Source of the DNA: an uncultured Coriobacteriaceae bacterium
GTDB lineage: Bacteria; Actinomycetota; Coriobacteriia; Coriobacteriales; Coriobacteriaceae
NCBI GenBank assembly: GCA_944322305.1
Contig: CALUOP010000004.1
Coordinates: forward strand, 1 to 64,000
Length of the DNA stretch: 64,000 nucleotides
Direction: 5' to 3'
In this document: piece after piece, positions 1-64,000 of the stretch
Layout: each line of letters opens with the position of its first letter
Position numbering within the stretch: the stretch's first letter is position 1
Translations under genes and position numbers: made by a program
The notes under the pieces: model-generated
Database searches by the model: none
What the model was told of the DNA's origin: nothing
The model's input: the letters and a program-made list of their open reading frames with translations, nothing else

Positions 1-116
1 TGCAGCGGCTATTTCCCACGTTTCCTTTCCGCCGTCAAGCGGCCCTGGTTGGTGCGCGCGAACGTGTATGCGCGGCGGTACAATGCAGCAAAACAACGAG
101 CGGAAGAGGGTGTTTG

Positions 117-785
117 ATGCAGGGGAGAAGCGAGGTGCTTGCTGCGCTGGCGGCGGCGTGGGCGCGGCTTCAGGTGGGCGAGATAGACGACGCCGAGCGC
201 GAGCTTGCGCGTGCGGAGGAGCTTGGTGCGACGCGGGCCGATGTGTGCCTTATGCGGGCGCATATCACCGAGGCCAAAGGGGCTTTCCGCGAGGCCCTGC
301 AGGTTGCTTACGAGGGGCTCGCGTCGCTTGTGGGGACGGACGCGGCTGACGCTGACGCAACGGCTCACGGGGTTGCCGAAGGCGGGGGAGGGGACGCCGC
401 CGCTGTTTCCCATTCGCTTGAGCGCCTGGCCGCACGGGCGGGCGAGAAGTCCACGGGCTTTACCTGGGAGGCAGTTTTTGCCTCTACAGGTGCGGCCAAT
501 GCGGCAAGCGCGCGCTACTCCATGCTCATGGGGCAAGCGAATGCTGCTCCCATGCCGAAGGATGCCAAGGCACACCTCACTAAGCACTTTGCGTTTTGCA
601 CGGTCACCTGCGATTACGCGCTGCGCAACCATGAGGGTGCATCGTTTTTCGGCCGGCTGACGGGACGTTTCCGCAAGAAGGCCACGCCGATGGCTACCGG
701 CGATGCTTTCATTTCCCAAGACGGCCCCGCCTTTGAGGTGCCGGGCCCGTTTCGCGAGGATGCGTGGGGCGCGAGCGACGCTTAG
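117..785 (+). CDS. Hypothetical protein, helical N-terminus
   Basis: I do not recognise this 222-residue protein. The first 60 residues are rich in alanine, glutamate and arginine (LAALAAAWARLQVGEIDD, ELARAEELGA) and look like one or two TPR-type helix pairs. They are followed by a glycine/alanine-rich linker and a C-terminal half with no motif I can name; it ends in an acidic segment after a basic FRKK patch. There is no signal peptide or membrane segment. The ATG at 117 is preferred over the TTG at 114 because GGAAGAGGG at 102-110 spaces well to it. A TACAAT -10-like hexamer lies at 79-84. It is monocistronic within the window. It is probably real, because codon use matches its neighbours, but its function is unknown. 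Confidence 0.65.
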   Translation: MQGRSEVLAALAAAWARLQVGEIDDAERELARAEELGATRADVCLMRAHITEAKGAFREALQVAYEGLASLVGTDAADADATAHGVAEGGGGDAAAVSHSLERLAARAGEKSTGFTWEAVFASTGAANAASARYSMLMGQANAAPMPKDAKAHLTKHFAFCTVTCDYALRNHEGASFFGRLTGRFRKKATPMATGDAFISQDGPAFEVPGPFREDAWGASDA

Positions 786-1423
786 CCGTTGCGCGCGGCA
801 TGGCGAGCGGGGCTCTCGCGTGCTTCTGTGCAAGAAGGTCATGGTGCGTTTCTCTTGGCAGGTGCGGTGGCGTTGCGGCGTTTTGCCTGTTGGCGGAGCG
901 AGTGCTGCGCGTTCTTCTCGACAGATACATGGAGCGTGCGGCTTGCTGGTTTGTATATGGTGTGCGGAGCGTTGAAAACATGGCATGTTGGCATAGGGAT
1001 ACATCTCGATGCGTCTTTTGAACGGATTTGATTGGGTGGGTGCGCTGGGCAATTTGTATCTATCAAGTAAAATGCGCATAAACGGCGCGTTTAGGGTGAT
1101 GTTGGCCGTACCTGCCGGGAAAAATGTGCGCGCGGTGGCCGGCTGCGCATTTTTCTCGACAGATTTCCGGGAGGCGCTCTGGGGGTGTAGCTACCAACGT
1201 GAGCACCCTCCTGCGCTCGCGCGTTCTTCTCGACAGGTGCAAACGCTCGCACGCGACTCCAACGCAGCTTGCGTCGCGTTGTGAGCAACGCACCCCTTAC
1301 ATCGTGCACAGGGGGACGCGGGCGCGGTTGTCCGTCCCGTAAAAGTCCACGGCGCGCACGGTCGCGGTTTCGTCCTCCGCGGGTATACTGGGATGCGTGA
1401 CCGCAAGCGAGTGAGGAGCGCGT
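786..1423. other. Long intergenic region with short dispersed motif copies
   Basis: These 638 bases hold no convincing gene. The open frames on either strand lack ribosome binding sites and family resemblance. The region contains five copies of a roughly 22-nt motif, listed separately, and an imperfect palindrome at 1249-1279. Near the right end is the thyA -10-like TATACT (1384-1389). Local base composition is more A+T-rich (980-1090) than the surrounding genes. Confidence 0.6.
844..1240 (+). repeat. Five copies of a GCGCGTTCTTCTCGACAG-type motif
   Basis: Copies lie at 844-866 (diverged), 907-928, 1145-1167 and 1219-1240 on the plus strand, and at 1108-1132 on the minus strand. The shared core is TTCTTCTCGACAGRT, preceded by GCGCG or GCGCA. 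The copies at 1108-1132 and 1145-1167 face each other and form an inverted pair separated by 12 bases. A sixth copy lies at 53712-53734 upstream of dinB. All are intergenic. They could be remnants of a REP-like repeat or binding sites for a regulator; nothing visible decides between these. Confidence 0.6.
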
Positions 1424-2272
1424 ATGAGCAAGGCCGACGTACAGTTTGTGAGGATGTGCCGCGATATTCTCGACCACGGCACCACCACCGAGGGCGAGAA
1501 GGTGCGCCCGCGCTGGGAGGACGGCACGCCTGCCCACACCATCAAGAACTTCGGCGTAACCGCGCGCTACGACCTGCGCGAGGAGTTCCCGGCGCTCACG
1601 CTGCGCCGCACGGCCCTCAAGAGCGCCATGGACGAGATCTTGTGGATCTACCAGCGTAAATCCAACAACATCCACGACCTGAACTCGCACATTTGGGACG
1701 AGTGGGCCGACGAGACCGGCTCCATCGGCAAGGCGTACGGTTACCAGGTGGGCCAGAAGAGCACCTACCCCGAGGGCGAGTTCGACCAGATGGACCGCGT
1801 GCTGTACGACCTCAAACACACGCCGTTCTCGCGCCGCATCATGACGAACCTCTACACCTTCGCCGACCTGCACGAGATGAATCTCTACCCGTGCGCCTAC
1901 AACGTGATCTACAACGTGACGCACCGCGCCGGCGACGAAAAGCTCACACTCAACATGGTGCTCATGCAGCGCAGCCAGGACATCTTGGCCGCCAACAACT
2001 GGAACGTGTGCCAGTACGCGATCTTGCTCATGATGGTGGCGCAGTCGGTGGGGATGGTGGCCGGCGAGCTTCTGCATGTGATCGCCGACGCGCACATCTA
2101 CGACCGCCACGTGCCGGTGATCGAGGAGCTCATCGAGCGTCCGCAGTTCCCGGCGCCTACCGTGCGCCTGAACCCCGAGGTCACAGACTTCTACGCCTTC
2201 ACCACCGACGACCTTGTCGTGGAGAACTACCAGCACGGCCCGCAGGTGAAAAACATCCCCATTGCCATCTAG
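1424..2272 (+). CDS. thyA: Thymidylate synthase
   Basis: Thymidylate synthase methylates dUMP to dTMP using 5,10-methylenetetrahydrofolate and releases dihydrofolate. The 282-residue protein has the nucleophile Cys157 in the context LYPCAYNV, followed by the nucleotide-binding stretch LMQRSQDILAANNW, where E. coli has RSCD. The C-terminus ends in the usual short hydrophobic IPIAI. The ATG is set by GAGGAG at 1413-1418. A TATACT -10-like box lies at 1384-1389. Dihydrofolate reductase starts 64 bases downstream on the same strand, so the folate product is probably recycled by a co-transcribed partner. The length and motifs fit ThyA rather than the flavin enzyme ThyX. Confidence 0.97.
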   Translation: MSKADVQFVRMCRDILDHGTTTEGEKVRPRWEDGTPAHTIKNFGVTARYDLREEFPALTLRRTALKSAMDEILWIYQRKSNNIHDLNSHIWDEWADETGSIGKAYGYQVGQKSTYPEGEFDQMDRVLYDLKHTPFSRRIMTNLYTFADLHEMNLYPCAYNVIYNVTHRAGDEKLTLNMVLMQRSQDILAANNWNVCQYAILLMMVAQSVGMVAGELLHVIADAHIYDRHVPVIEELIERPQFPAPTVRLNPEVTDFYAFTTDDLVVENYQHGPQVKNIPIAI

Positions 2273-2285
2273 GCTGCCGCTCATC

Positions 2286-2312
2286 TGCCATTGGGGACGG
2301 GTACGGATGGCA
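2286..2312 (+). repeat. REP-like palindrome, single copy
   Basis: The element begins TGCCATTGGGGACGGGT and ends ACGGATGGCA, so TGCCAT and ATGGCA can pair at the ends around a G-rich centre. The same sequence recurs in inverted pairs at 16116-16190 and 16881-16947 and as a diverged single copy at 5238-5268. It lies in the 64-base gap between thyA and folA, where it would be part of the shared transcript. Confidence 0.8.
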
Positions 2313-2336
2313 GAGGCGAACGCGCGAGGAGGACAC

Positions 2337-2873
2337 ATGCGCAACGACTTAGCCGCCATCGTGGCGGTGTGCGACGACTGGGGCATCGGACGCAACGGTG
2401 ACATGGTAGTGGCCAACAAGGCGGACATGCGCCATTTCGTGGCACACACCTCGGGCTGCACCGTTGTCATGGGGCGTCGCACGCTGGAGAGCTTCCCCGG
2501 CGGCCGCCCGCTCAAGAACCGCCGCAACATCGTGCTGACGCGCGACGCTTCCTTCGAGCGGGAGGGCGTGGAGGTGGCGCATTCCGTGGCCGAGGCGCTC
2601 GCGATGCTTTCGCCTGACGAGCGCGCGTGGGTCGTCGGCGGGGGAGAGGTGTACCGCCAACTCCTGCCGTATTGCACGCGCGCCGTGGTAACCAAGAACC
2701 ACTGCGTCCGGCGGGTCGACGCCTACTTCCCCAACCTGGACGACGACCCGGCGTGGTGCGTTGTCTCCGCAGACGGCCCGCACGTCATAGCGTCCGGCGA
2801 GGGCGACGAGGGCGTGTCGTTTGAGTTCGTAACCTACGAGCGCGCAAGCGCCGACGAGAAGGGAATCTCGTGA
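2337..2873 (+). CDS. folA: Dihydrofolate reductase
   Basis: Dihydrofolate reductase reduces dihydrofolate to tetrahydrofolate with NADPH and is the natural partner of the thymidylate synthase just upstream. The 178-residue protein shows the family landmarks in order: IVAVCDDWGIGRNG near the N-terminus, VVMGRRTLESFPGGRPL for NADPH binding, NIVLTRD, and VVGGGEVYRQLLP. The frame is open further upstream through the REP-like element. The ATG at 2337 is chosen because GAGGAGG (2326-2332) sits directly before it and because the protein then starts right at the first beta strand. The stop overlaps the GTG of the next gene. Confidence 0.95.
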   Translation: MRNDLAAIVAVCDDWGIGRNGDMVVANKADMRHFVAHTSGCTVVMGRRTLESFPGGRPLKNRRNIVLTRDASFEREGVEVAHSVAEALAMLSPDERAWVVGGGEVYRQLLPYCTRAVVTKNHCVRRVDAYFPNLDDDPAWCVVSADGPHVIASGEGDEGVSFEFVTYERASADEKGIS

Positions 2874-3058
2874 GCGTGTTGCTGGGGCTTGTCGCCCTCT
2901 TCCTCGTGTTGCTGGTGCTGTCGTGGATCCTGGTGATTCCCATCACCATCATCGCGTTTCTCATCAAGATCGCGCCCTTTGCCATTGTGGCGCTCATCAT
3001 CTACGGGCTGGTGACCGGGCGCATAGAGATCACGATCCATCGCGACCACCGCAAGTAA
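2870..3058 (+). CDS. Small two-helix membrane protein
   Basis: This is a 62-residue protein with two hydrophobic stretches (about residues 3-24 and 25-48) and a short charged C-terminus (EITIHRDHRK). The GTG start overlaps the folA stop codon as GTGA, and GAAGGGA lies just upstream within folA, which suggests translational coupling. I recognise no family. The very hydrophobic composition, the coupling and the neighbour-like base composition argue for a real gene. It is most likely an inner-membrane protein of unknown role expressed with thyA-folA. Confidence 0.65.
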   Translation: MSVLLGLVALFLVLLVLSWILVIPITIIAFLIKIAPFAIVALIIYGLVTGRIEITIHRDHRK

Positions 3059-3151
3059 CCCCGCAAACAGCTCATCGACCGTTCTGACCTCAACGCTTGG
3101 CTTTACCCGCCGTTTACCCGGCGCAGCCTCACCTCGATGCCGTGCGGGGCG

Positions 3152-3157
3152 TACAAT
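3152..3157 (+). promoter_or_regulatory. Likely -10 box for pfkA
   Basis: TACAAT stands 62 bases before the pfkA start in a 161-base gap. No clear -35 hexamer lies at the standard distance, as for several other genes here. The same TAYARt-type hexamer precedes argF (TACAGT at 17031-17036), acnA (TATAGT at 31765-31770), mreB (TACACT at 37859-37864) and obgE (TAGAAT at 48861-48866). Confidence 0.5.
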
Positions 3158-3219
3158 AGGGCCGTTGTTGCATACGGCCCGGCGGCGCGCTGCGTCCCCG
3201 GCGGTGAGGGAGGCTCCAT

Positions 3220-4299
3220 ATGCTTCGCGTAGGCATGCTCACAAGCGGCGGCGACTGCCAGTCGCTCAACGCGACGATGCGCGGCATCGTCAAAACGCTC
3301 GATGCCAACTGCAAGAAGGACGTTGAGTTCTACGGGTTCCAAGACGGCTACCGCGGTCTCATGTACGGCAACTACCGCGTCATGAAGGCGCCCGACTTCT
3401 CGGGCCTGCTCACGCGCGGCGGCACCATCTTGGGCACGAGCCGCACGCCTTTCAAGCAGATCGACGAGCCTATGCCCGACGGTCTGGAGAAAGTCCCGGC
3501 CATGAAGAAGATGTACAAGAAGCTCAAGCTCGACTGCCTGTGCGTGCTCGGCGGCAACGGTTCGCTCAAAACCGCCAATCGCCTGTCGGAGGAGGGCTTG
3601 AACGTTATCGGGCTGCCCAAGACCATCGACAACGACACCTGGGGCACCGACATGACCTTCGGCTTCCCCTCGGCCATCGACATCGCCACCAAGGCCGTTG
3701 ACGACATCCACACCACCGCCAGCTCGCACGGGCGCGTGTTCGTGATCGAGATCATGGGCCACAAGGTTGGCTGGATCCCGCTGTACGCCGGTGTTGCTGG
3801 CGGTGCCGACGTGATCCTCATCCCCGAGATCCCCTACGATTTGGACAACGTCCTCAAGGCTATCGACCAGCGCGTGAAGAACGGCGCCCGCTTCGCCATC
3901 GTGGTGGTGGCCGAGGGAGCCAAGTCCAAGGAGGAGGCGGCGCTCACCAAGAAGCAGTACAAGAAGCTCTTGGCCGCCCGCACCGAGCCCTCCATCGCCT
4001 ACGTGTTGGCCGACCAGATCGCCGAGCGCTCCGGCCGAGAAGTGCGCGTGGCCATCCCCGGGCACACGCAGCGCGGCGGCAGCCCGAGCGCCTACGACCG
4101 CGTGTTCGCCACGCAGTGCGGCGTTGAGGCCGCGCGCGGCATCCTCGAGGGGGCCTCGGGCTTCATGGTCGCCCAGGTTGGCGGCAAGATGTGCCGCGTG
4201 CCGCTGGCAGATATCGCCGGCAAGCTCAAGATGGTCGATCCCGAGTCCGACCTTGTCCGCGAGGCCCGCGCCCTCGGCATCAGCTTCGGCGACGAGTAA
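3220..4299 (+). CDS. pfkA: 6-phosphofructokinase
   Basis: The enzyme phosphorylates fructose 6-phosphate to fructose 1,6-bisphosphate in glycolysis. The 359-residue protein has the N-terminal phosphate loop LTSGGDCQSLNATMRG, the donor-site motif GGNGS (residues 111-115), PKTIDND (from residue 133) with the catalytic Asp, IEIMGHKVGW, and GHTQRGGSPSAYDR. The residue pattern is mixed. The Gly after Asn is the ATP-type determinant, but Lys134 in PKTIDND is typical of pyrophosphate-dependent and atypical ATP enzymes, and Asn replaces the usual Asp of GGDGS. The phosphate donor therefore cannot be read off safely. GAGGGAGG (3206-3213) sets the ATG. Confidence 0.95.
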   Translation: MLRVGMLTSGGDCQSLNATMRGIVKTLDANCKKDVEFYGFQDGYRGLMYGNYRVMKAPDFSGLLTRGGTILGTSRTPFKQIDEPMPDGLEKVPAMKKMYKKLKLDCLCVLGGNGSLKTANRLSEEGLNVIGLPKTIDNDTWGTDMTFGFPSAIDIATKAVDDIHTTASSHGRVFVIEIMGHKVGWIPLYAGVAGGADVILIPEIPYDLDNVLKAIDQRVKNGARFAIVVVAEGAKSKEEAALTKKQYKKLLAARTEPSIAYVLADQIAERSGREVRVAIPGHTQRGGSPSAYDRVFATQCGVEAARGILEGASGFMVAQVGGKMCRVPLADIAGKLKMVDPESDLVREARALGISFGDE

Positions 4300-4355
4300 C
4301 CCAGATTACTCCAGCTTCTCAAGCAGCCGAGAAGCACGTGCAGTAGGGTCCATGG

Positions 4356-4423
4356 GGCCCCGGGAGAACAAGAACCTTGATTTTGCTCGATATCAACATC
4401 AAGAACCTTGTTTTCCCGGGGCC
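4356..4423 (-). repeat. Two-stem hairpin family, copy 1
   Basis: Read on the minus strand, an outer stem opening GGCCCCGGGA closes with TCCCGGGGCC. Inside it is a symmetric GTT/GTT internal loop, then an inner stem (CTTGATGTTG with CAAAATCAAG, one mismatch) and the apical loop ATATCGAG. This is the most diverged of five copies and the only one with ATATCGAG rather than ATATCGGG. It sits 56 bases after pfkA and also lies downstream of uspA. Confidence 0.85.
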
Positions 4424-4488
4424 TTTCTGCGCCGTCGTCAGTGTGAGGGGCTTTGTGTGATGCGTTTGGGAGACGCTTCAGCTATGAA

Positions 4489-4558
4489 GGGGCCTGCGGG
4501 GATAAGGTTCCGGATTTTGATATCGGGCAAAATCCGGGTTCTTATCCCCGCAGGCCCC
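4489..4558 (+). repeat. Two-stem hairpin family, copy 2
   Basis: This is the most regular copy. An 18-bp outer stem (GGGGCCTGCGGGGATAAG with its exact complement) encloses the GTT/GTT internal loop, a 10-bp inner stem CCGGATTTTG / CAAAATCCGG and the loop ATATCGGG. It lies between pfkA and uspA, 44 bases from the uspA stop, in the orientation opposite to copy 1. Confidence 0.9.
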
Positions 4559-4601
4559 GTTCTGCTGCAGTTATACCTTGAATCGCCCGGCTGAGCGCGC
4601 G

Positions 4602-5078
4602 TTACTTCACCGTCATCACGGGAACGTCAACGGCGCGGAGGACACCGTAGCTTACGCTGCCGAGAAGACCGCGCACCGCGCCGAGGCCGCGCCGCCCCAT
4701 GATCACGAGGTCGCAGTCGTGGCGCTTCACGTAGGACGCGATGCCCTCGACCGGGGTGAGGTCGGGCATGACGTCTATGGCAGTCGCGCAGGCAAGCCCC
4801 TCAAGCGAGCCGGAAAGCTCCTCCTCAAGGTCATCCTTCATGTGCTTGACGTTCTCGCGGAAGGCGCGCTCGTAGAGGTCAGGCTCAACGAGCAGGTAGT
4901 CGGCCAAGGCGTCCGAGGCGGCCGGAATGGTGTGGAAGGGGTCGGAGGGCACCGTCATCACGCTCACCACGTGCAGCGTTGCCTCCTTGTCGGCGCCCAC
5001 GAGGTCTTTGGCTATCTCCAGGGCGCTGCGGGAGGGGTTGGATCCGTCGTACGGTACCAGCACGTTCTTGAAGCTCAT
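4602..5078 (-). CDS. uspA: Universal stress protein (UspA family)
   Basis: This is a single-domain universal stress protein of 158 residues, normally a dimeric nucleotide-binding cytoplasmic protein. The start MSFKNVLVPYDGS is the family's first beta strand and conserved Asp. The end carries the nucleotide-binding signature GRRGLGAVRGLLGS followed by VLRAVDVPVMTVK. The glycine spacing is one residue shorter than the textbook pattern. AGAGGAG precedes the ATG. On the minus strand, TTGTTT (5170-5175) and TATACA (5146-5151) are spaced 18 bp apart and could form the promoter. It is monocistronic. The specific stress signal is unknown. Confidence 0.93.
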   Translation of the reverse strand: MSFKNVLVPYDGSNPSRSALEIAKDLVGADKEATLHVVSVMTVPSDPFHTIPAASDALADYLLVEPDLYERAFRENVKHMKDDLEEELSGSLEGLACATAIDVMPDLTPVEGIASYVKRHDCDLVIMGRRGLGAVRGLLGSVSYGVLRAVDVPVMTVK

Positions 5079-5237
5079 GGTGGCTCCTCTCGCCCGCGTG
5101 TGCTGCCGCCCGCGGCGCTTGGGTGTCGCGGGCGCTTCACTTGGGTGTATACCCGCTTGCCACGGCGCAAAACAACCGTTGGCCGCTCAACACGGTTAGC
5201 GGCGCGTCTTGGGAAACGCCGTCGTACAACGCGTTGA

Positions 5238-5268
5238 CCCGCCATTGGTACCCGTCCCTAATGGCGGG
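5238..5268 (-). repeat. REP-like palindrome, diverged single copy
   Basis: CCCGCCAT and ATGGCGGG-type ends flank the core GGTACCCGTCCC. It matches the TGCCAT...GTACCCGTCCCC...ATGGCA family but with compensating changes at the ends: CCCGCC pairs with GGCGGG, where other copies have TGCC/GGCA. Confidence 0.75.
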
Positions 5269-5283
5269 TGGGCTCATAACGCA

Positions 5284-5312
5284 AAACCCCGCCGGCAAAG
5301 CCGACGGGGTTT
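5284..5312 (-). terminator. Rho-independent terminator for pta
   Basis: AAACCCCG and CGGC pair with GCCG and CGGGGTTT around an AAA loop, one mismatch apart. On the minus strand the stem is followed by TTTTG. It lies about 130 bases downstream of the pta stop codon and 205 bases upstream of uspA, so it separates the two minus-strand genes. Confidence 0.8.
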
Positions 5313-5440
5313 CGAAGGAGATCCGCAAGGACGCGTTCTTCACGCACTTGCCGGGCAGACGTCCTCAGACGTTGCCTGCAACCTGCGTGGCGCGCCCCCG
5401 CAGGATGGCCGAGAATAGCGGCGCGTGGCCGCAGGTACCT

Positions 5441-6430
5441 TTAGGCCTCTGCCATCTGGGCCTGGACGGCGGTGATGGCCACAACGCCCACGATGTCGGT
5501 GGCAACGCAGCCGCGGGACAGGTCGTTCACCGGCTTGGCGATGCCCTGCAGGATGGGGCCGTAGGCCTCGGCCTGGCCGAAGCGCTGCACCAGCTTGTAG
5601 CCGATGTTGCCGCACTCGAGGTTGGGGAACACCAGCACGTTGGCGTGGCCGGCAACCTGGGACTCGGGGGCCTTCAGGCTCGCCACCTCGGGCACGATGG
5701 CTGCGTCGAGCTGCAGGTCGCCGTCAACGGCGAGCTCGGGAGCCTTCTCCTTGGCGAACTTGGTGGCCTCCTGAACCTTCTTGGCGGTGTCGCCGCCGGC
5801 GGAACCCATCGTGGAGTAGGAGAGCATGGCAACCTTGGGCTCGATGTCGCCCATGAAGGTCTTGAAGGAGTGGGCCGAGGCGATGGCGATCTCGGACAGC
5901 TCGTCAGAGGTGGGGTCGATGTTTAGGCCGCAGTCGGCGAAGACCAGCGTGCCGTCGGCGCCGAACTGGGGCGTCTTGGTGCACATGACCATGAAGGCGG
6001 AGACGAGCTTGGTGCCGGGGGCGGTCTTCAGGATCTGCAGGGCCGGGCGCAGCGTGTTGGCGGTGGAGTGGCAGGCGCCGGAAACCAGGCCGTCGGCGTC
6101 GCCCATCTTGACCATCATGGTGCCGTAGTAGGTGGCGTCCATCATCTGGGCGCGCGCCTGCTCGATCGTGACGCCCTTCTTGGCGCGCAGCTCTGCGAAC
6201 TTCTGGGCGTACGCCTCATGCTTGGGAGCCGTGGGGCTCGTGGGGTCGATGACGAGCACGCCCTCGACGTCGATCTTGGCCGGGTCACCCAGGATGACGA
6301 GATTGGCGAGGTCCTCCGCCACGATCTGCTTGGCCGCCTCGATGGTGCGCGGATCCTCGCCCTCGGGCAGGACGATGGTCTTCTTGTCGGCGCGGGCGGC
6401 TTCCTTCATGCGGGTGAGAAAATCGCTCAT
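5441..6430 (-). CDS. pta: Phosphate acetyltransferase
   Basis: Phosphate acetyltransferase interconverts acetyl-CoA and acetyl phosphate, the step before ATP-yielding acetate kinase in acetate fermentation. The 329-residue protein is the short, single-domain PTA_PTB form. It shows the N-terminal VLPEGEDPRTIEAA, a central MGDADGLVSGACHST, LVFADCGLNIDPTSDEL, and the C-terminal block NVLVFPNLECGNIGYKLVQRF followed by GPILQGIAKPVNDLSRGC. The ATG is preceded by AGAGGAG. No ackA gene adjoins it, which differs from the common pta-ackA arrangement. It is transcribed divergently from glf, with a terminator downstream. Confidence 0.96.
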   Translation of the reverse strand: MSDFLTRMKEAARADKKTIVLPEGEDPRTIEAAKQIVAEDLANLVILGDPAKIDVEGVLVIDPTSPTAPKHEAYAQKFAELRAKKGVTIEQARAQMMDATYYGTMMVKMGDADGLVSGACHSTANTLRPALQILKTAPGTKLVSAFMVMCTKTPQFGADGTLVFADCGLNIDPTSDELSEIAIASAHSFKTFMGDIEPKVAMLSYSTMGSAGGDTAKKVQEATKFAKEKAPELAVDGDLQLDAAIVPEVASLKAPESQVAGHANVLVFPNLECGNIGYKLVQRFGQAEAYGPILQGIAKPVNDLSRGCVATDIVGVVAITAVQAQMAEA

Positions 6431-6469
6431 GCTCTCCTCTTCTCTGTAACGGTTGCGGTGGCGCGTCCG

Positions 6470-6538
6470 TTGAGCTTCAAGTACAACTTGAGCTTTCCTT
6501 GTGACGCAACCTTCATTATAGGGTTTGAGCGCTATAAT
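6470..6538. promoter_or_regulatory. Divergent pta/glf promoter region
   Basis: The 189-base gap holds two perfect TATAAT hexamers facing apart: minus strand 6515-6520 for pta and plus strand 6533-6538 for glf. Neither has a good -35 box at 17 bp. Nearer to pta, TTGAGCTT occurs twice as a direct repeat (6470-6477, 6488-6495), flanking a partial palindrome CAAGTACAACTTG. These repeats lie in the pta leader and could bind a regulator; that is inference. Confidence 0.55.
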
Positions 6539-6619
6539 TCGCTCAGCAACCGAGTCTTTTATCGCTGTTTTTGACGTTGCGCTGGCAGATGCCCTTCAGG
6601 CTGATCACAAGGAGCAGCA

Positions 6620-7822
6620 ATGCAGATCTACGATGGATTACCTGCGTCATTCGACCCCGACGCGTACGACATGATCGTCGTCGGCGCGGGGTACGCGGGC
6701 GCTGTCTGCGCGCGGCGCCTGGCCGAGACCGCGGGGTTCCGCGTGGCGGTGCTCGAGCGCCGCGGCCACATCGCCGGCAACGCGTACGACTTCGTCAACG
6801 ACGCGGGCATCCTGGTGCACGAGTACGGTCCGCACATTTACCACACCACCGACGACCGCGTGCACGAGTTCCTCTCCCGCTTCACCGAGTGGACCGACTA
6901 CCAGCACAAGGTGCTCGCCAACATCCACGGCACGCTCGTGCCGGTGCCGTTTAACCACACGAGCCTCAAGCTCGCGTTCGGCGACAAGCGCGGCGAGGAG
7001 CTCTACGCCAAGCTGGTGGACGTGTTCGGCCAGAACAAGAAGGTCCCGATCATGGACCTGCGCGAGAAGAACGACCCCGACTTGGCCGAGGTTGCCGACT
7101 ACGTGTACGAGAACGTGTTTCTCTACTACACGATGAAGCAGTGGGGGCAGACCCCCGACGAGATCGACCCGTCGGTGACCGGCCGCGTGCCGGTGTTCAT
7201 CGGCGACGACGACCGCTACTTCCCGGGTGCAACCCACCAGGGGATGCCGGCCGAAGGCTACACCAAGCTCTTCGAGCACATGCTCAACCACGATCTCATC
7301 GACGTCTTCGTAAACGTCGACGCCCGCTCCATCATCGAGATGGACGAGAACACCGTAAAGCTGTGCGGCCACGTCTACGGCGGCGAGGTCGTCTACACGG
7401 GGCCTTTGGACGAGCTTTTCGGCCTCGACTTGGGCGCGCTGCCGTACCGCACGCTCGACATGCGCTTCGAGACGCTCGACGTCGATCAGTTCCAGCCGGT
7501 GGCCACGGTGAACTACACCACCTCGGAGGACTTCACGCGCATCACCGAGTTCAAGCTTATGACCGGCCAGGTTGTCCCCGGCAAGACCACCGTCATGCGC
7601 GAGTACTCCAAGGCCTATACCCCCGGCTCGGGCGAGACGCCCTACTACGCCATCCTGGACCCCGAGAACACCGAGCTCTACCAGCGCTATCGCGCCCGCG
7701 TGGAGGATGTGACGAACTTCCACCTGGTGGGCCGTTTGGCCGAGTACCGCTACTACGACATGGACGCCGTGGTGGACTCGGCGCTCACGCTGTCCGACGA
7801 GCTCATTTCCTGCCACAGCTAA
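6620..7822 (+). CDS. glf: UDP-galactopyranose mutase
   Basis: The enzyme converts UDP-galactopyranose to UDP-galactofuranose, the donor for galactofuranose in cell-surface glycans, using reduced FAD. The 400-residue protein starts with the FAD-binding fold YDMIVVGAGYAGAVCARRLAE, then AGNAYDFVNDAGILVHEYGPHIYHT-type sequence (the canonical G..H.YGPH.FHT region), KQWG, and a C-terminal FAD/substrate segment with VGRLAEYRYYDMD. Length is normal for the family (about 370-400). AAGGAG (6608-6613) fixes the ATG. The next gene is a GT2 glycosyltransferase after a strong hairpin terminator, so the two are linked in space but perhaps separately tuned. Confidence 0.95.
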   Translation: MQIYDGLPASFDPDAYDMIVVGAGYAGAVCARRLAETAGFRVAVLERRGHIAGNAYDFVNDAGILVHEYGPHIYHTTDDRVHEFLSRFTEWTDYQHKVLANIHGTLVPVPFNHTSLKLAFGDKRGEELYAKLVDVFGQNKKVPIMDLREKNDPDLAEVADYVYENVFLYYTMKQWGQTPDEIDPSVTGRVPVFIGDDDRYFPGATHQGMPAEGYTKLFEHMLNHDLIDVFVNVDARSIIEMDENTVKLCGHVYGGEVVYTGPLDELFGLDLGALPYRTLDMRFETLDVDQFQPVATVNYTTSEDFTRITEFKLMTGQVVPGKTTVMREYSKAYTPGSGETPYYAILDPENTELYQRYRARVEDVTNFHLVGRLAEYRYYDMDAVVDSALTLSDELISCHS

Positions 7823-7834
7823 ACCTACCCGCAC

Positions 7835-7864
7835 GCGGGCGGTGAGGCGCCGCCCGCGCTTTTT
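7835..7864 (+). terminator. Rho-independent terminator after glf
   Basis: An 8-bp perfect stem, GCGGGCGG with CCGCCCGC, around a 7-base loop is followed within two bases by a run of five T. It lies 13 bases after the glf stop and 38 bases before the next start codon, so the downstream glycosyltransferase needs read-through or its own promoter. Confidence 0.85.
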
Positions 7865-7901
7865 GCGCCGCGCAGGCGCTCCTTCCAGCAGCGAGGAACC
7901 C

Positions 7902-8933
7902 ATGCAGAAGACCATTACGTTCGGCATACCGTGCTACAACTCGGCAAAGGACATGGACCGCGCCGTCTCGTCCATCTTGGACGGGTCGGACTTTGCCAGC
8001 GACGTGCAGATCGTCATCGTAGACGACGGCTCAAGCGACGAGACGCCCGCCAAGGCCGACGCCTGGGCGGCGCGCTATCCCGACATCGTGGAGGCGGTGC
8101 ACCAGGAAAACGGCGGCCACGGTATGGCGGTGCTCGCCGGCCTGCGCGCGGCCCAGGGCGTGTACTACAAGGTGCTCGACTCCGACGACTGGGTTGATCC
8201 CCATGCGCTGAAGGAGATGCTCTCCCTCTTGCGCGGCTTCATCAGCCGCGGCCTGCGCGTGGACCTGTTCATATCCAACTACGTGTACGAGCACGTGGCC
8301 GACGACACGCGCACCACCATCACCTACAAGAGCGTGCTGCCGCGCAAGAAGGTGTTCAGCTGGAGCGAGATCGGCCATTTCAAGCCGTGGCAGAACCTGC
8401 TCATGCACAGCCTGTGCTACCGCACCGAGGTGCTGCGCGCCGCCCAGGTGCCGCTGCCGGCGCACACCTTCTACGTGGACAACATCTATGCCTACCAGCC
8501 GCTTCCGCGCTGCACCACGATGTACTACGCCGACATCGACCTGTATCGCTACTTCATCGGCCGCGAGGACCAGAGTGTGAACGAGCAGGTCATGGTGGGG
8601 CGCATCGACCAGCAGCTGCGCGTGACCCGCATCATGATGGAGGCCTATCACCTGGATGACGACGTGTCCGAGCCGCGCCTGCGCTCGTACATGTACATGT
8701 ACTTCACGATGATGATGGCCATCTGCTCGGTGTTCTCGCGCCTGTCCGACGCGCCCGACGCCATGGACAACCTGAAGCGCCTGTGGGCCGACCTGCGCGT
8801 GTACGACAACCGCATGTACCAGCGCGCGCGTCACGGCCTGGTGGGCACGGCCACCAACCTGCCGGGTGCGATGGGCTCCAAGATCACCATCGGGCTCTAC
8901 CACTTGGCGAGCCGGATCTTCAAATTCAACTAG
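7902..8933 (+). CDS. Glycosyltransferase family 2 protein
   Basis: This is a GT-A fold, family 2 glycosyltransferase of 343 residues. It opens with KTITFGIPCYNSAKDMDRAV, has the nucleotide-sugar motif IVIVDDGSSDET, and the metal-binding DSDDWVD. The C-terminal half has aromatic-rich helices (SYMYMYFTMMMAI) but no clear membrane anchor. The frame is open further upstream into the terminator; the ATG at 7902 is chosen because GAGGAA stands just before it and the catalytic domain starts at once. Next to glf, a galactofuranosyl or other cell-surface polysaccharide transferase is the natural guess, but the acceptor cannot be told. Confidence 0.88.
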   Translation: MQKTITFGIPCYNSAKDMDRAVSSILDGSDFASDVQIVIVDDGSSDETPAKADAWAARYPDIVEAVHQENGGHGMAVLAGLRAAQGVYYKVLDSDDWVDPHALKEMLSLLRGFISRGLRVDLFISNYVYEHVADDTRTTITYKSVLPRKKVFSWSEIGHFKPWQNLLMHSLCYRTEVLRAAQVPLPAHTFYVDNIYAYQPLPRCTTMYYADIDLYRYFIGREDQSVNEQVMVGRIDQQLRVTRIMMEAYHLDDDVSEPRLRSYMYMYFTMMMAICSVFSRLSDAPDAMDNLKRLWADLRVYDNRMYQRARHGLVGTATNLPGAMGSKITIGLYHLASRIFKFN

Positions 8934-8959
8934 GCGAGAAGAGCGGGTTCTATCCCGGC

Positions 8960-9077
8960 GCCGCGTGCCCGGGCTTATCATCCCGTGCTCAAACAGCTTC
9001 GACGCGACGGAGGCCCCGGAAACGGGGCCTCCTGCGTCTGCAGAACTGCGCCGGGACGATAAGCCTGGGCACACGGC
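8960..9077. repeat. Large nested hairpin (26-bp arms, inner GAAA hairpin)
   Basis: The arms at 8960-8985 and 9052-9077 match at 23 of 26 positions; two of the three differences would be G-U pairs in a minus-strand transcript. Centred between them, 9009-9032 is a perfect 10-bp stem GGAGGCCCCG / CGGGGCCTCC with a GAAA loop. The inner hairpin is a plausible terminator for the GT2 gene, although no T-run follows. The outer arms make the whole unit look like a small palindromic element rather than a simple terminator. Confidence 0.75.
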
Positions 9078-9153
9078 TGCGTCATCCCGCCCGTTGCTCG
9101 GACGCATCGCTTCGCTCGCGTCGGAAGAGCGACGCTGCATCAAAGGTGGAAAA

Positions 9154-9221
9154 GGCCGGCGGGGAATAAGGTTCTGGATTTTGATATCGGGCAAAATCCA
9201 GGTTCTTATCCCCCGCCGGCC
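9154..9221 (+). repeat. Two-stem hairpin family, copy 3
   Basis: An outer stem GGCCGGCGGGG...ATAAG pairs with CTTAT...CCCCGCCGGCC (one A-C mismatch). It encloses the GTT/GTT internal loop, the inner stem CTGGATTTTG / CAAAATCCAG and the loop ATATCGGG. Relative to copy 2 the inner stem changes a C-G pair to T-A on both sides. It ends 23 bases from the stop of the P1 peptidase. Confidence 0.9.
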
Positions 9222-9243
9222 GTGCGCTCAAATAGGCGTTTTG

Positions 9244-10287
9244 CTAGTTGGCGGCGTCGGAGCGCAGGTCGCGCGCGGCGGGGATGCCGTGGAGGGATTC
9301 GGCTTGGGTGCAGCCGGCGGTGATGGCGGCTTCGAGGGCGCGCGTGGCAACCAAGCCCACCACGTCGAGGGGGAGGGCGTCGGCATCATCCAGGGTACCT
9401 GAGGCCAGGACGTAGATGGTGTCGCCGTCGTTGGTGGTGTGGGTGGGGCGGATGGTGTGCGCATAGGCGTCAGCGGCTATCTGGGCCACCTTGGTGGCTT
9501 GCGCCTTGGTGAGGCGCGCGTTGGTGAAGACGCATGAGATCGTGGTGTTGGTGCGGTCGAGCGGCATCGCGCCGGTGCCGCCGGGGGTGAGGAAGGCCTC
9601 CTCCATGCTTACGATCTCGCGTGCCTCGGGGGCGGGGCGCATGCCGGCGATCGGTTGGCCGCCGACGGGGTCCACGACGTTGCCGCAGGCGTTGACGGCG
9701 CTTATCGCCGCCACCTTGAGGGAGCCGAGCGCGAAGGCCCGCGCGCCCAAACCGCCTTTCATGGCGCACGCGGGGCCGTTGAGCTTGCCTACCGTGGCGC
9801 CTGTGCCGGCGCCGACGTTGCCCTCGGCGCAAGCGTCTGCGCTGGCGTGCTCGTCAGGGTTGGCGCAGCCCGTGAGCGCCGCTTGGGCGGCAAGCGCTCC
9901 GGCGCGCGCGTCGGGACGGGTGAAGGCGTCGCCGAAGGCGAGGTCGAAGATGCAGCTGGAGCACACGATGGGCACCTGGGTGGGGCCCACGGGAAGGCCG
10001 ATGCCCGCCTGCTCGAGCGCGCGCGCCACGCCGGAGGCCGCTTCGAGCCCGAAGGCCGACCCGCCGGACAGGCATACGGCATGCACCTGCTCCACGGTGT
10101 TCTCGGGGCGGAGGAGGTCGGTCTCGCGCGAGGCCGGCGCGCCGCCGCGCACGTCGACGGCGCCCGTGGCGCCGGAAGGCGCTGCGACGACGGTGCAGCC
10201 GGTGCCGGCCGCGAGGTCGGTCCAGTGGCCGACGCGAAAATCGTCGAGCGCGGTTACGGGGATGGGTTCAAGCGCGGATCTGCGCAT
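9244..10287 (-). CDS. P1 family peptidase (DmpA-like, S58)
   Basis: This is a member of the DmpA/S58 N-terminal-nucleophile aminopeptidase family, whose members self-cleave and act on N-terminal residues or beta-aminopeptides. The 347-residue protein shows GGAPASRETDLL, HAVCLSGGSAFGLEAA, GNVGAGTGATVGK, and the cleavage-region block RTNTTISCVFTNARLTKAQ, where a Thr/Ser would be freed as nucleophile. THTTNDGDTIYVLASG follows near the end. It is cytoplasmic, with no signal peptide. GAGGAG precedes the ATG. It follows maf on the same strand after a gap of about 50 bases. The natural substrate is unknown. Confidence 0.92.
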   Translation of the reverse strand: MRRSALEPIPVTALDDFRVGHWTDLAAGTGCTVVAAPSGATGAVDVRGGAPASRETDLLRPENTVEQVHAVCLSGGSAFGLEAASGVARALEQAGIGLPVGPTQVPIVCSSCIFDLAFGDAFTRPDARAGALAAQAALTGCANPDEHASADACAEGNVGAGTGATVGKLNGPACAMKGGLGARAFALGSLKVAAISAVNACGNVVDPVGGQPIAGMRPAPEAREIVSMEEAFLTPGGTGAMPLDRTNTTISCVFTNARLTKAQATKVAQIAADAYAHTIRPTHTTNDGDTIYVLASGTLDDADALPLDVVGLVATRALEAAITAGCTQAESLHGIPAARDLRSDAAN

Positions 10288-10336
10288 GGTGCTCCTCGAG
10301 GTCGTGGTTGTGCGTTGCGGACGGGCGCGCGCGGCG

Positions 10337-10927
10337 TCAGCTGGTGCAGCCGAGCGCGCGGAGGCTGCGCACGGTGCGCGCGATGGGCAGACCCACCACG
10401 TTGTAGTAGTCGCCGTTGATCTTCTCGACCAAAAGGCGCCCGCCGGCCCCTTGTATGCCGTAGGCGCCCGCCTTGTCGAGTGGCTCGCCGCTTGCCGCGT
10501 ACGCGGCGATCTCCTCGTCGGAAAGGGGGTAGAAGGTCACGTCGGTTACCTGCACGAAGGCGTCGGCCACCGCGGGGGCGTCACCGCTTTTGCGCGGCCC
10601 GAGCGCCACGCACACGCCGGTTGCCACCTGGTGCGTGCGGCCGGAAAGGCGCTGCAGCATGGCGCAGGCCTCTCGCTCGTCGGCCGGCTTGCCCAAAAGG
10701 AGGCCGTCCACCGCCACGATGGTGTCGGCGGCGAGCACGACCTCGCCGGGAGCGGCGTGGTTCTCGGCCACTGCGAGTGCCTTCAAACGGGCGAGACGCC
10801 CCACCAGGTCGAGGGGAGTCTCGCCCGGCAGCGGCGTCTCGTCTATGGCGGCCGGGATGGCGCGGAAGGTGTAGCCGGCCTCCTGCATCAGCTCGACGCG
10901 GCGCGGCGACTGCGAGGCGAGGATCAT
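10337..10927 (-). CDS. maf: Maf nucleotide pyrophosphatase
   Basis: Maf proteins are house-cleaning nucleoside triphosphate pyrophosphatases, usually for dTTP/UTP in this subgroup. The 196-residue protein has the N-terminal SQSPRR loop, the DET triad after it, the metal-binding LAADTIVAVDG, KPADEREA, and the C-terminal GEPLDKAGAYGIQG. These are the Maf signature blocks in order, at normal length. The ATG overlaps the stop of the upstream DJ-1 gene as ATGA, so the two are translationally coupled. Confidence 0.93.
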   Translation of the reverse strand: MILASQSPRRVELMQEAGYTFRAIPAAIDETPLPGETPLDLVGRLARLKALAVAENHAAPGEVVLAADTIVAVDGLLLGKPADEREACAMLQRLSGRTHQVATGVCVALGPRKSGDAPAVADAFVQVTDVTFYPLSDEEIAAYAASGEPLDKAGAYGIQGAGGRLLVEKINGDYYNVVGLPIARTVRSLRALGCTS

Positions 10928-11472
10928 AGCTGGATGCTCTCGCGCACCTTGGCCACGGCCCGCTCGCCGGCGATGTCACCCAGGATCGCCAAGGCAAAGG
11001 GGAGCGCTTGGGCCATGGCGCTCGCGGTGATGATGTTGCCGGAGACCACCACGGTCTTCTCGCCGGCGTAAGTGCCCTCGGGCAGCTGGCCGGTGAAGCT
11101 GGGGAAGCAGGTGGCGCGATGCCCGTCGAGCACGCCGGCCTTGGCCAGCACCGCGGCCGGGGCCGCGCAGATGGCGGCCACGTGCTTCTCGGCCGCAAAG
11201 CGCTGCACGAGCTTGATCACGCGCTCGTCGGCGGCGAGGTTGGTGGCGCCGGGCAGGCCGCCGGGGAGCATGACGTAGTCGTACGCGTCGAAGTCCACTT
11301 CGTCAAAAAGGTAGTCGCAGGTGATGGGGATCTGCTGCGAGCTCACAGCGTCGCGCGTGGACATGATCGAGACGGTAGCGCACTTGACGCCGCCGCGCCT
11401 GAGCACGTCGACCGTGGTGAGGCACTCGATGGTTTCGAACCCGTCTGCTACGAGAACAGCAACACCTGGCAT
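10924..11472 (-). CDS. DJ-1/PfpI family protein (YajL-like)
   Basis: This 182-residue protein belongs to the DJ-1/YajL branch of the DJ-1/PfpI superfamily, which is linked to protein repair or chaperone activity. It has the early GFETIE glutamate, LPGGLPGATNL, and the nucleophile elbow VAAICAAPAAVLAKAG with the reactive cysteine. The frame is open 21 codons further upstream, but MPGVAVLVADGF begins the fold and has GAGGAGGA directly before it, so 11472 is taken as the start. It is coupled to maf downstream. Confidence 0.9.
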   Translation of the reverse strand: MPGVAVLVADGFETIECLTTVDVLRRGGVKCATVSIMSTRDAVSSQQIPITCDYLFDEVDFDAYDYVMLPGGLPGATNLAADERVIKLVQRFAAEKHVAAICAAPAAVLAKAGVLDGHRATCFPSFTGQLPEGTYAGEKTVVVSGNIITASAMAQALPFALAILGDIAGERAVAKVRESIQL

Positions 11473-11587
11473 GGATTCCTCCTCGGTTGGGTGGCTAGGT
11501 CTGTCTCCTTGTACCCAATACCGCGCCCGGCGCACGCGTGACGGCGCATCGCGCGAGCCGCCGGCGTTCGGTGCTCGGCGAGGAAGG

Positions 11588-12901
11588 CTAAGCGCGCGTG
11601 AGGTGGGTCACCGTCTCTACGTGGAAGGTCTGCGGGAAGAGGTCCACCGGCGTTACGGAGACCGGGCGGAAGACGCCCCGCTCGCGGAAGCGCGCGAGGT
11701 CGCGGGCGAGGGTGGCGGGGTCGCAGGAGACGTAGGCCACGTCGCGGGTGGCGGTGTTTGAGATGAGCTCGACCACCTCGGGCGCGAGGCCGGCGCGCGG
11801 CGGGTCCACCACCAGCACGTCGGGCTCCTCGTCGGGGAACTCGCGCGCGGCGTCGCCGCCTACGGCCTCCACGTTGTCGAGGCGGGCCCGGTCGAGGTTG
11901 CGGCGCAGGTCGCGCACGGCCGGTCCGTAGGACTCAACGCCGAAGACGAAGCCGGCGCGGCGGGCGAGCGGCAGCGTGAAGGTGCCCGCGCCGCAGTACA
12001 GGTCGAGCGCCACCTCGTGGGGCTTGGGAGCGAGCGCGTCTGTGACGAGCTCGATGAGGATCTCGGCGGCAGGAGTGTTTACCTGGAAGAACGACGGGGC
12101 AGAGAGCGTCATGCTCTCCTCGCCGATGTGCTCGGTCCAGTTGCCGAAGCCGTCGAGGACCTCGACCTTCTTGACGCGGCGCGCCCGCGCGTCGCCCGAG
12201 GTCATCACGCGCACCACGCTCGTGGGCTTGACGGCGTCGCGCAGCACGCGCGACATCTCGGCGCGCGGGAAGGGGCCGGCAGGCGTCCAGAAGGCAACCT
12301 CGAGCTGGCGGGTGCGGCGGCTCGCGCGGATGCCCACGCGCTCGATGCCTAAGTCGGCGCCGTGGGTGGCGAAGGCGAGCGCGCCCTGCACCGCGGCCAC
12401 GGCCTTGGCGAAGCGCTTCTCAAAGAGCGGGCAGCGCTTGACCTTGACCACGGTGTCGGCCTCGGCGGCGTGGAGCCCCAGCGTGAGGCGCCCGCCCTGC
12501 ATGCGCGGCGCGAGCTCGATCTTGTTGCGGTAGCCCCAGGCGTCCGCAGCGTACCGGATGGGCTGCACGAGTGCGGCGGCCTCCTCGGGCGAGAAGCGCC
12601 CGATGCGGGCGAGGGCGTCGCGCACGTTGGCCTCCTTGGCGGCGAGCTGGGCGGGACGCTCCAGAGCGGCCCAGGGGCAGCCGCCGCAGACGCCGACGTA
12701 CGGGCACGGCGGCTCGGTGCGGTCCGCGCTCGGGGTGAGCACGCGCTCGACCTTTGCCTTGGAGAAGCTCTTGCCCTCGCTGACCACGGCGGCCTCCACC
12801 GTGTCGCCGGCGATCCCGCCGGAGATGAAGACGGTCTTGCCGGTTTCATCGTGGGCGATGGCATCTGGTCCGTAGGTCATGCGTTCGACGGTGAGCTTCA
12901 A
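11588..12901 (-). CDS. 23S rRNA (uracil-C5)-methyltransferase, RlmD/TrmA family
   Basis: This is an S-adenosylmethionine-dependent uracil-5 methyltransferase of 437 residues, acting on 23S rRNA or tRNA. It has an N-terminal TRAM-like beta domain (about 1-55), an iron-sulfur cluster motif CPYVGVCGGCPW with a further Cys later, and the Rossmann motif LDLYCGAGTFTLPLA. VVDPPRAGL follows, then the catalytic cysteine in YVSCDPATLARDL. The start is TTG at 12901, supported by GGAAGGA spaced 7 bases upstream; no ATG fits better. The exact target (RlmD, RlmCD or TrmA type) cannot be settled by eye. Confidence 0.92.
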   Translation of the reverse strand: MKLTVERMTYGPDAIAHDETGKTVFISGGIAGDTVEAAVVSEGKSFSKAKVERVLTPSADRTEPPCPYVGVCGGCPWAALERPAQLAAKEANVRDALARIGRFSPEEAAALVQPIRYAADAWGYRNKIELAPRMQGGRLTLGLHAAEADTVVKVKRCPLFEKRFAKAVAAVQGALAFATHGADLGIERVGIRASRRTRQLEVAFWTPAGPFPRAEMSRVLRDAVKPTSVVRVMTSGDARARRVKKVEVLDGFGNWTEHIGEESMTLSAPSFFQVNTPAAEILIELVTDALAPKPHEVALDLYCGAGTFTLPLARRAGFVFGVESYGPAVRDLRRNLDRARLDNVEAVGGDAAREFPDEEPDVLVVDPPRAGLAPEVVELISNTATRDVAYVSCDPATLARDLARFRERGVFRPVSVTPVDLFPQTFHVETVTHLTRA

Positions 12902-12978
12902 GGGTGTTCCTTCCGAGGAGGGGCGGGTGTGCGGCGGCTCTCAGCAGGGCCGGGGTTTTCAAGCCCCCATGATAGCGG

Positions 12979-13008
12979 AGAAGGGCCGCGCAGGTGCGCG
13001 ACCCTTCT
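12979..13008 (-). terminator. Hairpin downstream of ppk
   Basis: AGAAGGG and CGCGC pair with GCGCG and CCCTTCT around a short loop, 133 bases past the ppk stop on the minus strand. No strong T-run follows, so it is a weaker terminator candidate than others in the window. The rest of the 239-base gap shows nothing else. Confidence 0.5.
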
Positions 13009-13140
13009 GAGGTTTGCAGAGCGTATGCCGAAACGCCCGCGTGCGGGAGAGCGTGGTCGACTTGCCAAGGGGCGGGCTCAGGCGGCGCGCGCCTCGCGCT
13101 CTGCCACCGCTGATCGCCCCCACGGCGGACGGGCGTTTGC

Positions 13141-15984
13141 CTAGCGGCGGCGCTTGGCGTCCGGGCCCTCGAGCGCCTTGGGCGCGCCCCCGCGGCCGAA
13201 GAGCGTCTTGAACCCTAGGCCGATAAGCGCAAGGCCGGTGCGCATGCGCCCGCGCTTGCGGGTGGGAGCCTGCTGGGCCGGCGCGGCGTGCGCGGCTGGG
13301 CGGGGTGCCTCGGCATCTGCGCCCCCGGCCTCGGGCTCGATGAGGGTGGCCTCAACGTGCGCAACCTGCGCGGTTGCCTTCGGGGCGCCGGCCGCCTGCT
13401 CGGCAGGGGCGGCGGCAACGTCTGGCGCGGGGGCCGTGCTCGCAGGGGCTGCGGCGGGAGCGGGCTTCTCGTCCGCTTGGGCGGCGGCCCTTTCGGCCTC
13501 GGGCGCCATGTCCTTGTCGGAGCGCTTCTCGTCCGCGTTGGCGGCAGGGGTTGCCTCAGCTGCTTTTGCGCCGGCCGCCTCGGCCGCAACCGCTGCGCCC
13601 TCGGGCTCGTGCGCGAGCTTCTCGGCCAGCTGCACCACCGCTGCGCTGGGGTTCGGCTCCACGTTGGCCGGGTCGAAGTGCGCGCGGATCTCCTCCTGGC
13701 GCTCGTCGGCCGCCTCCTGGGCGCGGCGGTAGGCGCGCAGCACGAGCTGCGTCTGGGCGTTGTAGTCCTCCTCGCCCTCGGCGCGGGGCACGGGGGCCCA
13801 GGTGCCGTCGGCGGTGAGACGGCGCGCCTTCACGTTGTCGGCCAGCTGCATGTGCATGTAGGTGCGCACCAGCTCGCGGCAGGTGGGGTCGAGCACGGGG
13901 AAGGCGATCTCCACGCGGTGCTCGGTGTTGCGGGTCATCATGTCGGCCGACGAGAGGTAGACCATGTCGCCCTCGACGCCGAAGGAGTAGACGCGCGCGT
14001 GCTCGAGGAAGCGCCCCACGATGGAGCGGATGTGCACGTTCTCGGTCTTGCCGGGGATGTCGGGCAGCAGGCAGGAGATGCCGCGGATGATCATCTCCAC
14101 GCGCACGCCGGCCTGGCTGGCCTCGGCGATCTTGTCGATAACCTCGCGGTCGGTGAGCGAATTCATCTTCATGAACACGTAGGCGCTCTGGCCCGCGCGG
14201 GCGCGCTCGATCTCGCGGTTGAGGCCGTTCATGATAAGCGGCTTTAAGCTCGCGGGGGCCACGCCTAGGTAGCGGTAGACGCCCTTGAGGTTACCGAGCG
14301 AGAGGTTGCGGAAAAACGCGTTGGCGTCCTCGCCGATGCCCTCGTGGGCGGTCATGAGCATGAAGTCCGAGTAGGTCTTGGCGGTCTTCTCGTTGAAGTT
14401 GCCGGTGCCCAGAAGCGTGATGCGCGTGAGCTTCATGCCCTTGCGGTAGGTGAGCTGGCAGATCTTGGAGTGGCACTTGAAGCCCTCCGAGCCGTAGATC
14501 ACCATGCAGCCGGCGGCCTCCAGGCGCTCGGCCCACTGGATGTTGTTGGCCTCGTCGAAGCGGGCGCGCAGCTCCATGAGCACGGTGACCTCTTTGCCGC
14601 CTTCGGCCGCGCTGATGAGGCTCTCGCACAGACGGCTTTGCTTGGCTACGCGGTAGAGGGTGATGCGCAGCGAGATGCACTCCGGGTCGTGCGCGGCGTC
14701 GTGCACGAGCGAGAGGAACGGGTCCATGGACTCGTAGGGGTAGAAGAGCAGCTTGTCACCCTCCATGACTTGCTCGCGCACCGGGCGGTCGGGGTCGAAC
14801 AAGGGGCTCGGCTGGGGGGAGACCGGCGTGAAGAGCAAATCGGCGCGCGAGGCGGCGGGGATGCGGTCCTCCACGGCGAAGACGTAGCCCAAGTCCAGCG
14901 GGATGTCGAGCACGGTGACCGCGCCGGCCGAGAGCTTGAGGGCCTTGCGGATCATGGTGAGGTTGCCCTTCTTGAGGTGCCCCTCGACCTCCAGGCGCAC
15001 CGGCTGCAGGCGCAGGCGCTGCTTCAGGATGCGCTTCATGTGCAGGCGGTAGTCGGAGTCCTCCTCCACGCCCTCGCCGTCGGGGTCGATGTCGGCGTTG
15101 CGAGTGACGCGAATCACGGCGCGGTCGCGCGGCAGGTAGCTGCCGAAGCAGCTGTCGAGGCAGGTCATCATGACGTCCTCGAGGAGCATGTAGCGGTAGG
15201 CCTGGCGGCTCACGTCGCCGCGCACGCGGATCTCCACGGTGCGGTTGAGTGCGCTGGGGACCTCGATCAGGCCGAGCAGGTTCTCCTCGTCGGCGCTCTC
15301 AAGGCCGCAGACCAGGTACAGCGCGCCGTTGCGCAGGTTGGGGAAGGGGTGGCGCGGGTCGATCACGAGCGGCGAGATCACCGGGGCGAGGTAGGCGTGG
15401 AAGTACTGCTCCACGAAGGTGCGCTCCTCGCCGGTGAGGGTTTCGGGGCGCAGGCGCTCCACGCCGCAGGAGGCGAGCTGCGCCTCGATGGCGGAGAAGC
15501 CCGCGGCGGCGCGGCGGGTGAGCGGCGCCAGGGTGTTGTGGATCACGTCGATCTGCTCGGAGGCGGTGAGGTTCCCCTTGTTCTCGAGCGGCTCCTTCTC
15601 CATCGTGGCGAGGTCGGACAGGCCGCCCACGCGCACCATGAAGAACTCGTCTAGGTTGGAGAAGAAGATCGAGACGAACTTCAGGCGTTCGAACAGCGGG
15701 ACGTCCTCGTCGAAGGCCTCGCACAGCACGCGGTTGTCGAAGCGCAGCCACGACAGCTCGCGGTTCTGGGTGTAGGTGAAGTCGTACTTCTCGGCGTTGG
15801 CGATCTTGCGGGCGCTTTGCGTGCTCTCGTCGATAACCGCCTCGCGCTCCGGCGAGATGTCCTCGACCGCGCGGGTCTTCTTGTGCTTCTTCCTGCGTTT
15901 GCCGTTGTCTTTGTCCTTGGACTTGGGCGCCGGGCCCTTGGCTGCGAGCTCGGGGTCTTGGTCGTTCTTGTGCTTAGATGCCAC
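13141..15984 (-). CDS. ppk: Polyphosphate kinase 1 with long C-terminal tail
   Basis: PPK1 polymerises the gamma phosphate of ATP into polyphosphate, reversibly. The core (about residues 65-765) contains NRELSWLRFDNRVL, FFSNLDEFFMVRVGG, the autophosphorylated His505 in FKCHSKICQL and the second active His662 in GRFLEHARVYSF. Their 157-residue spacing equals that of E. coli His435/His592. At 947 residues the protein is about 200 longer than usual. The extra part is a lysine-rich N-terminal 60 residues and a roughly 180-residue Ala/Pro/Glu-rich tail. The tail ends in a basic, hydrophobic stretch (KRGRMRTGLALIGLGFKTLF) that could bind membrane. The start is GTG at 15984 with AAAGGAAG upstream. 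Confidence 0.95.
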   Translation of the reverse strand: MASKHKNDQDPELAAKGPAPKSKDKDNGKRRKKHKKTRAVEDISPEREAVIDESTQSARKIANAEKYDFTYTQNRELSWLRFDNRVLCEAFDEDVPLFERLKFVSIFFSNLDEFFMVRVGGLSDLATMEKEPLENKGNLTASEQIDVIHNTLAPLTRRAAAGFSAIEAQLASCGVERLRPETLTGEERTFVEQYFHAYLAPVISPLVIDPRHPFPNLRNGALYLVCGLESADEENLLGLIEVPSALNRTVEIRVRGDVSRQAYRYMLLEDVMMTCLDSCFGSYLPRDRAVIRVTRNADIDPDGEGVEEDSDYRLHMKRILKQRLRLQPVRLEVEGHLKKGNLTMIRKALKLSAGAVTVLDIPLDLGYVFAVEDRIPAASRADLLFTPVSPQPSPLFDPDRPVREQVMEGDKLLFYPYESMDPFLSLVHDAAHDPECISLRITLYRVAKQSRLCESLISAAEGGKEVTVLMELRARFDEANNIQWAERLEAAGCMVIYGSEGFKCHSKICQLTYRKGMKLTRITLLGTGNFNEKTAKTYSDFMLMTAHEGIGEDANAFFRNLSLGNLKGVYRYLGVAPASLKPLIMNGLNREIERARAGQSAYVFMKMNSLTDREVIDKIAEASQAGVRVEMIIRGISCLLPDIPGKTENVHIRSIVGRFLEHARVYSFGVEGDMVYLSSADMMTRNTEHRVEIAFPVLDPTCRELVRTYMHMQLADNVKARRLTADGTWAPVPRAEGEEDYNAQTQLVLRAYRRAQEAADERQEEIRAHFDPANVEPNPSAAVVQLAEKLAHEPEGAAVAAEAAGAKAAEATPAANADEKRSDKDMAPEAERAAAQADEKPAPAAAPASTAPAPDVAAAPAEQAAGAPKATAQVAHVEATLIEPEAGGADAEAPRPAAHAAPAQQAPTRKRGRMRTGLALIGLGFKTLFGRGGAPKALEGPDAKRRR

Positions 15985-16115
15985 CGTAGCGCTTCCTTTC
16001 TGATGCAGGCGGGCCTGCGCGGTTGGTCGATAGATGTAAGTATAGGGGAGCGCGCGGACACTTGTGTGTGCGCAATGTTAGGGTTCCCGCCCGCGGCCCA
16101 TCCGCTGCGGCGGCG

Positions 16116-16190
16116 CACCTGCCATGGGGGACGGGTACCAATGGCAGAAGATGCGGGCCTGCCACTGGTACCCGTCCCCCATGGCAGGTG
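16116..16190. repeat. REPIN-like inverted pair
   Basis: Two 32-base arms, 16116-16147 and 16159-16190, are inverted copies differing at one base and are separated by 11 bases. Each arm is a full REP-like unit (GCCATGGGGGACGGGTACC and its complement). It lies between ppk and the GNAT gene, which are divergent. Upstream on the minus strand, TATACT at 16039-16044 may be the ppk -10 box. Confidence 0.88.
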
Positions 16191-16259
16191 CCACGGCGCG
16201 CGTGATTGCGTAAACTGGCGGTGGGCGGGCACGCATCGCACACAGGGAAGGGAGCTGCT

Positions 16260-16844
16260 GTGAACACGCCTGTGCTGGAGACCGAGCGCCTGGTGCTGAG
16301 GAAGTTTGCCGAGGACGACCTGGAGGCGCTTTTTGCCATCCTCGCCGACGAGGAGGTCAACCGGTTTTTGCCGTGGTGGCCTGCGCGCACCCTTGAGGAC
16401 GCGCGGAGGTTTTACGAGGAGCGCTACGCCGCGGTGTACCGCGAACCCCAAGGGTACGCCTACGCCATCTGCCTGAAGCGCGACAACGTGCCGGTCGGCT
16501 ACGTTGGGGTTGATGCGGCGGGCGCGCACGACTTCGGCTACGGGGTGCGCAAGGAGCTGTGGGGCAAGGGGATCGCAACCGAGGCGGGTCGCGCCGTGCT
16601 GGACGCGGTGCGCGCCGACGGCCTGCCGTTTGTCACGGCCACGCACGACCGCAAGAACCCCGGCAGCGGGCGGGTCATGCAGAAACTCGGGATGACATAT
16701 CGCTACTCCTACGAGGAGCAGTGGCAGCCCAAGGACATTCCCGTGGTGTTTCGGATGTACCAGCTGAACTTCTCCGCGCCCGAGGACTTCGTGTACCGGG
16801 GGTACTGGGATCGGTACGAGAACCACTTTGTCGAGGAGCTGTAG
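16260..16844 (+). CDS. GNAT family N-acetyltransferase (RimJ/RimL type)
   Basis: This 194-residue acetyltransferase transfers an acetyl group from acetyl-CoA to an amine. It opens with the RimJ/L-type LETERLVLRKFAEDDLEALF and carries the acetyl-CoA loop VRKELWGKGIATEAGRAV, then ATHDRKNPGSGRVMQKLGM, typical of enzymes acting on ribosomal-protein N-termini or small molecules. The GTG at 16260 is preferred over the upstream ATG in frame because AAGGGAG stands six bases before it and the domain begins there. It is monocistronic, with REPIN-like elements on both sides. The substrate is unknown. Confidence 0.88.
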   Translation: MNTPVLETERLVLRKFAEDDLEALFAILADEEVNRFLPWWPARTLEDARRFYEERYAAVYREPQGYAYAICLKRDNVPVGYVGVDAAGAHDFGYGVRKELWGKGIATEAGRAVLDAVRADGLPFVTATHDRKNPGSGRVMQKLGMTYRYSYEEQWQPKDIPVVFRMYQLNFSAPEDFVYRGYWDRYENHFVEEL

Positions 16845-16880
16845 ACGCCAGATCTCGAGGCTGGACTGCTCCTGCCGCCA

Positions 16881-16947
16881 GCCATTGGGGACGGGTACGG
16901 ATGGCAGAGTGCGGAGCACCTGCCATCCGTACCCGTCCCCAATGGCA
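16881..16947. repeat. REPIN-like inverted pair
   Basis: GCCATTGGGGACGGGTAC-type unit at 16881-16906 and its complement at 16921-16947 match over 26 bases, with a 14-base spacer that itself contains a small GTGC/GCAC hairpin. It lies 36 bases after the GNAT stop and could act as its terminator. The unit is identical in its core to the single copy in thyA-folA. Confidence 0.88.
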
Positions 16948-17092
16948 CAATGGCGGGCGTCTCTACGCCCCGAAACAAATCACTTTGTAACGTTTGCCGA
17001 CAGCGGGGCCCGCACGGGCAGGCCGGGTGCTACAGTTACGGTTCGGCTGGTTTTCCGCGCCCGCGCGCGGCGCGTTTGTTGGAAGGAGCACC

Positions 17093-18085
17093 ATGGGCGT
17101 CAACCTCTCGGGTCGGAGCTTCCTCAAGCTTCTCGACTTCACTTCCGCTGAGATCACCTACCTCATCGATCTCGCCGAGGACTTCAAGCGCCTCAAGCGC
17201 ACCGGCACCCCTCACCGCTATCTCGAGGGGAAGAACATCGTGCTGCTGTTCGAGAAGACCTCGACGCGCACGCGCTGCAGCTTCGAGGTTGCCGGTCGCG
17301 ATCTGGGCATGGGCGTGACCTACCTGGATCCCGGCAGCTCGCAGATGGGCAAGAAGGAGTCCATCGAGGACACGGCGCGGGTGCTGGGGCGCATGTACGA
17401 CGGCATCGAGTACCGCGGTTTTGCGCAAGAGATCGTAGAGACCCTGGCCGAGTACGCCGGCGTGCCGGTGTGGAACGGGCTGACCACCGAGTTCCACCCC
17501 ACGCAGATGATCGCCGACATGCTCACCATCCGCGAGAAGCTCGGGCGCCTGGCCGGGCTGAACTTCACCTTCATGGGCGACGCCGGCAACAACGTGGGCA
17601 ACTCGCTCATGGTGGCTTGCGCCAAGCTGGGCCTCAACTTCACGGCGTGCGGTCCAGCCGCGCAGATGCCCGACGCCGATCTGGTTGAGACCTGCCGCGC
17701 CATCGCTGCCGAGAACGGCTGTACCGTGACGCTTACCGAGGACGTTGCGGCCGGCACCGCGGACGCCGACGTGATCTACACCGACATCTGGGTCAGTATG
17801 GGCGAGCCCGACAGCCTGTGGGCCGAGCGCATCAAGCTGCTCTCGCCCTATCAGGTGAACGCCGCCGCCATGGCCAACGCAAAGCCAGGCGCCATCTTCA
17901 TGCACTGCCTGCCGAGCTTCCACGACACCAAGACCACTGTGGGCGCGGAGATCGCCGAGAAGTTCGGCATCACCGAGATGGAGGTCACCGACGAGGTGTT
18001 CGAGAGCAAGCAGAGCGTGGTGTTCGACGAGGCTGAGAACCGCATGCACTCCATCAAGGCCGTGATGTACGCGACGCTGAAGTAA
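17093..18085 (+). CDS. argF: Ornithine carbamoyltransferase
   Basis: The enzyme makes citrulline from carbamoyl phosphate and ornithine, or runs backwards in arginine breakdown. The 330-residue protein has the carbamoyl phosphate loop [27 protein letters not shown], the ornithine-side [14 protein letters not shown], and HCLPSFHD (usually HCLPAFH) near the end. GGAAGGAG (17081-17088) fixes the ATG at 17093 although the frame is open upstream. A TACAGT -10-like box lies at 17031-17036. No other arginine gene adjoins it, so anabolic or catabolic use cannot be told from context. Confidence 0.95.
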
Positions 18086-18177
18086 GGACAGTGCCGCCGC
18101 TGGCGTTCCAGCTGCGGCGTTGCGGGGCGTGCTCCGGAGCATGTGCCGGTTACGCATCTCTCGCACAGGTCGTTTTG

Positions 18178-18281
18178 TATAGTGATGCAAAACCGCAGCC
18201 TCTCTAGCTGCGTAAACGTAAAAAGCGACGGTTATGCTGCATAAACTCTTCGAGAAAGGCATGCATAACCGTCGCTTCTTT
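18178..18281 (+). ncRNA. Possible small RNA between argF and aroQ
   Basis: A -10-like TATAGT at 18178-18183 is followed about 10 bases later by a hairpin with GCAGC/GCTGC arms (18194-18211), then by the strong terminator-like stem at 18223-18277. This promoter-structure-terminator order would give a transcript of roughly 90 nt. No -35 box fits at 17 bp, so this is tentative. Confidence 0.3.
18223..18277. terminator. Bidirectional terminator between argF and aroQ
   Basis: A perfect 15-bp stem AAGCGACGGTTATGC / GCATAACCGTCGCTT with a 25-base loop is preceded by a run of A and followed by TCTTTG, so it has T-rich tails on both strands. It sits 138 bases after argF and 56 bases before the aroQ stop, as expected for a shared terminator of convergent genes. 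Confidence 0.8.
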
Positions 18282-18332
18282 GTTACGGGGCCGCGTGGTG
18301 TCGCGGCTGGGGCGGCGCCGGGGCGGGCGCGC

Positions 18333-18770
18333 TTAGGCCTCCAGATGCTCCTTCAGCAGCTCGAGCGCGTGGGCATAGCCGGCAAGGCCCTCGCCGGTCA
18401 CGCGAGCAAAGCAGGCCATGCTGGCGTAGGAGACCTGACGAAAGCTCTCGCGGGCGTCCACGTCCGAGATGTGGATCTCGACCGCGGGGATCTGAACGGC
18501 CTTGAGCGCGTCGAGGATCCCCACGCTCGTGTGGGTGTAGGCGGCCGGGTTGATGACGATGCCGTCAAAGACGCCCATGGCCTGCTGGATCTTGTCGATA
18601 AGCGCGCCCTCGTGGTTTGACTGGAACACCTCGACGCTCTCGAAGCCGAGCTTCTCGCCCGCCGCAAGGCAGATGCGCTCGAGCGCGGCGTAGTTCTCGC
18701 TCCCGTAGATGTCGGGCTCGCGGATCCCGAGCAGGTTGAGGTTGGGGCCGTTGATAATCAGCGCTTTCAT
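18333..18770 (-). CDS. aroQ: 3-dehydroquinate dehydratase, type II
   Basis: This is shikimate step 3, dehydrating 3-dehydroquinate. At 145 residues it is the small type II enzyme: NGPNLNLLGIREPDIYG with the catalytic Tyr, SNHEGALIDKI, NPAAYTHTSVG, and EIHISDVDARESFR with the catalytic His. The start at 18770 has AAAGGA upstream; an open extension of 15 codons before it lacks family similarity. It is the last gene of the minus-strand aro operon, 63 bases after aroEK, and ends at the shared terminator. Its leader shares the 15-base string CTGCATCAGAAAGGA with the ppk leader. Confidence 0.96.
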   Translation of the reverse strand: MKALIINGPNLNLLGIREPDIYGSENYAALERICLAAGEKLGFESVEVFQSNHEGALIDKIQQAMGVFDGIVINPAAYTHTSVGILDALKAVQIPAVEIHISDVDARESFRQVSYASMACFARVTGEGLAGYAHALELLKEHLEA

Positions 18771-18833
18771 ATCCGAGTCCTTTCTGATGCAGGGGTTACG
18801 GCGGCCGGGCGACACGAGCCTCGGCCGCCGTGC

Positions 18834-20207
18834 CTACAGCGACTGCCGGTAGGGGAGCGCCTCGAGCAAGGCGCAGGCGGTGGCGCGGGCGTTCTCGCGC
18901 GAGCGCACGACGAGGTCGGCCCATTCGCGGTACAGCGGCAGGCGCTTCTGGGCGAGAAGCGCCACGCCGTCGCGCTGCGACAGCGGCCGGCCGCGGACGG
19001 GGAGCTCGTCAAGGCTGCGGTCGAGCATGACCGTGAGGCTGTTCTGGCGCAGCAGGTCGCGGTTGACCGGCACGGTAACCACGCCGCCGCCGCACGAGAT
19101 CACCTGCCCGGAGCGGGCGGCCACCTCGGCGAGCGCGCGCGTCTCCTCGGCGCGGAAGGCCTCCTCGCCGCGCGTCTCGATAAACGCCTGGCAGCTCGTG
19201 CCGAAGCGCTTCTCAAGCTCGTGGTCGATGTCCACGTGCGCGCGGCCGGTGAGCTTGCTCAGCTGCTCGCCCACGCGGGTTTTCCCGCAGCCTGGCATGC
19301 CGATGAGCGCGATGTTCTGCTCGGAGAAGGACAGGTGCGCGGTGAGCTCGGCGATGCGCTCTGGGCTTATGACCTCGCCGGTGTAGTGGCGCACGGCCTC
19401 GGCGGCTTGCGCCACCAGCATGAGCAGGCCGCCGGCGCAGGGGACGCCGCGGCGCTCGGCGGCGAGCATGAGCCCGGTGCGCGCGGGGTTGTACACGATG
19501 TCGACCACGGCCTCGAGCCCGCCTGAGGCAAGCGCGTTAAACGTTGCACCGTCAAGCGGCGAGGCGGGGCAGCGGGGGTACATGCCCACGGGCGTGCAGT
19601 TGACCACGAGCGCGGCGCCCGCGTACCGGTCAAGCTCGTCGTAGCCGGCTACCGGGGTCGCGGCCGCAGGTCCCGCGGTGCCGGCCGCCGCAGCCTGCGC
19701 GCGGGCGCGCCGCACGCCTTCGGGGTCGCGCGAGACGCACACCGCCTGCGCGCCCAAGTCGAGAAGCACGGTGGTGCAGGTGGTGCCCGCGCCGCCGTCG
19801 CCGCCGAGCACGAGCGCCGTCTTGCCGGCAAGCTCGGGGCAGGCGGCGCTCACCAGCGCCTTGAAGCCGAAGTAGTCGGTGTTGTCGCCGCGCAGGCGGC
19901 CGTTTGCCAGGCGCGTCACCGTGTTGACGTTGCCCAGGCGCGCCGCCACCGGCGAGATCTCGTCCAGATAGGGTACGACCGTGCGCTTGTAGGGAATCGT
20001 GGCGTTGAAGCCCTCCCACTCCTGCCCGCGCACGAAGGCCTCGACGTCTGCGGGCGCGCGCTCAAAGCGCCGGTAGTCAAGCCCCGCCAGCTCGCGGTAG
20101 ATGACCGGCGTGTAGCTGTGCCCGAGCTTCTCGCCCAGTACGCCGTACGGCCGCCCGGCCTGAGGCGCGGCCGTAGGGGCAGAGGGTGCTTCCAATACCT
20201 GAGGCAT
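18834..20207 (-). CDS. aroEK: Fused shikimate dehydrogenase / shikimate kinase
   Basis: This bifunctional protein of 457 residues covers shikimate steps 4 and 5. Residues about 15-290 are shikimate dehydrogenase: GVLGEKLGHSYTP, NATIPYKRTVVPYL with the catalytic Lys, RGDNTDYFGF, and a C-terminal GGLLMLVAQAAEAV. Residues about 298-457 are shikimate kinase: Walker A GMPGCGKTRVGEQL (from residue 303), HVDIDHELEKRFG, RGEEAFRAEE and ISCGGGVVT. The dehydrogenase nucleotide loop reads LGGDGGAGTTCTT rather than the common GAGGA[SA]R, so NADP preference is uncertain. AAAGGATC precedes the ATG. Confidence 0.94.
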   Translation of the reverse strand: MPQVLEAPSAPTAAPQAGRPYGVLGEKLGHSYTPVIYRELAGLDYRRFERAPADVEAFVRGQEWEGFNATIPYKRTVVPYLDEISPVAARLGNVNTVTRLANGRLRGDNTDYFGFKALVSAACPELAGKTALVLGGDGGAGTTCTTVLLDLGAQAVCVSRDPEGVRRARAQAAAAGTAGPAAATPVAGYDELDRYAGAALVVNCTPVGMYPRCPASPLDGATFNALASGGLEAVVDIVYNPARTGLMLAAERRGVPCAGGLLMLVAQAAEAVRHYTGEVISPERIAELTAHLSFSEQNIALIGMPGCGKTRVGEQLSKLTGRAHVDIDHELEKRFGTSCQAFIETRGEEAFRAEETRALAEVAARSGQVISCGGGVVTVPVNRDLLRQNSLTVMLDRSLDELPVRGRPLSQRDGVALLAQKRLPLYREWADLVVRSRENARATACALLEALPYRQSL

Positions 20208-20333
20208 GTCTGATCCTTTCTACAAAACGGTTGCCCGCCCGGTCGTACGTGGTGTCGTCCGGCCGGTCGTGATGCCCGTCCCTCCCACCGGGCGATCGAG
20301 ATAGCCCAAACACCCGTACCCCGCGCTTCTCGC

Positions 20334-21479
20334 CTACACCACCTCGGCGTAGCTGCCGAAGTACGTCACCGTGTCGCACACGTCGTCCAGCGCGTCGAGG
20401 AGCTTCTCGAACTTCTCGCCCGCGGCGCTGCACTCCAGGTCGAAGTAGAACAGGTACTCGAAATCGCGCCCGGGGATGGGGCGGCTCTCGAGTTTGACGA
20501 TGTTCACCCCGAAGGCGTAGAAGCGCTCGAGCACGCGGTAGAGCGAGCCGGGCTCGTGGCCGGTGGTGAGCATGAGCGAGGTGCGCGTGGCGCCGGGATA
20601 CACTGTGGGCTCGGCCGAGATCACCACGAAGCGGGTGTAGTTGCTGTCGGAGTCCTGGACGGACTCGTCGAGCACGGCCAGGTCGTAAAGGCGCGCGCAG
20701 TCGCGGCTGGAGATGGCGGCCACGTCGCGGCGGCCGGAGCCGGCGATCATGGCGGCCGCCTTGGCGGTGTTCTCGCACACGTGCACCTTCACGCCGAGCT
20801 TGTCGAGGTAGTGCTGGCACTGCGCGAGCGCCTGCTCGTGGGAGTAGACCTCGCGTATGTCGGCGAGGGCCATCCCGTGCGGGGCGAGCAGGTCGTGGTT
20901 GATCTTGAGGCGCAGCGACCGCACGATGGAGAAGCGGTAGCGCGCCATGAGGTCGTACACGCGGTTGACCGAGCCGGCGGTGGAGTTCTCGATGGGCAGG
21001 ACGCCGAAATTGCACAGGCCCTCGCGCACGGCGCGGAACACGCCCTCGAAGGCGTTGAAGTACTGGATGCGCGGCACCCGGAAGAGCTTGGTCGCGGCGA
21101 TCTGGCTGTAGGCGCCCTCCACCCCCTGGCAGGCAACGGTGGCGCACTCGGGGAAGGGCTCGGTTGCCGGGCGGAGCGCGGCGCGGAAGGCTTTGGAGCG
21201 CGCACCGGGCTTGTCGGCGGCGAGCAGGGAGAGCTGCTCGGCCTTGCTGATGCTCATGATGAGCGAGAACAGCGACACCGCCTGCGGCGCCAGGCTTGCG
21301 GGCACCTTGGAGGCGACGTCGGCGAGCTTCTCGCGCTCGCGCTGGGCGTCGTAGACGGGCTTGCCGGTGCCGCGCTTGGACTCTGCCACTTCACGGGCGA
21401 GGTCCATGCGCTCCAGGAACAGGCTAACAAGCCCGTCGTCTACCTGGTCGATGCGGGTGCGGATGTCTGAGAGGTCCAT
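20334..21479 (-). CDS. pheA: Chorismate mutase / prephenate dehydratase
   Basis: This P-protein of 381 residues turns chorismate into phenylpyruvate. Residues 1 to about 85 are an AroQ-class chorismate mutase helix bundle (RIDQVDDGLVSLFLERMDLA). About 105-285 are prephenate dehydratase, with QGVEGAYSQIAA, PIENSTAGSV and SNYTRFVVIS. The last 90 residues are an ACT domain (GSLYRVLERF, IVKLESRPIPGR) that normally binds phenylalanine for feedback control. The frame stays open far upstream, but AAGGAG stands before the ATG at 21479 and the mutase domain begins there. Feedback inhibition is expected from the ACT domain, not shown. Confidence 0.95.
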   Translation of the reverse strand: MDLSDIRTRIDQVDDGLVSLFLERMDLAREVAESKRGTGKPVYDAQREREKLADVASKVPASLAPQAVSLFSLIMSISKAEQLSLLAADKPGARSKAFRAALRPATEPFPECATVACQGVEGAYSQIAATKLFRVPRIQYFNAFEGVFRAVREGLCNFGVLPIENSTAGSVNRVYDLMARYRFSIVRSLRLKINHDLLAPHGMALADIREVYSHEQALAQCQHYLDKLGVKVHVCENTAKAAAMIAGSGRRDVAAISSRDCARLYDLAVLDESVQDSDSNYTRFVVISAEPTVYPGATRTSLMLTTGHEPGSLYRVLERFYAFGVNIVKLESRPIPGRDFEYLFYFDLECSAAGEKFEKLLDALDDVCDTVTYFGSYAEVV

Positions 21480-21553
21480 GGGGCTCCTTGGGTTGCGGTG
21501 GGCGAGAGGCGCGGGGCGGCGAGGGGCGCCCGGCGCGAGCGGCGGGGACAGGG

Positions 21554-22717
21554 CTAGCGCGCAGGGCGGAACGCGGCGGCGCGCAGGGCGCATCGCGCGG
21601 CGGGGCCGGCAGGCTCGGAGGCGGGGTAGCGGCCCTCCTCCACCAGCGCGTCGAGAAGCGCGAGCGCGCAGGTGGCCTCGGCTACGGGCACGGCGCGCGG
21701 CACGATGCAGGGGTCGTGGCGGCCGCGGACGGAAAGCGCGGCGTCGCAGCCCCGCTCGAGGTCGACGCTTCGCTGCTCGCGCGCGATGGAGGGCGTGGGC
21801 TTCACGGCCATGCGCCACAGGACGGGGGCGCCGGTGGAGATGCCGCCCAGGATGCCGCCGGCGCGGTTGGTTTGCGGGCGGGGCACGCCGTCTGCCATGC
21901 GGTAGGCGTCGTTGTTCTGGCTGCCGGTGAGCCGGGCGGCGGCGAAGCCCGCGCCGAACTCCACGCCCTTTACGGCGGGGATCCCGAAGGCGATGCTCGC
22001 GATGCGGTTCTCCAGGCCCTCGAACATGGGGTCGCCCACGCCGGCCGGCATGCCGTAGGCGGCGCACTCGATGGTGCCGCCCACGCTGTCGAGGTCGCTT
22101 TTGGCCGCAAGGATGCGCGCGCGCATGCGCTCGGCCGCCTCGGCGCTCACGCAGGGCAGGGGGTTGGCGAGCACGGCGGCGCGCTGCGCGGGATCCTCCG
22201 CAAGCGGGTTCAGGGGCTCGTCGGCGATGCCCTCCGGGCCGAGGGACGAAATATGCGCCACCACGCGCACGCCCACCTGCTCGAGCGCCTGCAGGGCGAT
22301 GCCGCCCGCCACGCACAGGGGCGCGGTGAGGCGGCCGGAGAAGTGCCCGCCGCCGGCAACGTCCTGCCAGCCGCGGTAGCGGGCGTGCGCCGGGAAGTCG
22401 GCGTGGCCGGGACGGGGGACGCGGGCAAGCTCGGCGTAGTCGCCGCTGCGGGTGTTGGTGTTCTCGATAAGGGCGGCGAGCGGCGCGCCGGTGGTGCGGC
22501 CGCCCACCAAGCCGGAGAGAAAGCGCGGCGCATCGGCCTCGCGGCGGGCGGTTGCCGTGGCGTCGCGGCCCGGGGCGCGCCGGTCGAGAAAGGTCTGCAG
22601 GCGCGCGGTGTCCACCGCGACGCCGGCGGGCAGCCCGTCGACGGTGCAGCCGATGGCCGCGGAGTGGGACTCGCCGAAGATGCTCACCTTCACGGCGTTG
22701 CCTATGGTGGAAGCCAT
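21554..22717 (-). CDS. aroC: Chorismate synthase
   Basis: This is the last shikimate step, eliminating phosphate from EPSP to give chorismate with reduced FMN. The 387-residue protein has GESHSAAIGCTVDGLPAG at the start, RPGHADF, GGGHFSGR, FGIPAVKGVEFGAG, NRAGGILGGISTGAPV and RGRHDPCIVPRAVPVAEA in the family order. The ATG at 22717 is chosen for GAGGGA just upstream and for the family start; the longer open frame upstream overlaps aroA. It lies 95 bases after aroA in the operon. Confidence 0.96.
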   Translation of the reverse strand: MASTIGNAVKVSIFGESHSAAIGCTVDGLPAGVAVDTARLQTFLDRRAPGRDATATARREADAPRFLSGLVGGRTTGAPLAALIENTNTRSGDYAELARVPRPGHADFPAHARYRGWQDVAGGGHFSGRLTAPLCVAGGIALQALEQVGVRVVAHISSLGPEGIADEPLNPLAEDPAQRAAVLANPLPCVSAEAAERMRARILAAKSDLDSVGGTIECAAYGMPAGVGDPMFEGLENRIASIAFGIPAVKGVEFGAGFAAARLTGSQNNDAYRMADGVPRPQTNRAGGILGGISTGAPVLWRMAVKPTPSIAREQRSVDLERGCDAALSVRGRHDPCIVPRAVPVAEATCALALLDALVEEGRYPASEPAGPAARCALRAAAFRPAR

Positions 22718-22812
22718 GTTCCCTCGCTTTCTGATCGGTGCGGCGGCGCGGGTGCGGGCCCGCCTTGCCCGCCGCGCGGCGTTGCGTGCTTCTCGCCCGG
22801 CGCGGCGGCGGT

Positions 22813-24144
22813 TTACGGCAGGAGTTCGACCTCGCCGCCGAGCGCGCGGTAGTCGTCGAAGAAGCCGGGGTAGGACTTGGCCACGGCCTCTGCTCCCTCT
22901 ATGGTGACGGGGCCGGTGGCGCGCACGGCCGCCACCGCGGCCATCATGGCGATGCGGTGGTCGTTGTGCGCCTGCACGGTGCCGCCGGCAAGGGCGTCCA
23001 CGCCGCGTATCACCAGCGTGTCGCCCTCGGCGCGCGCCTCGCCTCTCAGGGCGCCGAGCGCCTCGACGGTGGTGGCGATGCGGTCGGACTCCTTCATGCG
23101 CAGCCGCCCGCAGTCGGTGATGCGCGTCTCGCCTGCGGCAACGCTGGCCACGGCGGCAAGCACGGGCACGAGGTCGGGGATGTCGGCGGCCGAGAAGGTG
23201 TAGCCGTGGAGCTTGTCGGGCTGCACGCTCGCCAGCCCGCCGCCGCGCCGCGCCCGCGCGCCGAAGCGCAAAAGCGCCCCCATGACGGCGCGGTCGCCTT
23301 GGGGCGAGGCGAGGTCGAGCCCGGAGACCGCCACGCGCCTTGTTCCCAAGGCGCCGGCGCACAGCCAAAACGCGGCGTTGGACCAGTCGCCCTCCACCTC
23401 GGCGGTGCCGGGGCTTACGCACGCGGGGCGCTCGATGGTGAAGACGGTCCTCTCGGGCTTGCCGTTCTCCGCCGTCAGGCGCTGCTCTGCCACGTGGATG
23501 CCGAAGACGGCGAGCGCGCGGACGGTGAGGTCAAGGTAGGGGCGGCTCTCCAGCGCGCCCTCAACCTCGATGGTGGTGGTGGCGCCGCGCAGGCCCAGCG
23601 CCGGAGCGGCGAGCATGATGCCGCTCACGTACTGCGAGCTCACGTTGCCCGGCAGCACGAAGCGCCCGGCCCTGAGGCGTCCGGCGCAGGTGAGCGGCCA
23701 GCTGCCCTCGGGCGAGAGCGTGCAGCCGCCGATGAAAAGCTCGCGGGCAAGCGCGCCGAGCGGGCGGGCTGCCAGGCGCCCGGCGCCGGTGAAGGTGGCC
23801 TCGGCGCCCAGCGCGGCGGCCACGGGCAGCATGAAGCGCAGGGTCGAGCCGGACTCGCCGCAGTCGAGCAGGGGGCTTGCCGTCGGTAAGAAGGCTGGGC
23901 CGGCAAGCTCCTCCACGCGCGGGACGGGTGTTACGGCAAAGCCCTCGGCGCAGCGCTCAACATGCGCGCCCAGCGCCTCGAGGCAGCGCACCGTGGCGTC
24001 GATGTCGGCGCAGGTGGTGGAGCAGCGCACGAGGGTGGGGGCGTCGGCCAAGGCGGCGAGGATGACAAGGCGGTGCGCCATGGACTTTGAGGCGATGGCG
24101 GGCACGGTGCCGGAAAGCGGGCGCGGGGTGATGCGGGCTAGCAT
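22813..24144 (-). CDS. aroA: 5-enolpyruvylshikimate-3-phosphate synthase
   Basis: EPSP synthase joins PEP to shikimate 3-phosphate. The 443-residue protein shows SKSMAHRLVILAALAD, LDCGESGSTLRFMLPVAA, GNVSSQYVSGIMLAAP, GDWSNAAFWLCAGAL, RMKESDRI and AHNDHRIAMM, all catalytic or substrate-binding blocks. The PEP-site loop reads CGESGSTLR rather than the enterobacterial GNAGTAMR, as in many clostridial-type enzymes, so glyphosate response should not be assumed. The ATG lies inside the end of aroB (7-base overlap), with GGAGG before it, indicating coupling. Confidence 0.96.
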   Translation of the reverse strand: MLARITPRPLSGTVPAIASKSMAHRLVILAALADAPTLVRCSTTCADIDATVRCLEALGAHVERCAEGFAVTPVPRVEELAGPAFLPTASPLLDCGESGSTLRFMLPVAAALGAEATFTGAGRLAARPLGALARELFIGGCTLSPEGSWPLTCAGRLRAGRFVLPGNVSSQYVSGIMLAAPALGLRGATTTIEVEGALESRPYLDLTVRALAVFGIHVAEQRLTAENGKPERTVFTIERPACVSPGTAEVEGDWSNAAFWLCAGALGTRRVAVSGLDLASPQGDRAVMGALLRFGARARRGGGLASVQPDKLHGYTFSAADIPDLVPVLAAVASVAAGETRITDCGRLRMKESDRIATTVEALGALRGEARAEGDTLVIRGVDALAGGTVQAHNDHRIAMMAAVAAVRATGPVTIEGAEAVAKSYPGFFDDYRALGGEVELLP

Positions 24145-25238
24145 GCGTTGCCTCCGTTCTTCTCGCCTTGGGCGATAAGCGCCGCGAAGTCCTCGAGCGC
24201 GACCGTCTCGATGGAGCAGGCGCCCACGGCGTGCGGGATCACGAGGTCGATGGCGCCGCCGCGGCGTTTCTTGTCGTGCAGGGCGCAGGCGTAGAGCTCT
24301 TCGGCGCTGAAGGAGCAGGCGGTCTCAAGGCCGCAGGCGCCGAGCAGGGCCTCGAGGCGCGCGAGCACCTCGGGCGCGCACGCGCCGGCGCGCACGGCGG
24401 CGCGCGTGATCATGCACATGCCGATGGCCACGCAGGTGCCGTGTCCGAGCCGGTAGGCCGCGCAGGCCTCCACGGCGTGCCCGATGCTGTGGCCGAAGTT
24501 GAGGAGTTTGCGCGCGCCGCCCTCGCGCTCGTCGGCGGCCACCACGTCGCGCTTGATCTCGATGTTGCGCGCGACGATCTCCTCGATGCGCGCCATGCCG
24601 CCGCTCACCAGGTAGTCGTAGGTGGGCGGGGTGAGCTCGAGGGCGCAGAAGAGCTCGGGGTCGCAGATCATGGCGTGCTTGACGATCTCGCCGCAGCCGT
24701 CGGCGAACTGCTCGGGGGTGAGGGTGCCCAGGCACCCTACGTCGGCGATGACCACGCGTGGCTGCCAGAAGGCGCCGGCCAGGTTCTTGCCGGCGGCGAG
24801 GTCGATGGCGGTCTTGCCGCCCACCGAGGAGTCGACCATGGCCAGCAGGCTCGTGGGCATCTGCGCGAGCGCGATGCCGCGCATGTAGAGGGCCGCGGCC
24901 AGGCCGCCCATGTCGCCGGTCACGCCGCCGCCGAGCGCCACCACCACGTCGCGCCGGTCGAGCTCGCGCTCGGCCATGAACTCAAGGGCGGCCAGGAGCG
25001 TCTCGGCGCGCTTGTGCTCCTCGCCGGCCGGGAACGTGAACGTGAAGGCCTCGTAGCCTGCGGCGACAAGGCTCTGCTCCACGATGCCGGCGTACAGCGG
25101 CCCCACGTTGGAGTCGGTGACGATGACGACCTTCTCGCCGCCTGCGGCCTCGCGGATGATCTGCCCGGAGGCCTCGAGCAGGCGCGTGCCCAGGTGCACG
25201 CGGTAGGGGGTGCTGGCGGGTACGTCTACGGTATGCAT
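24138..25238 (-). CDS. aroB: 3-dehydroquinate synthase
   Basis: DHQ synthase cyclises DAHP to 3-dehydroquinate using NAD and a divalent metal. The 366-residue protein has FPAGEEHKR, the NAD-binding GGGVTGDMGGLAAALYMRG, PTSLLAMVDSSVGGKTAI, the metal ligands in FGHSIGHAVE and LGHGTCVAIGM, and HDKKRRGG. The ATG directly follows the tyrA stop codon (TGAATG), with GAGGAGG within the end of tyrA, so expression is coupled to both neighbours. Confidence 0.97.
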   Translation of the reverse strand: MHTVDVPASTPYRVHLGTRLLEASGQIIREAAGGEKVVIVTDSNVGPLYAGIVEQSLVAAGYEAFTFTFPAGEEHKRAETLLAALEFMAERELDRRDVVVALGGGVTGDMGGLAAALYMRGIALAQMPTSLLAMVDSSVGGKTAIDLAAGKNLAGAFWQPRVVIADVGCLGTLTPEQFADGCGEIVKHAMICDPELFCALELTPPTYDYLVSGGMARIEEIVARNIEIKRDVVAADEREGGARKLLNFGHSIGHAVEACAAYRLGHGTCVAIGMCMITRAAVRAGACAPEVLARLEALLGACGLETACSFSAEELYACALHDKKRRGGAIDLVIPHAVGACSIETVALEDFAALIAQGEKNGGNAC

Positions 25239-26141
25239 TCAGTCCTCCTCGGAGCGGGTGTCAGCGTCGTGCGCGTCGAGCGCGCGTTTGATGCGGTCGC
25301 CCTCGGCCAGAAGCAGGCGCAGCTGCTCTTGGTCGCGCGCGTCGAGGGCGGCGCGGTAGGCGTCCAGGGCGTCGGTGACGCAGGCGATCTCGCGGCTCAG
25401 GTAATCTGCGTTCTCGCACATGAGCTCGGCCCACATGGCGGGGTTCAGGTGCGCCACGCGCGTGAGGTCGCGGTAGCTGCCGGCCGAGAAGCCGTGGTGC
25501 ACGCGCGCGGTGGGGCTCTTCACGTAGGCGTTGGACACCACGTGGGCCAGCTGGCTGGTGAAGGCGATGACCTCGTCGTGCGTGTCGGCGTCGGCCACGC
25601 TGAAGAACCCGAAGCCGAGCGGTTTGAGAAGCGTGGTGGCGCGGTCGAGAAGCTCCAGGCGCTCGGCGTCCGGCACGCTCGGCGGCACGAGCACGCAGGG
25701 CGCGCCGCAGAAGAGGTCGGCGCGGGCGTGCGCGAAGCCCGAGAACTGCGTGCCAGCCATGGGGTGCGTGCCCAAGAAGGCAAAGCCGCGCTCCGCGGCC
25801 AGAGCGAAGGCGCTGGCGCAGATGTGGCGCTTCACGCCGGCGGTGTCTATCACGAGCGGGCCGTCTGCGCCCAACGCGCCAAGGGCTTCGGCGTTGGCCT
25901 CAAGCCAGCTCAGGCAGGCGTCGGGGTAGGCGGCGAGCACCACCAGGTCGCAGTCGGCCAGGGACGTGTCGTCCAGGGGGGCCGCCACCGTCTCAATGCG
26001 GGCCACGTCCATGGTCTCGGGGTCGGTGTCGGCGCCGAGCACGCGCCAGCCCGCCGCGCGGTAGGCCTTGGCAAAGCTTCCGCCGATAAGCCCCAGGCCC
26101 ACCACGCCCACGCAGGGGGTTGCGCCGTTTGTCTCGTCCAT
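25239..26141 (-). CDS. tyrA: Prephenate dehydrogenase
   Basis: This enzyme oxidatively decarboxylates prephenate to 4-hydroxyphenylpyruvate, the tyrosine branch. The 300-residue protein has a Rossmann start GVVGLGLIGGSFAKAYRAAG, DTAGVKRHI, the catalytic-region THPMAGTQFSGF, and HHGFSAGSYRDLTRVA. There is no chorismate mutase domain (that function is in pheA) and no clear ACT domain, so feedback control, if any, is different. The frame is open 29 codons further upstream into a structured repeat; the ATG at 26141 is where the fold begins and has GGAAGG-rich sequence before it. Confidence 0.93.
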   Translation of the reverse strand: MDETNGATPCVGVVGLGLIGGSFAKAYRAAGWRVLGADTDPETMDVARIETVAAPLDDTSLADCDLVVLAAYPDACLSWLEANAEALGALGADGPLVIDTAGVKRHICASAFALAAERGFAFLGTHPMAGTQFSGFAHARADLFCGAPCVLVPPSVPDAERLELLDRATTLLKPLGFGFFSVADADTHDEVIAFTSQLAHVVSNAYVKSPTARVHHGFSAGSYRDLTRVAHLNPAMWAELMCENADYLSREIACVTDALDAYRAALDARDQEQLRLLLAEGDRIKRALDAHDADTRSEED

Positions 26142-26213
26142 ATCCGCCCGCCTTCCCTTCCCGTTGTCTTGTTTTTTGAGTGGATGATTCGCCCTGTGAC
26201 AGGGAGACCTCAA

Positions 26214-26279
26214 GGCCGCGGGTGACAAGGTTCCGAAATCCGATATCGGGCGGATTTCGGGTTCTTGTCGCCCGCGGCC
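26214..26279 (+). repeat. Two-stem hairpin family, copy 4
   Basis: The outer stem pairs GGCCGCGGG...GACAAG with CTTGTC...CCCGCGGCC and encloses the GTT/GTT internal loop. The inner stem is CCGAAATCCG / CGGATTTCGG, so five of its base pairs differ from copy 2 with pairing kept; the loop is ATATCGGG. It lies in the 154-base aroF-tyrA gap, oriented against the direction of transcription, 16 bases from the aroF stop. A TTTTTT run at 26172-26177 lies beyond it towards tyrA. Confidence 0.92.
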
Positions 26280-26295
26280 ACCGGGAGATCGCCCG

Positions 26296-27303
26296 TTACG
26301 CGATAGCCGCCCGGATGGCCTCGATGCGGCGCATCGTGTCGGCGAACTGCGCCGGGGTGAGCGCCTGCGCGCCGTCGGACCAGGCGTGGCTCGGGTCGTC
26401 GTGCACCTCGATCTCTAGGCCGTCGGCGCCGGCAGCCGTGGCGGCGAGCGCCATCTGCGGCACGTAGCGCGTGTAGCCCACGGCGTGGCTGGGGTCGGCC
26501 ACCACCGGCAGGTGCGAGAGGTAGTGCAGCACCGGGATGGCGTTGAGGTCGAAGGTGTTGCGGGTGCGCGTCTCGAAGGTCCGGATGCCGCGCTCGCACA
26601 GGATCACGTTGTCGTTGCCCTCGCTCATGATGTACTCGGCGGCCATGAGGAGCTCGTCGATGGTCTCGGACATGCCGCGCTTGAGAAGCACCGGGGTCTG
26701 GGTCTTGCCCACCTCTTTGAGCAGGGTGAAGTTCTGCGCGTTGCGCGCGCCGATCTGCATGACGTTGATGCCCTTGTCAACGAAGAGGGCCACGTCGCGC
26801 GGGTCCATGATCTCGGTCACCACGGGCATCCCGAGCTCGTCGCGCGCCTCGCAGAGCAGGTCCAAGCCGCGCTCGCCCATGCCCTGGTTGGCGTACGGGG
26901 AGGTGCGGGGCTTGAAGGCGCCGCCGCGCAGCATCGTGGCGCCGGCCTCCTTCACCGCGCGGGCGATGCGGATGAGGTTGTCGCCCTCCACCGAGCAGGG
27001 GCCGGCGATGACGGGGAAGTACCCGCCGCCGATCTTCACGCCTAAGCCGCAGTCGACCACGGTGTCTTGCGGGTGGAACTTGCGGTTGGCCTTCTTGAAC
27101 GGCTCGGAGACGCGCTGCACGCGCTCTACGATGTCCATGCTCTCGAGCAGAAACGGGTCGATGCGGGTGGTGTCGCCCACCAGGCCCACGATGGTCTCGT
27201 TGGCGCCGTGGCTCACGTGGGTCTCGAGCCCCTTCTTGTGGATCCACCCCAGCAGGTGGTCTACGGCGTCTTGCGGCGCGTCTTTGCGCAGGATTGCGAT
27301 CAT
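26296..27303 (-). CDS. aroF: 3-deoxy-7-phosphoheptulonate (DAHP) synthase
   Basis: This is the first shikimate step, condensing PEP with erythrose 4-phosphate. The 335-residue protein is the type I-beta form with an N-terminal ferredoxin-like regulatory domain (about 1-75: IAILRKDAPQDAVDHLL) and a KDO8P-synthase-like barrel: VIAGPCSVEGDN, LRGGAFKPRTSPYANQG, PVLLKRGMSETIDELLMAAEY and VVADPSHAVGYTRYV. The N-terminal domain normally senses an aromatic product. The ATG at 27303 with GGGGG before it is preferred to the GTG four codons upstream. It is the first gene of the aro operon; TACACT at 27346-27351 on the minus strand may be its -10 box. Confidence 0.95.
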   Translation of the reverse strand: MIAILRKDAPQDAVDHLLGWIHKKGLETHVSHGANETIVGLVGDTTRIDPFLLESMDIVERVQRVSEPFKKANRKFHPQDTVVDCGLGVKIGGGYFPVIAGPCSVEGDNLIRIARAVKEAGATMLRGGAFKPRTSPYANQGMGERGLDLLCEARDELGMPVVTEIMDPRDVALFVDKGINVMQIGARNAQNFTLLKEVGKTQTPVLLKRGMSETIDELLMAAEYIMSEGNDNVILCERGIRTFETRTRNTFDLNAIPVLHYLSHLPVVADPSHAVGYTRYVPQMALAATAAGADGLEIEVHDDPSHAWSDGAQALTPAQFADTMRRIEAIRAAIA

Positions 27304-28097
27304 GGAAACCCCCACGGTCTGTCGGCGTTCATTTAAACGGTCATAAGTGTAGCCGACCCGGCCGCGCCCCGGTGTTTGAGGTGTGTGAATTTACAGAGAG
27401 GGGAGAGGCGCGGGTCGGGGCTGGTGCCGTGGCGGCTGTCGGTTGCCCGCGATTGTGTGACCCCGGCGCTCAGTTGACCGTGTTGTTGTCGCCTAAGCGT
27501 CCGCCTGCCTGCGAGTTTGCGATGCATGCGTTTGGTTGCCCGTGTTGTTGTCGCTGAAGCTGCGAGCTGCGCTGCAGCGTCCACGTGTTGCTCGCGATAA
27601 TGTCACGTAAGCCAACGGCCGTGTCTGAGTCAGGGACTCCTGATTGTCGGTTGCCCGCGATCTTGTCACCTAAGCCTTCAGTTGTCCGCGAGTTTCTCGT
27701 CTAAGCTTTTACTTAGACGCGAATCTGTCGCTGAATTTCTAGTTGGTCGCTCAAAGCGCACGCAACTGCCGAATTTCCGGGAGTTGCGCGTCGTAAGAGC
27801 GGTTAAACGAATCTTAGATGTCGGAAAGGCGGATAACCGCCACTTTAAATGTTGTCGCGGCGACCAACTGTCGCATCGTCATCTGGTTGCCCGCGATTGC
27901 GTCCTGCAAGCGGATGAAACAAAGAGGCGGGCTGCCGAGTAGGCGTGTGTCGCGTCTCATCTGCGCGATCGACCGCGATCTTGTTGCCCCGGGCATCGGT
28001 TGCCCGCGATCTTCTCGCCCAAGCGTTCAGTTACCCGTGTTTACCAGAGTGAGTGACCGACACGCGAGCGCGCATGCGCGCCAGTTGCCGTAAACGA
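27304..28097. other. Long gene-free region carrying repeat array A
   Basis: About 790 bases between aroF and the tRNA terminator hold no credible gene. Short open frames such as 27682-27942 simply run through the repeat array and have no ribosome binding site. Apart from the aro operon leader (27304-27360) the stretch is filled by the 31-bp degenerate array listed separately. Confidence 0.7.
27443..28061. repeat. 31-bp degenerate tandem array A with central hairpin
   Basis: Plus-strand units begin TTGCCCGCGA (variants TTGACCGTGT, CTGCCTGCGA, TTGTCCGCGA, TTAGACGCGA, TTACCCGTGT) and carry CTAAGC about 19 bases in. Unit starts fall at 27443, 27474, 27505, 27536, then 27588, 27620, 27651, 27682, 27713 and 27743: a 31-base period with one 21-base slip. 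At 27761-27788 stands a hairpin (CGCAACTgCCG / CGGgAGTTGCG). Beyond it come units in the opposite sense (CTTAGATGTC near 27810), then plus-strand units again at 27887, 27969, 28000 and 28031. There are no unique spacers between units, so this is not a CRISPR array. Confidence 0.88.
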
Positions 28098-28127
28098 GAA
28101 AGGCCCGCTTCCGAGGGGAAGCGGGCC
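28098..28127 (-). terminator. Terminator of tRNA-Arg
   Basis: An 11-bp perfect stem GGCCCGCTTCC / GGAAGCGGGCC with a 4-base loop, followed on the minus strand by TTTCTC. It lies 10 bases beyond the tRNA 3' CCA. Confidence 0.88.
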
Positions 28128-28137
28128 CGGTGTGATC

Positions 28138-28214
28138 TGGTGCCCCGTAAAGGGTTCGAACCTTCGGCCTTCTGCTCCGGAGGCAGACGCTCTGATCCAC
28201 TGAGCTAACGGGGC
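28138..28214 (-). tRNA. tRNA-Arg (anticodon CCG)
   Basis: Minus-strand cloverleaf of 77 nt including an encoded CCA. The acceptor stem GCCCCGT pairs with ACGGGGC. The D arm is GCTC...GAGC, and the anticodon stem TCTGC/GCAGA holds the loop CTCCGGA, giving anticodon CCG for the arginine codon CGG. The T arm is GAAGG TTCGAAC CCTTT, with one non-Watson-Crick pair. Every standard element is present, so it should be functional. Confidence 0.96.
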
Positions 28215-28227
28215 GTTGCGACAAGGC

Positions 28228-28256
28228 ATTGTACACCAGCGGGCGCAGGCGGTCAA
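28228..28256 (-). promoter_or_regulatory. Promoter of tRNA-Arg
   Basis: On the minus strand TTGACC (28251-28256) and TACAAT (28228-28233) are separated by exactly 17 bases, 14 bases before the tRNA. This is one of the two best sigma-70-type promoters in the window. Confidence 0.85.
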
Positions 28257-28496
28257 AAGACCCGCGCCGCCCGCCCGCCGGCGACCCGCTCAGCCGCGCT
28301 GCCCGTCCGCCGCCGGACGTACGCGGACGTCAGGGCTCAGTGAGCACCCCGGCGCCAGGCCCGAGGCCCTGAGCGTCTCACCACGCTTTCAGCAAGATTA
28401 AGCGCTTCGCAAGCATAGAGCGGGCGCTTGGTGGATATCATCTCTACATTGCGCAAACCGTCCCCCCCGCGCCGCGGGGCGTCAGAGGATACTTAC

Positions 28497-31229
28497 ATGA
28501 CCGATCAGCCCACAACGCCCGCCGACCCCAGCCAGCTTGCCGGCCTCACCACCTCCGAGGTGGAGGAGCGCATCGCCGCTGGCAAGGTCAACGTCAACAC
28601 CGAGCTCAAAACCAAGAGCGTGCGCCAGCTCGTGCTCGAGAACGTCTGCACGCTGTTCAACCTCATCAACGTGGTGCTCGCCGTGTTGGTGATCATCACC
28701 GGCGAGCTCAAGAACCTGACGTTTCTCGTCATCGTGCTGGCCAACACCTTCATCGGCATCTGGCAGGCGCTGCGCTCCAAGCGCATGGTCGACCGCCTGA
28801 CGCTGCTCGCGCAGAAGAAAGCCCGCGTCATCCGCAACAGCGAGGAGGTCGAGCTCGAGCTTGACCAGATCGTGCTGGACGACCTGGTGCGGCTGGGCCG
28901 CGGCGACCAGATCCCGGCCGACGCGATCGTGGTCAAAGGCGAGGCCAGCGTCAACGAGAGCCTGCTCACCGGCGAGAGCGACCTTATCCGCAAGGTGGCC
29001 GGCGACGAGCTCATGAGCGGCAGCTTCGTGGACTCGGGGCTGGTGTACGCGCGCGTGGAGCACGTGGGCGCCGACAACTACGTGGCCAAGATCAACAACG
29101 AGGCCAAGTACGTCAAGAAGGTCAACTCCGAGATCATGCGGGCCCTCAACGCCATCGTGCGCTTCGCGAGCGTGGTCATGCTGCCGCTCGGCATCGGGCT
29201 CTACCTGGCCAGCCGCGCCGACGGCGTGGGGTTCTCAGCCTCGGTGCTCACCACGGTGGGCGCGCTTCTGGGCATGATCCCGCAGGGGCTGGTGCTGCTG
29301 ACGAGTTCGGTTCTGTGCCTGGCCACCATTCGCTTGGCGCGCAAGAAGGTGCTCGCCCAGCAGCTCTACTGCATCGAGACGCTTGCGCGCGTGGACGTGC
29401 TGTGCCTGGACAAAACCGGCACCATCACCTCCGGGCGCATGGAGGTGGCCGGCACCCACCCGCTCGAGGGCGAGGGGGCTGCCGAGCTCGACCAGGTGCT
29501 GGCGAGCATCGCCCAGGCAACCTCGGACGACGCCAACGAGACCTGCCGCGCCCTGCTCGACTACTTCGGCTTGGGGCTGCCCGCACAGCCGGCGGTCGAG
29601 AAGGGCGCTCGCCGCGCCAAGGGCGCAGCGGCCCCCGCGCCCGAGGCTCCGCGCGTCTCGCCGTGGGAGCCCGTGCGCGTGGTGCCGTTCTCCTCGGCCA
29701 AGAAGTGGAGCGGCGCATATTTCGGAGAGCAGGGCGCCTTCGTCATGGGCGCGGCGCAGTTCGTGCTCGAGCCGCAGGATTTTGAAGCATGCGAGAAGCG
29801 CGTGTCCGAGCTTGCCGCCCAGGCGCGCGCGCTCGTGGTGGCGCGCGTGGAGGGCTTCACCGCCGAAGGCGACCTGCTCGGCCGACCGGTGCCGCTGGGC
29901 TTCGTGACCATCCGCGACGAGATCCGCACCTCGGCGCCCGAGACCATCCGCTACTTCTGCGAGCAGGGCGTGACGCTCAACGTGATCTCGGGCGACGACC
30001 CGCGCACCGTTTCGTTCATCGCCGCGCAGGTGGGCATCCCCGGGGCCGACAAGTACGTGGACGCCACCACGCTCACCACCCCGGCCAAGATCGACGCGGC
30101 GGCTGAGCGCTACCACGTGTTCGGGCGCGTGACCCCGCAGCAGAAGCGCGAGCTGGTGCAGGCCCTCCAGCGCCGCGGCCACACCGTGGCCATGACCGGC
30201 GACGGCGTGAACGACGTGCTGGCGCTCAAGGAGGCCGACTGCTCGGTGGCCATGGCGGCCGGTTCGGACGCGGCGCGCAACGTGGCCGAGATCGTGCTGG
30301 TGGACAACGACTTCGCGGCCATGCCCGCGGTGGTGGCCGAGGGTCGGCGTTCCATCAACAACCTGCAGCGCTCGGCGGCGCTGTTCCTCACCAAGACCCT
30401 CTTCTCGATGGCGCTGGCGGCGATCTGCATCTTCTTCCCGCCGTACCCCTTCCAGCCCATCCAGATGACGCTCATCAACTTCTTCTGCATCGGCCTGCCG
30501 AGCTTCGTGCTGGCGCTCGAGCCCAACCACGACCGCGTGAAGGGCAACTTCCTCACCAACGTGCTCAAGCGCGCTCTGCCGGCGAGTCTCATGGTGGTGG
30601 CGGCCGTGGGCGTGTGCATGGTGGCGAGCGGGCTTTTGCACACAGGCTCCGCGGCGCTTTCCACGATGTCGCTCGTAGCCACCAGCGTGGTGGGCTGCAG
30701 GCTCATCTGGCAGCTTTCGTGGCCGTTCACGCCGCTGCGCACGGCGCTGTTCGCCTTCATCGCGGTGGGCATCGTGGTGGGCGTGGGCTTTTTCCCCGAG
30801 CTCTTCATCATCGCGTGGCCCGCGCTGCCGGGGCTTGCGGTGCTTGCCCTGGCGTGTCTGGTGGGTTGGTTCGGGTTCGGATGGCTCACGTCGGCGCTCG
30901 AGCGCTTTGCCTACGCGTTCTCGCGCGTGTCGCGGCGCCAAGCGACAGGTCTCGGCCGCGGGGTCAGCGTGTCGATGAGCCGCGGGCGCAAGGGCGCGCT
31001 GTCGGTGCGGCCGAGCGCGGTGGAGCGCGTGGCGTCCCGCACCGTGGCGCGTGCCCGGGAGAAGCGCGACCGCCGCGAGCAGCGCGCCGCGCAGAAGTCG
31101 GCGCAAGCAGCAGTGCTCCAAGCCAAGCGCGCGGAGGCTGCGAGCGGCAGCGCCCGGTCCAAGCGTGGCTTTACGGTGAGCAAGTCCTCCCACGGCGTGC
31201 AGGTGAAGCTCCCGCGCCGCAAGCGCTAG
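28497..31229 (+). CDS. Cation-transporting P-type ATPase, CtpE-like
   Basis: This P-type ATPase of 910 residues is related to the CtpE group, implicated in calcium uptake. It shows an N-terminal pair of membrane helices, the A-domain LLTGESD, the PEGL-like helix-4 motif GMIPQGLVLL, and phosphorylation site DKTGTIT (Asp305). GDGVNDVLALKEADCSVAMA forms the hinge, followed by a C-terminal membrane block. After the last helix comes a roughly 90-residue, strongly basic, Arg/Lys/Ala-rich cytoplasmic tail. The frame is open 23 codons upstream from a TTG, but AGAGGAT precedes the ATG at 28497. The ion is inferred from family only. The 282-base leader holds a TCAGGGC/GCCCTGA hairpin near 28330-28377. 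Confidence 0.88.
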   Translation: MTDQPTTPADPSQLAGLTTSEVEERIAAGKVNVNTELKTKSVRQLVLENVCTLFNLINVVLAVLVIITGELKNLTFLVIVLANTFIGIWQALRSKRMVDRLTLLAQKKARVIRNSEEVELELDQIVLDDLVRLGRGDQIPADAIVVKGEASVNESLLTGESDLIRKVAGDELMSGSFVDSGLVYARVEHVGADNYVAKINNEAKYVKKVNSEIMRALNAIVRFASVVMLPLGIGLYLASRADGVGFSASVLTTVGALLGMIPQGLVLLTSSVLCLATIRLARKKVLAQQLYCIETLARVDVLCLDKTGTITSGRMEVAGTHPLEGEGAAELDQVLASIAQATSDDANETCRALLDYFGLGLPAQPAVEKGARRAKGAAAPAPEAPRVSPWEPVRVVPFSSAKKWSGAYFGEQGAFVMGAAQFVLEPQDFEACEKRVSELAAQARALVVARVEGFTAEGDLLGRPVPLGFVTIRDEIRTSAPETIRYFCEQGVTLNVISGDDPRTVSFIAAQVGIPGADKYVDATTLTTPAKIDAAAERYHVFGRVTPQQKRELVQALQRRGHTVAMTGDGVNDVLALKEADCSVAMAAGSDAARNVAEIVLVDNDFAAMPAVVAEGRRSINNLQRSAALFLTKTLFSMALAAICIFFPPYPFQPIQMTLINFFCIGLPSFVLALEPNHDRVKGNFLTNVLKRALPASLMVVAAVGVCMVASGLLHTGSAALSTMSLVATSVVGCRLIWQLSWPFTPLRTALFAFIAVGIVVGVGFFPELFIIAWPALPGLAVLALACLVGWFGFGWLTSALERFAYAFSRVSRRQATGLGRGVSVSMSRGRKGALSVRPSAVERVASRTVARAREKRDRREQRAAQKSAQAAVLQAKRAEAASGSARSKRGFTVSKSSHGVQVKLPRRKR

Positions 31230-31461
31230 CCATTTGCGGCCGGGCGCCCGGCGGGGCGCGGGCCCGGCAGGACGCGGGGCTCTGGACGACTTTCTCGGTC
31301 GCCGCGGCGCAAGTCTTGCGGGGTGCAGTGGCAGACTTGGCCGTTGCCTGGCTGGCGGATTGGCGGGCAAAGCGTTCCTCAGGGGCAGGTGAGATCTGTT
31401 GCGTTGCTTGTCGAGCGCTTGCAGGATAAAAGAGCGGGCAACGAGATGACGGGGGAGGCGC
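31230..31461. other. Gene-free stretch before array B
   Basis: With array B (31462-31672) and the acnA promoter this makes a 592-base gene-free gap. This part holds a G+C-rich stretch and weak matches to the 31-bp unit around 31350-31440 (TTGCCTGG, GGCGGGCAAAG), too diverged to place with confidence. No terminator with a T-run is visible after the ATPase gene. Confidence 0.5.
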
Positions 31462-31672
31462 TTACCCGCGGAGACGACGTCCAAGGCAGCGGTTGATCGT
31501 CCTTACGACATCTAAGATTCGGTTGCCCGCCCCTGTGACCGCCAACTCCCGGAAATCCGGGAGTTGCGTGCAGTTTGCGCGACCAACTGCATTTCAGATG
31601 ACGCAACCGCGGTCAACCGATGCCGTGGCCGACAAGATCGCGGGCAACCGCCCGATCGCCAGTGCTTATCTG
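31462..31672. repeat. 31-bp degenerate tandem array B with central hairpin
   Basis: Plus-strand units start at 31462 (TTACCCGCGG), 31493 (TTGATCGTCC) and 31523 (TTGCCCGCCC). The perfect hairpin CAACTCCCGG-aaat-CCGGGAGTTG occupies 31543-31566. Units on the other strand follow at 31581, 31611 and 31642 (GACCAACTGC, GGTCAACCGA, GGGCAACCGC), 30-31 bases apart. The array is thus a quasi-palindrome of repeated units around a hairpin. It lies between the CtpE-like ATPase and aconitase. Confidence 0.88.
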
Positions 31673-31821
31673 CGAGAAGTGCGGCCAAAGCCCGCCGCTC
31701 GTTGCGCTTATATTAATGCTTTGGGGCTCGGGCTCCTGCGGGCTGCGCACGTGCGGGCCTGCGCTATAGTTAGGCTCGCCGGCGCGTGCGCGCCGCGTTT
31801 GCCGCAAGGGAAGGGGAGACC

Positions 31822-34524
31822 ATGCCGACCGCTCCTGAGAATCCGTATGCCCGCACCTTGAAGGTCGCTGGCGCATCGTACCGCTACTACGACGTGACCG
31901 CCGTGCCCGGCGCCGACCGCTTGCCGGTGAGCCTCAAGATCCTGCTCGAAAACGTAATCCGCCGTGCCCCAAGCGCCGAGGCGGCCCAAGCGGCGGCCGA
32001 GAAGGTCGTGGCCGCCGGTCTCGCGGGCAAGCCCGGCGAGGAGATCGAGTTCATGCCCGCCCGCGTGCTCTTCCAAGACTTCACCGGCGTGCCCGTGTTC
32101 GTGGACTTCGCCGCCATGCGCGACGCCGCGGCCGAGCGCGGGGCCGACCCGGCGCTCATCAACCCGCAGATCCCCTGCACGCTCGTGGTAGACCACTCCG
32201 TCACGGCCGACGTGGCGGGTTGCCCGGGGGCGCTCGAGCGCAACATGGAGCTCGAGGCTGCGCGCAACGCCGAGCGGTTTTCGTTCCTCAAGTGGGCGTC
32301 CGAGAGCTTCGACAACGTGCGCATCGTCCCGCCCGGGGTCGGCATCTGCCACCAGCTCAACGTTGAGCGCTTCTGCCGCGTGGTATGGGACGGCGCGACT
32401 GCCGACGGCGTGCGCGAGGCATACTTCGACACGCTCGTGGGCACCGACTCGCATACTCCCACGGCCAACGGCCTCGGCGTGCTCGGCTGGGGCGTGGGCG
32501 GCATCGAGGCCGAGGCCGCGGCGCTGGGGCAGCCTGTCACCATGCGGGTGCCCGCCGTGGTGGGGGTGCGCCTCACCGGCGCGCTCTCGGGCGGCGCCTG
32601 CGCCATGGATGTGGCGCTGGCCTTTGCCGAGAAGCTCCGCGCCGAGGGCGTGGTGGGGTGCCTCGTCGAATGCTTCGGCCCCGGCGTGGCCACGCTCAGC
32701 GCCACGCAGCGCGCCACCATCGCAAACATGACGCCCGAGTACGGCGCCACCGCCACGCTCTTCCCTGCTGACGAGGCCGCGCTTGCCCAGCTCGAGCTCA
32801 CCGGTTCGGCCGACGCGGTGCCGCTTGCGCGCGCTTACCTCACAGCCCAGGGGATCCTGGCTGATCCTTCCGCGGCTGCGTGCGTGCAGGCCCCTGCCCC
32901 CGAGCCCGTGTACGCCAAGGTGCTTGAGCTTGACCTTTCGGCCGTGGAGCCCTCGCTCGCCGGTCCCAGCCGCCCGCACAACCGCGTAAGCATCTCGGGC
33001 CTCAAAGACCGCGTGCGCGCGACGTGCGCCGAGCACGGGTGCGACCTTGCGGCGTCCTTCGAGATCGAGACGGCGGGCGAGAAGCACCTCGTGCACCACG
33101 GGGCGCTCGCTATCGCCGCCATCACCAGCTGCACCACCGCCACCGACCCGGCCATGATGCTCGCTGCTGGCCTCGCCGCCAAGAAGGCCGTCGAGCTCGG
33201 GGCCGAGCCCGTGCCGTGGGTTAAGAAGGTGCTCGCGCCCGGTTCCCGCGCCACCGCGGAGCTGCTCGCACGTTCGGGTCTCATCGAGCCGCTCGAGCGC
33301 TTGGGCTTCTACGTCTGCGGATTCGGCTGCATGAGCTGCATCGGCAACTCCGGCGAGATCGATCCCGCCCTCAAGCCCGTGGCCGAAGCCTGCGACCTTG
33401 CGAGCGTGCTTTCGGGCAACCGCAACTTCGACGGCCGCATCAGCCCCGACGTGGCGCAGAACTACCTCGCCGCGCCGGCGCTCGTGGTGGCCTACTCGCT
33501 CGTGGGCCGCATGGACGTCGATCTTTCGTGCGAACCGGTGTTCCTGGGCGAGAACGGCCCGGTCATGCTTGCCGACATCATGCCTGACGACGACGAGGTT
33601 GCCGCCGCGGTGCGCGCCTACGTGACCCCGGAGCTTTTCTCGAGCGTGGCTGGCACGCTCTTTGCCGGCGACGAGGCGTGGGACGCGCTGGGCGCCGAGC
33701 CTTCGGCCACGTATGCCTGGGACGCGGCGTCCACCTACGTGCGCAACCCGCCCTACTTCCACCTCGCCCGCCCGCTCGAGGGCGACGAGGGCATCTCGGG
33801 CGCGCGCGTGCTGGCGCTGCTGGGCGACTTCGTCACCACCGACCACATCTCGCCGGCCGGAGCCATCGCCCGGGATTCCTCTGCGGCCGCCTACCTGCGC
33901 GCGCACGGCGTGGCTGACGCCGACTTCAACACCTACGGCGCCCGCCGCGGCAACCACGAGGTCATGATGCGCGGCTGCTTCGCCAACGTGAAGCTCGAGA
34001 ACCGCCTGGCCGCGGGGCGGGTGGGCGCGTGGTCGCGCAACATGTGGACCGGCGAGGTGGAGCCGCTGTTTGCCTGCGCCGAGGTCGCGCGCGAGCACGG
34101 GGCGCCGCTCGTGGTCGTTGCCGGCAAGATGTACGGCTCGGGCTCCTCGCGTGACTGGGCTGCCAAGGCCCCAGCGCTTCTGGGCGTGCGCGCGGTTATC
34201 GCCGAGAGCTTCGAGCGCATCCACCGCTCCAACCTCATCGGCATGGGGATCCTGCCGCTCGAGTTCCTGCCGGGGCAAAGCGCCGAGAGCCTGGGGCTTA
34301 CCGGGTGCGAGGTCGTGGATATCGCGCCGGTAGACGTTTCGGGCGGGCTGCCCCAGCCTGCCGTGGTGGAGGTGGCCGCCACCGCCGAGGACGGGACGGT
34401 GACGCGCTTTGAGGCGACGGTGCGCGTGGACACGCCCACCGAGGGCGCCTACCTTGCCGCCGGCGGCATCTTGCCGTATGTTTTGAACGGGCTCGTCGAG
34501 CGCGCCGAGGGCGGCGAGCGCTAG
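31822..34524 (+). CDS. acnA: Aconitate hydratase A
   Basis: Aconitase isomerises citrate to isocitrate with a [4Fe-4S] cluster. The 900-residue protein has cluster ligands Cys437 (TSCTTATDP) and Cys503/Cys506 (GFGCMSCIGNSG), almost the E. coli AcnA positions. It also has VGTDSHTPTANGLGVLGWGVGGIEAE, TTDHISPAG, KMYGSGSSRDWAAK and GMGILPLEF of the swivelling domain. The ATG at 31822 is set by AAGGGAAGGGGAG; a TATAGT -10-like box lies at 31765-31770. No other citric acid cycle gene is in the window. It could also serve as an iron-responsive RNA-binding protein, as other AcnA proteins do. Confidence 0.96.
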   Translation: MPTAPENPYARTLKVAGASYRYYDVTAVPGADRLPVSLKILLENVIRRAPSAEAAQAAAEKVVAAGLAGKPGEEIEFMPARVLFQDFTGVPVFVDFAAMRDAAAERGADPALINPQIPCTLVVDHSVTADVAGCPGALERNMELEAARNAERFSFLKWASESFDNVRIVPPGVGICHQLNVERFCRVVWDGATADGVREAYFDTLVGTDSHTPTANGLGVLGWGVGGIEAEAAALGQPVTMRVPAVVGVRLTGALSGGACAMDVALAFAEKLRAEGVVGCLVECFGPGVATLSATQRATIANMTPEYGATATLFPADEAALAQLELTGSADAVPLARAYLTAQGILADPSAAACVQAPAPEPVYAKVLELDLSAVEPSLAGPSRPHNRVSISGLKDRVRATCAEHGCDLAASFEIETAGEKHLVHHGALAIAAITSCTTATDPAMMLAAGLAAKKAVELGAEPVPWVKKVLAPGSRATAELLARSGLIEPLERLGFYVCGFGCMSCIGNSGEIDPALKPVAEACDLASVLSGNRNFDGRISPDVAQNYLAAPALVVAYSLVGRMDVDLSCEPVFLGENGPVMLADIMPDDDEVAAAVRAYVTPELFSSVAGTLFAGDEAWDALGAEPSATYAWDAASTYVRNPPYFHLARPLEGDEGISGARVLALLGDFVTTDHISPAGAIARDSSAAAYLRAHGVADADFNTYGARRGNHEVMMRGCFANVKLENRLAAGRVGAWSRNMWTGEVEPLFACAEVAREHGAPLVVVAGKMYGSGSSRDWAAKAPALLGVRAVIAESFERIHRSNLIGMGILPLEFLPGQSAESLGLTGCEVVDIAPVDVSGGLPQPAVVEVAATAEDGTVTRFEATVRVDTPTEGAYLAAGGILPYVLNGLVERAEGGER

Positions 34525-34600
34525 CGGCGACGGTTTTGCGACGCTCCGCGCAGGCGGGGCGCCGAGGTTTTCGCAACGAGGCTATGAGTGGAGGGGCCAC

Positions 34601-35740
34601 GTGATCTGCCCGCAGTGCAACAGGACCATTGACGACGACGCGGAGTTCTGCCCGGTGTGCCACGCCTTCGTAGGGGACGCGGCGCGCTCGGGCGAGCAGT
34701 TCGTGTTCTGCGACGGATGCGGCGCGCGCCTGTCTGCGGGTGAGCGCGTGTGCCCCAAGTGCGGCCGTCCCGCGCCCTCCATCCTCTCCACGGAGGCGGC
34801 GGCAAGCGACCTGGCTGCCGGCAAGACGGCGAGCTTCCCGCGCCTGACGCGCGAGGAGCTCGAGCGCGCGGGGCTCGCGCGCGACGCCCGGGTGCCGCAG
34901 GTTGAGGCCGGCGACGCGGCGCGCAACCCCTTCGACCCCGACTACCCGAGCATGATCGGCCGCGACGAGCTTGCCCGCGAGAGCAGCGAGGCGCGCTTCT
35001 TCGTGCGGGAGGACGAGGACCCCTATCACTCCCACAAGCGACCGTGGGGCAAGATCATCCTCACGGTGCTGCTCGTTGCCGCCGTGGCGGGTAGCGTGGC
35101 CTTTGTGTACTACGACCCGCTCGACGTGATGCCCGTCATCTACGCGCGCATCCGCGAGGCCGCCGCCGAGGCGTTTCCCTCGCGCCAGCCGGTTGCGGGC
35201 GTTGACGGCGCCGTCGACACCGGCTCCGACGCGGCGGGCGAGCCGGTGGATGCCGAGGCGCCCTTGGGCGACGACCAGGTCTACGTGCGCCTGGCGGCCA
35301 TCTACGACACGATCGCCTCGTTCCCGGACCGCTACGGCAGCGTGGTCGACGACTACAACACCTGGTACGCCTACTCCGATCGCGCCCACCGCGAGGAGGG
35401 GAGCGCCAGCGCCTACGCCCTGCGCGACGCCTGCGACGCGGTGCTGGACGAGCTCAACACGATGAACGTGCCTGAGGACACGGCGTATGCCGAGGACATC
35501 GAGCATCTGAAGCAGCTGGCCTCTTGGATGCGCACCCGCGCCGACATCATCTGCTCCTCGTGGGACATCTCGCTTTCCTACCCGGAAGGGGAGCGGCCCG
35601 AGGCGAGCGCGGTGACCGAGCCGTTGCGCTCGCGCTCGTCCGAGGACGACGAGGCAAACGAGAACTTCTCGCGCAACCTCGAGGCGTGGCGTCCGGTCGA
35701 GAAGAACGCGCCGAACACGGACCCGAACACGGACCAGTAG
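34601..35740 (+). CDS. Zinc-ribbon membrane protein
   Basis: I recognise no named family. The 379-residue protein starts with two zinc ribbons (CPQC...CPVC at about residues 3-20 and CDGC...CPKC at about 37-54). A disordered, acidic linker follows, then one membrane helix (about 152-172, KIILTVLLVAAVAGSVAFVYY). The outer domain of about 200 residues is mostly helical (DQVYVRLAAIYDTIASF, DYNTWYAYSDRAH) and the C-terminus is charged. The ribbons would be cytoplasmic. The start is GTG at 34601 with GGAGGGG upstream. The role is unknown; it precedes cyclophilin, a TPR membrane protein and the mreBCD set. Confidence 0.8.
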   Translation: MICPQCNRTIDDDAEFCPVCHAFVGDAARSGEQFVFCDGCGARLSAGERVCPKCGRPAPSILSTEAAASDLAAGKTASFPRLTREELERAGLARDARVPQVEAGDAARNPFDPDYPSMIGRDELARESSEARFFVREDEDPYHSHKRPWGKIILTVLLVAAVAGSVAFVYYDPLDVMPVIYARIREAAAEAFPSRQPVAGVDGAVDTGSDAAGEPVDAEAPLGDDQVYVRLAAIYDTIASFPDRYGSVVDDYNTWYAYSDRAHREEGSASAYALRDACDAVLDELNTMNVPEDTAYAEDIEHLKQLASWMRTRADIICSSWDISLSYPEGERPEASAVTEPLRSRSSEDDEANENFSRNLEAWRPVEKNAPNTDPNTDQ

Positions 35741-35833
35741 GGGCCTTCCAGGCGCTTGCGCGATGCCGAATTCGTGAACGGGCGCGCTTCTTGCTAGAAT
35801 GGGGCGTGTGTAACGCGTTGACGAGGAGTATGT

Positions 35834-36382
35834 ATGCTGGGAGATCCGCTGTACACGCCTGCGTACGAGGTGCGCGGCGACGAGGTTGCCGACATCACCA
35901 CGTCCAAGGGCACGGTGCGCGTGCGTCTTGACGGCGCCGGCGCCCCCATCCATGTTGCCAATTTTTGCGAGCTCGCCGAGGCGGGCTTCTACGACGGGTT
36001 GAAGTTCCACCGCTATGTTCCGGGCTTCGTCATCCAGGGCGGGGACCCCAACACGCGCGAGATGGAGCCGGCCGACGTCGCGGCGGGCAAGCCCGGCCCC
36101 GACGGCATGCCCGGCACGGGCGGCCCGGGGTACCGCATCAAGGCTGAGTACGCCACCAACCCCCGCAACAGCCACGAGGACGGCGCGCTCGCCATGGCGC
36201 GCTCCCAGCACCCCGACTCCGCCGGGTCGCAGTTCTACTTCTGCCTCGGCCCCCAGCACGGCTTGGATTCCGGCTACACGGTGTTCGGTCAGACCCTCTC
36301 GGGCCTCGACGTGATCTCCGCGCTGCGTGCCGGCGACGTTATCGAGCACATCGCAATCACCCACGAGGCCGACGCGCGCTAG
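35834..36382 (+). CDS. Peptidyl-prolyl cis-trans isomerase, cyclophilin type
   Basis: Cyclophilins speed proline isomerisation during protein folding. The 182-residue protein has the active-site Arg and Phe blocks FHRYVPGFVIQGGDP, an insertion with GPDGMPGTGGPGYRIKAEY, MARSQHPDSAGSQFYFCLG, and TVFGQTLSGLDVI. There is no signal peptide, so it is cytoplasmic. Two ATGs overlap here; the one at 35834 is in frame and lies 5 bases after GAGGAG (35823-35828). A TAGAAT -10-like box stands at 35795-35800. The TPR protein follows 34 bases later and is probably co-transcribed. Confidence 0.95.
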   Translation: MLGDPLYTPAYEVRGDEVADITTSKGTVRVRLDGAGAPIHVANFCELAEAGFYDGLKFHRYVPGFVIQGGDPNTREMEPADVAAGKPGPDGMPGTGGPGYRIKAEYATNPRNSHEDGALAMARSQHPDSAGSQFYFCLGPQHGLDSGYTVFGQTLSGLDVISALRAGDVIEHIAITHEADAR

Positions 36383-36416
36383 CCCGTCGCCCCTTAGAGT
36401 GGAGAAGGAGACACCC

Positions 36417-37805
36417 GTGAACAACCTTCTGTTTGAGCAAGCCCGCGCTGCGTACCAGTCGCGCGACTTCGCGAGCGCCGCGCAGTTCTTCGCGGCCTGC
36501 AAAGATCCCTCCGAGCCCGCCGGCGAGGCCGATCACCTGCGCGGCAACGCGCTGATGAAGCTCGGCATGTTCTCCGAGGCGGCAGCTGCGTACGAGTTGG
36601 CGCTTGCGGACGCCTCCTACGGGCACGTGGGCGCCCTGCGCACCAACGAGGGCAAGGCCTGCGTGGCCATGGGCGACACCGAGCGCGCCATCGCGTGCTT
36701 CCGCGCCGCGGCGCAAGACCCCACTTATCCCACGCCCTACAAGGCGCAGCTCGCCCTCGGCGAGCTTTTGCTCTCCCAGGGCAACGTCACGGAGGCCGGC
36801 GTGGCCTACCGCCAGGCCGCCATCGACGAGACCAACCCCGAGCCCGCCTCGGCGCTCTCCAAGCTCGGCGGCTGCTTTGTGGCGCTCGGCCGTCCGCAGG
36901 ACGCCATCGAGGCCTACCGCACCGCGCTCGACTTCTCCGGCCCCTCCACCAACCAGAACGCCATCTACGCCGGCCTCGGCCAGGCGTGCGTGGCCGCCAG
37001 CCGCATGGACGAGGCGCTCGACGCCTTCAACCAGGCCCTCGCCGACGGCACCTACGCCTTGAGCCCCGAGGCTGAGGCCGACTACCAGCGCGCCCGCAGC
37101 CTCATGGAGGGCAAGGGCGGCCTTTCCGGCACCGGTTCCAACACCGCCTCCACCTCCGGGGTGCTCTACGACCCGCTCGACCCGCTGGGCAAGTCCGGCG
37201 AGTTCATCCCCGACCCCTCCGACACGGGCTTTTTCACCCTCACGGAGAACGAGATGATCCAACAGGACAAGCAGGAGATGAAGATCAAGCGCAAGCGCAA
37301 GCACACCGGCCTCAAGGTCTTCATCGTCATCGTGCTTATCGTGCTCATTGCGGGCGGCGGCGCCTTCTACGCCTTCTACCGCGGCATGGGCATCCCCTCG
37401 CAGCAAGAGGTTCTCACGAGCCTGTTCGACGACGTGACGGCGGGCCAGGACGCTACCGAGAACCTCGCCGCCGGGCTCACCGACGACCAGAAGCAGCTCA
37501 TCATCTCCATGGTGCCGCAGGGTGCTACGGCCCAGATCACCAACATGGACCAGTCGATGACCGAGTCCACCGCCTCGGTCGAGGTCACGCTCGCCGGCGG
37601 CGGCGTGCAGGACTACACCGTGACCTTCGTGCGCGACGGCATCGGCTGGGTTGTCTCGGGCCTCACGCTCGACTTCGACTCGCTTGACGACGGCTCCGAC
37701 ACCTCGGACGACGCCGCTGACCAGGATGGGGCGGCCGCTGACGACGGCGCGGCCGACGAAGGTGCCCAGGACGCCGACGCGGCGGGTGCCGACGCCGCCG
37801 CGTAG
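36417..37805 (+). CDS. TPR-repeat membrane protein
   Basis: A 462-residue protein with TPR repeats in residues 1 to about 220 (AARAAYQSRDFASAAQFFAAC, GMFSEAAAAYELALADA, GRPQDAIEAYRTALDF, SRMDEALDAFNQALA). A linker and a basic KIKRKRKH patch lead to one membrane helix (about 299-322). The outer domain of some 100 residues resembles a small secreted beta fold (AQITNMDQSMTESTASVEVTL), and the Asp/Ala tail is very acidic. The TPR part would face the cytoplasm. The GTG at 36417 is preferred because GAGAAGGAG lies directly upstream. Its place just before mreB suggests an envelope role; the function is unknown. Confidence 0.82.
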   Translation: MNNLLFEQARAAYQSRDFASAAQFFAACKDPSEPAGEADHLRGNALMKLGMFSEAAAAYELALADASYGHVGALRTNEGKACVAMGDTERAIACFRAAAQDPTYPTPYKAQLALGELLLSQGNVTEAGVAYRQAAIDETNPEPASALSKLGGCFVALGRPQDAIEAYRTALDFSGPSTNQNAIYAGLGQACVAASRMDEALDAFNQALADGTYALSPEAEADYQRARSLMEGKGGLSGTGSNTASTSGVLYDPLDPLGKSGEFIPDPSDTGFFTLTENEMIQQDKQEMKIKRKRKHTGLKVFIVIVLIVLIAGGGAFYAFYRGMGIPSQQEVLTSLFDDVTAGQDATENLAAGLTDDQKQLIISMVPQGATAQITNMDQSMTESTASVEVTLAGGGVQDYTVTFVRDGIGWVVSGLTLDFDSLDDGSDTSDDAADQDGAAADDGAADEGAQDADAAGADAAA

Positions 37806-37922
37806 GGTTATTTCGCGTATTCTCAAGGCACGGGCGGGCTTTGCGGGCCCGCGCGCGCTACACTGAGCTTCTCAGCGCATAAAACATCTACGCCGGGTGC
37901 GCCCCGGTTTTGAGGAGTAGCC

Positions 37923-38966
37923 TTGTTCTCGCTCATGGACATGTTCTTCGGCCAGTACGGCGGTGACCTCGCCATCGACCTCGGCACGGCAAACACGCTC
38001 GTGGCCGTGCGCGGCAAGGGCATCGTTATCCGCGAGCCTTCCGTGGTCGCTATCGACCGCAACGATGAGCGCATCCTGGCCGTCGGCATGGACGCCAAGC
38101 GCATGCTCGGCCGCACCCCGGGCAACATCGTGGCCGTGCGCCCGCTCAAGGACGGCGTCATCGCCGACTTCGACGTCACGGAGGCCATGCTGCGCTACTT
38201 CATCGAGAAGGCGCGCGAGAAGCACTATCCGTGGTCGCCGCGCCCGCGCGTGGTCATCTGCGTTCCCTCCGGCGTCACGTCGGTGGAGAAGCGCGCCGTC
38301 TTCGAGGCCACTATCTCGGCCGGCGCCCGCCAGGCCTACCTCATCGAGGAGCCCATGGCCGCCGCCATCGGCGCCGACCTGCCGGTTGAGGAGCCCACCG
38401 GCTCCATGGTGGTCGACATCGGCGGCGGCACCACCGAGGTGGCCGTTATCGCCATGGGCGGCATCGTGGTCTCGCAGTCCATCCGCATCGCCGGCGACGA
38501 GTTCGACCAGTCCATCTTGAGCCACGTGCGCGACGCCTACAACCTCGCCATCGGCGAGCGCACGGCGGAGGACATCAAGATCAAGGTGGGCTCGGCCGTA
38601 CCGCTCAAAGACGAGCTCGACGTCGAGGTCAACGGTCGCGACGTCATAACCGGCCTGCCCAAGACGGTGCGCATCGAGTCCGAGGAGATCCGCCGCGCCC
38701 TCAACAAGCCGCTTGACGAGATGACCAAGGCCGTGAAGGACGCGCTTGACGCCACCCCGCCTGACTTGGCCTCCGACCTCATGTACTACGGCATCCTGCT
38801 CACGGGCGGCGGCGCGCTTCTGCGCGGGCTCGACGTGCGCCTGCGCGACGAGACGGGCGTTCCCGTGAACGTGAGCCCCACCGCGCTCGACAACGTGGTT
38901 ATCGGTTGCTCGCGCGTGCTCGAGGCTAACGCCTTCGACGGCGGGTTCGTCCAGACCAACGCCTAA
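37923..38966 (+). CDS. mreB: Rod shape-determining protein MreB
   Basis: MreB is the actin-like filament that guides sidewall peptidoglycan synthesis. The 347-residue protein has the phosphate-1 loop DLAIDLGTANTLV, VVICVPSGVTSVEKRAV, MVVDIGGGTTEVAVI (phosphate 2), and LLTGGGALLRGLD (adenosine). The amphipathic N-terminus MFSLMDMFFG could bind membrane. The start is TTG at 37923, five bases after GAGGAG (37912-37917); the ATGs at 37935 and 37941 are too far from it. TACACT at 37859-37864 may be the -10 box. It heads the mreB-mreC-mreD-mrdA-rodA operon. Confidence 0.96.
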   Translation: MFSLMDMFFGQYGGDLAIDLGTANTLVAVRGKGIVIREPSVVAIDRNDERILAVGMDAKRMLGRTPGNIVAVRPLKDGVIADFDVTEAMLRYFIEKAREKHYPWSPRPRVVICVPSGVTSVEKRAVFEATISAGARQAYLIEEPMAAAIGADLPVEEPTGSMVVDIGGGTTEVAVIAMGGIVVSQSIRIAGDEFDQSILSHVRDAYNLAIGERTAEDIKIKVGSAVPLKDELDVEVNGRDVITGLPKTVRIESEEIRRALNKPLDEMTKAVKDALDATPPDLASDLMYYGILLTGGGALLRGLDVRLRDETGVPVNVSPTALDNVVIGCSRVLEANAFDGGFVQTNA

Positions 38967-38987
38967 CGGCCCGAAGGAGCCCTTCCC

Positions 38988-40010
38988 TTGGCACGTACGC
39001 AGCGCTACAAGTCTACCGCGCGCAAGCAGCAATCAACGGGTCTGCGCCCGTTGATTGCGTTTTGCGTCATATCCATCCTCTTGCTCACCTTCTACCTGCG
39101 CGAGGGTGACGCCGGCGTCATCCACAACGTCCGCAGCGGGGTGACGGCGGTTACCATGCCCCTGCGCGTGGCGGGCAGCGCCGTTGCTGCGCCGTTCAAC
39201 GCCCTCGGCAACATCTTCGGCAACCTCACCGCCTCGGAGGAGACGCTCTCCGAGCTCAAGGCCGAGAACGCCGAGCTCAACGCCCAGGTGGCCGAGCTTT
39301 CCGAGGCGCAGGAGACCGCCTCGCGCCTTGAGGACCTGCTGGGGCTGCAGAGCACGTACAGCCTGAAGTCGGTGGCCGCCCGCGTGATCGGCACCTCCGG
39401 CGACGCGTGGACCAAGACCGTCACCATCGACAAGGGCACCTCCGACGGCTTCACCGTGAATATGCCCGTCACCAACTCGGCGGGCGTGATCGGCCAGATC
39501 ATCGAGGTCTCGGCCACGAGCTCGGTGGTGCGCCTCATCACCGACGAGGGCTCGGGCGTGTCTGCCATGATCCAGTCGACCCGCGCCCAGGGGATGCTCC
39601 AGGGCCAGCCCGACGGATCGCTGCTCTTGAGCTACGTTCCCATCGACGCCGAGGTGGAGACGGGCGACATGGTGGTGACCTCCGGCATCGGCGGCGTGTA
39701 CCCCAAGGGGCTGCCGCTGGGACGCGTCTCGTCGGTGGAGAACGCCGACAACGCCCTGTACTACACCATCGTGGTAGACGCCTTCGCCTCGGTTGAGAAC
39801 CAGGAGGAGGTGCTCGTGATCACCTCGCTCACCGAGGATCAGACCGCGAGCGCCGACGACATCGCGCAGGCCGACGACAACCCCGCCGGCACCGCTGCGG
39901 ACGCGGGCGGCGACGACGCCGGCGCGACCCAGGACGCCGCCACGGACGAGAGCGGCACCTCGGCTGATGACGGCGCAGGCACCGGCAACGACGCCGAGGG
40001 AGGGGAGTAG
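38988..40010 (+). CDS. mreC: Rod shape-determining protein MreC
   Basis: MreC is a bitopic membrane protein that activates PBP2-RodA. The 340-residue protein has a basic N-terminus, one membrane helix (about 21-39), and a coiled coil (ETLSELKAENAELNAQVAELSEAQETASRLEDLL). The paired beta-barrel domain reads VIGTSGDAWTKTVTIDKGTSDGF and VVTSGIGGVYPKGLPLGRV. The last 55 residues are an Asp/Ala/Gly-rich acidic tail not usual for MreC, similar in style to the tail of the TPR protein upstream. The start is TTG at 38988 with GAAGGAG eight bases before it. Confidence 0.95.
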   Translation: MARTQRYKSTARKQQSTGLRPLIAFCVISILLLTFYLREGDAGVIHNVRSGVTAVTMPLRVAGSAVAAPFNALGNIFGNLTASEETLSELKAENAELNAQVAELSEAQETASRLEDLLGLQSTYSLKSVAARVIGTSGDAWTKTVTIDKGTSDGFTVNMPVTNSAGVIGQIIEVSATSSVVRLITDEGSGVSAMIQSTRAQGMLQGQPDGSLLLSYVPIDAEVETGDMVVTSGIGGVYPKGLPLGRVSSVENADNALYYTIVVDAFASVENQEEVLVITSLTEDQTASADDIAQADDNPAGTAADAGGDDAGATQDAATDESGTSADDGAGTGNDAEGGE

Positions 40011-40013
40011 GCC

Positions 40014-40589
40014 ATGGAGGTGCGCGACAAGTACACGATCCGCCACACGGTGGCCATCCTCTCCGTGGTGTGCGTGGTGCTGCAGCTGGGCCTCACGCCG
40101 CAGATCTCGATTGGCGGCGGCACCATCAACTTCATGCTCATCCTCACCGGGTCGGTGGCGTTGCTGTGCGGCAGCCGCGCCGGGTGCGTGGCGGGCTTTC
40201 TCGCCGGCGCGCTGTACGACTTCACCATGCCGGTACCCGCCGGCCTCATGATGCTCGCGCTCACCGTGACCGGCTTCGTGCTGGGCAGCGGCGAGCGCAA
40301 CCGCCTGCAGGAGCAGCTCGACGTGTCGGTGAAGCTGTTCGCCATCGCCTGCTGCGCGGTGAACGTGCTCTACGCCATCGCGCTCCTTCTGCTCGGCGCG
40401 CAGCACGACATCCTCATGGCCATCTTCGGCCACGGGCTCGCGTCGATCGTGCTCGACGTGCTCGTGGCGCTTCCGTTCTTCTACGTGCTGGCCCGCGCCG
40501 ACGTGAGCCAGACCTTCTCGCGTTCCAACAGCTTGCGCTCGGTTAACACGCGTCGCACTGCGGGAAAGCGCTATCGGAAACTTCATTAG
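40014..40589 (+). CDS. mreD: Rod shape-determining protein MreD
   Basis: MreD is a small polytopic partner of MreC. The 191-residue protein has about five to six hydrophobic segments, including VAILSVVCVVLQLGL, INFMLILTGSVALLCG, AGFLAGALYDFTMPVPAGLMMLALT with the conserved G.L.D motif, and a basic C-terminal tail. The ATG is 4 bases after the mreC stop, with GGGAGGGGAG inside the end of mreC, so they are translated together. Identification rests on position and topology as well as the short motif. Confidence 0.9.
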   Translation: MEVRDKYTIRHTVAILSVVCVVLQLGLTPQISIGGGTINFMLILTGSVALLCGSRAGCVAGFLAGALYDFTMPVPAGLMMLALTVTGFVLGSGERNRLQEQLDVSVKLFAIACCAVNVLYAIALLLLGAQHDILMAIFGHGLASIVLDVLVALPFFYVLARADVSQTFSRSNSLRSVNTRRTAGKRYRKLH

Positions 40590-40598
40590 GCGGTATCC

Positions 40599-42650
40599 AT
40601 GGACGCCCAAGCGCTTGTCATCATAGCCGGCCTCATCTTGGTGGCCGTTGTCATCGTATCGCTCATCGCCATGCGCGGCTACTCCGGCCGCTTCAGGTTC
40701 GACACCCAGAACGGCACCACCCCGCGCGCCTCTGAGGGCGAGGGCACCACGCCCAAGATCATGTTCAAGAGCCGTTTCACCGCGCTGGTCGCCGGTGTGG
40801 GCGCGGCCTTCGCGTTGATCCTGGGCAAGCTGTGGACCATGCAGATGGTCTCCTCCGACTACTACGAGGAGCTTGCCGAGGAGAACCGCACGCGCACCAT
40901 CACCACCCCTGCCGACCGCGGCCGCATCCTCGACCGCAACGGCGAGGTGCTGGTGGGCAACCGCCCCTCGCTTGTGGTGACCGCCTACGCCAGCGTGGCC
41001 GACGACGAGATCACCGTGCGGCACCTGGCCAACCTGCTCGGCCTGCCGTACGCGGCGGTGCGCCGCAACATCCAGGACAACTCCGAGGGCGCCCAGAGCG
41101 CCCACACCGTGGCTACCGACGTGTCGCGCCGCGTGGTGGCCTACATCCAAGAGCACGCCAGCGAGTTCGAGGGTGTTGAGATCGCCCAGCGCTCCGAGCG
41201 CATGTACCCCTATCGCGAGATGGCCGCCCAGCTTCTTGGCTACACCGGCACGGCCACCCAGGAGCAGCTGGGTGCCGACAACTCCGACGACCCGGGCGCC
41301 ATCAACTACGAGAGCGGCGACATGGTGGGCCAGGCGGGCATCGAGCTGCAGTACGAGCGCGTGCTGCAGGGCATCCGCGGCCAGCAGACCGTGCGCGTGG
41401 ACGCCAACGGCAACGTGACGGGGGCCTCAGACGCGGTCGAGGCACAGCCGGGCTCGGACATCAAGCTCACCATCGACGTGAAGATTCAGCAGGCCTGCGA
41501 GTCGGGCCTGGCGCACGCCATCGAGGTCGCCAAGCAGCAGGGCTACGAGAACGCTGGCGCGGGCTCGTGCATCTGCATCGACTGCACCAACGGCGAGATC
41601 CTGGGCCTCGCCAACGCACCGTCCTACGACCCGTCCTCCTTCGTGGGCGGCATCAGCCAGGACGTGTGGGACCAGCTCAACGACGAGAAGAACAAGTACC
41701 CGCTCATGAACCGCGCCATCGCCGGCCAGTACATGTCGGCCTCCACCATCAAGCCGCTCACGGCTCTGGCGGCGCTGAACTTCGACGTCATGACGCCCGA
41801 CAGCGTGGTTACCTGCACCGGCTACTGGACGGGCTTGGGCGAGTCGTGGGGTCAGTACTGCTGGGATCATGACGGCCACGGCCCCATGGACCTGCAGAGC
41901 GCCATCACCTGGTCGTGCGACCCGATGTTCTACGAGATCGGCAAAGGCTTCTACTACAGCGACGACAACCCCGACGGCATGCAGGAGACCTACCGCGCCT
42001 GGGGCCTGGGAAAGACCTGCGGCATCGACCTGGGCGGCGAGGCCTCCGGGCGCGTGCCGGACGCCGCCTGGAAGAAGGAGGCCTTCAAGGACTACGCGAG
42101 CGAGGACCAGAGCTGGAACCCCGGCGACATGACCAACCTCGCCATCGGCCAGGGCGACATCCTGGTGACCCCGCTGCAGATGGCCATGGTCTACTGCGGG
42201 CTGGCCAACAACGGCGTTCAGATGACGCCGCATCTGCTCAAGAGCGTGGTGTCCCGCGACGGCGAGGGCGACGCGCTTGCCTACGAGCCCACCGAGCGCC
42301 TGCGCGTGGAGGAGGACGCCGACTACATGGACCTGGTGCATCGCGGTCTCAAGGGCGTCATCTACGAGGAGAGCGACGCCACCGCCGCGCACTTCTCCAA
42401 CGTCTACGACAACGGCGAGCAGGTGACGCTGGCCGGCAAGTCGGGCACGGGCGAGAAGTCCGGCGAGGACGAGTACGGCTGGTTCATCGCCTACGCGCCC
42501 TACGACAACCCGCGCTACGTGGTGGCGTCCCTCTGCGAGCAGGCGGGTTTCGGCGCGAGCTCGGCCATGTACGCGGTGCGCGACGTGTTCGGCGCCATCT
42601 ACAACTCTCCCGACGACTCCACGGTCGTCTCTACCGACGGAACGCGCTAG
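40599..42650 (+). CDS. mrdA: Penicillin-binding protein 2 (elongation transpeptidase)
   Basis: This class B PBP cross-links peptidoglycan in the rod complex with RodA. The 683-residue protein has two hydrophobic N-terminal segments (about 5-24 and 62-80, the second being the usual anchor), the pedestal motif RGRILDRNGEVL, and then the transpeptidase domain. Its SxxK motif is STIK with Ser382, the second motif is SCD, and the third KSGT in LAGKSGTGEKSG. The extra hydrophobic segment before the anchor is unusual for PBP2. The start codon has only a weak GGCGG before it and follows mreD by 9 bases. Confidence 0.95.
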   Translation: MDAQALVIIAGLILVAVVIVSLIAMRGYSGRFRFDTQNGTTPRASEGEGTTPKIMFKSRFTALVAGVGAAFALILGKLWTMQMVSSDYYEELAEENRTRTITTPADRGRILDRNGEVLVGNRPSLVVTAYASVADDEITVRHLANLLGLPYAAVRRNIQDNSEGAQSAHTVATDVSRRVVAYIQEHASEFEGVEIAQRSERMYPYREMAAQLLGYTGTATQEQLGADNSDDPGAINYESGDMVGQAGIELQYERVLQGIRGQQTVRVDANGNVTGASDAVEAQPGSDIKLTIDVKIQQACESGLAHAIEVAKQQGYENAGAGSCICIDCTNGEILGLANAPSYDPSSFVGGISQDVWDQLNDEKNKYPLMNRAIAGQYMSASTIKPLTALAALNFDVMTPDSVVTCTGYWTGLGESWGQYCWDHDGHGPMDLQSAITWSCDPMFYEIGKGFYYSDDNPDGMQETYRAWGLGKTCGIDLGGEASGRVPDAAWKKEAFKDYASEDQSWNPGDMTNLAIGQGDILVTPLQMAMVYCGLANNGVQMTPHLLKSVVSRDGEGDALAYEPTERLRVEEDADYMDLVHRGLKGVIYEESDATAAHFSNVYDNGEQVTLAGKSGTGEKSGEDEYGWFIAYAPYDNPRYVVASLCEQAGFGASSAMYAVRDVFGAIYNSPDDSTVVSTDGTR

Positions 42651-42659
42651 GAGGCCCGT

Positions 42660-43877
42660 ATGCCGAGTCGTGCGCAACATGAGCAGGCCGCCAAGCGCGA
42701 GAGCCTGAAGATCGTCAACAAGCGCCAGGCGCGCAAGCGCGGCAGCCTGCGCGACGCGGTGTTCATCCCTGTGGCGGTGGCCACGCTGCTTTTGGTGGCC
42801 TTCGGCTGCTTCGTGGTGTGGACCGCCTCCCTGTCCATCGAGGAGGCCTCCTTCACGCGCCAGCTGCTCGGCGTGGGGATAGGCCTCTTCTTGGCGGTGG
42901 TGGCCTGGAACATCGACTACCGCATGTTCGCCAACTGGTCGCACGCGCTGCTCGTGATCGACATCCTGCTGATCTTCTCGCCCTTCATACCCGGGCTCTC
43001 CTACGAGGGTGGCGGCATGACGGGCTGGATCCGCTTTCCGGTGATCGGGCTGACCTTCCAGCCCGTTGAGCTGGTGAAGCTCGTCACCGTGCTCTACATG
43101 GCCTCGCGCACCGCCGAGTACAACGGCACCATCGACAACCTGCGCGACTACGTCAAGCTCTGCGTCATGCTCGTGATACCGTTCGCCTGCATCCTCATCC
43201 AGGGCGACCTGGGCTCGGGCATCGTGGTCTTCGTCGCCGGCGCGGTGGTCATCATGATAGGCGGGCCCAAGAAGGAGTGGGTGCTCTCCACGATCGCGCT
43301 CTTGGTCGGCGCCGTCGTGCTGTTCTTCGCGGTGAACAGCATCACCACCGCCTACTTCGACAGCCCCCTCATCGCGCCGTACCGCCTGAACCGCCTGCTG
43401 GTCTTTCTCGACCCGGAGGGGTCCTCCTCAACCGACGAGGGCTACAACCTGCTGCAGTCGCTTATCGCCGTGGGCTCGGGCGGCTTCTTCGGGCGCGGCA
43501 TCGGATCGGCGGACGCCTCGCAGTCCGGCGCGGGCTTCCTGCCCGAGGCCCATACCGACTTCGTCTTCGCCTTGCTCTCCGAGGAGTTCGGTTTCGTTGG
43601 CGGTTTGCTGCTCATCGCGCTGTACCTGCTGCTTATCCTGGGTACGATCTTTGTTGCCGTGCGCACCGAGAACATCTTCGGCAAGCTCGTGGCGGTGGGC
43701 ATCGTCGGCATGTGGACGTTCCAGATATTCGAGAACATCGGCATGTGCATCGGGCTCATGCCGATCACCGGCATCCCGCTGCCCTTCATCAGCTTCGGAT
43801 CGTCGTCCATGATGGTGCAGCTGATGGTGGTGGGCGTGGTGCAGTCCATCTGGCGCCACCGCACCAAGGCGGCCTAG
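42660..43877 (+). CDS. rodA: RodA-type SEDS peptidoglycan polymerase
   Basis: RodA polymerises lipid II glycan strands together with PBP2. The 405-residue protein has about ten membrane helices after a basic N-terminus of 30 residues. It shows the SEDS landmarks FQPVELVKL, QGDLGSGIVVF, YNLLQSLIAVGSGGFFGRG, the catalytic-loop LPEAHTDFVFALLSEEFGF, and TGIPLPFISFGSSSM. FtsW is the alternative, but linkage to mreBCD-mrdA favours RodA. AGGAGG precedes the ATG, 10 bases after mrdA. Confidence 0.94.
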   Translation: MPSRAQHEQAAKRESLKIVNKRQARKRGSLRDAVFIPVAVATLLLVAFGCFVVWTASLSIEEASFTRQLLGVGIGLFLAVVAWNIDYRMFANWSHALLVIDILLIFSPFIPGLSYEGGGMTGWIRFPVIGLTFQPVELVKLVTVLYMASRTAEYNGTIDNLRDYVKLCVMLVIPFACILIQGDLGSGIVVFVAGAVVIMIGGPKKEWVLSTIALLVGAVVLFFAVNSITTAYFDSPLIAPYRLNRLLVFLDPEGSSSTDEGYNLLQSLIAVGSGGFFGRGIGSADASQSGAGFLPEAHTDFVFALLSEEFGFVGGLLLIALYLLLILGTIFVAVRTENIFGKLVAVGIVGMWTFQIFENIGMCIGLMPITGIPLPFISFGSSSMMVQLMVVGVVQSIWRHRTKAA

Positions 43878-43928
43878 GACGGCCGGGTTCTGCGGCGCCA
43901 AGCCGCGTCGAGAGAGGGGAGAGCGGGC

Positions 43929-44795
43929 ATGCGCGTTCCCGTTGAGAAGATAGCCGACGTGCTCCGCATGGGCTTTGAGTACACGCACGACGCCGACGAC
44001 CAGCTGCGCATCGGCGTGTACGTTGACGCGGGCGCGCCGACGACGATCGTTGAGACCGTGCGCGACGCCTTTGTGCCCCAGCTGACCACGGCGCTCGTGC
44101 GCGTGGAGCGCCTCGGCGAGCAGCCGGTGCAACCCAAGGGCGACACCGACGTGGCCCTGGTCATCACGAGCGGTGCGGCGTACCTCGAGGCGCAGGTGCA
44201 GAGGCTCGTGGTGGCGGGCGTTCCCACGGTGTGCCTGGCCGAGTCGTGCGTGGAGGTGCCCTTCATCAAGACCGACACGCCCATGCTCGGGCTTATCGCC
44301 TCCACCAACAAGACCTACCTGCTCGAGACGCTGGCCGGCTGGATCCTCGACCGCACGGACAAGCAGCTCGCCTTTGCGGCGAACTTCCCCTTCATGCGCG
44401 TGGCGCAGGCGCACCGGCTGGTGGGGCAGGCCGCGCTGCGCAACGCGGTGACCGGCGCGCTGGTGTTCGTGCCGGGATCCAACTACCCGGTGATGACGCT
44501 CGCGCAGATCTCGATGGCCCTGGCTCTGGCTGAGACCTACGGCAAGGGGCTCAAGCTCGAGCGCCTGTACGAGATCGCCTTCGTGGCGGCAAGCGGCTTG
44601 GTTCTCCGTACCGGCGCGCGTTTCATCTGCGCGCGGACGCCGCACGTGGGCTTCTTGGTGAAGGCGCTTATCGGCGGCGCGGGCACCTACGGCATGGGCC
44701 GCGCGCTCATGTGGTTTTACGCGCGCGACCTCGACCACGCCGACGTGCGCGAGAAGGTCCAGGCGCTGGTGCGGCGCCCGGTGGCTGAAGGCTGA
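43929..44795 (+). CDS. DUF697 (YcjF-like) family protein
   Basis: A 288-residue protein whose C-terminal part (about 140-280) fits DUF697: ANFPFMRVAQAHRLVGQAALRNAVTG-type helices, then VMTLAQISMALALAETYG and a glycine-rich hydrophobic stretch ICARTPHVGFLVKALIGGAGTYGMGRAL. DUF697 proteins are often linked to small GTPases or membrane stress, but their function is not established. The N-terminal half (EKIADVLRMGFEYTHDADDQL) is unknown to me and contains no GTPase motifs. GAGGGGAG precedes the ATG. It follows rodA by 51 bases and is the last gene of the mre cluster. Confidence 0.75.
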   Translation: MRVPVEKIADVLRMGFEYTHDADDQLRIGVYVDAGAPTTIVETVRDAFVPQLTTALVRVERLGEQPVQPKGDTDVALVITSGAAYLEAQVQRLVVAGVPTVCLAESCVEVPFIKTDTPMLGLIASTNKTYLLETLAGWILDRTDKQLAFAANFPFMRVAQAHRLVGQAALRNAVTGALVFVPGSNYPVMTLAQISMALALAETYGKGLKLERLYEIAFVAASGLVLRTGARFICARTPHVGFLVKALIGGAGTYGMGRALMWFYARDLDHADVREKVQALVRRPVAEG

Positions 44796-45200
44796 GACTG
44801 CGGTTCGCCGCGCAGGCTGGGTGCGCAGGTTGGGCGCGCGGCGCGTTTGGTCGCTGTTTCGACATTCCAATAGCGGCTAGGAGCTCTGAGCGCATGCAAC
44901 TCCCGCTATTCCGGGGGGTTGCATGCCGTATGTGCGGGTAACTGCTCCTTAGAGGTCGTAGCGGCGTTCAACCTGAGGCTTAGATGCTGTTCTGGCGACC
45001 AAGCGAGGCTTAGAGGTCGTTGGCGCGGGTAAGCCGCGGGCATTGGATGTCATGCACGCGGGCATCCGACGCATAGATGTCGCTTTCGCGGGCAAGCACC
45101 GTCCGGATGGGCTCAAAACCGGGGATTTGGCGGAGGCCTTGAGGCCGCAGGCGTTCTGCGGTACCGTGCAGTGACTTACCCTCAGCGGAGAAAGGCCAGT
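44796..45200. other. Gene-free region carrying repeat array C
   Basis: These 405 bases between the DUF697 gene and the radical SAM gene hold no gene. Most of it is array C. The last 95 bases before the radical SAM start carry GGAGAAAGG as ribosome binding site and no clear promoter. Confidence 0.6.
44847..45104. repeat. 31-bp degenerate tandem array C with central hairpin
   Basis: Short plus-strand part: units at 44847 (TTGGTCGCTG) and 44877. The central hairpin, 44892-44926, is GCATGCAACTCCCG against CGGGGGGTTGCATGC. The minus-strand part is longer: the CTTAGA landmark recurs at 44948, 44979 and 45009, then diverged at about 45042 and 45073, a 30-33-base period, with GGGTAA or GGGCAA opening the units. 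It has the same architecture as arrays A and B but with the reverse half dominant. Confidence 0.85.
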
Positions 45201-47075
45201 ATGCGACCTGCTTACGAGGATCTGTTCCACCTGATCGAGCCGCTGCTTCCCCAGGTTGAGAAGCCCAGCCGCTACATCGACCACGAGTGGGGGACGCTTT
45301 CCAAGCCTGAGGCGCGCTTTCGCGTGTGCCTCATGTACCCGGACACCTACGAGGTGGGCCTGCCCAACCAGGGCATCGCCATCCTCTACCGGATCCTGAA
45401 CGGCGAGGAGGGCATCTCCTGCGAGCGCGGCTACCTGCCGTGGGTCGACATGGCTGACAAGATGCGCGAGGCGGGCGTGCCCCTGCTCTCGCTCGAAGGG
45501 GCGGCCCCGGTGGCCTCGTTCGACGTGCTCGGCATGCACGTGCCCCACGAGATGGCGGCAACCAACTTCTTGGAGGCCTTCGACCTCGCGGGCATCCCGC
45601 AGCTTTCGGGTGAGCGCGGCGAGGACGACCCCATCGTCATCGCGGGCGGACCGTCGGTGTACAACGTTGAGCCGCTGGCGCCGTTTTTCGACGCAGTGCT
45701 TATCGGCGAGGGCGAGGAGCACATCGTGGAGGTCTGCCGCGAGCTCGAGCGCTCCCGCGACGCGGGTCTCACCCGCGCCGAGCGCCTCGAGGCCTTGGCG
45801 CAGGTTCCCGGCACCTACGTGCCGGGGCTCTACGACGTGACGTACGCCGCGGACGCGCCGCACGGCTTCGCCACCCCGCGCGCGGGCACTCGAGCGCCCG
45901 CCGTGGTGTACAAGCGCGTGGCGGCCGACTTCGCCGCTACCGACCCGCTCGCCCAGTCTATCGTGCCCTATACCGAGCTCGTGCACGACCGCCTGTCGGT
46001 CGAGGTGCTGCGCGGCTGCGCCCGCGGCTGCCGCTTCTGCCAAGCCGGCATCACCTACCGCCCGGTGCGCGAGCGCTCGGCCGACCAGGTGGTCGCCGCC
46101 GTGGTGCGCGGCCTTGCGCGCACGGGTTACGACGAGGTTTCGCTCACCTCGCTTTCCACCACCGACCACTCCCAGTGCGAGCGCATGCTCGAGCGCCTGA
46201 ACGAGCGCTTGGCCGACACCGGCATCTCGGTGTCCATCCCCTCGCAGCGCCTCGACTCCTTCGACCCCGAGATGGCCGAGGCCGTGGCTGGCGGCAAGAA
46301 GGGCGGCCTCACCTTCGCGGTGGAGGCGGGTTCCCAGCGCCTGCGCGACGTCATCAACAAGAACGTGACCGAGGAGGACCTCGATCGGGCGATGCGCGCC
46401 GCCTTCGAGGCGGGTTGGCGCCGCGTGAAGCTCTACTTCATGATGGGCCTGCCCACTGAGACCGACGAGGACATCGTCGGCATAGCGCGCCTGGCCGACC
46501 ACGTGATCGACCTCGCGCAGGAGGTCGTGCCCAAAAACCAGCGCGGCTCGGTTTCGGTCTCCGCCTCGGTGGCGGTGTTCGTGCCCAAGGCGCACACGCC
46601 CTTCCAGTGGGTGGGCCAGCTCGAGCGCGAGGAGGTCAAGCGCCGCCAGCGGCTGCTCATCCACAGCGTGCGCCACAAGAGCGTGCGCGTGCACTACCAC
46701 GACGCCGACGTGTCGCTGCTCGAGGCGGTGCTCTCGCGCGGCGGCCGCGGCATCGCCCCCGTCATCCAGGAGGCGTGGCGGCGCGGCGCGCGCTTCGACG
46801 CGTGGACCGAGCACTTCAATCTCGAACGCTGGCGCGAGGCGGCCGCAGCCTGCGGCGTCGACCTCGACGCGGTGGCCTGCACCCCCTACGAGATCGGCAT
46901 GCGCCTGCCGTGGGAGCAGACCTCGCCGGGCGTGAGCCCGGGTTTTCTGGAGCGCGAGTACCGCCGCGCCTGCGCTGCCGAGACCACGCCAGACTGTACG
47001 CGCGCAAGCTGCACGGGCTGCGGCATCTGCCCGACGCTCGGCGTGGCCAACAAGATCGAGGAGGTGCGCAAATGA
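45201..47075 (+). CDS. B12-binding/radical SAM protein, TIGR03960 family
   Basis: This is a radical SAM protein of 624 residues of the TIGR03960 type; its reaction is not known. An N-terminal B12-binding-like region (CLMYPDTYEVGLPNQGIAILYR, IVIAGGPSVYNVEPLAPFFD) precedes the radical SAM core, with cluster cysteines 273, 277 and 280 in CARGCRFCQAG. Substrate-loop sequence such as SLTSLSTTDHS and LTFAVEAGSQRLRDVINKNV follows. The C-terminus ends in a Cys-rich SCTGCGICPTLGV motif. The ATG at 45201 has GGAGAAAGG upstream. It is coupled to the DUF2344 gene by an ATGA overlap, the usual arrangement for this pair. Confidence 0.9.
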   Translation: MRPAYEDLFHLIEPLLPQVEKPSRYIDHEWGTLSKPEARFRVCLMYPDTYEVGLPNQGIAILYRILNGEEGISCERGYLPWVDMADKMREAGVPLLSLEGAAPVASFDVLGMHVPHEMAATNFLEAFDLAGIPQLSGERGEDDPIVIAGGPSVYNVEPLAPFFDAVLIGEGEEHIVEVCRELERSRDAGLTRAERLEALAQVPGTYVPGLYDVTYAADAPHGFATPRAGTRAPAVVYKRVAADFAATDPLAQSIVPYTELVHDRLSVEVLRGCARGCRFCQAGITYRPVRERSADQVVAAVVRGLARTGYDEVSLTSLSTTDHSQCERMLERLNERLADTGISVSIPSQRLDSFDPEMAEAVAGGKKGGLTFAVEAGSQRLRDVINKNVTEEDLDRAMRAAFEAGWRRVKLYFMMGLPTETDEDIVGIARLADHVIDLAQEVVPKNQRGSVSVSASVAVFVPKAHTPFQWVGQLEREEVKRRQRLLIHSVRHKSVRVHYHDADVSLLEAVLSRGGRGIAPVIQEAWRRGARFDAWTEHFNLERWREAAAACGVDLDAVACTPYEIGMRLPWEQTSPGVSPGFLEREYRRACAAETTPDCTRASCTGCGICPTLGVANKIEEVRK

Positions 47076-47881
47076 GCGAGGAGAACCTCTTCCGCCTGCG
47101 CGTTTCGTACGTGAAGCACGGTCGCCTGCGCTACCTGGGGCACCTTGAGCTCATCCACACGGTGGAGCGCATCGTGCGCCGCGCCCAGCTGCCCTACGCG
47201 GTGACGCAGGGCTTCTCGCCGCATATGAAGATCGCCTTCTCGTCGGCCCTGCCGGTGGGCACCGCGTCCGACTGCGAGTGGTACGACGTGTTCCTCACTC
47301 GCTACGTCCCGGCCGCAGAGGCCTTTGACGCGCTCGCGGCGGCTTCTCCCGCCGATTTGGCACCGGCTCGCGCCGGCTACGTGGAGAGGCGCGAGCCCGC
47401 GCTCGAGGCGGCGCTCACCCGCGCCCGCTACCGCGTGGCGCTGACCCTTGCCGCGCCCTCCGCGCGGGACGCGGCGCGCGCCGAGGAGGTCCTCGCGGCC
47501 GTGGTGGCGCGCAGGGAGGTGCGCTACCTGCGCGGCAGGAAGGTCAAGCGCATCGACCTGGTCTGCACCTTCGTGGGCGCTAAGCTCGCGCCCGGCGGGG
47601 GGGTGTGGGAGCTTGCGCTCGACACGCGCTCGAGCGCCGAGGGGGCGCTGCGCCCCGAGGTGCTGCTGCGGGCGTGGGAGAAGGCGCTCGCGCTTGAGAC
47701 CGCCGGCGCGCCCGGCACGCCGGCGGCGGAGCTTGTGGAAGAGGCGCTTGCGGACCCCTTGGACGTGCGCCCGTATGGTGTTTTTGCGCATTGCGAGATC
47801 ACACGCGTTTTCCAAAAGATCGAGGACAAACGTGGTATCCTAGTTGAGCCGCTGCCGCTTGCAGCGCATCCCGCGCGGTAA
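47072..47881 (+). CDS. DUF2344 / TIGR03936 family protein
   Basis: A 269-residue partner of the radical SAM protein: RLRVSYVKHGRLRYLGHLELIHTVERIVRRA, then LPYAVTQGFSPHMKIAFSSALPVG, the family's conserved blocks. In other bacteria it is fused to or directly follows TIGR03960 and precedes RNase G/E. Here no RNase G/E gene follows; L21 comes next. The ATG overlaps the stop of the previous gene as ATGA, with GAGGAGG upstream. The function is unknown; a role in tRNA or rRNA modification has been guessed from context only. Confidence 0.88.
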   Translation: MSEENLFRLRVSYVKHGRLRYLGHLELIHTVERIVRRAQLPYAVTQGFSPHMKIAFSSALPVGTASDCEWYDVFLTRYVPAAEAFDALAAASPADLAPARAGYVERREPALEAALTRARYRVALTLAAPSARDAARAEEVLAAVVARREVRYLRGRKVKRIDLVCTFVGAKLAPGGGVWELALDTRSSAEGALRPEVLLRAWEKALALETAGAPGTPAAELVEEALADPLDVRPYGVFAHCEITRVFQKIEDKRGILVEPLPLAAHPAR

Positions 47882-48031
47882 GCAGGCGGCTTACGCATGG
47901 AAGGCCGGCGGCCGGTGCCGGCTCCTGCGGACAGGGTGCGCTGGTCGCGCAGCGCTTCGGGTTGCGCGCGGGCGTCCGGACGCACCGGTAAGTACCTCAT
48001 CGTCGCCCCTCGGGGCAAGAAAGGCAAGGGT

Positions 48032-48343
48032 ATGTACGCTATTGTGAAAACCGGTGGCAAGCAGTACAAGGTCACCAAGGACATGGTCATCACCGTCGAG
48101 AAGCTGCCCGAGGAGATCGGCGCCACCGTCGAGCTCCCCGTCATCTTCCTGAACGACGGCCAGAAGATCGTTGCCGATGCTGCCACGCTCGAGAACGCCA
48201 AGGTTACCGCCGAGGTTCTCGACCAGTTCAAGGGCGAGAAGGTCATTGCCTTCAAGTTCCAGAAGCGCAAGCGCTACAAGCGCACCAAGGGTCATCGTCA
48301 GCAGCTCACCAAGCTCAAGATCACCGACATCCAGGCTGCGTAA
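48032..48343 (+). CDS. rplU: Ribosomal protein L21
   Basis: This is a large-subunit protein of 103 residues: MYAIVKTGGKQYKVTKDM, GATVELPVIFLNDG, KGEKVIAFKFQKRKRYKRTKGHRQQLTKLKI-type C-terminus binding 23S rRNA. The frame is open upstream, but the ATG at 48032 has AAGGCAAGGG before it and gives the exact family start. The 150-base leader is G+C-rich with several possible hairpins and may hold an L21 leader control element. I cannot match it to a known one. Confidence 0.97.
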   Translation: MYAIVKTGGKQYKVTKDMVITVEKLPEEIGATVELPVIFLNDGQKIVADAATLENAKVTAEVLDQFKGEKVIAFKFQKRKRYKRTKGHRQQLTKLKITDIQAA

Positions 48344-48380
48344 GTTCGTAGGCGTTCAGGTTAGAGAGTAGGTAAGAACT

Positions 48381-48632
48381 ATGGCACATAAAAAAGGTCT
48401 CGGCTCTTCGCGCAACGGCCGCGATTCCCATGCCCAGCGACTCGGCTGCAAGCGTTTCGGCGGTCAGATGGTGACTGCCGGCTCCGTGCTCGTTCGTCAG
48501 CGCGGCACCAAGTTCCACCCCGGTGACAACGTGGGCCGCGGTAAGGACGACACGCTGTTCGCCAAGGTGGACGGCGTGGTTGAGTACACCCACGGCGTGA
48601 AGCGCCGCGTGCACGTGCGCCCTGTTGCGTAA
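48381..48632 (+). CDS. rpmA: Ribosomal protein L27
   Basis: L27 reaches the peptidyl transferase centre with its N-terminus. The 83-residue protein begins [16 protein letters not shown], the mature form, without the cleavable N-terminal extension found in many Firmicutes. Accordingly no prp (ysxB) protease gene lies between rplU and rpmA, where it would be in those bacteria. It follows rplU by 37 bases and is closed by a strong terminator. Confidence 0.97.
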
Positions 48633-48674
48633 GCACCCGTCGCTTCCGAGGCTTGTCTGAAAGCTTCACGCGCC

Positions 48675-48706
48675 AAAGCCCCCGGCAACCTCGCCGGGGG
48701 CTTTTT
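48675..48706 (+). terminator. Terminator of rplU-rpmA
   Basis: A 12-bp stem AAAGCCCCCGGC / GCCGGGGGCTTT with a 6-base loop, ending in a run of five T, 42 bases after rpmA. It separates the ribosomal protein pair from obgE. Confidence 0.92.
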
Positions 48707-48891
48707 GGTAGCGGGGGGTCTTGCGCCGGCGGAAGCTGGCGAGGGTGCCGTTGGGGGAGCGCCGCCCGCATCTGTGCCCGCCCTCCTGTCTTTTTGCCTG
48801 CACCACCTGCGCAAGCTGCGCGGATATCGTGCGCTTCAGCGTCAGCGTCGCGCGTCCTGCTAGAATCCAAGTAGCATCCGATCTGGAGTGA

Positions 48892-51052
<2,161 letters not shown>

Positions 51053-51056
<4 letters not shown>

Positions 51057-51661
51057 CGCAGATGACGCAGCAACAGCGCGACGAGCTCGCGCGCATAGAG
51101 GGGCTGCTCCGCGCGCGCATGGACAAGGCGCAGCGGCGCCTCAAGCATACGCTCAACGTGGCCGACACCGCCGCCGAGCTGGCGCGGACCTACGGCGTCG
51201 ACGAGTTTCTCGCCCGGGCGGCAGGGCTTCTGCACGACTGGGACAAGGTCGTGCCCGCAGACGAGCTCGCGGCGCGCGCCGTGCACCTGGGACTCGACTT
51301 TTCTGCGCCGGTCACATCCGTGTTGCCGCTTCTGCACGGGCCGGTTGCGGCGCGCGAGCTGCCGGCGCAGTTTCCCGAGCTGCCCGAGGAGGTCTTCCAG
51401 GCGGTTGCGCGCCACACGGTTGGCGCCGCTGACATGACGCCGCTCGACATGGTGGTGTTCGTCGCCGACGGCATCGAGCCCATGCGCAACGGGGAGGATA
51501 TCGCGCGTCTGCGCGCGCTGGTGGGCGACGTGTCGCTTGAGGAGCTCTTCTTCGAGTGCCTGGCGCAGGGCGCCTCCTACGTGCTGCAGACACGCCGCTA
51601 CCTTTACCCGGGCACGGTCGACGTCTACAACGCCTACGTTGCCAAATTAGGCCGTGCTTAA
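51053..51661 (+). CDS. yqeK: HD-domain hydrolase YqeK (Ap4A hydrolase family)
   Basis: YqeK proteins are HD-domain enzymes that hydrolyse diadenosine tetraphosphate symmetrically. The 202-residue protein has the metal ligands in RLKHTLNVADTAAELA and GLLHDWDKVVP, a later conserved FPELPEEVFQAVARHTVGA with another His, and DMVVFVADGIEP. Its position between nadD and rsfS is the conserved one. The start overlaps the nadD stop (ATGA). Confidence 0.93.
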
Positions 51662-51693
51662 TCTGGCGCATTTCGTAAGACGGAACGGGGCAG

Positions 51694-51718
51694 GCAGGGC
51701 AGGCTCCACCTGCCCTGC
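51694..51718 (+). terminator. Hairpin between yqeK and rsfS
   Basis: GCAGGGCAGG pairs perfectly with CCTGCCCTGC around a 5-base loop and is followed by GGTTCTTGT. It lies 33 bases past the yqeK stop in a 176-base gap, so it may end the obgE-nadD-yqeK transcript; the T-run is poor. Confidence 0.55.
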
Positions 51719-51837
51719 GGTTCTTGTGAGGGGCTGGGCCCAGGACGCATCGCCGGCGCCTCCTCGGGTACCATGAGGGCGTTACGCACGTTTTTCTTGC
51801 CTGCGCCGCGCCTGCGGCGCCAACAGAAAGGAACGCT

Positions 51838-52188
51838 TTGGAATCTCGCGAAACGGCGCTTATCGCCGCGCAAGCCGCTTTTGACAAGAAGGCCGAGGAC
51901 ATCGTGGTGCTTGATCTCATGGGTCTTTCCGACGTGACCGATTACTTCGTGGTGGCCACGGTGGCCAACAACCGCCAGGCTGACGCGGTGATCGACGAGA
52001 TCGAGGACCTGGTGTACGAGAAGTGCTCGGAGAAGCCCTTCTCGGTTGAGGGCCGCGCCCAGGGCACGTGGACGCTCATGGACTACGGCCACGTGATCGT
52101 GCACGTGTTCACGCCTGAGACGCGCGACCACTACCGCTTGGAGTCCCTCTGGGGCGACGCGCCCCGCGTGGAGCTCGACCTGGCGTAA
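51838..52188 (+). CDS. rsfS: Ribosomal silencing factor RsfS
   Basis: RsfS binds L14 and blocks subunit joining when nutrients are low. The 116-residue protein has the conserved block KAEDIVVLDLMGLSDVTDYFVVATVANNRQADA-type N-terminal half and GTWTLMDYGHVIVHVFTPETRDHYRLESLW. The start is TTG at 51838, five bases after AGAAAGGA; no ATG fits the family start. A strong terminator follows. Confidence 0.95.
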   Translation: MESRETALIAAQAAFDKKAEDIVVLDLMGLSDVTDYFVVATVANNRQADAVIDEIEDLVYEKCSEKPFSVEGRAQGTWTLMDYGHVIVHVFTPETRDHYRLESLWGDAPRVELDLA

Positions 52189-52240
52189 AGCTCCAAGTCC
52201 CGGTCGCTTGCGGCGGCACGGCATCTTGCATGCCCCCAGC

Positions 52241-52298
52241 GCACCGACCGCGCCGGTTCCGGCTTTTGGGCCGCATCCGGCGCGGTCGGTGCATTTTT
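52241..52298 (+). terminator. Terminator of rsfS
   Basis: A perfect 16-bp stem, GCACCGACCGCGCCGG against its complement at 52277-52292, then ATTTTTAT. It stands 52 bases after rsfS, between it and the convergent dinB, and is the strongest terminator in the window. Confidence 0.93.
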
Positions 52299-52320
52299 AT
52301 CGCAGGCTGTCACACGCGCG

Positions 52321-53673
52321 TTAGTCCGTGGGCTTGTTCTGGTTGAGGAACTTGTCCGGGCGCACGATGTCGCGGCCGAAGCGCGCCTGGCGGCCGAAGC
52401 CCACCGAGGCGTTGCCGAACTTCTCGCGTACCTTGTCCATGGCGACCGCGAGATCGCGCTTGTCGCTCGCCACCGCGCCGCGATCGTCCACCTCGCAGAA
52501 GAGGTCGGTCTGCACGCCGCCGGCAAGGTCGAAGTCGCTCACGCCCACGCCCAGCAGGCGCACGGGCAACCCGGGGTGCCAGATGCTGTTCAGGAGCTCG
52601 CGCGCGGCCGGCACGAAGATGTTCTCGTCGTCTGTGGGGTGCGGCAGCTTGCGCTGAGCGGTGTGGCCTTGCCCGTAGGTATAGCGCAGCTTCACGGTGA
52701 CGGTGCGCCCGGCCAGCCCCTTGCGGCGCAGGCGCCGACCCACCGACTCGCCGAGCAGCGCCAGGGCGGCCTCGACGTCGGCGCGCTCCGTCAAGTCGCG
52801 CGCAAAGGTGCGCTCGTTGCTGACCGACTTCACGTCATCCGGCGCGTCGATGGCCGACACGGTAGAGACCTCGCGGCCGGCGGCGCGCAGGCGCATGACC
52901 TCGCCGTTGACGCCGAAAACCTCCTCGAGCACGCGGCGCGGGGCGCGGGCGAGCTGCCCCACCGTGCGGATGCCGCGCTTGGCCAGACGCGCCTCGGTGG
53001 ACGACCCGATGCCGCTGATGGCGCCCACCGGCAACGGAGCGAGAAACGCCTCCTCGGTGCCGGGGTAGACAACCGTGAGGCCGCGCGGCTTGTCGCGCTC
53101 GCTGGCGATCTTGGCCACCGTCTTGTTGCAGCCGAGCCCGATCGAGCAGGTGACGCCGAGGGCCGCCACGCGCTCCGAGATGCGCTGCGCGATAATGGCA
53201 GGCTGCTCGGACGAGAAGCGCCCGGGCGTGACGTCGAAGAATGCCTCGTCGATGGAGACCTGGTCCACATAGGGCGTCTCGTCGGCGAGGATGGCCATGA
53301 TCTGCGCGCTCATCTCGCGGTACCGGTCGAAGTGCCCGTGCGTCCAGATGGCGTGCGGGCACAGCCGCTTGGCCTGCGCCGAGCTCATGGCGGAGTGCAC
53401 GCCGAAGGGCCGGGCCTCGTAGGAGGCGGTGGAGACCACGCCGCGCTCTTCCGGCAGGCCGCCCACGATGACGGGCTTGCCGCGCCACTCCGGGTGGTCG
53501 AGCTGCTCGACGCTGGCAAAGAACGCGTCGAGGTCCATGAGGCCTATGGCGGGCCCGTTCCACGCGCCGAAGAACGCGTCCAACGGAGAAGGGCCGCCGG
53601 CGTCAGAGGCGCCGTCGGGCGCGGGCGGAGGTTCGTGACCGGAAAAACCGTATGTCTGTTCGCATCGCTCCAT
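52321..53673 (-). CDS. dinB: DNA polymerase IV (Y family)
   Basis: A translesion DNA polymerase of 450 residues. It has the catalytic Asp in LMDLDAFFASVEQLDHPEW, SYEARPFGVHSAM, YVDQVSIDEAFFDVT with the second acidic pair, SIGLGCNKTVAKIAS, the helix-hairpin-helix GISGIGSSTEARLAKRGI, and a little-finger domain. There is no terminal beta-clamp motif I can pick with certainty. About 46 residues precede the usual start; MERCEQTYGF is the only sensible ATG. No ribosome binding site precedes it. Instead TATACT (53680-53685, minus) ends 6 bases before the ATG, which suggests a leaderless mRNA. Confidence 0.92.
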   Translation of the reverse strand: MERCEQTYGFSGHEPPPAPDGASDAGGPSPLDAFFGAWNGPAIGLMDLDAFFASVEQLDHPEWRGKPVIVGGLPEERGVVSTASYEARPFGVHSAMSSAQAKRLCPHAIWTHGHFDRYREMSAQIMAILADETPYVDQVSIDEAFFDVTPGRFSSEQPAIIAQRISERVAALGVTCSIGLGCNKTVAKIASERDKPRGLTVVYPGTEEAFLAPLPVGAISGIGSSTEARLAKRGIRTVGQLARAPRRVLEEVFGVNGEVMRLRAAGREVSTVSAIDAPDDVKSVSNERTFARDLTERADVEAALALLGESVGRRLRRKGLAGRTVTVKLRYTYGQGHTAQRKLPHPTDDENIFVPAARELLNSIWHPGLPVRLLGVGVSDFDLAGGVQTDLFCEVDDRGAVASDKRDLAVAMDKVREKFGNASVGFGRQARFGRDIVRPDKFLNQNKPTD

Positions 53674-53711
53674 GAGGAGAGTATAGCATGCGGCAGGGCG
53701 GGTACGGGGTG

Positions 53712-53734
53712 GTGCGGGTTCTTCTCGGCAGGTG
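53712..53734 (+). repeat. TTCTTCTCGGCAGGT motif, distant copy
   Basis: GTGCGGGTTCTTCTCGGCAG followed by GTG matches the motif clustered at 844-1240. It lies 39 bases upstream of the dinB start, near where a -35 element would be on the minus strand. Confidence 0.55.
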
Positions 53735-53743
53735 GAAGACGGG

Positions 53744-53767
53744 GCGCGTTTTATCCGATAAAAGCGC
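53744..53767. promoter_or_regulatory. Palindrome upstream of dinB
   Basis: GCGC and TTTTATC pair with GATAAAA and GCGC about a single central C, with one unpaired G on the left. The near-zero loop disfavours a terminator and favours a DNA-level operator for a dimeric protein. It does not resemble the actinobacterial LexA box. Confidence 0.5.
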
Positions 53768-53913
53768 AGCTGCCATCGGCTAGGACAGCACGGGCGCGGG
53801 GCGGTACCGAGAGGGCTGCGCGAAGGCGTCGACGTTGCCGCCCCTTGCGCTGCCCACCCGCGTCTGCCGCTGCGCCTCCGTGCAGAAACCATGAAGGAAC
53901 TCATGCGGTTTCG

Positions 53914-53942
53914 TTGACGAACGCACTGCTCGTGCCTATTAT
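53914..53942 (+). promoter_or_regulatory. Promoter of the rpsP operon
   Basis: TTGACG (53914-53919) and TATTAT (53937-53942) are separated by exactly 17 bases, a near-consensus sigma-70 promoter, 133 bases before rpsP. Confidence 0.85.
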
Positions 53943-54074
53943 ATGTGCTTGCGTGTGCGGCGTTACCGAAGGAGCCTTACGGGTTGCGGCTCCACCAGCG
54001 AGTGCCGCCCGCGCGCCAAACGTGTCGTTTTATTCAGGTTTGCAGCTCAGGCTGCATGGTTGGAGGAGTTTTCA

Positions 54075-54413
54075 TTGGCAGTCAAGATCCGCCTCGCCCG
54101 TCACGGCTCTAAGAAGCGTCCGTACTACCGCGTTGTCGTCGCCAACAGCCGTTCGCCCCGCGACGGCCGCCTGATCGAGGAGGTCGGCCGTTACAACCCG
54201 CTGACCAACCCCAAGGTCATCGACCTCGACCTCGAGAAGATCGCCGACTGGCAGGCCAAAGGCGCTCAGCTGACCGATGCCGTGAAGGCGCTTGTGAAGG
54301 CCGCTGAGGAGGGCCCGAAGGCTGATACCGCCGTCAAGAAGTCTAAGAAGCAGCTCGCCAAGGAGGCCGCTGCTGCCAAGGCCGCCGCTGAGGCTGAGGG
54401 CGCTGAGGAGTAA
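54075..54413 (+). CDS. rpsP: Ribosomal protein S16
   Basis: A small-subunit protein: [41 protein letters not shown], and a Lys/Ala-rich tail ([19 protein letters not shown]) longer than in E. coli, giving 112 residues. The start is TTG at 54075, six bases after GGAGGAG (54062-54068); the open frame further upstream has no similarity. It is the first gene of rpsP-khpA-rimM-trmD-lepB. Confidence 0.96.
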
Positions 54414-54418
54414 CGCGC

Positions 54419-54715
54419 GTGTCGGTAGATGAAACGCTTGAGTTCGACGAGGAGACGGCGGAAGAGCCCCTGCTCTCGGATCGTATCGCCGACCTTGTCG
54501 AGTATCTCGTGGTTCAGCTCGTCGACAACCCGGACGAGGTTTCGCTCGAGGTGATCGACGGCGCTGACTCCAGCGTGATCGAGGTCAGCGTGGCTGACGG
54601 CGACGTGGCCAAGGTCATCGGCCGTCACGGTCGCACGATCAAGGCCATCCGCACGCTCGCGCGCGCCTTGGCTGCGCGCCTTGAAACGTCCGTAGAGGTC
54701 GAGGTGCTCGGGTAG
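54419..54715 (+). CDS. khpA: KH-domain RNA-binding protein KhpA
   Basis: A 98-residue protein with one KH domain: VIEVSVADGDVAKVIGRHGRTIKAIRTLARALA-type segment containing the GxxG loop GRHG. KhpA proteins bind RNA, often as a dimer with KhpB, and affect cell shape and translation. The N-terminal 20 residues are acidic and extend beyond the usual start. The start is GTG at 54419, 5 bases after rpsP. Its place between rpsP and rimM is the conserved one. Confidence 0.93.
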   Translation: MSVDETLEFDEETAEEPLLSDRIADLVEYLVVQLVDNPDEVSLEVIDGADSSVIEVSVADGDVAKVIGRHGRTIKAIRTLARALAARLETSVEVEVLG

Positions 54716-54723
54716 GTCGTCTC

Positions 54724-55332
54724 TTGAGAACTCAGTTCAAGAACATAGCCCGTGTGGAGAAAGCCCACGGGATGAAGGGGGAGGCCGTCGTGGTTGCGCT
54801 GCGCGGCCTTCCCTTCCTTTTAGAGGAAGGCATGCGCGTGTCGCTCACGCCGCCGGCGCTGCATCGCGAGCGCGTGAGCATGGTGGAGCACGTGTCCGAG
54901 GGTGCTGACGGCGTCTCTGGCCTGGTGCGCTTCTCGTGCGCGCACAACCTTGACGAGGCCAGCGGCCTGGCCGGGTGCTATGTGCTGGCTCGCACCGACG
55001 ACCTGGACCTGGACCCGCTCACCGCCTCGGTGGACGACCTGATCGGCGCGCCGGTTGAGGACGACCGCCTGGGTGTTGTCGGCGAGATCACCGAGGTTAT
55101 CTGCGGACCGGCTAACGACGCCTGGGTGATCGAGGGCGCCTACGGCGAGGTGATCATCCCGGTGATACCCGACGTGGTGCTCGAGATCCCTGAGGACGGT
55201 CCGATCCCGGTGCATCTGCCGGGCGGCGTGCTGCCCGACGAGGTGTTTGCCGCCGCGCCTGCCGCGGCGGCGACGGATGCCGCGGGCGATGCGGCGAACG
55301 TCCCTCCTACGGAGGAGGCCCCATGCGCATAG
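54724..55332 (+). CDS. rimM: Ribosome maturation factor RimM
   Basis: RimM helps assemble the 30S head and binds S19. The 202-residue protein has the N-terminal RimM barrel ([20 protein letters not shown]), a PRC-barrel half ([40 protein letters not shown]), and an Ala-rich tail of about 35 residues beyond the usual end. The start is TTG at 54724, 8 bases after khpA. The tail overlaps the trmD start by 10 bases. Confidence 0.93.
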
Positions 55333-56102
55333 AGACCCTCTCCGTGTTTCCCGAGATGTTCGACTCGGTGATGCACGCCTCGATCCTCGGCCGCGCCGAG
55401 GAGCGGGGCATTTTCAGCTTTGCGGCCTTCGACCTGCGCGACTGGACGCACGACAGGCACCGCACGGTGGATGACGAGCCCTACGGCGGCGGCGCGGGCA
55501 TGCTCATGAAGCCCGAGCCGCTCATGGAGGCGCTGGACGACCTCGAGTCAACGGGGCCGCGTCCGCACGTGATCTTCTTCACCCCCTGCGGCGAGCCCTT
55601 CACCCAGCGCACTGCCGAGCGCCTGGCGGGCGAGGAGCGCCTGCTTTTGGTCTGCGGCCGCTACGAAGGCATAGACGAGCGCGTGTACGCCCGCGCCGAC
55701 GAGCGCATCTCGCTCGGCGACTACGTGCTCACCGGCGGCGAACTGGCGGCCATGGTGGTTGCCGACGCCGTGGTGCGCCTTCTGCCCGGTGCCTTGGGTG
55801 ACGAGATGAGCGCCCAGGACGAGTCATTCTCGGCGGCGGGTCTTCTGGAGTACGAGCAGTACACCCGCCCGGCGTCGTTCCGCGGCCAGGACGTGCCGCC
55901 GATCCTGCTTTCGGGCGACCACGCCAAGATCGCCGCCTGGCGCCGCGCCAACGCGCTTGAGCGCACCTGCCGCTGGCGTCCCGACCTTATCGAGCACGCC
56001 GACCTCACCGACGAGGAGCGCGAGCGCGCCCGCGAGCTTATCGCCCGCAACGCTGCAGGCGCGGCCGAGGGCGCGGCGGCAACCGATTGCGGGGTGGTTT
56101 AG
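55323..56102 (+). CDS. trmD: tRNA (guanine-N1-)-methyltransferase
   Basis: TrmD makes m1G37 in tRNA to prevent frameshifting. The 259-residue protein has the start [40 protein letters not shown], the trefoil-knot SAM site [15 protein letters not shown] and [15 protein letters not shown], and the tRNA-binding [21 protein letters not shown]. The ATG lies inside the end of rimM with GGAGG upstream. lepB starts at the base after its stop. Confidence 0.97.
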
Positions 56103-56666
56103 ATGATGGGTGCTCGCCCTGCGATGCTGCGCGAGGTTGCCGAGTGGCTCGGCGTGATCGTGCTGGGCTGCGCGGTGGCTTTCGCGCTCAACGCCTTCGT
56201 GATCCAAGCCTATGAGGTTCCCACCGGCTCCATGGAGGACACCATCGAGGTGGGCGACCGTCTTTTCGGCGAGAAGGTCACGCTGCTTATGGGCATGCCG
56301 GTCTCGGCCGGCGACATCGTGGTGTTCAAGAACCCCGACGGCACCTCCGACCACGACATCCTGGTCAAGCGCGTGATCGCCACCGGCGGCCAGACGGTTG
56401 ATTTGCAAGGCGGCGCGGTTTACGTTGACGGCGAGAAGCTCGACGAGCCGTATGCCACGGGGGAGAGCTGGCCGCTTCTGCAGCAGGCCCCGGGCACTAC
56501 CGTGAGTTTTCCCTACACCGTGCCCGAGGGCTTTATCTGGGTCATGGGCGACAACCGTGAGAACTCCGCCGACTCGCGCTACTTCGGCGCGGTGGACGAG
56601 GACAGCGTGCAAGCCGTTGTCGTTATGCGCTACTGGCCGCTCGACCGCTTCGGTGGCGTAGAATAA
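56103..56666 (+). CDS. lepB: Signal peptidase I
   Basis: Signal peptidase I cleaves secretory signal peptides outside the membrane. The 187-residue protein has one N-terminal membrane helix (about 14-32, LGVIVLGCAVAFALNAFVI), catalytic Ser43 in PTGSMEDTI, general base Lys89 in LVKRVIATGG, and the closing GDNRENSADSRYFGAV. This is the compact Gram-positive form. Its ATG directly follows the trmD stop, so it is in the same operon. Confidence 0.96.
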   Translation: MMGARPAMLREVAEWLGVIVLGCAVAFALNAFVIQAYEVPTGSMEDTIEVGDRLFGEKVTLLMGMPVSAGDIVVFKNPDGTSDHDILVKRVIATGGQTVDLQGGAVYVDGEKLDEPYATGESWPLLQQAPGTTVSFPYTVPEGFIWVMGDNRENSADSRYFGAVDEDSVQAVVVMRYWPLDRFGGVE

Positions 56667-56735
56667 GCAAACCTCCCGCGTGCGCCGTTCGGCATGCGCG
56701 GGTACAGTCCCAACGGATTCCCTGAGGAGATGCGG

Positions 56736-57647
56736 ATGGACGCTAACGTTTTATCCTTCCAAGACATCATCCTGCGCCTGCAGGAGTACTGGGCGGCCCA
56801 GGGCTGCGTCGTGATGCAGCCCTATGACAGCGAGGTGGGCGCCGGCACCTTCCACACGGCCACCACGCTGCGCTCGCTCGGCCCCAAGCCCTGGCGCGCC
56901 TGCTATGCGCAGCCCTGCCGCCGTCCCGCCGACGGCCGCTACGGCGAGAACCCCAACCGCCTGCAGCAGTACTACCAGTTCCAGGTCCTCATAAAGCCGA
57001 GCCCGGCCAATTCCCAGGAGCTCTACCTCGAGTCGCTCAAGGCCATCGGCCTCGACCCGGCCGAGCACGACGTGCGCTTCGTTGAGGACGACTGGGAAAG
57101 CCCCACGCTCGGCGCCTGGGGTCTGGGCTGGGAGGTTTGGCTCAACGGCATGGAGGTCACCCAGTTCACCTACTTCCAGCAGGTGGGCGGCATCGAGGTC
57201 GACCCGGTGCCGGTGGAGATCACCTACGGCCTGGAGCGCCTGGCCATGTACGTGCAGGGCGTGAACTCGGTCTACGACCTGGTGTGGGCCACGCTGCCCG
57301 ACGGCACGCCGATGACCTACGGCGACGTGTTCTGGGAGAACGAGCGCGAGTTCTCCACTTACAACTTCGAGGTCGCCGACGTGGAGATGATGCGCGCCAA
57401 GTTCGACGACTACGAGCGCGAGTGCCACTCTTGCCTCGAGGCCAAGCTGCCCCTGCCCGCGTACGACTGCGTGATGAAGTGCAGCCACGCCTTCAACGTG
57501 CTGGACGCCCGCGGCGCCCTCTCGGCGGTCGAGCGCGCCAACTACATCCTGCGCGTGCGCACCGTGGCCAAGGCTTGCTGCGAGGCGTACCTTGCCGAGG
57601 TGGCGGCCGAGAAGAACGCTGAGAGCCCGAAGGGGGAGGTGGCCTAA
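56736..57647 (+). CDS. glyQ: Glycyl-tRNA synthetase alpha subunit
   Basis: This is the alpha chain of the tetrameric bacterial-type glycyl-tRNA synthetase, holding the class II catalytic core. The 303-residue protein has [76 protein letters not shown]-type motif 2, and [15 protein letters not shown] (motif 3). The ATG at 56736 is chosen because GAGGAG (56724-56729) spaces six bases to it. It is paired with glyS two bases downstream. Confidence 0.97.
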
Positions 57648-57648
57648 C

Positions 57649-59742
57649 ATGGCGGATACCCGTGACTTCCTGTTTGAGATCGGCACCGAGGAGATGCCCT
57701 CGGCGCCGCTGATGAACGCGGCCAAGCAGCTTGGCGGCCTGGTGGCCCGCGGGCTTGACGAGGCCGGCCTCGCCCACGGGGCGGTGCGCGTGATCTCCTC
57801 GCCCCGCCGCCTCGCCGCCCTGGTTGCCGACGTGGCCGCGGCCACCGAGGAGATCCATGAGGTGAAGCGCGGCCCGGCGGCGCAGATCGCCTTCGACGCC
57901 GACGGCAACCCCACCAAGGCCGCCGAGGGCTTTGCGCGCAAATGCGGTGTGGCTGCCTCCGAGCTGGTGCGTCGCCAGGACGCCGACGGCCGCGAGTACG
58001 TCTTCGCCGAGCGGTACATCCCCTCCGCGCCCGCCGAGCCCATCCTCTCGGCCCTGTGCGAGAAGACCATCGCCGGCCTTGAGTGGCCCAACTACCGCAG
58101 CCAGCGCTGGGGCTCCACGCACGAGACCTTCGTGCGCCCGATCCGGTGGCTGTGCGTGCTGTTCGGCGGCGACGTCGTGCCGGTGCGCTACGCCGACGTG
58201 GTTTCCGGCAACACCACCCGCGGCCATCGCGTGCTGGGCCCCGGCGAGCACGTGGTTGCCGAGCCGGCCGCATACGAGCAGGTGCTTGAGGAGGCGGGCG
58301 TGCTCTCCGAGGAGCGCCGGCGCGCGGTTATCGCCGAGGGCATCGCGCGCGTCGAAGCCGAGCGCCCGGGCTGCCGTGTCGACACGCCCAAGAAGGTGCT
58401 CGACGAGGTGGTGAACCTCTGCGAGTGGCCGAGCGTGCTCGTGGGCACCTTCGACGAGGAGTTCCTCGCCGTCCCGCACGAGATCATCTGCGAGTCCATG
58501 CTCTCCAACCAGCGTTACTTTCCCATCTACGACGCGGACGGCAACCTCACCCGCGAGTTCGTGGTGGTCTCCAACGGCCGTCCGGAGTGCTCGGCGCGCA
58601 TCGTTGACGGCAACGAGCGCGTGGTGCGCGCCCGCCTCTACGACGCCAAGTTCTTCTACGACGAGGATCTCAAGGTGCCGCTCGAGGAGTTCCGCAGCCG
58701 TCTTGCCAAGGTTGCCTTCCAGGAGAAGCTCGGCAGCGTGCTCGAGAAGTCCGAGCGCATCGAGAAGCTCAGCCGCGCCATCGCCGAGGCCGCCGGTGTC
58801 GACGCCGCGGTCGCCGCAGACGCCGTGCGCGCCGCTCACTTTGCCAAGGCCGACCTGGTTTCCTCCGCGGTGGTTGAGTTCACCAGCCAGCAGGGCGTGA
58901 TGGGCGGGTACTACGCGGCTGCGGCGGGTGAGAACCCCGAGGTCGCCGCCGCTATCCGCGACCACTACCGCCCGCGCTTCGCCGGCGACGAGCTGCCGAG
59001 CGGGCAGGCCGGCTGCATCGTGGCGGTGGCCGACAAGCTCGACACCATTGCCGGCATGTTTGCCATCGGCGAGCCGCCGACCGGCTCCAAGGACCCCTTT
59101 GCGTTGCGCCGCAGCGCCATCGGCGTGCTGAACATCCTGCGCCAGCGCCTGGGTTGCGGCTACGAGGAACTCGTGGCGCCTGCGCTTGCGGCGTACGCCG
59201 AGCAGGGCATCGCCTTTGACGCCGGGGCCGTGTGCGACGCGGTGTGCATCTTCGTGAAGGGCCGCATGGAGCAGATGGCCCGCGACGAGAAGATCCCGGT
59301 CGACGTGGTCGCAGCGGTCTCCGCCGGCAGCGTGTCGGCGCCCGCCGACTACTTCGCGCTCGCCCACGCCCTGGACGACGCGCGCAAGGGCGACCCGGAG
59401 ACCTTCGAGAACCTCGCTACCGCCTACGCCCGCGCGAGCCACCTCGCCGACGCGTCGCTTGGCTGCGAGGTGGACGAGGCCCTTATGGGCGAGGCCGAGC
59501 GCGACCTGCTCATGGCGACGGACGCCGCGCGCGACGTCGTTGCGCTGGCGCTCGCCAAGAAGGACTTCGCTGCGGTGATCGCCTCGCTCGCCGCCCTGCG
59601 CGAGCCCGTTGACCGCTTCTTCGACGACGTGATGGTCATGGACGAGGACCAGGCCTTGCGCGAGAACCGCCTGCGCCTGCTCAACCGCTTCGAGAGCGTC
59701 TTCACAGGGATCGCCAACATGGGGGCGCTCGCAAAGAAATAG
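57649..59742 (+). CDS. glyS: Glycyl-tRNA synthetase beta subunit
   Basis: The beta chain binds tRNA-Gly and has an HD-like domain and a C-terminal anticodon-binding domain. The 697-residue protein starts DFLFEIGTEEMPSAPL, then ISSPRRLAALVADV, FVRPIRWLCVLFG, the central EFLAVPHEIICESMLSNQRYFP, YDAKFFYDEDLKVPLEEF, QGVMGGYYAAAAGE, and LREPVDRFFDDVMVMDED at the end. AGGGGGAGG before the ATG lies within the glyQ end. Copy 5 of the structured repeat follows 11 bases after the stop. Confidence 0.97.
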   Translation: MADTRDFLFEIGTEEMPSAPLMNAAKQLGGLVARGLDEAGLAHGAVRVISSPRRLAALVADVAAATEEIHEVKRGPAAQIAFDADGNPTKAAEGFARKCGVAASELVRRQDADGREYVFAERYIPSAPAEPILSALCEKTIAGLEWPNYRSQRWGSTHETFVRPIRWLCVLFGGDVVPVRYADVVSGNTTRGHRVLGPGEHVVAEPAAYEQVLEEAGVLSEERRRAVIAEGIARVEAERPGCRVDTPKKVLDEVVNLCEWPSVLVGTFDEEFLAVPHEIICESMLSNQRYFPIYDADGNLTREFVVVSNGRPECSARIVDGNERVVRARLYDAKFFYDEDLKVPLEEFRSRLAKVAFQEKLGSVLEKSERIEKLSRAIAEAAGVDAAVAADAVRAAHFAKADLVSSAVVEFTSQQGVMGGYYAAAAGENPEVAAAIRDHYRPRFAGDELPSGQAGCIVAVADKLDTIAGMFAIGEPPTGSKDPFALRRSAIGVLNILRQRLGCGYEELVAPALAAYAEQGIAFDAGAVCDAVCIFVKGRMEQMARDEKIPVDVVAAVSAGSVSAPADYFALAHALDDARKGDPETFENLATAYARASHLADASLGCEVDEALMGEAERDLLMATDAARDVVALALAKKDFAAVIASLAALREPVDRFFDDVMVMDEDQALRENRLRLLNRFESVFTGIANMGALAKK

Positions 59743-59753
59743 GCTCCCTTTTC

Positions 59754-59825
59754 GGCGGGGCGGGGCGATGTGAACCTGGATTTTGCCCGATATCAAAATC
59801 CAGAACCACGTCGCCCCGCCCCGCC
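59754..59825 (-). repeat. Two-stem hairpin family, copy 5
   Basis: On the minus strand the outer stem pairs GGCGGGGCGGGGCGA with TCGCCCCGCCCCGCC and continues for four more pairs, one mismatched. It encloses the GTT/GTT loop, the inner stem CTGGATTTTG / CAAAATCCAG and the loop ATATCGGG. The inner part is identical to copy 3 while the outer stem is entirely different. It lies between glyS and rplS, antisense to both. Confidence 0.92.
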
Positions 59826-59971
59826 CGCAGCCAGACCCCCTCATTGTGTAGGTTGTATTGAGCTGGTGTTTTGCCTGCGGTTCGTGTATAGTATGTGCTC
59901 GTGTGTCAACGCCTATGTGCCTTTTCGCGGGAGCGGGGGCACCTCTAGAGCAGAGAGTAAAGGAAAGAGAC

Positions 59972-60319
59972 ATGGACTACATCCGCGCTATCGAGCGTCA
60001 GCAGATCCGCGAGGACCTGCCCCAGATCCTGGTGGGCGACAACGTCAAGGTGCACTACCGCATCAAGGAAGGCGACCGCGAGCGTATCCAGGTCTTCCAG
60101 GGCGACATCATCCGCATCGCCGGTGCCGGTGCCCGCGAGACCTTCACCGTTCGCAAGATCTCCTTCGGCGTTGGCGTCGAGCGCACCTTCCCGGTGCACA
60201 GCCCCAAGATCGCCAAGCTCGAGGTCGTGCGTCACGGCCGCGTGCGCCGCGCCAAGCTCTACTACCTGCGCGATCGCGTGGGCAAGGCTGCGCGCATCCC
60301 GGAGAAGCGCATGCACTAA
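59972..60319 (+). CDS. rplS: Ribosomal protein L19
   Basis: A large-subunit protein of 115 residues at the subunit interface: [37 protein letters not shown]-type N-terminus, then [36 protein letters not shown] and the basic [20 protein letters not shown]. The ATG at 59972 follows AAAGGAAAGAGAC and is the family start, although the frame is open upstream. TATAGT at 59887-59892 is the likely -10 box. Confidence 0.97.
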
Positions 60320-60341
60320 GCGTCAGAGCGCCTTTGCTCGC

Positions 60342-60380
60342 AAAGCGCGTCGGCTCCCATCGGGGTCGGCGCGCTTTTTT
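60342..60380 (+). terminator. Terminator of rplS
   Basis: AAAGCGCG pairs with CGCGCTTT, with further partial pairing of the inner CGGCTCCC/GGGGTCGG stretch, and ends in six T. It stands 22 bases past the rplS stop. Confidence 0.85.
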
Positions 60381-60465
60381 GTGTGCTACAGTTCTGAGCG
60401 GTCGGGTTGCGCCGAGCTGGGTGCGGACCCGCCGAATCGCGGTACCGGAGAAGGGGAGTCCTGCC

Positions 60466-61254
60466 ATGGCCAACATGACGAGCTCGAGGTCGGCGGCGCA
60501 GGTGGCCGCCGAGCTAGGGTCGGCGCCTGCAGAGGAGGTCGAGGAGCTGCTCGAGCGCTTCGCCGACGATCCGCGCCAGCAGGTGCGCAAGGCCTGCGAG
60601 CGCGCGCGGCGCCGCCTTCAGCGCGAGCGCGCCGAGCGCAGCCGTGTGGAGGAGATGTACGCGCGCATGGCAGAGCTCGGCGGCAGCGGCGTGGTGGTCG
60701 GCGTTGACGAGGTGGGCCGCGGCTCGGTGGCGGGCCCGCTTACCGTGTGCGCCGTGTGCCTGCCTGCGGAGCCCCTTGTTTGGGGTCTCAACGACTCCAA
60801 GAAGCTCTCGCCGGCGCGCCGGGAGACCTTGGCCGCCCGCATCTCAGACGTTGCCCACGCCGTCGGGATCGCCCACATCCCTGCGCCCGAGATCGACCAA
60901 AAGGGCATGGCCGCCGCCCTTCGCGTGGCGGTTGCGCGCGCGGTTGCCGACACCGGGCTCGACCCTGACTGCGTGCTCATGGACGGCAACCCCTTGCACG
61001 CCCATCCGCGCGAGAAGAACGTGGTGCACGGCGACGCGCTCGTTGCCTGCATCGCTGCGGCCTCCATCGTCGCCAAGGTGACCCGAGACGAGCTGATGGT
61101 CGCCCTGGGCGAGGAGTACCCCGCGTGGCCGCTTGCCGAGAGCAAGGGCTACGCCTCGCCCGAGCATATCGCCGCCATCCAGGCGCATGGGCTCTCCCCG
61201 GTTCACCGCGTAAGCTTCTGTGGGAATTTTCTGAAGCAAGATGCCCTGTTCTAG
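60466..61254 (+). CDS. rnhB: Ribonuclease HII with N-terminal extension
   Basis: RNase HII cuts RNA in RNA-DNA hybrids, including single ribonucleotides. The catalytic domain starts near residue 75: VVGVDEVGRGSVAGPLTV (Asp81, Glu82), SKKLSPARRE, CVLMDGNPLH, and AASIVAKVTRDELM. The first 70 residues form a charged helical extension (AEEVEELLERFADDPRQQVRKACERARRRL) not present in E. coli RnhB, bringing the length to 262. GGAGAAGGGGAG precedes the ATG. TACAGT shortly upstream may be a -10 box. Confidence 0.94.
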   Translation: MANMTSSRSAAQVAAELGSAPAEEVEELLERFADDPRQQVRKACERARRRLQRERAERSRVEEMYARMAELGGSGVVVGVDEVGRGSVAGPLTVCAVCLPAEPLVWGLNDSKKLSPARRETLAARISDVAHAVGIAHIPAPEIDQKGMAAALRVAVARAVADTGLDPDCVLMDGNPLHAHPREKNVVHGDALVACIAAASIVAKVTRDELMVALGEEYPAWPLAESKGYASPEHIAAIQAHGLSPVHRVSFCGNFLKQDALF

Positions 61255-61420
61255 GTAGCTCACGCGGGTTTTTGCGCACGCGCGCGCCTGTGGCCTGCGC
61301 GTGTTGGACAGCTGACAGATCCGGCTGGTTTTTCGCCAAGACCTTGCGGGCGATCGGTGGGAAAACGGTTGGACGCGCGTGGCAGGATGCTCCCAAACCT
61401 TTGAGGAGAAGGGAGCGCAC

Positions 61421-61825
61421 ATGGCTACGCAGCAACTTGCCGATGGTCCGCGCGGCCGCGAGCTGGGCGCGCTGGGTGAGGCGATCGCCCAAGCGTACCT
61501 GGAAAAGCGCGGATACGAGATCCTCGCGCGCAACTGGCGCTGCTTCGCCGGCGAGGCCGACATCGTGGCGCGCCAAGACGGGGTGGTGGTTCTCGTTGAG
61601 GTGAAGACGCGGCGCTGCTCGCCGGATCAGGGCGCGGTGTTTCCGGAGGAGGCGATGAACGCCGCGAAGCGCGAGCGCTATCGCCGTATCGCCGGCTGCT
61701 ACCTCGCCGACCATCCCGAGGTTGAGCGCATACGCGTGGACGCCGTGGCGGTGCGCTGGCTCGACGGCGCCGGCGCGCGGGTGCGCCACGTGGTCGACGC
61801 GTGCGTGCGAGATGAGGCGCGGTGA
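61421..61825 (+). CDS. yraN: YraN / UPF0102 nuclease-like protein
   Basis: A small protein of the Holliday-junction-resolvase-like UPF0102 family; its cellular role is not established. The 134-residue sequence has GRELGALGEAIAQAYLEKRGYEILARNWR and the nuclease-fold metal motif GEADIVARQDGVVVLVEVKTRR. The ATG at 61421 follows GAGGAGAAGGGAG. comM overlaps its stop as GTGA. The rnhB-yraN-comM-dprA order is widely conserved. Confidence 0.93.
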   Translation: MATQQLADGPRGRELGALGEAIAQAYLEKRGYEILARNWRCFAGEADIVARQDGVVVLVEVKTRRCSPDQGAVFPEEAMNAAKRERYRRIAGCYLADHPEVERIRVDAVAVRWLDGAGARVRHVVDACVRDEAR

Positions 61826-63324
61826 GCGCCGGGCGCGGCGGGTACGCGGTGCGGGCGGCATGCATCCGCGGCGTCGAGGTGGTGCCCGTCACCGTTGAGA
61901 TAGACCTATCGGACGGGCTGCCCGGCATGACGATGGTGGGGATGGCGGACACCGCGGTGATGGAGGCGCGCTCGCGTATCCGCTGCGCGCTCAGGGCGGC
62001 TGGCTTTGAGATGCCGCGCCGCCACATCACCGTGAACCTTGCGCCTGGAGACGTGCGCAAGGTGGGCTCCGGGTTCGACCTGCCCATCGCGGTGGGGGTT
62101 CTTGCCGCCACCGGGCAGATTCCCGTGCGCGAGCTGGACGGCGCGCTGTTCGTGGGGGAGCTCGCGCTCGACGGGCGGGTATGCCCGGTGAAAGGCGAGG
62201 TGGCCTACCAGCTCTACGCCCGCCGCGAGCGCCTGCGCTTGGTGGAGAGCCGCGAGGCGCACCGCGCGGTGGTCGACGGCGCCGACACCTGCGCGCTTGA
62301 GAGCATCGCCCAGCTGAGGGCGGGGTTGTCCGAGGTGGGCGCGACGCGCCTGGAGCCGCCGCGGGGCGCTGTGCGCGCGCCGGGCGACTATCGCGACGTG
62401 ATCGGCCAGGAAATGGCCAAGCGCGCCTGCGCCATCGCGGCGGCGGGATCCCACAGCCTGCTCATGGTGGGCAGCCCCGGCTCGGGAAAGTCCATGCTCG
62501 CCCAGCGCCTGCCGGGCATCCTGCCGCCGCTGGCGGGCGCACAGAAGGAGGAGGCGCTCGCCATCCACTCTATCGCCGGCGAGCCGCTGGGCGGCCTCAT
62601 CGAGGGGGTGCGCCCCTTCAGGTGCCCGCACCACACGGTTTCGCTCGCCGGGTTGATAGGCGGCGGACGTCCCGTGCGCCCCGGCGAGGTGAGCCTCGCG
62701 CACAACGGCGTGCTGTTCTTAGACGAGTTGGCCGAGTTCCCGGCTAACGTCCTGCAGACGTTGCGCCAGCCCATGGAGGACGGCGTGGCGCGGGTGGTGC
62801 GCGTGGAGGGCGCGTTTGCCTTCCCGGCGCGGTTTCAGCTTGTGGCGGCGAGCAACCCCTGTCCCTGCGGCAACCTCGGAGACCCGGAGCGTCCCTGCAC
62901 CTGCTCGGCTGCGCGCGTCGAGCGGTACCAAGAGAAGCTCGGCGGGCCCGTTGCCGACCGCATCGACATGGCGCTCACCATACGCAGGCCCGATCCAGAG
63001 GAGATCGTGCTTGGCGTGGAGGGGCTTACCTCGGAGGATATGCGCGCGATGGTGACGCGCTCGCGCGCCTTCGCGGCGTGGCGCGCCGCCAAGGCCGACG
63101 AGCGGACCCGCGTTAACTGCGTGAACAAGCGCGACGACCGCCCCGTCATGCCGGCCGAGGCCGAGGAGGCGCTGCTCGCCCTGGCGCGGAGCGCCCACCT
63201 CACGGGTCGCGGCATCACGCGGCTTGCGCGCATCGCGCGCACGATAGCCGACATGGCGGAGTCCGAGCACATCTTGCCCGGACACATCCGCGAGGCGGCC
63301 GCCTACCGCGGGAACCGGGCGTGA
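61822..63324 (+). CDS. comM: ComM/YifB family Mg-chelatase-like ATPase
   Basis: An AAA+ helicase of the ComM group, which aids branch migration during natural transformation in some bacteria. The 500-residue protein has an N-terminal Lon-like domain (VEIDLSDGLPGMTMVGMADTAVMEARSRIRCAL-type), PHHTVSLAGLIGGG, Walker A GSPGSGKSM (from Gly217), and Walker B GVLFLDELAEF. A Cys-rich loop NPCPCGNLGDPERPCTCS and the C-terminal AAA lid follow. The start is GTG at 61822, overlapping the yraN stop. dprA follows 9 bases later. Confidence 0.95.
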   Translation: MSAGRGGYAVRAACIRGVEVVPVTVEIDLSDGLPGMTMVGMADTAVMEARSRIRCALRAAGFEMPRRHITVNLAPGDVRKVGSGFDLPIAVGVLAATGQIPVRELDGALFVGELALDGRVCPVKGEVAYQLYARRERLRLVESREAHRAVVDGADTCALESIAQLRAGLSEVGATRLEPPRGAVRAPGDYRDVIGQEMAKRACAIAAAGSHSLLMVGSPGSGKSMLAQRLPGILPPLAGAQKEEALAIHSIAGEPLGGLIEGVRPFRCPHHTVSLAGLIGGGRPVRPGEVSLAHNGVLFLDELAEFPANVLQTLRQPMEDGVARVVRVEGAFAFPARFQLVAASNPCPCGNLGDPERPCTCSAARVERYQEKLGGPVADRIDMALTIRRPDPEEIVLGVEGLTSEDMRAMVTRSRAFAAWRAAKADERTRVNCVNKRDDRPVMPAEAEEALLALARSAHLTGRGITRLARIARTIADMAESEHILPGHIREAAAYRGNRA

Positions 63325-63333
63325 GGAGGGGCC

Positions 63334-64000
63334 ATGCGCGTTACCTACGGAAGCTACGAGGGATGTCGGCGTTTCGAGCTCGCCCCCGGGGACCGGGCGT
63401 GGCCCTCTGCCCTCGACGAGCTGGATGACCCGCCCCGGCGCCTGTACGGCTACGGCAACCCCGAGGCGCTGTCCCTGCCGTCTATCGCCATCATCGGAGC
63501 ACGGCGCGCCACCCCCTACGGGCTTGCGGTGTCCGCGCTGGCGGCGAGGATCGCTGTGGAGTCGGGCGTGGCGGTGGTGTCGGGAGGCGCCATTGGATGT
63601 GACCAGGCAGGCGGCCGGGCGACGCTCGAGGCGGGCGGCACGCATGTGGCCGTGCTGGGTTGCGGGGCGGACGTGGTGTACCCGGCGGGTGCGGCCGACA
63701 TGCTGCGCTCGCTTGCCGCCGGCGCGGGCGCGGTGGTGTCCATCTCGCCTTGGGGCGCGCCGCCTGCGCGCTTCACGTTCCCCAAGCGCAACCGCGTCAT
63801 CGCCGCGCTCGCGCAGGCGCTTTTCATCAGCGAGGCGGGTGCGCCGTCGGGGACTTTCTCCACAGCCGAGACCGCGCTCGCCCTCGGCCGGGAGCTCATC
63901 TGCGCCCCGGGCTCCATCCTCTCGCCGCTCTCGCGCGGCACCAACCAGCTCATCGCCGACGGCGCGACCTGCATCGTCGACGAGGCGTCGCTCGAGGTGG
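63334..64000 (+). CDS. dprA: DNA-processing protein DprA, cut by window end
   Basis: DprA loads RecA on incoming single-stranded DNA during transformation. The visible 222 residues cover the Rossmann-like domain: IAIIGARRATPYGLAVS, VVSGGAIGCDQAGGRATLEAGG, AVLGCGADVVYPAG, FPKRNRVIAALAQALFISEAG, and APGSILSPLSRGTNQLIADGA. The reading frame is still open at the window edge. The N-terminal region before the Rossmann domain is short (about 50 residues), so the usual SAM-like domain is largely missing. GAGGAGGGG precedes the ATG. With comM it suggests competence genes, although no uptake genes are in view. Confidence 0.93.
   Translation, partial: MRVTYGSYEGCRRFELAPGDRAWPSALDELDDPPRRLYGYGNPEALSLPSIAIIGARRATPYGLAVSALAARIAVESGVAVVSGGAIGCDQAGGRATLEAGGTHVAVLGCGADVVYPAGAADMLRSLAAGAGAVVSISPWGAPPARFTFPKRNRVIAALAQALFISEAGAPSGTFSTAETALALGRELICAPGSILSPLSRGTNQLIADGATCIVDEASLEV

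Follow-up and report, generated by a model that had tools for sequence, protein, structure and literature searches.

The REP sequences of the REP/RAYT systems (REPtrons, BIMEs) are short extragenic imperfect palindromes of which there are tens of copies, located at gene ends and in inverted pairs (PMC2817692; PMC8266576), and the hairpin repeats analyzed here, hereinafter family A, share all these features. The REPs of E. coli, imperfect palindromes of 29-37 nt with a mid-stem bulge, undergo processing in the form of folded ssDNA; TnpA-REP depends on these mid-stem mismatches, and correction of the bulge abolishes activity (PMC8266576). Family A also has a conserved irregular zone in the middle of the stem, and a RAYT-like gene is found in both genomes that carry it, but at ~70 nt its copies are twice as long as the E. 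coli REPs, its stems vary with compensation whereas the loops are fixed, there is no GTAG foot, and the element does not flank the transposase gene. The CGTC-tagged REPs and RAYT terminal inverted repeats are palindromic dispersed repeats as well, with stems of 8-9 bp and a CGTC foot (PMC3733652). Neither of these two features is found in family A, although the genome under study also holds GGGGACG palindromes, at 16119-16187 and 16881-16946 of the window.

The stems of integron attC sites are variable, and their boxes consist of GTT and AAC sequences that pair with each other. These sites are folded single-stranded hairpins that are recognized via unpaired bases (PMC3053210). Unlike in attC, both sides of the family A internal loop read AAC, and the copies are scattered among chromosomal genes rather than arranged in cassettes. 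Intrinsic terminators resemble family A in being sense-oriented hairpins located directly past a stop codon and sometimes followed by T's, but the loops of family A are common across loci, the hairpins are 70 nt long, the T tract is mostly weak, and there is no G.U bias. Finally, template switching makes compensatory and multi-base changes, and creates and mends hairpin stems in one event (PMC8794818). Family A shows the same compensatory and multi-base restoration of perfect stems; however, hairpins made by template switching have been described in RNA genes, whereas family A consists of dispersed repeats with conserved loops.

All five hairpins reported in the initial annotation of the window (the whole 64-kb stretch of DNA that was analyzed) are present and fold as first described; the covariance-model coordinates (Table 1) agree with the earlier ones within 2 nt, and the inner stems quoted for copies 2 and 4, CCGGATTTTG and CCGAAATCCG, are correct. 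The pattern GTT-N10-ATATCGRG-N10-GTT has five exact matches in the window compared to 0.11 expected from shuffled sequences, and the fold stability of the five hairpins corresponds to z values between -5.9 and -10.7. Copies 1 and 2 are the left and right halves of one inverted pair, and copy 2 has the best model score (93.7 bits). The five upstream genes are unrelated and their products have no common theme, and a shared regulon was rejected on these grounds.

Table 1. Coordinates of the family A hairpins and other features discussed in the text (plain numbers refer to the window; L numbers denote loci; G000, host genome; G003, sister species)
Feature	Position	Strand	Context or structure
Family A, copy 1	4355-4424	(-), transcribed sense +	55 nt past stop of phosphofructokinase gene 3220-4299(+)
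Family A, copy 2	4489-4558	(+), sense -	43 nt past stop of universal stress protein gene 4602-5078(-)
Copy 2 inner module	4507-4540	(+)	GTT / 10-bp inner stem / ATATCGGG loop / GTT
Copy 2 inner module, sense strand			AAC / stem / CCCGATAT / stem / AAC
Family A, copy 3	9153-9222	(+), sense -	21 nt past stop of S58 peptidase gene 9244-10287(-)
Family A, copy 4	26212-26281	(+), sense -	14 nt past stop of DAHP synthase gene 26296-27303(-)
Family A, copy 5	59755-59824	(-), sense +	12 nt past stop of glycyl-tRNA synthetase beta gene 57649-59742(+)
Motif like GGCGAGAAGAGCGG	8933-8950
Family B hairpin	8959-9070		locus-specific outer stems; conserved GCTCAA..CA, GCGACG and GAAA loop
Palindromes CCATTGGGGACGGGTAC...	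16119-16187; 16881-16946
RAYT-like Y1 transposase gene	L075:1075-1869		adjoins gpmI
Family A at ends of separated genes	L005:3031-3220, L065:3042-3111 vs L071:16373-16558		adjacent in G003, on two contigs in G000
Family A between larger inverted repeats	L010:3019-3204; L008:7739-7882		repeats of 20 nt (95%) and 22 nt (91%)
Family A, multiple copies	L062:3049-3356		three copies past a single gene in G000, one in G003
Third hairpin kind	L083, G003 C1:317416-317552		GCTCCGCATGCA...TGCATGCGGAGC

A covariance model of family A was built from 25 copies and used to search genomes, along with a search of Rfam. The host genome (2.35 Mb) contains 25 exact copies by pattern and ~46 by the covariance model, and one sister species contains 9. 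The model found no copy in the two other sampled species of the genus or in 63 further Coriobacteriaceae genomes (67 family genomes in total). When 84,980 species were scanned for the core pattern, 14 stretches were obtained, of which only two, both in the sister species, belong to family A; the other 12 come from unrelated taxa and were treated as coincidental. Searches of phage, plasmid and viral collections gave no match to family A. At the gathering thresholds, the only Rfam match in the whole window is one tRNA, and below them nearly all hits are generic microRNA hairpins; the earlier view that this is not a named element thus stands, whereas Collinsella-1, proposed as a candidate for comparison, was not returned for the two family A copies scanned at E values up to 10. 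Family A is best read as a young family, restricted to one lineage, of dispersed REP-like hairpins of ~70 nt. As to its nature, we consider that there is about an even chance that it is a REP-like repeat whose recognition depends on its shape and its unpaired bases and which is tolerated as a hairpin at gene ends.

On the transcribed strand, family A consists of an outer stem (~18 bp), a 3x3 internal loop with AAC on each side, an inner stem of 10 bp, the apical loop CCCGATAT and the 3' arms. The inner stem has a C-G closing pair and a near-invariant T-A pair at columns 28/43 (T in 48 and A in 46 of 48 copies), and sense columns 19, 28, 34, 35, 38 and 40 are invariant in all 48 full-length copies. 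The internal loop reads AAC/AAC in 37 of 47 copies. The outer stem varies in sequence but spans 15-22 bp in nearly all copies; this fairly uniform length implies that the outer stem is under some selection, which speaks against the reading as a REP-like repeat. The inner end of the outer stem shows a bias towards GATAAG/CTTATC, so the outer stems, initially stated to share almost no sequence, are not entirely unrelated. The flanks beyond the outer stem have almost no information content.

The copies have a fixed orientation relative to the upstream genes. Of 55 copies, 31 are located 7-64 nt past a stop codon with the sense strand transcribed from the upstream gene, compared to two in the opposite orientation at such a distance, in counts based on gene calls from a simple codon-usage script that miscalled some neighbors. 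The strand folded in the initial annotation is therefore the reverse of the transcribed one. Convergent gene pairs often carry two copies in opposite orientations. The first 8 nt 3' of the hairpin (sense) contain 34% T compared to 18% on the other side; the T tract is not strong in most copies, with at least four T's within 6 nt in 4 of 26. Replacement of other terminators by family A was considered as well and rejected: another T-tract terminator is missing at 20 of the 26 copy-bearing gene ends and at 51 of the 69 copy-free ends. The best reading of these data is that family A hairpins serve, or are tolerated, as the transcript 3'-end hairpin; a role in the RNA, in termination or in protection of the mRNA end, is plausible but would be secondary.

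The fixed orientation and the 3' T enrichment fit a primary RNA role too. Under this alternative, which we regard as possible but rather doubtful, family A would be a structured RNA at the 3' ends of mRNAs, acting as a terminator or protection hairpin; a protein or small RNA would bind AAC/AAC and the CCCGAUAU loop, and the stems would be under selection for the RNA fold. The strong conservation of the unpaired bases and the T-rich 3' flanks of some copies agree with this explanation, and so, at face value, does the covariation. As noticed at the outset, the loops are nearly invariant family-wide and the stems differ: two-sided changes are found at 24 of the 28 stem pairs, and 93.9% of the alignment cells pair. 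The alignment contains 186 cells with two-sided changes and ~10 with one-sided changes; fewer than two two-sided changes would be expected at the observed per-side rate (hand calculation), and no shuffle reached the observed covariation score.

However, the imperfections of the stems do not look like those of RNA. On the transcribed strand, family A stems contain 23 G.U and 20 A.C flaws, compared to 81 and 20, respectively (4:1), in 198 T-tract terminators, mostly from the host genome and the sister species (Fisher p=0.002, with only 43 family A mismatches). Given that G.U does not exceed A.C as it does in terminators, the covariation does not demonstrate selection on the RNA fold. Furthermore, all three pairs of the internal loop are formed in 4 of 47 copies, none in 41, one in 2 and two in no copy. 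Such conversion of the whole 3x3 loop, without any copy with two pairs, is a multi-base, one-step pattern of the kind produced by template-switch correction of palindromes, and points to DNA template switching at quasipalindromes; the lack of a G.U preference fits this mechanism as well. Conversely, something still selects for the internal loop, given that it is left unpaired in those 41 copies. The initial annotation held that covariation implies selection on the folded form; the fold is indeed kept while the stems change, but that inference is too strong in view of the G.U to A.C ratio and the loop conversions, and the DNA cruciform or hairpin that it allowed for is, in our reckoning, a correct possibility. 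The structured RNA explanation is further weakened by the restriction of family A to two species, the unrelated genes upstream of the window copies and the paucity of strong T tracts.

The REP-like repeat recognized by shape accommodates these observations under the following scenario. Complementarity of the stems would be maintained in the DNA, mainly via template-switch correction of quasipalindromes; the element might be spread by a putative enzyme that reads folded single-stranded DNA through the bulge and the loop, by analogy with TnpA-REP; and copies that lie past stop codons in one orientation would be used or tolerated as the 3' end.

Comparison of the host genome with the sister species shows both divergence and turnover of family A. 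Copies 1 and 2 have orthologs in the sister species, each with two compensatory pair changes, and copy 4 has a diverged ortholog; copies 3 and 5 are missing at the syntenic places, and at that of copy 3 a different hairpin is found instead. Many other syntenic places in the sister species lack a family A copy, and one copy of the sister species is missing from the host genome. Among 135 pairs in orthologous copies, there are 8 changes from one Watson-Crick pair to another and 10 one-sided changes. Orthologous copies retain 10-14 of 14 outer-stem bases. For the 16 copies missing in the sister species, the best outer-arm match to other copies averages 10.19/14 compared to 10.32 expected from column shuffles. 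Across copies, the similarity of the outer stems is nearly independent of that of the inner stems (r=0.07), and pairs with similar outer stems are in weak excess (49 vs 28). At one locus (L004), the sister species has an intact terminator, and the host genome has only its 3' half, beside two copies, which suggests that these copies were gained in the host genome; in the outgroup these two genes are not neighbors, so that it does not polarize the change further. Plain terminators occupy the first window locus in the outgroups. None of the syntenic places compared contains an alignable empty site with precise boundaries, because the intergenic DNA has diverged too far, and no spacer shared within inverted pairs was seen by eye. 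Two explanations offer themselves for the 16 missing copies: a new outer stem is made whenever a copy arises, or these copies are much older and have been lost repeatedly. The restricted distribution favors the former, without proving it. We tentatively entertain the possibility, without considering it probable, that the inherited information consists of the fold and the unpaired bases, and that new copies gain new, perfectly paired outer stems of approximately the same length at the DNA level, which would produce textbook RNA covariation without RNA selection.

A more specific version of mobility, in which family A is a REP family mobilized by the RAYT-type Y1 transposase encoded next to gpmI, appears unlikely. 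Within the genus, this gene is present in exactly the two hairpin-carrying genomes and absent from the two others, an association that rests on one sister pair; the protein matches the model of REP-associated transposases with an E value of 7.6e-20, although below the model cut-off. The likeness to E. coli REPs, with their mid-stem bulge required for activity (PMC8266576), and the resemblance of the inverted pairs to BIMEs also speak for this possibility. However, a 14-kb stretch around the gene contains no family A copy in either carrier genome, and in the host genome the gene is flanked by a different, GGGGACGTG-type inverted repeat. GTAG is found within 15 nt of 1 of 46 copies on each side, and the flanks contain neither CGTC nor any other conserved foot. 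Moreover, Y1 genes are present in 55 of the 67 family genomes, nearly all of which lack the hairpin. The lack of family A near the RAYT-like gene and the presence of another repeat around it weaken the broader REP-like reading too. Mobility based on reverse transcription (group II intron, retron or DGR) was rejected, with no RVT_1 domain in any of the four genus genomes. Insertion of a small module, the inner stem with the loops, into the loops of existing terminators, with the outer stem belonging to the host, is highly improbable: the outer stems are locus-specific and independent of the inner stem, and two copies sit between larger inverted repeats, but no terminator with a matching stem was seen by eye at element-free syntenic sites, and the outer stem is too uniform in length and biased at its inner end.

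Several other repeats are present in these genomes. The GGGGACGTG repeat that flanks the RAYT-like gene is related to the CCATTGGGGACGGGTAC palindromes of the window, which resemble CGTC-type REPs and have copies in the sister species and no matches in the two other species of the genus. Family B is a second modular hairpin with loops common to the copies and covarying stems, so that at least one further family of the same build exists in the genus; in each of the 23 exact matches to its pattern, the 6-bp inner stem is perfectly paired, and several stem sequences occur. Family B is found in all four genus genomes, with one copy in another genus, and has no Rfam match. A third kind of hairpin occupies a locus of the sister species where the host genome carries families A and B. 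A motif that resembles GGCGAGAAGAGCGG, or the complementary CTTCTCGC, is located directly past stop codons at many gene ends in all four genomes.

Some loci show rearrangements around family A. In one case, genes that are adjacent in the sister species lie on two contigs in the host genome, with family A at both ends, and rearrangement through the repeats is possible. At one of the two loci with larger inverted repeats (L010), a repeat arm overlaps the stop codon of the upstream gene, which suggests that template switching copied the arm downstream. Two of the three copies at the L062 gene end are followed by a similar spacer, as in a tandem duplication.

The standard proof that an RNA fold is functional is covariation, and yet family A, with 24 of its 28 pairs covarying, has no RNA signature in the strand test that compares G.U with A.C. 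This test could serve as a simple control for other predictions of RNA motifs. Family A itself looks like a variant of REP that is recognized by its shape, with stems that are free to change.
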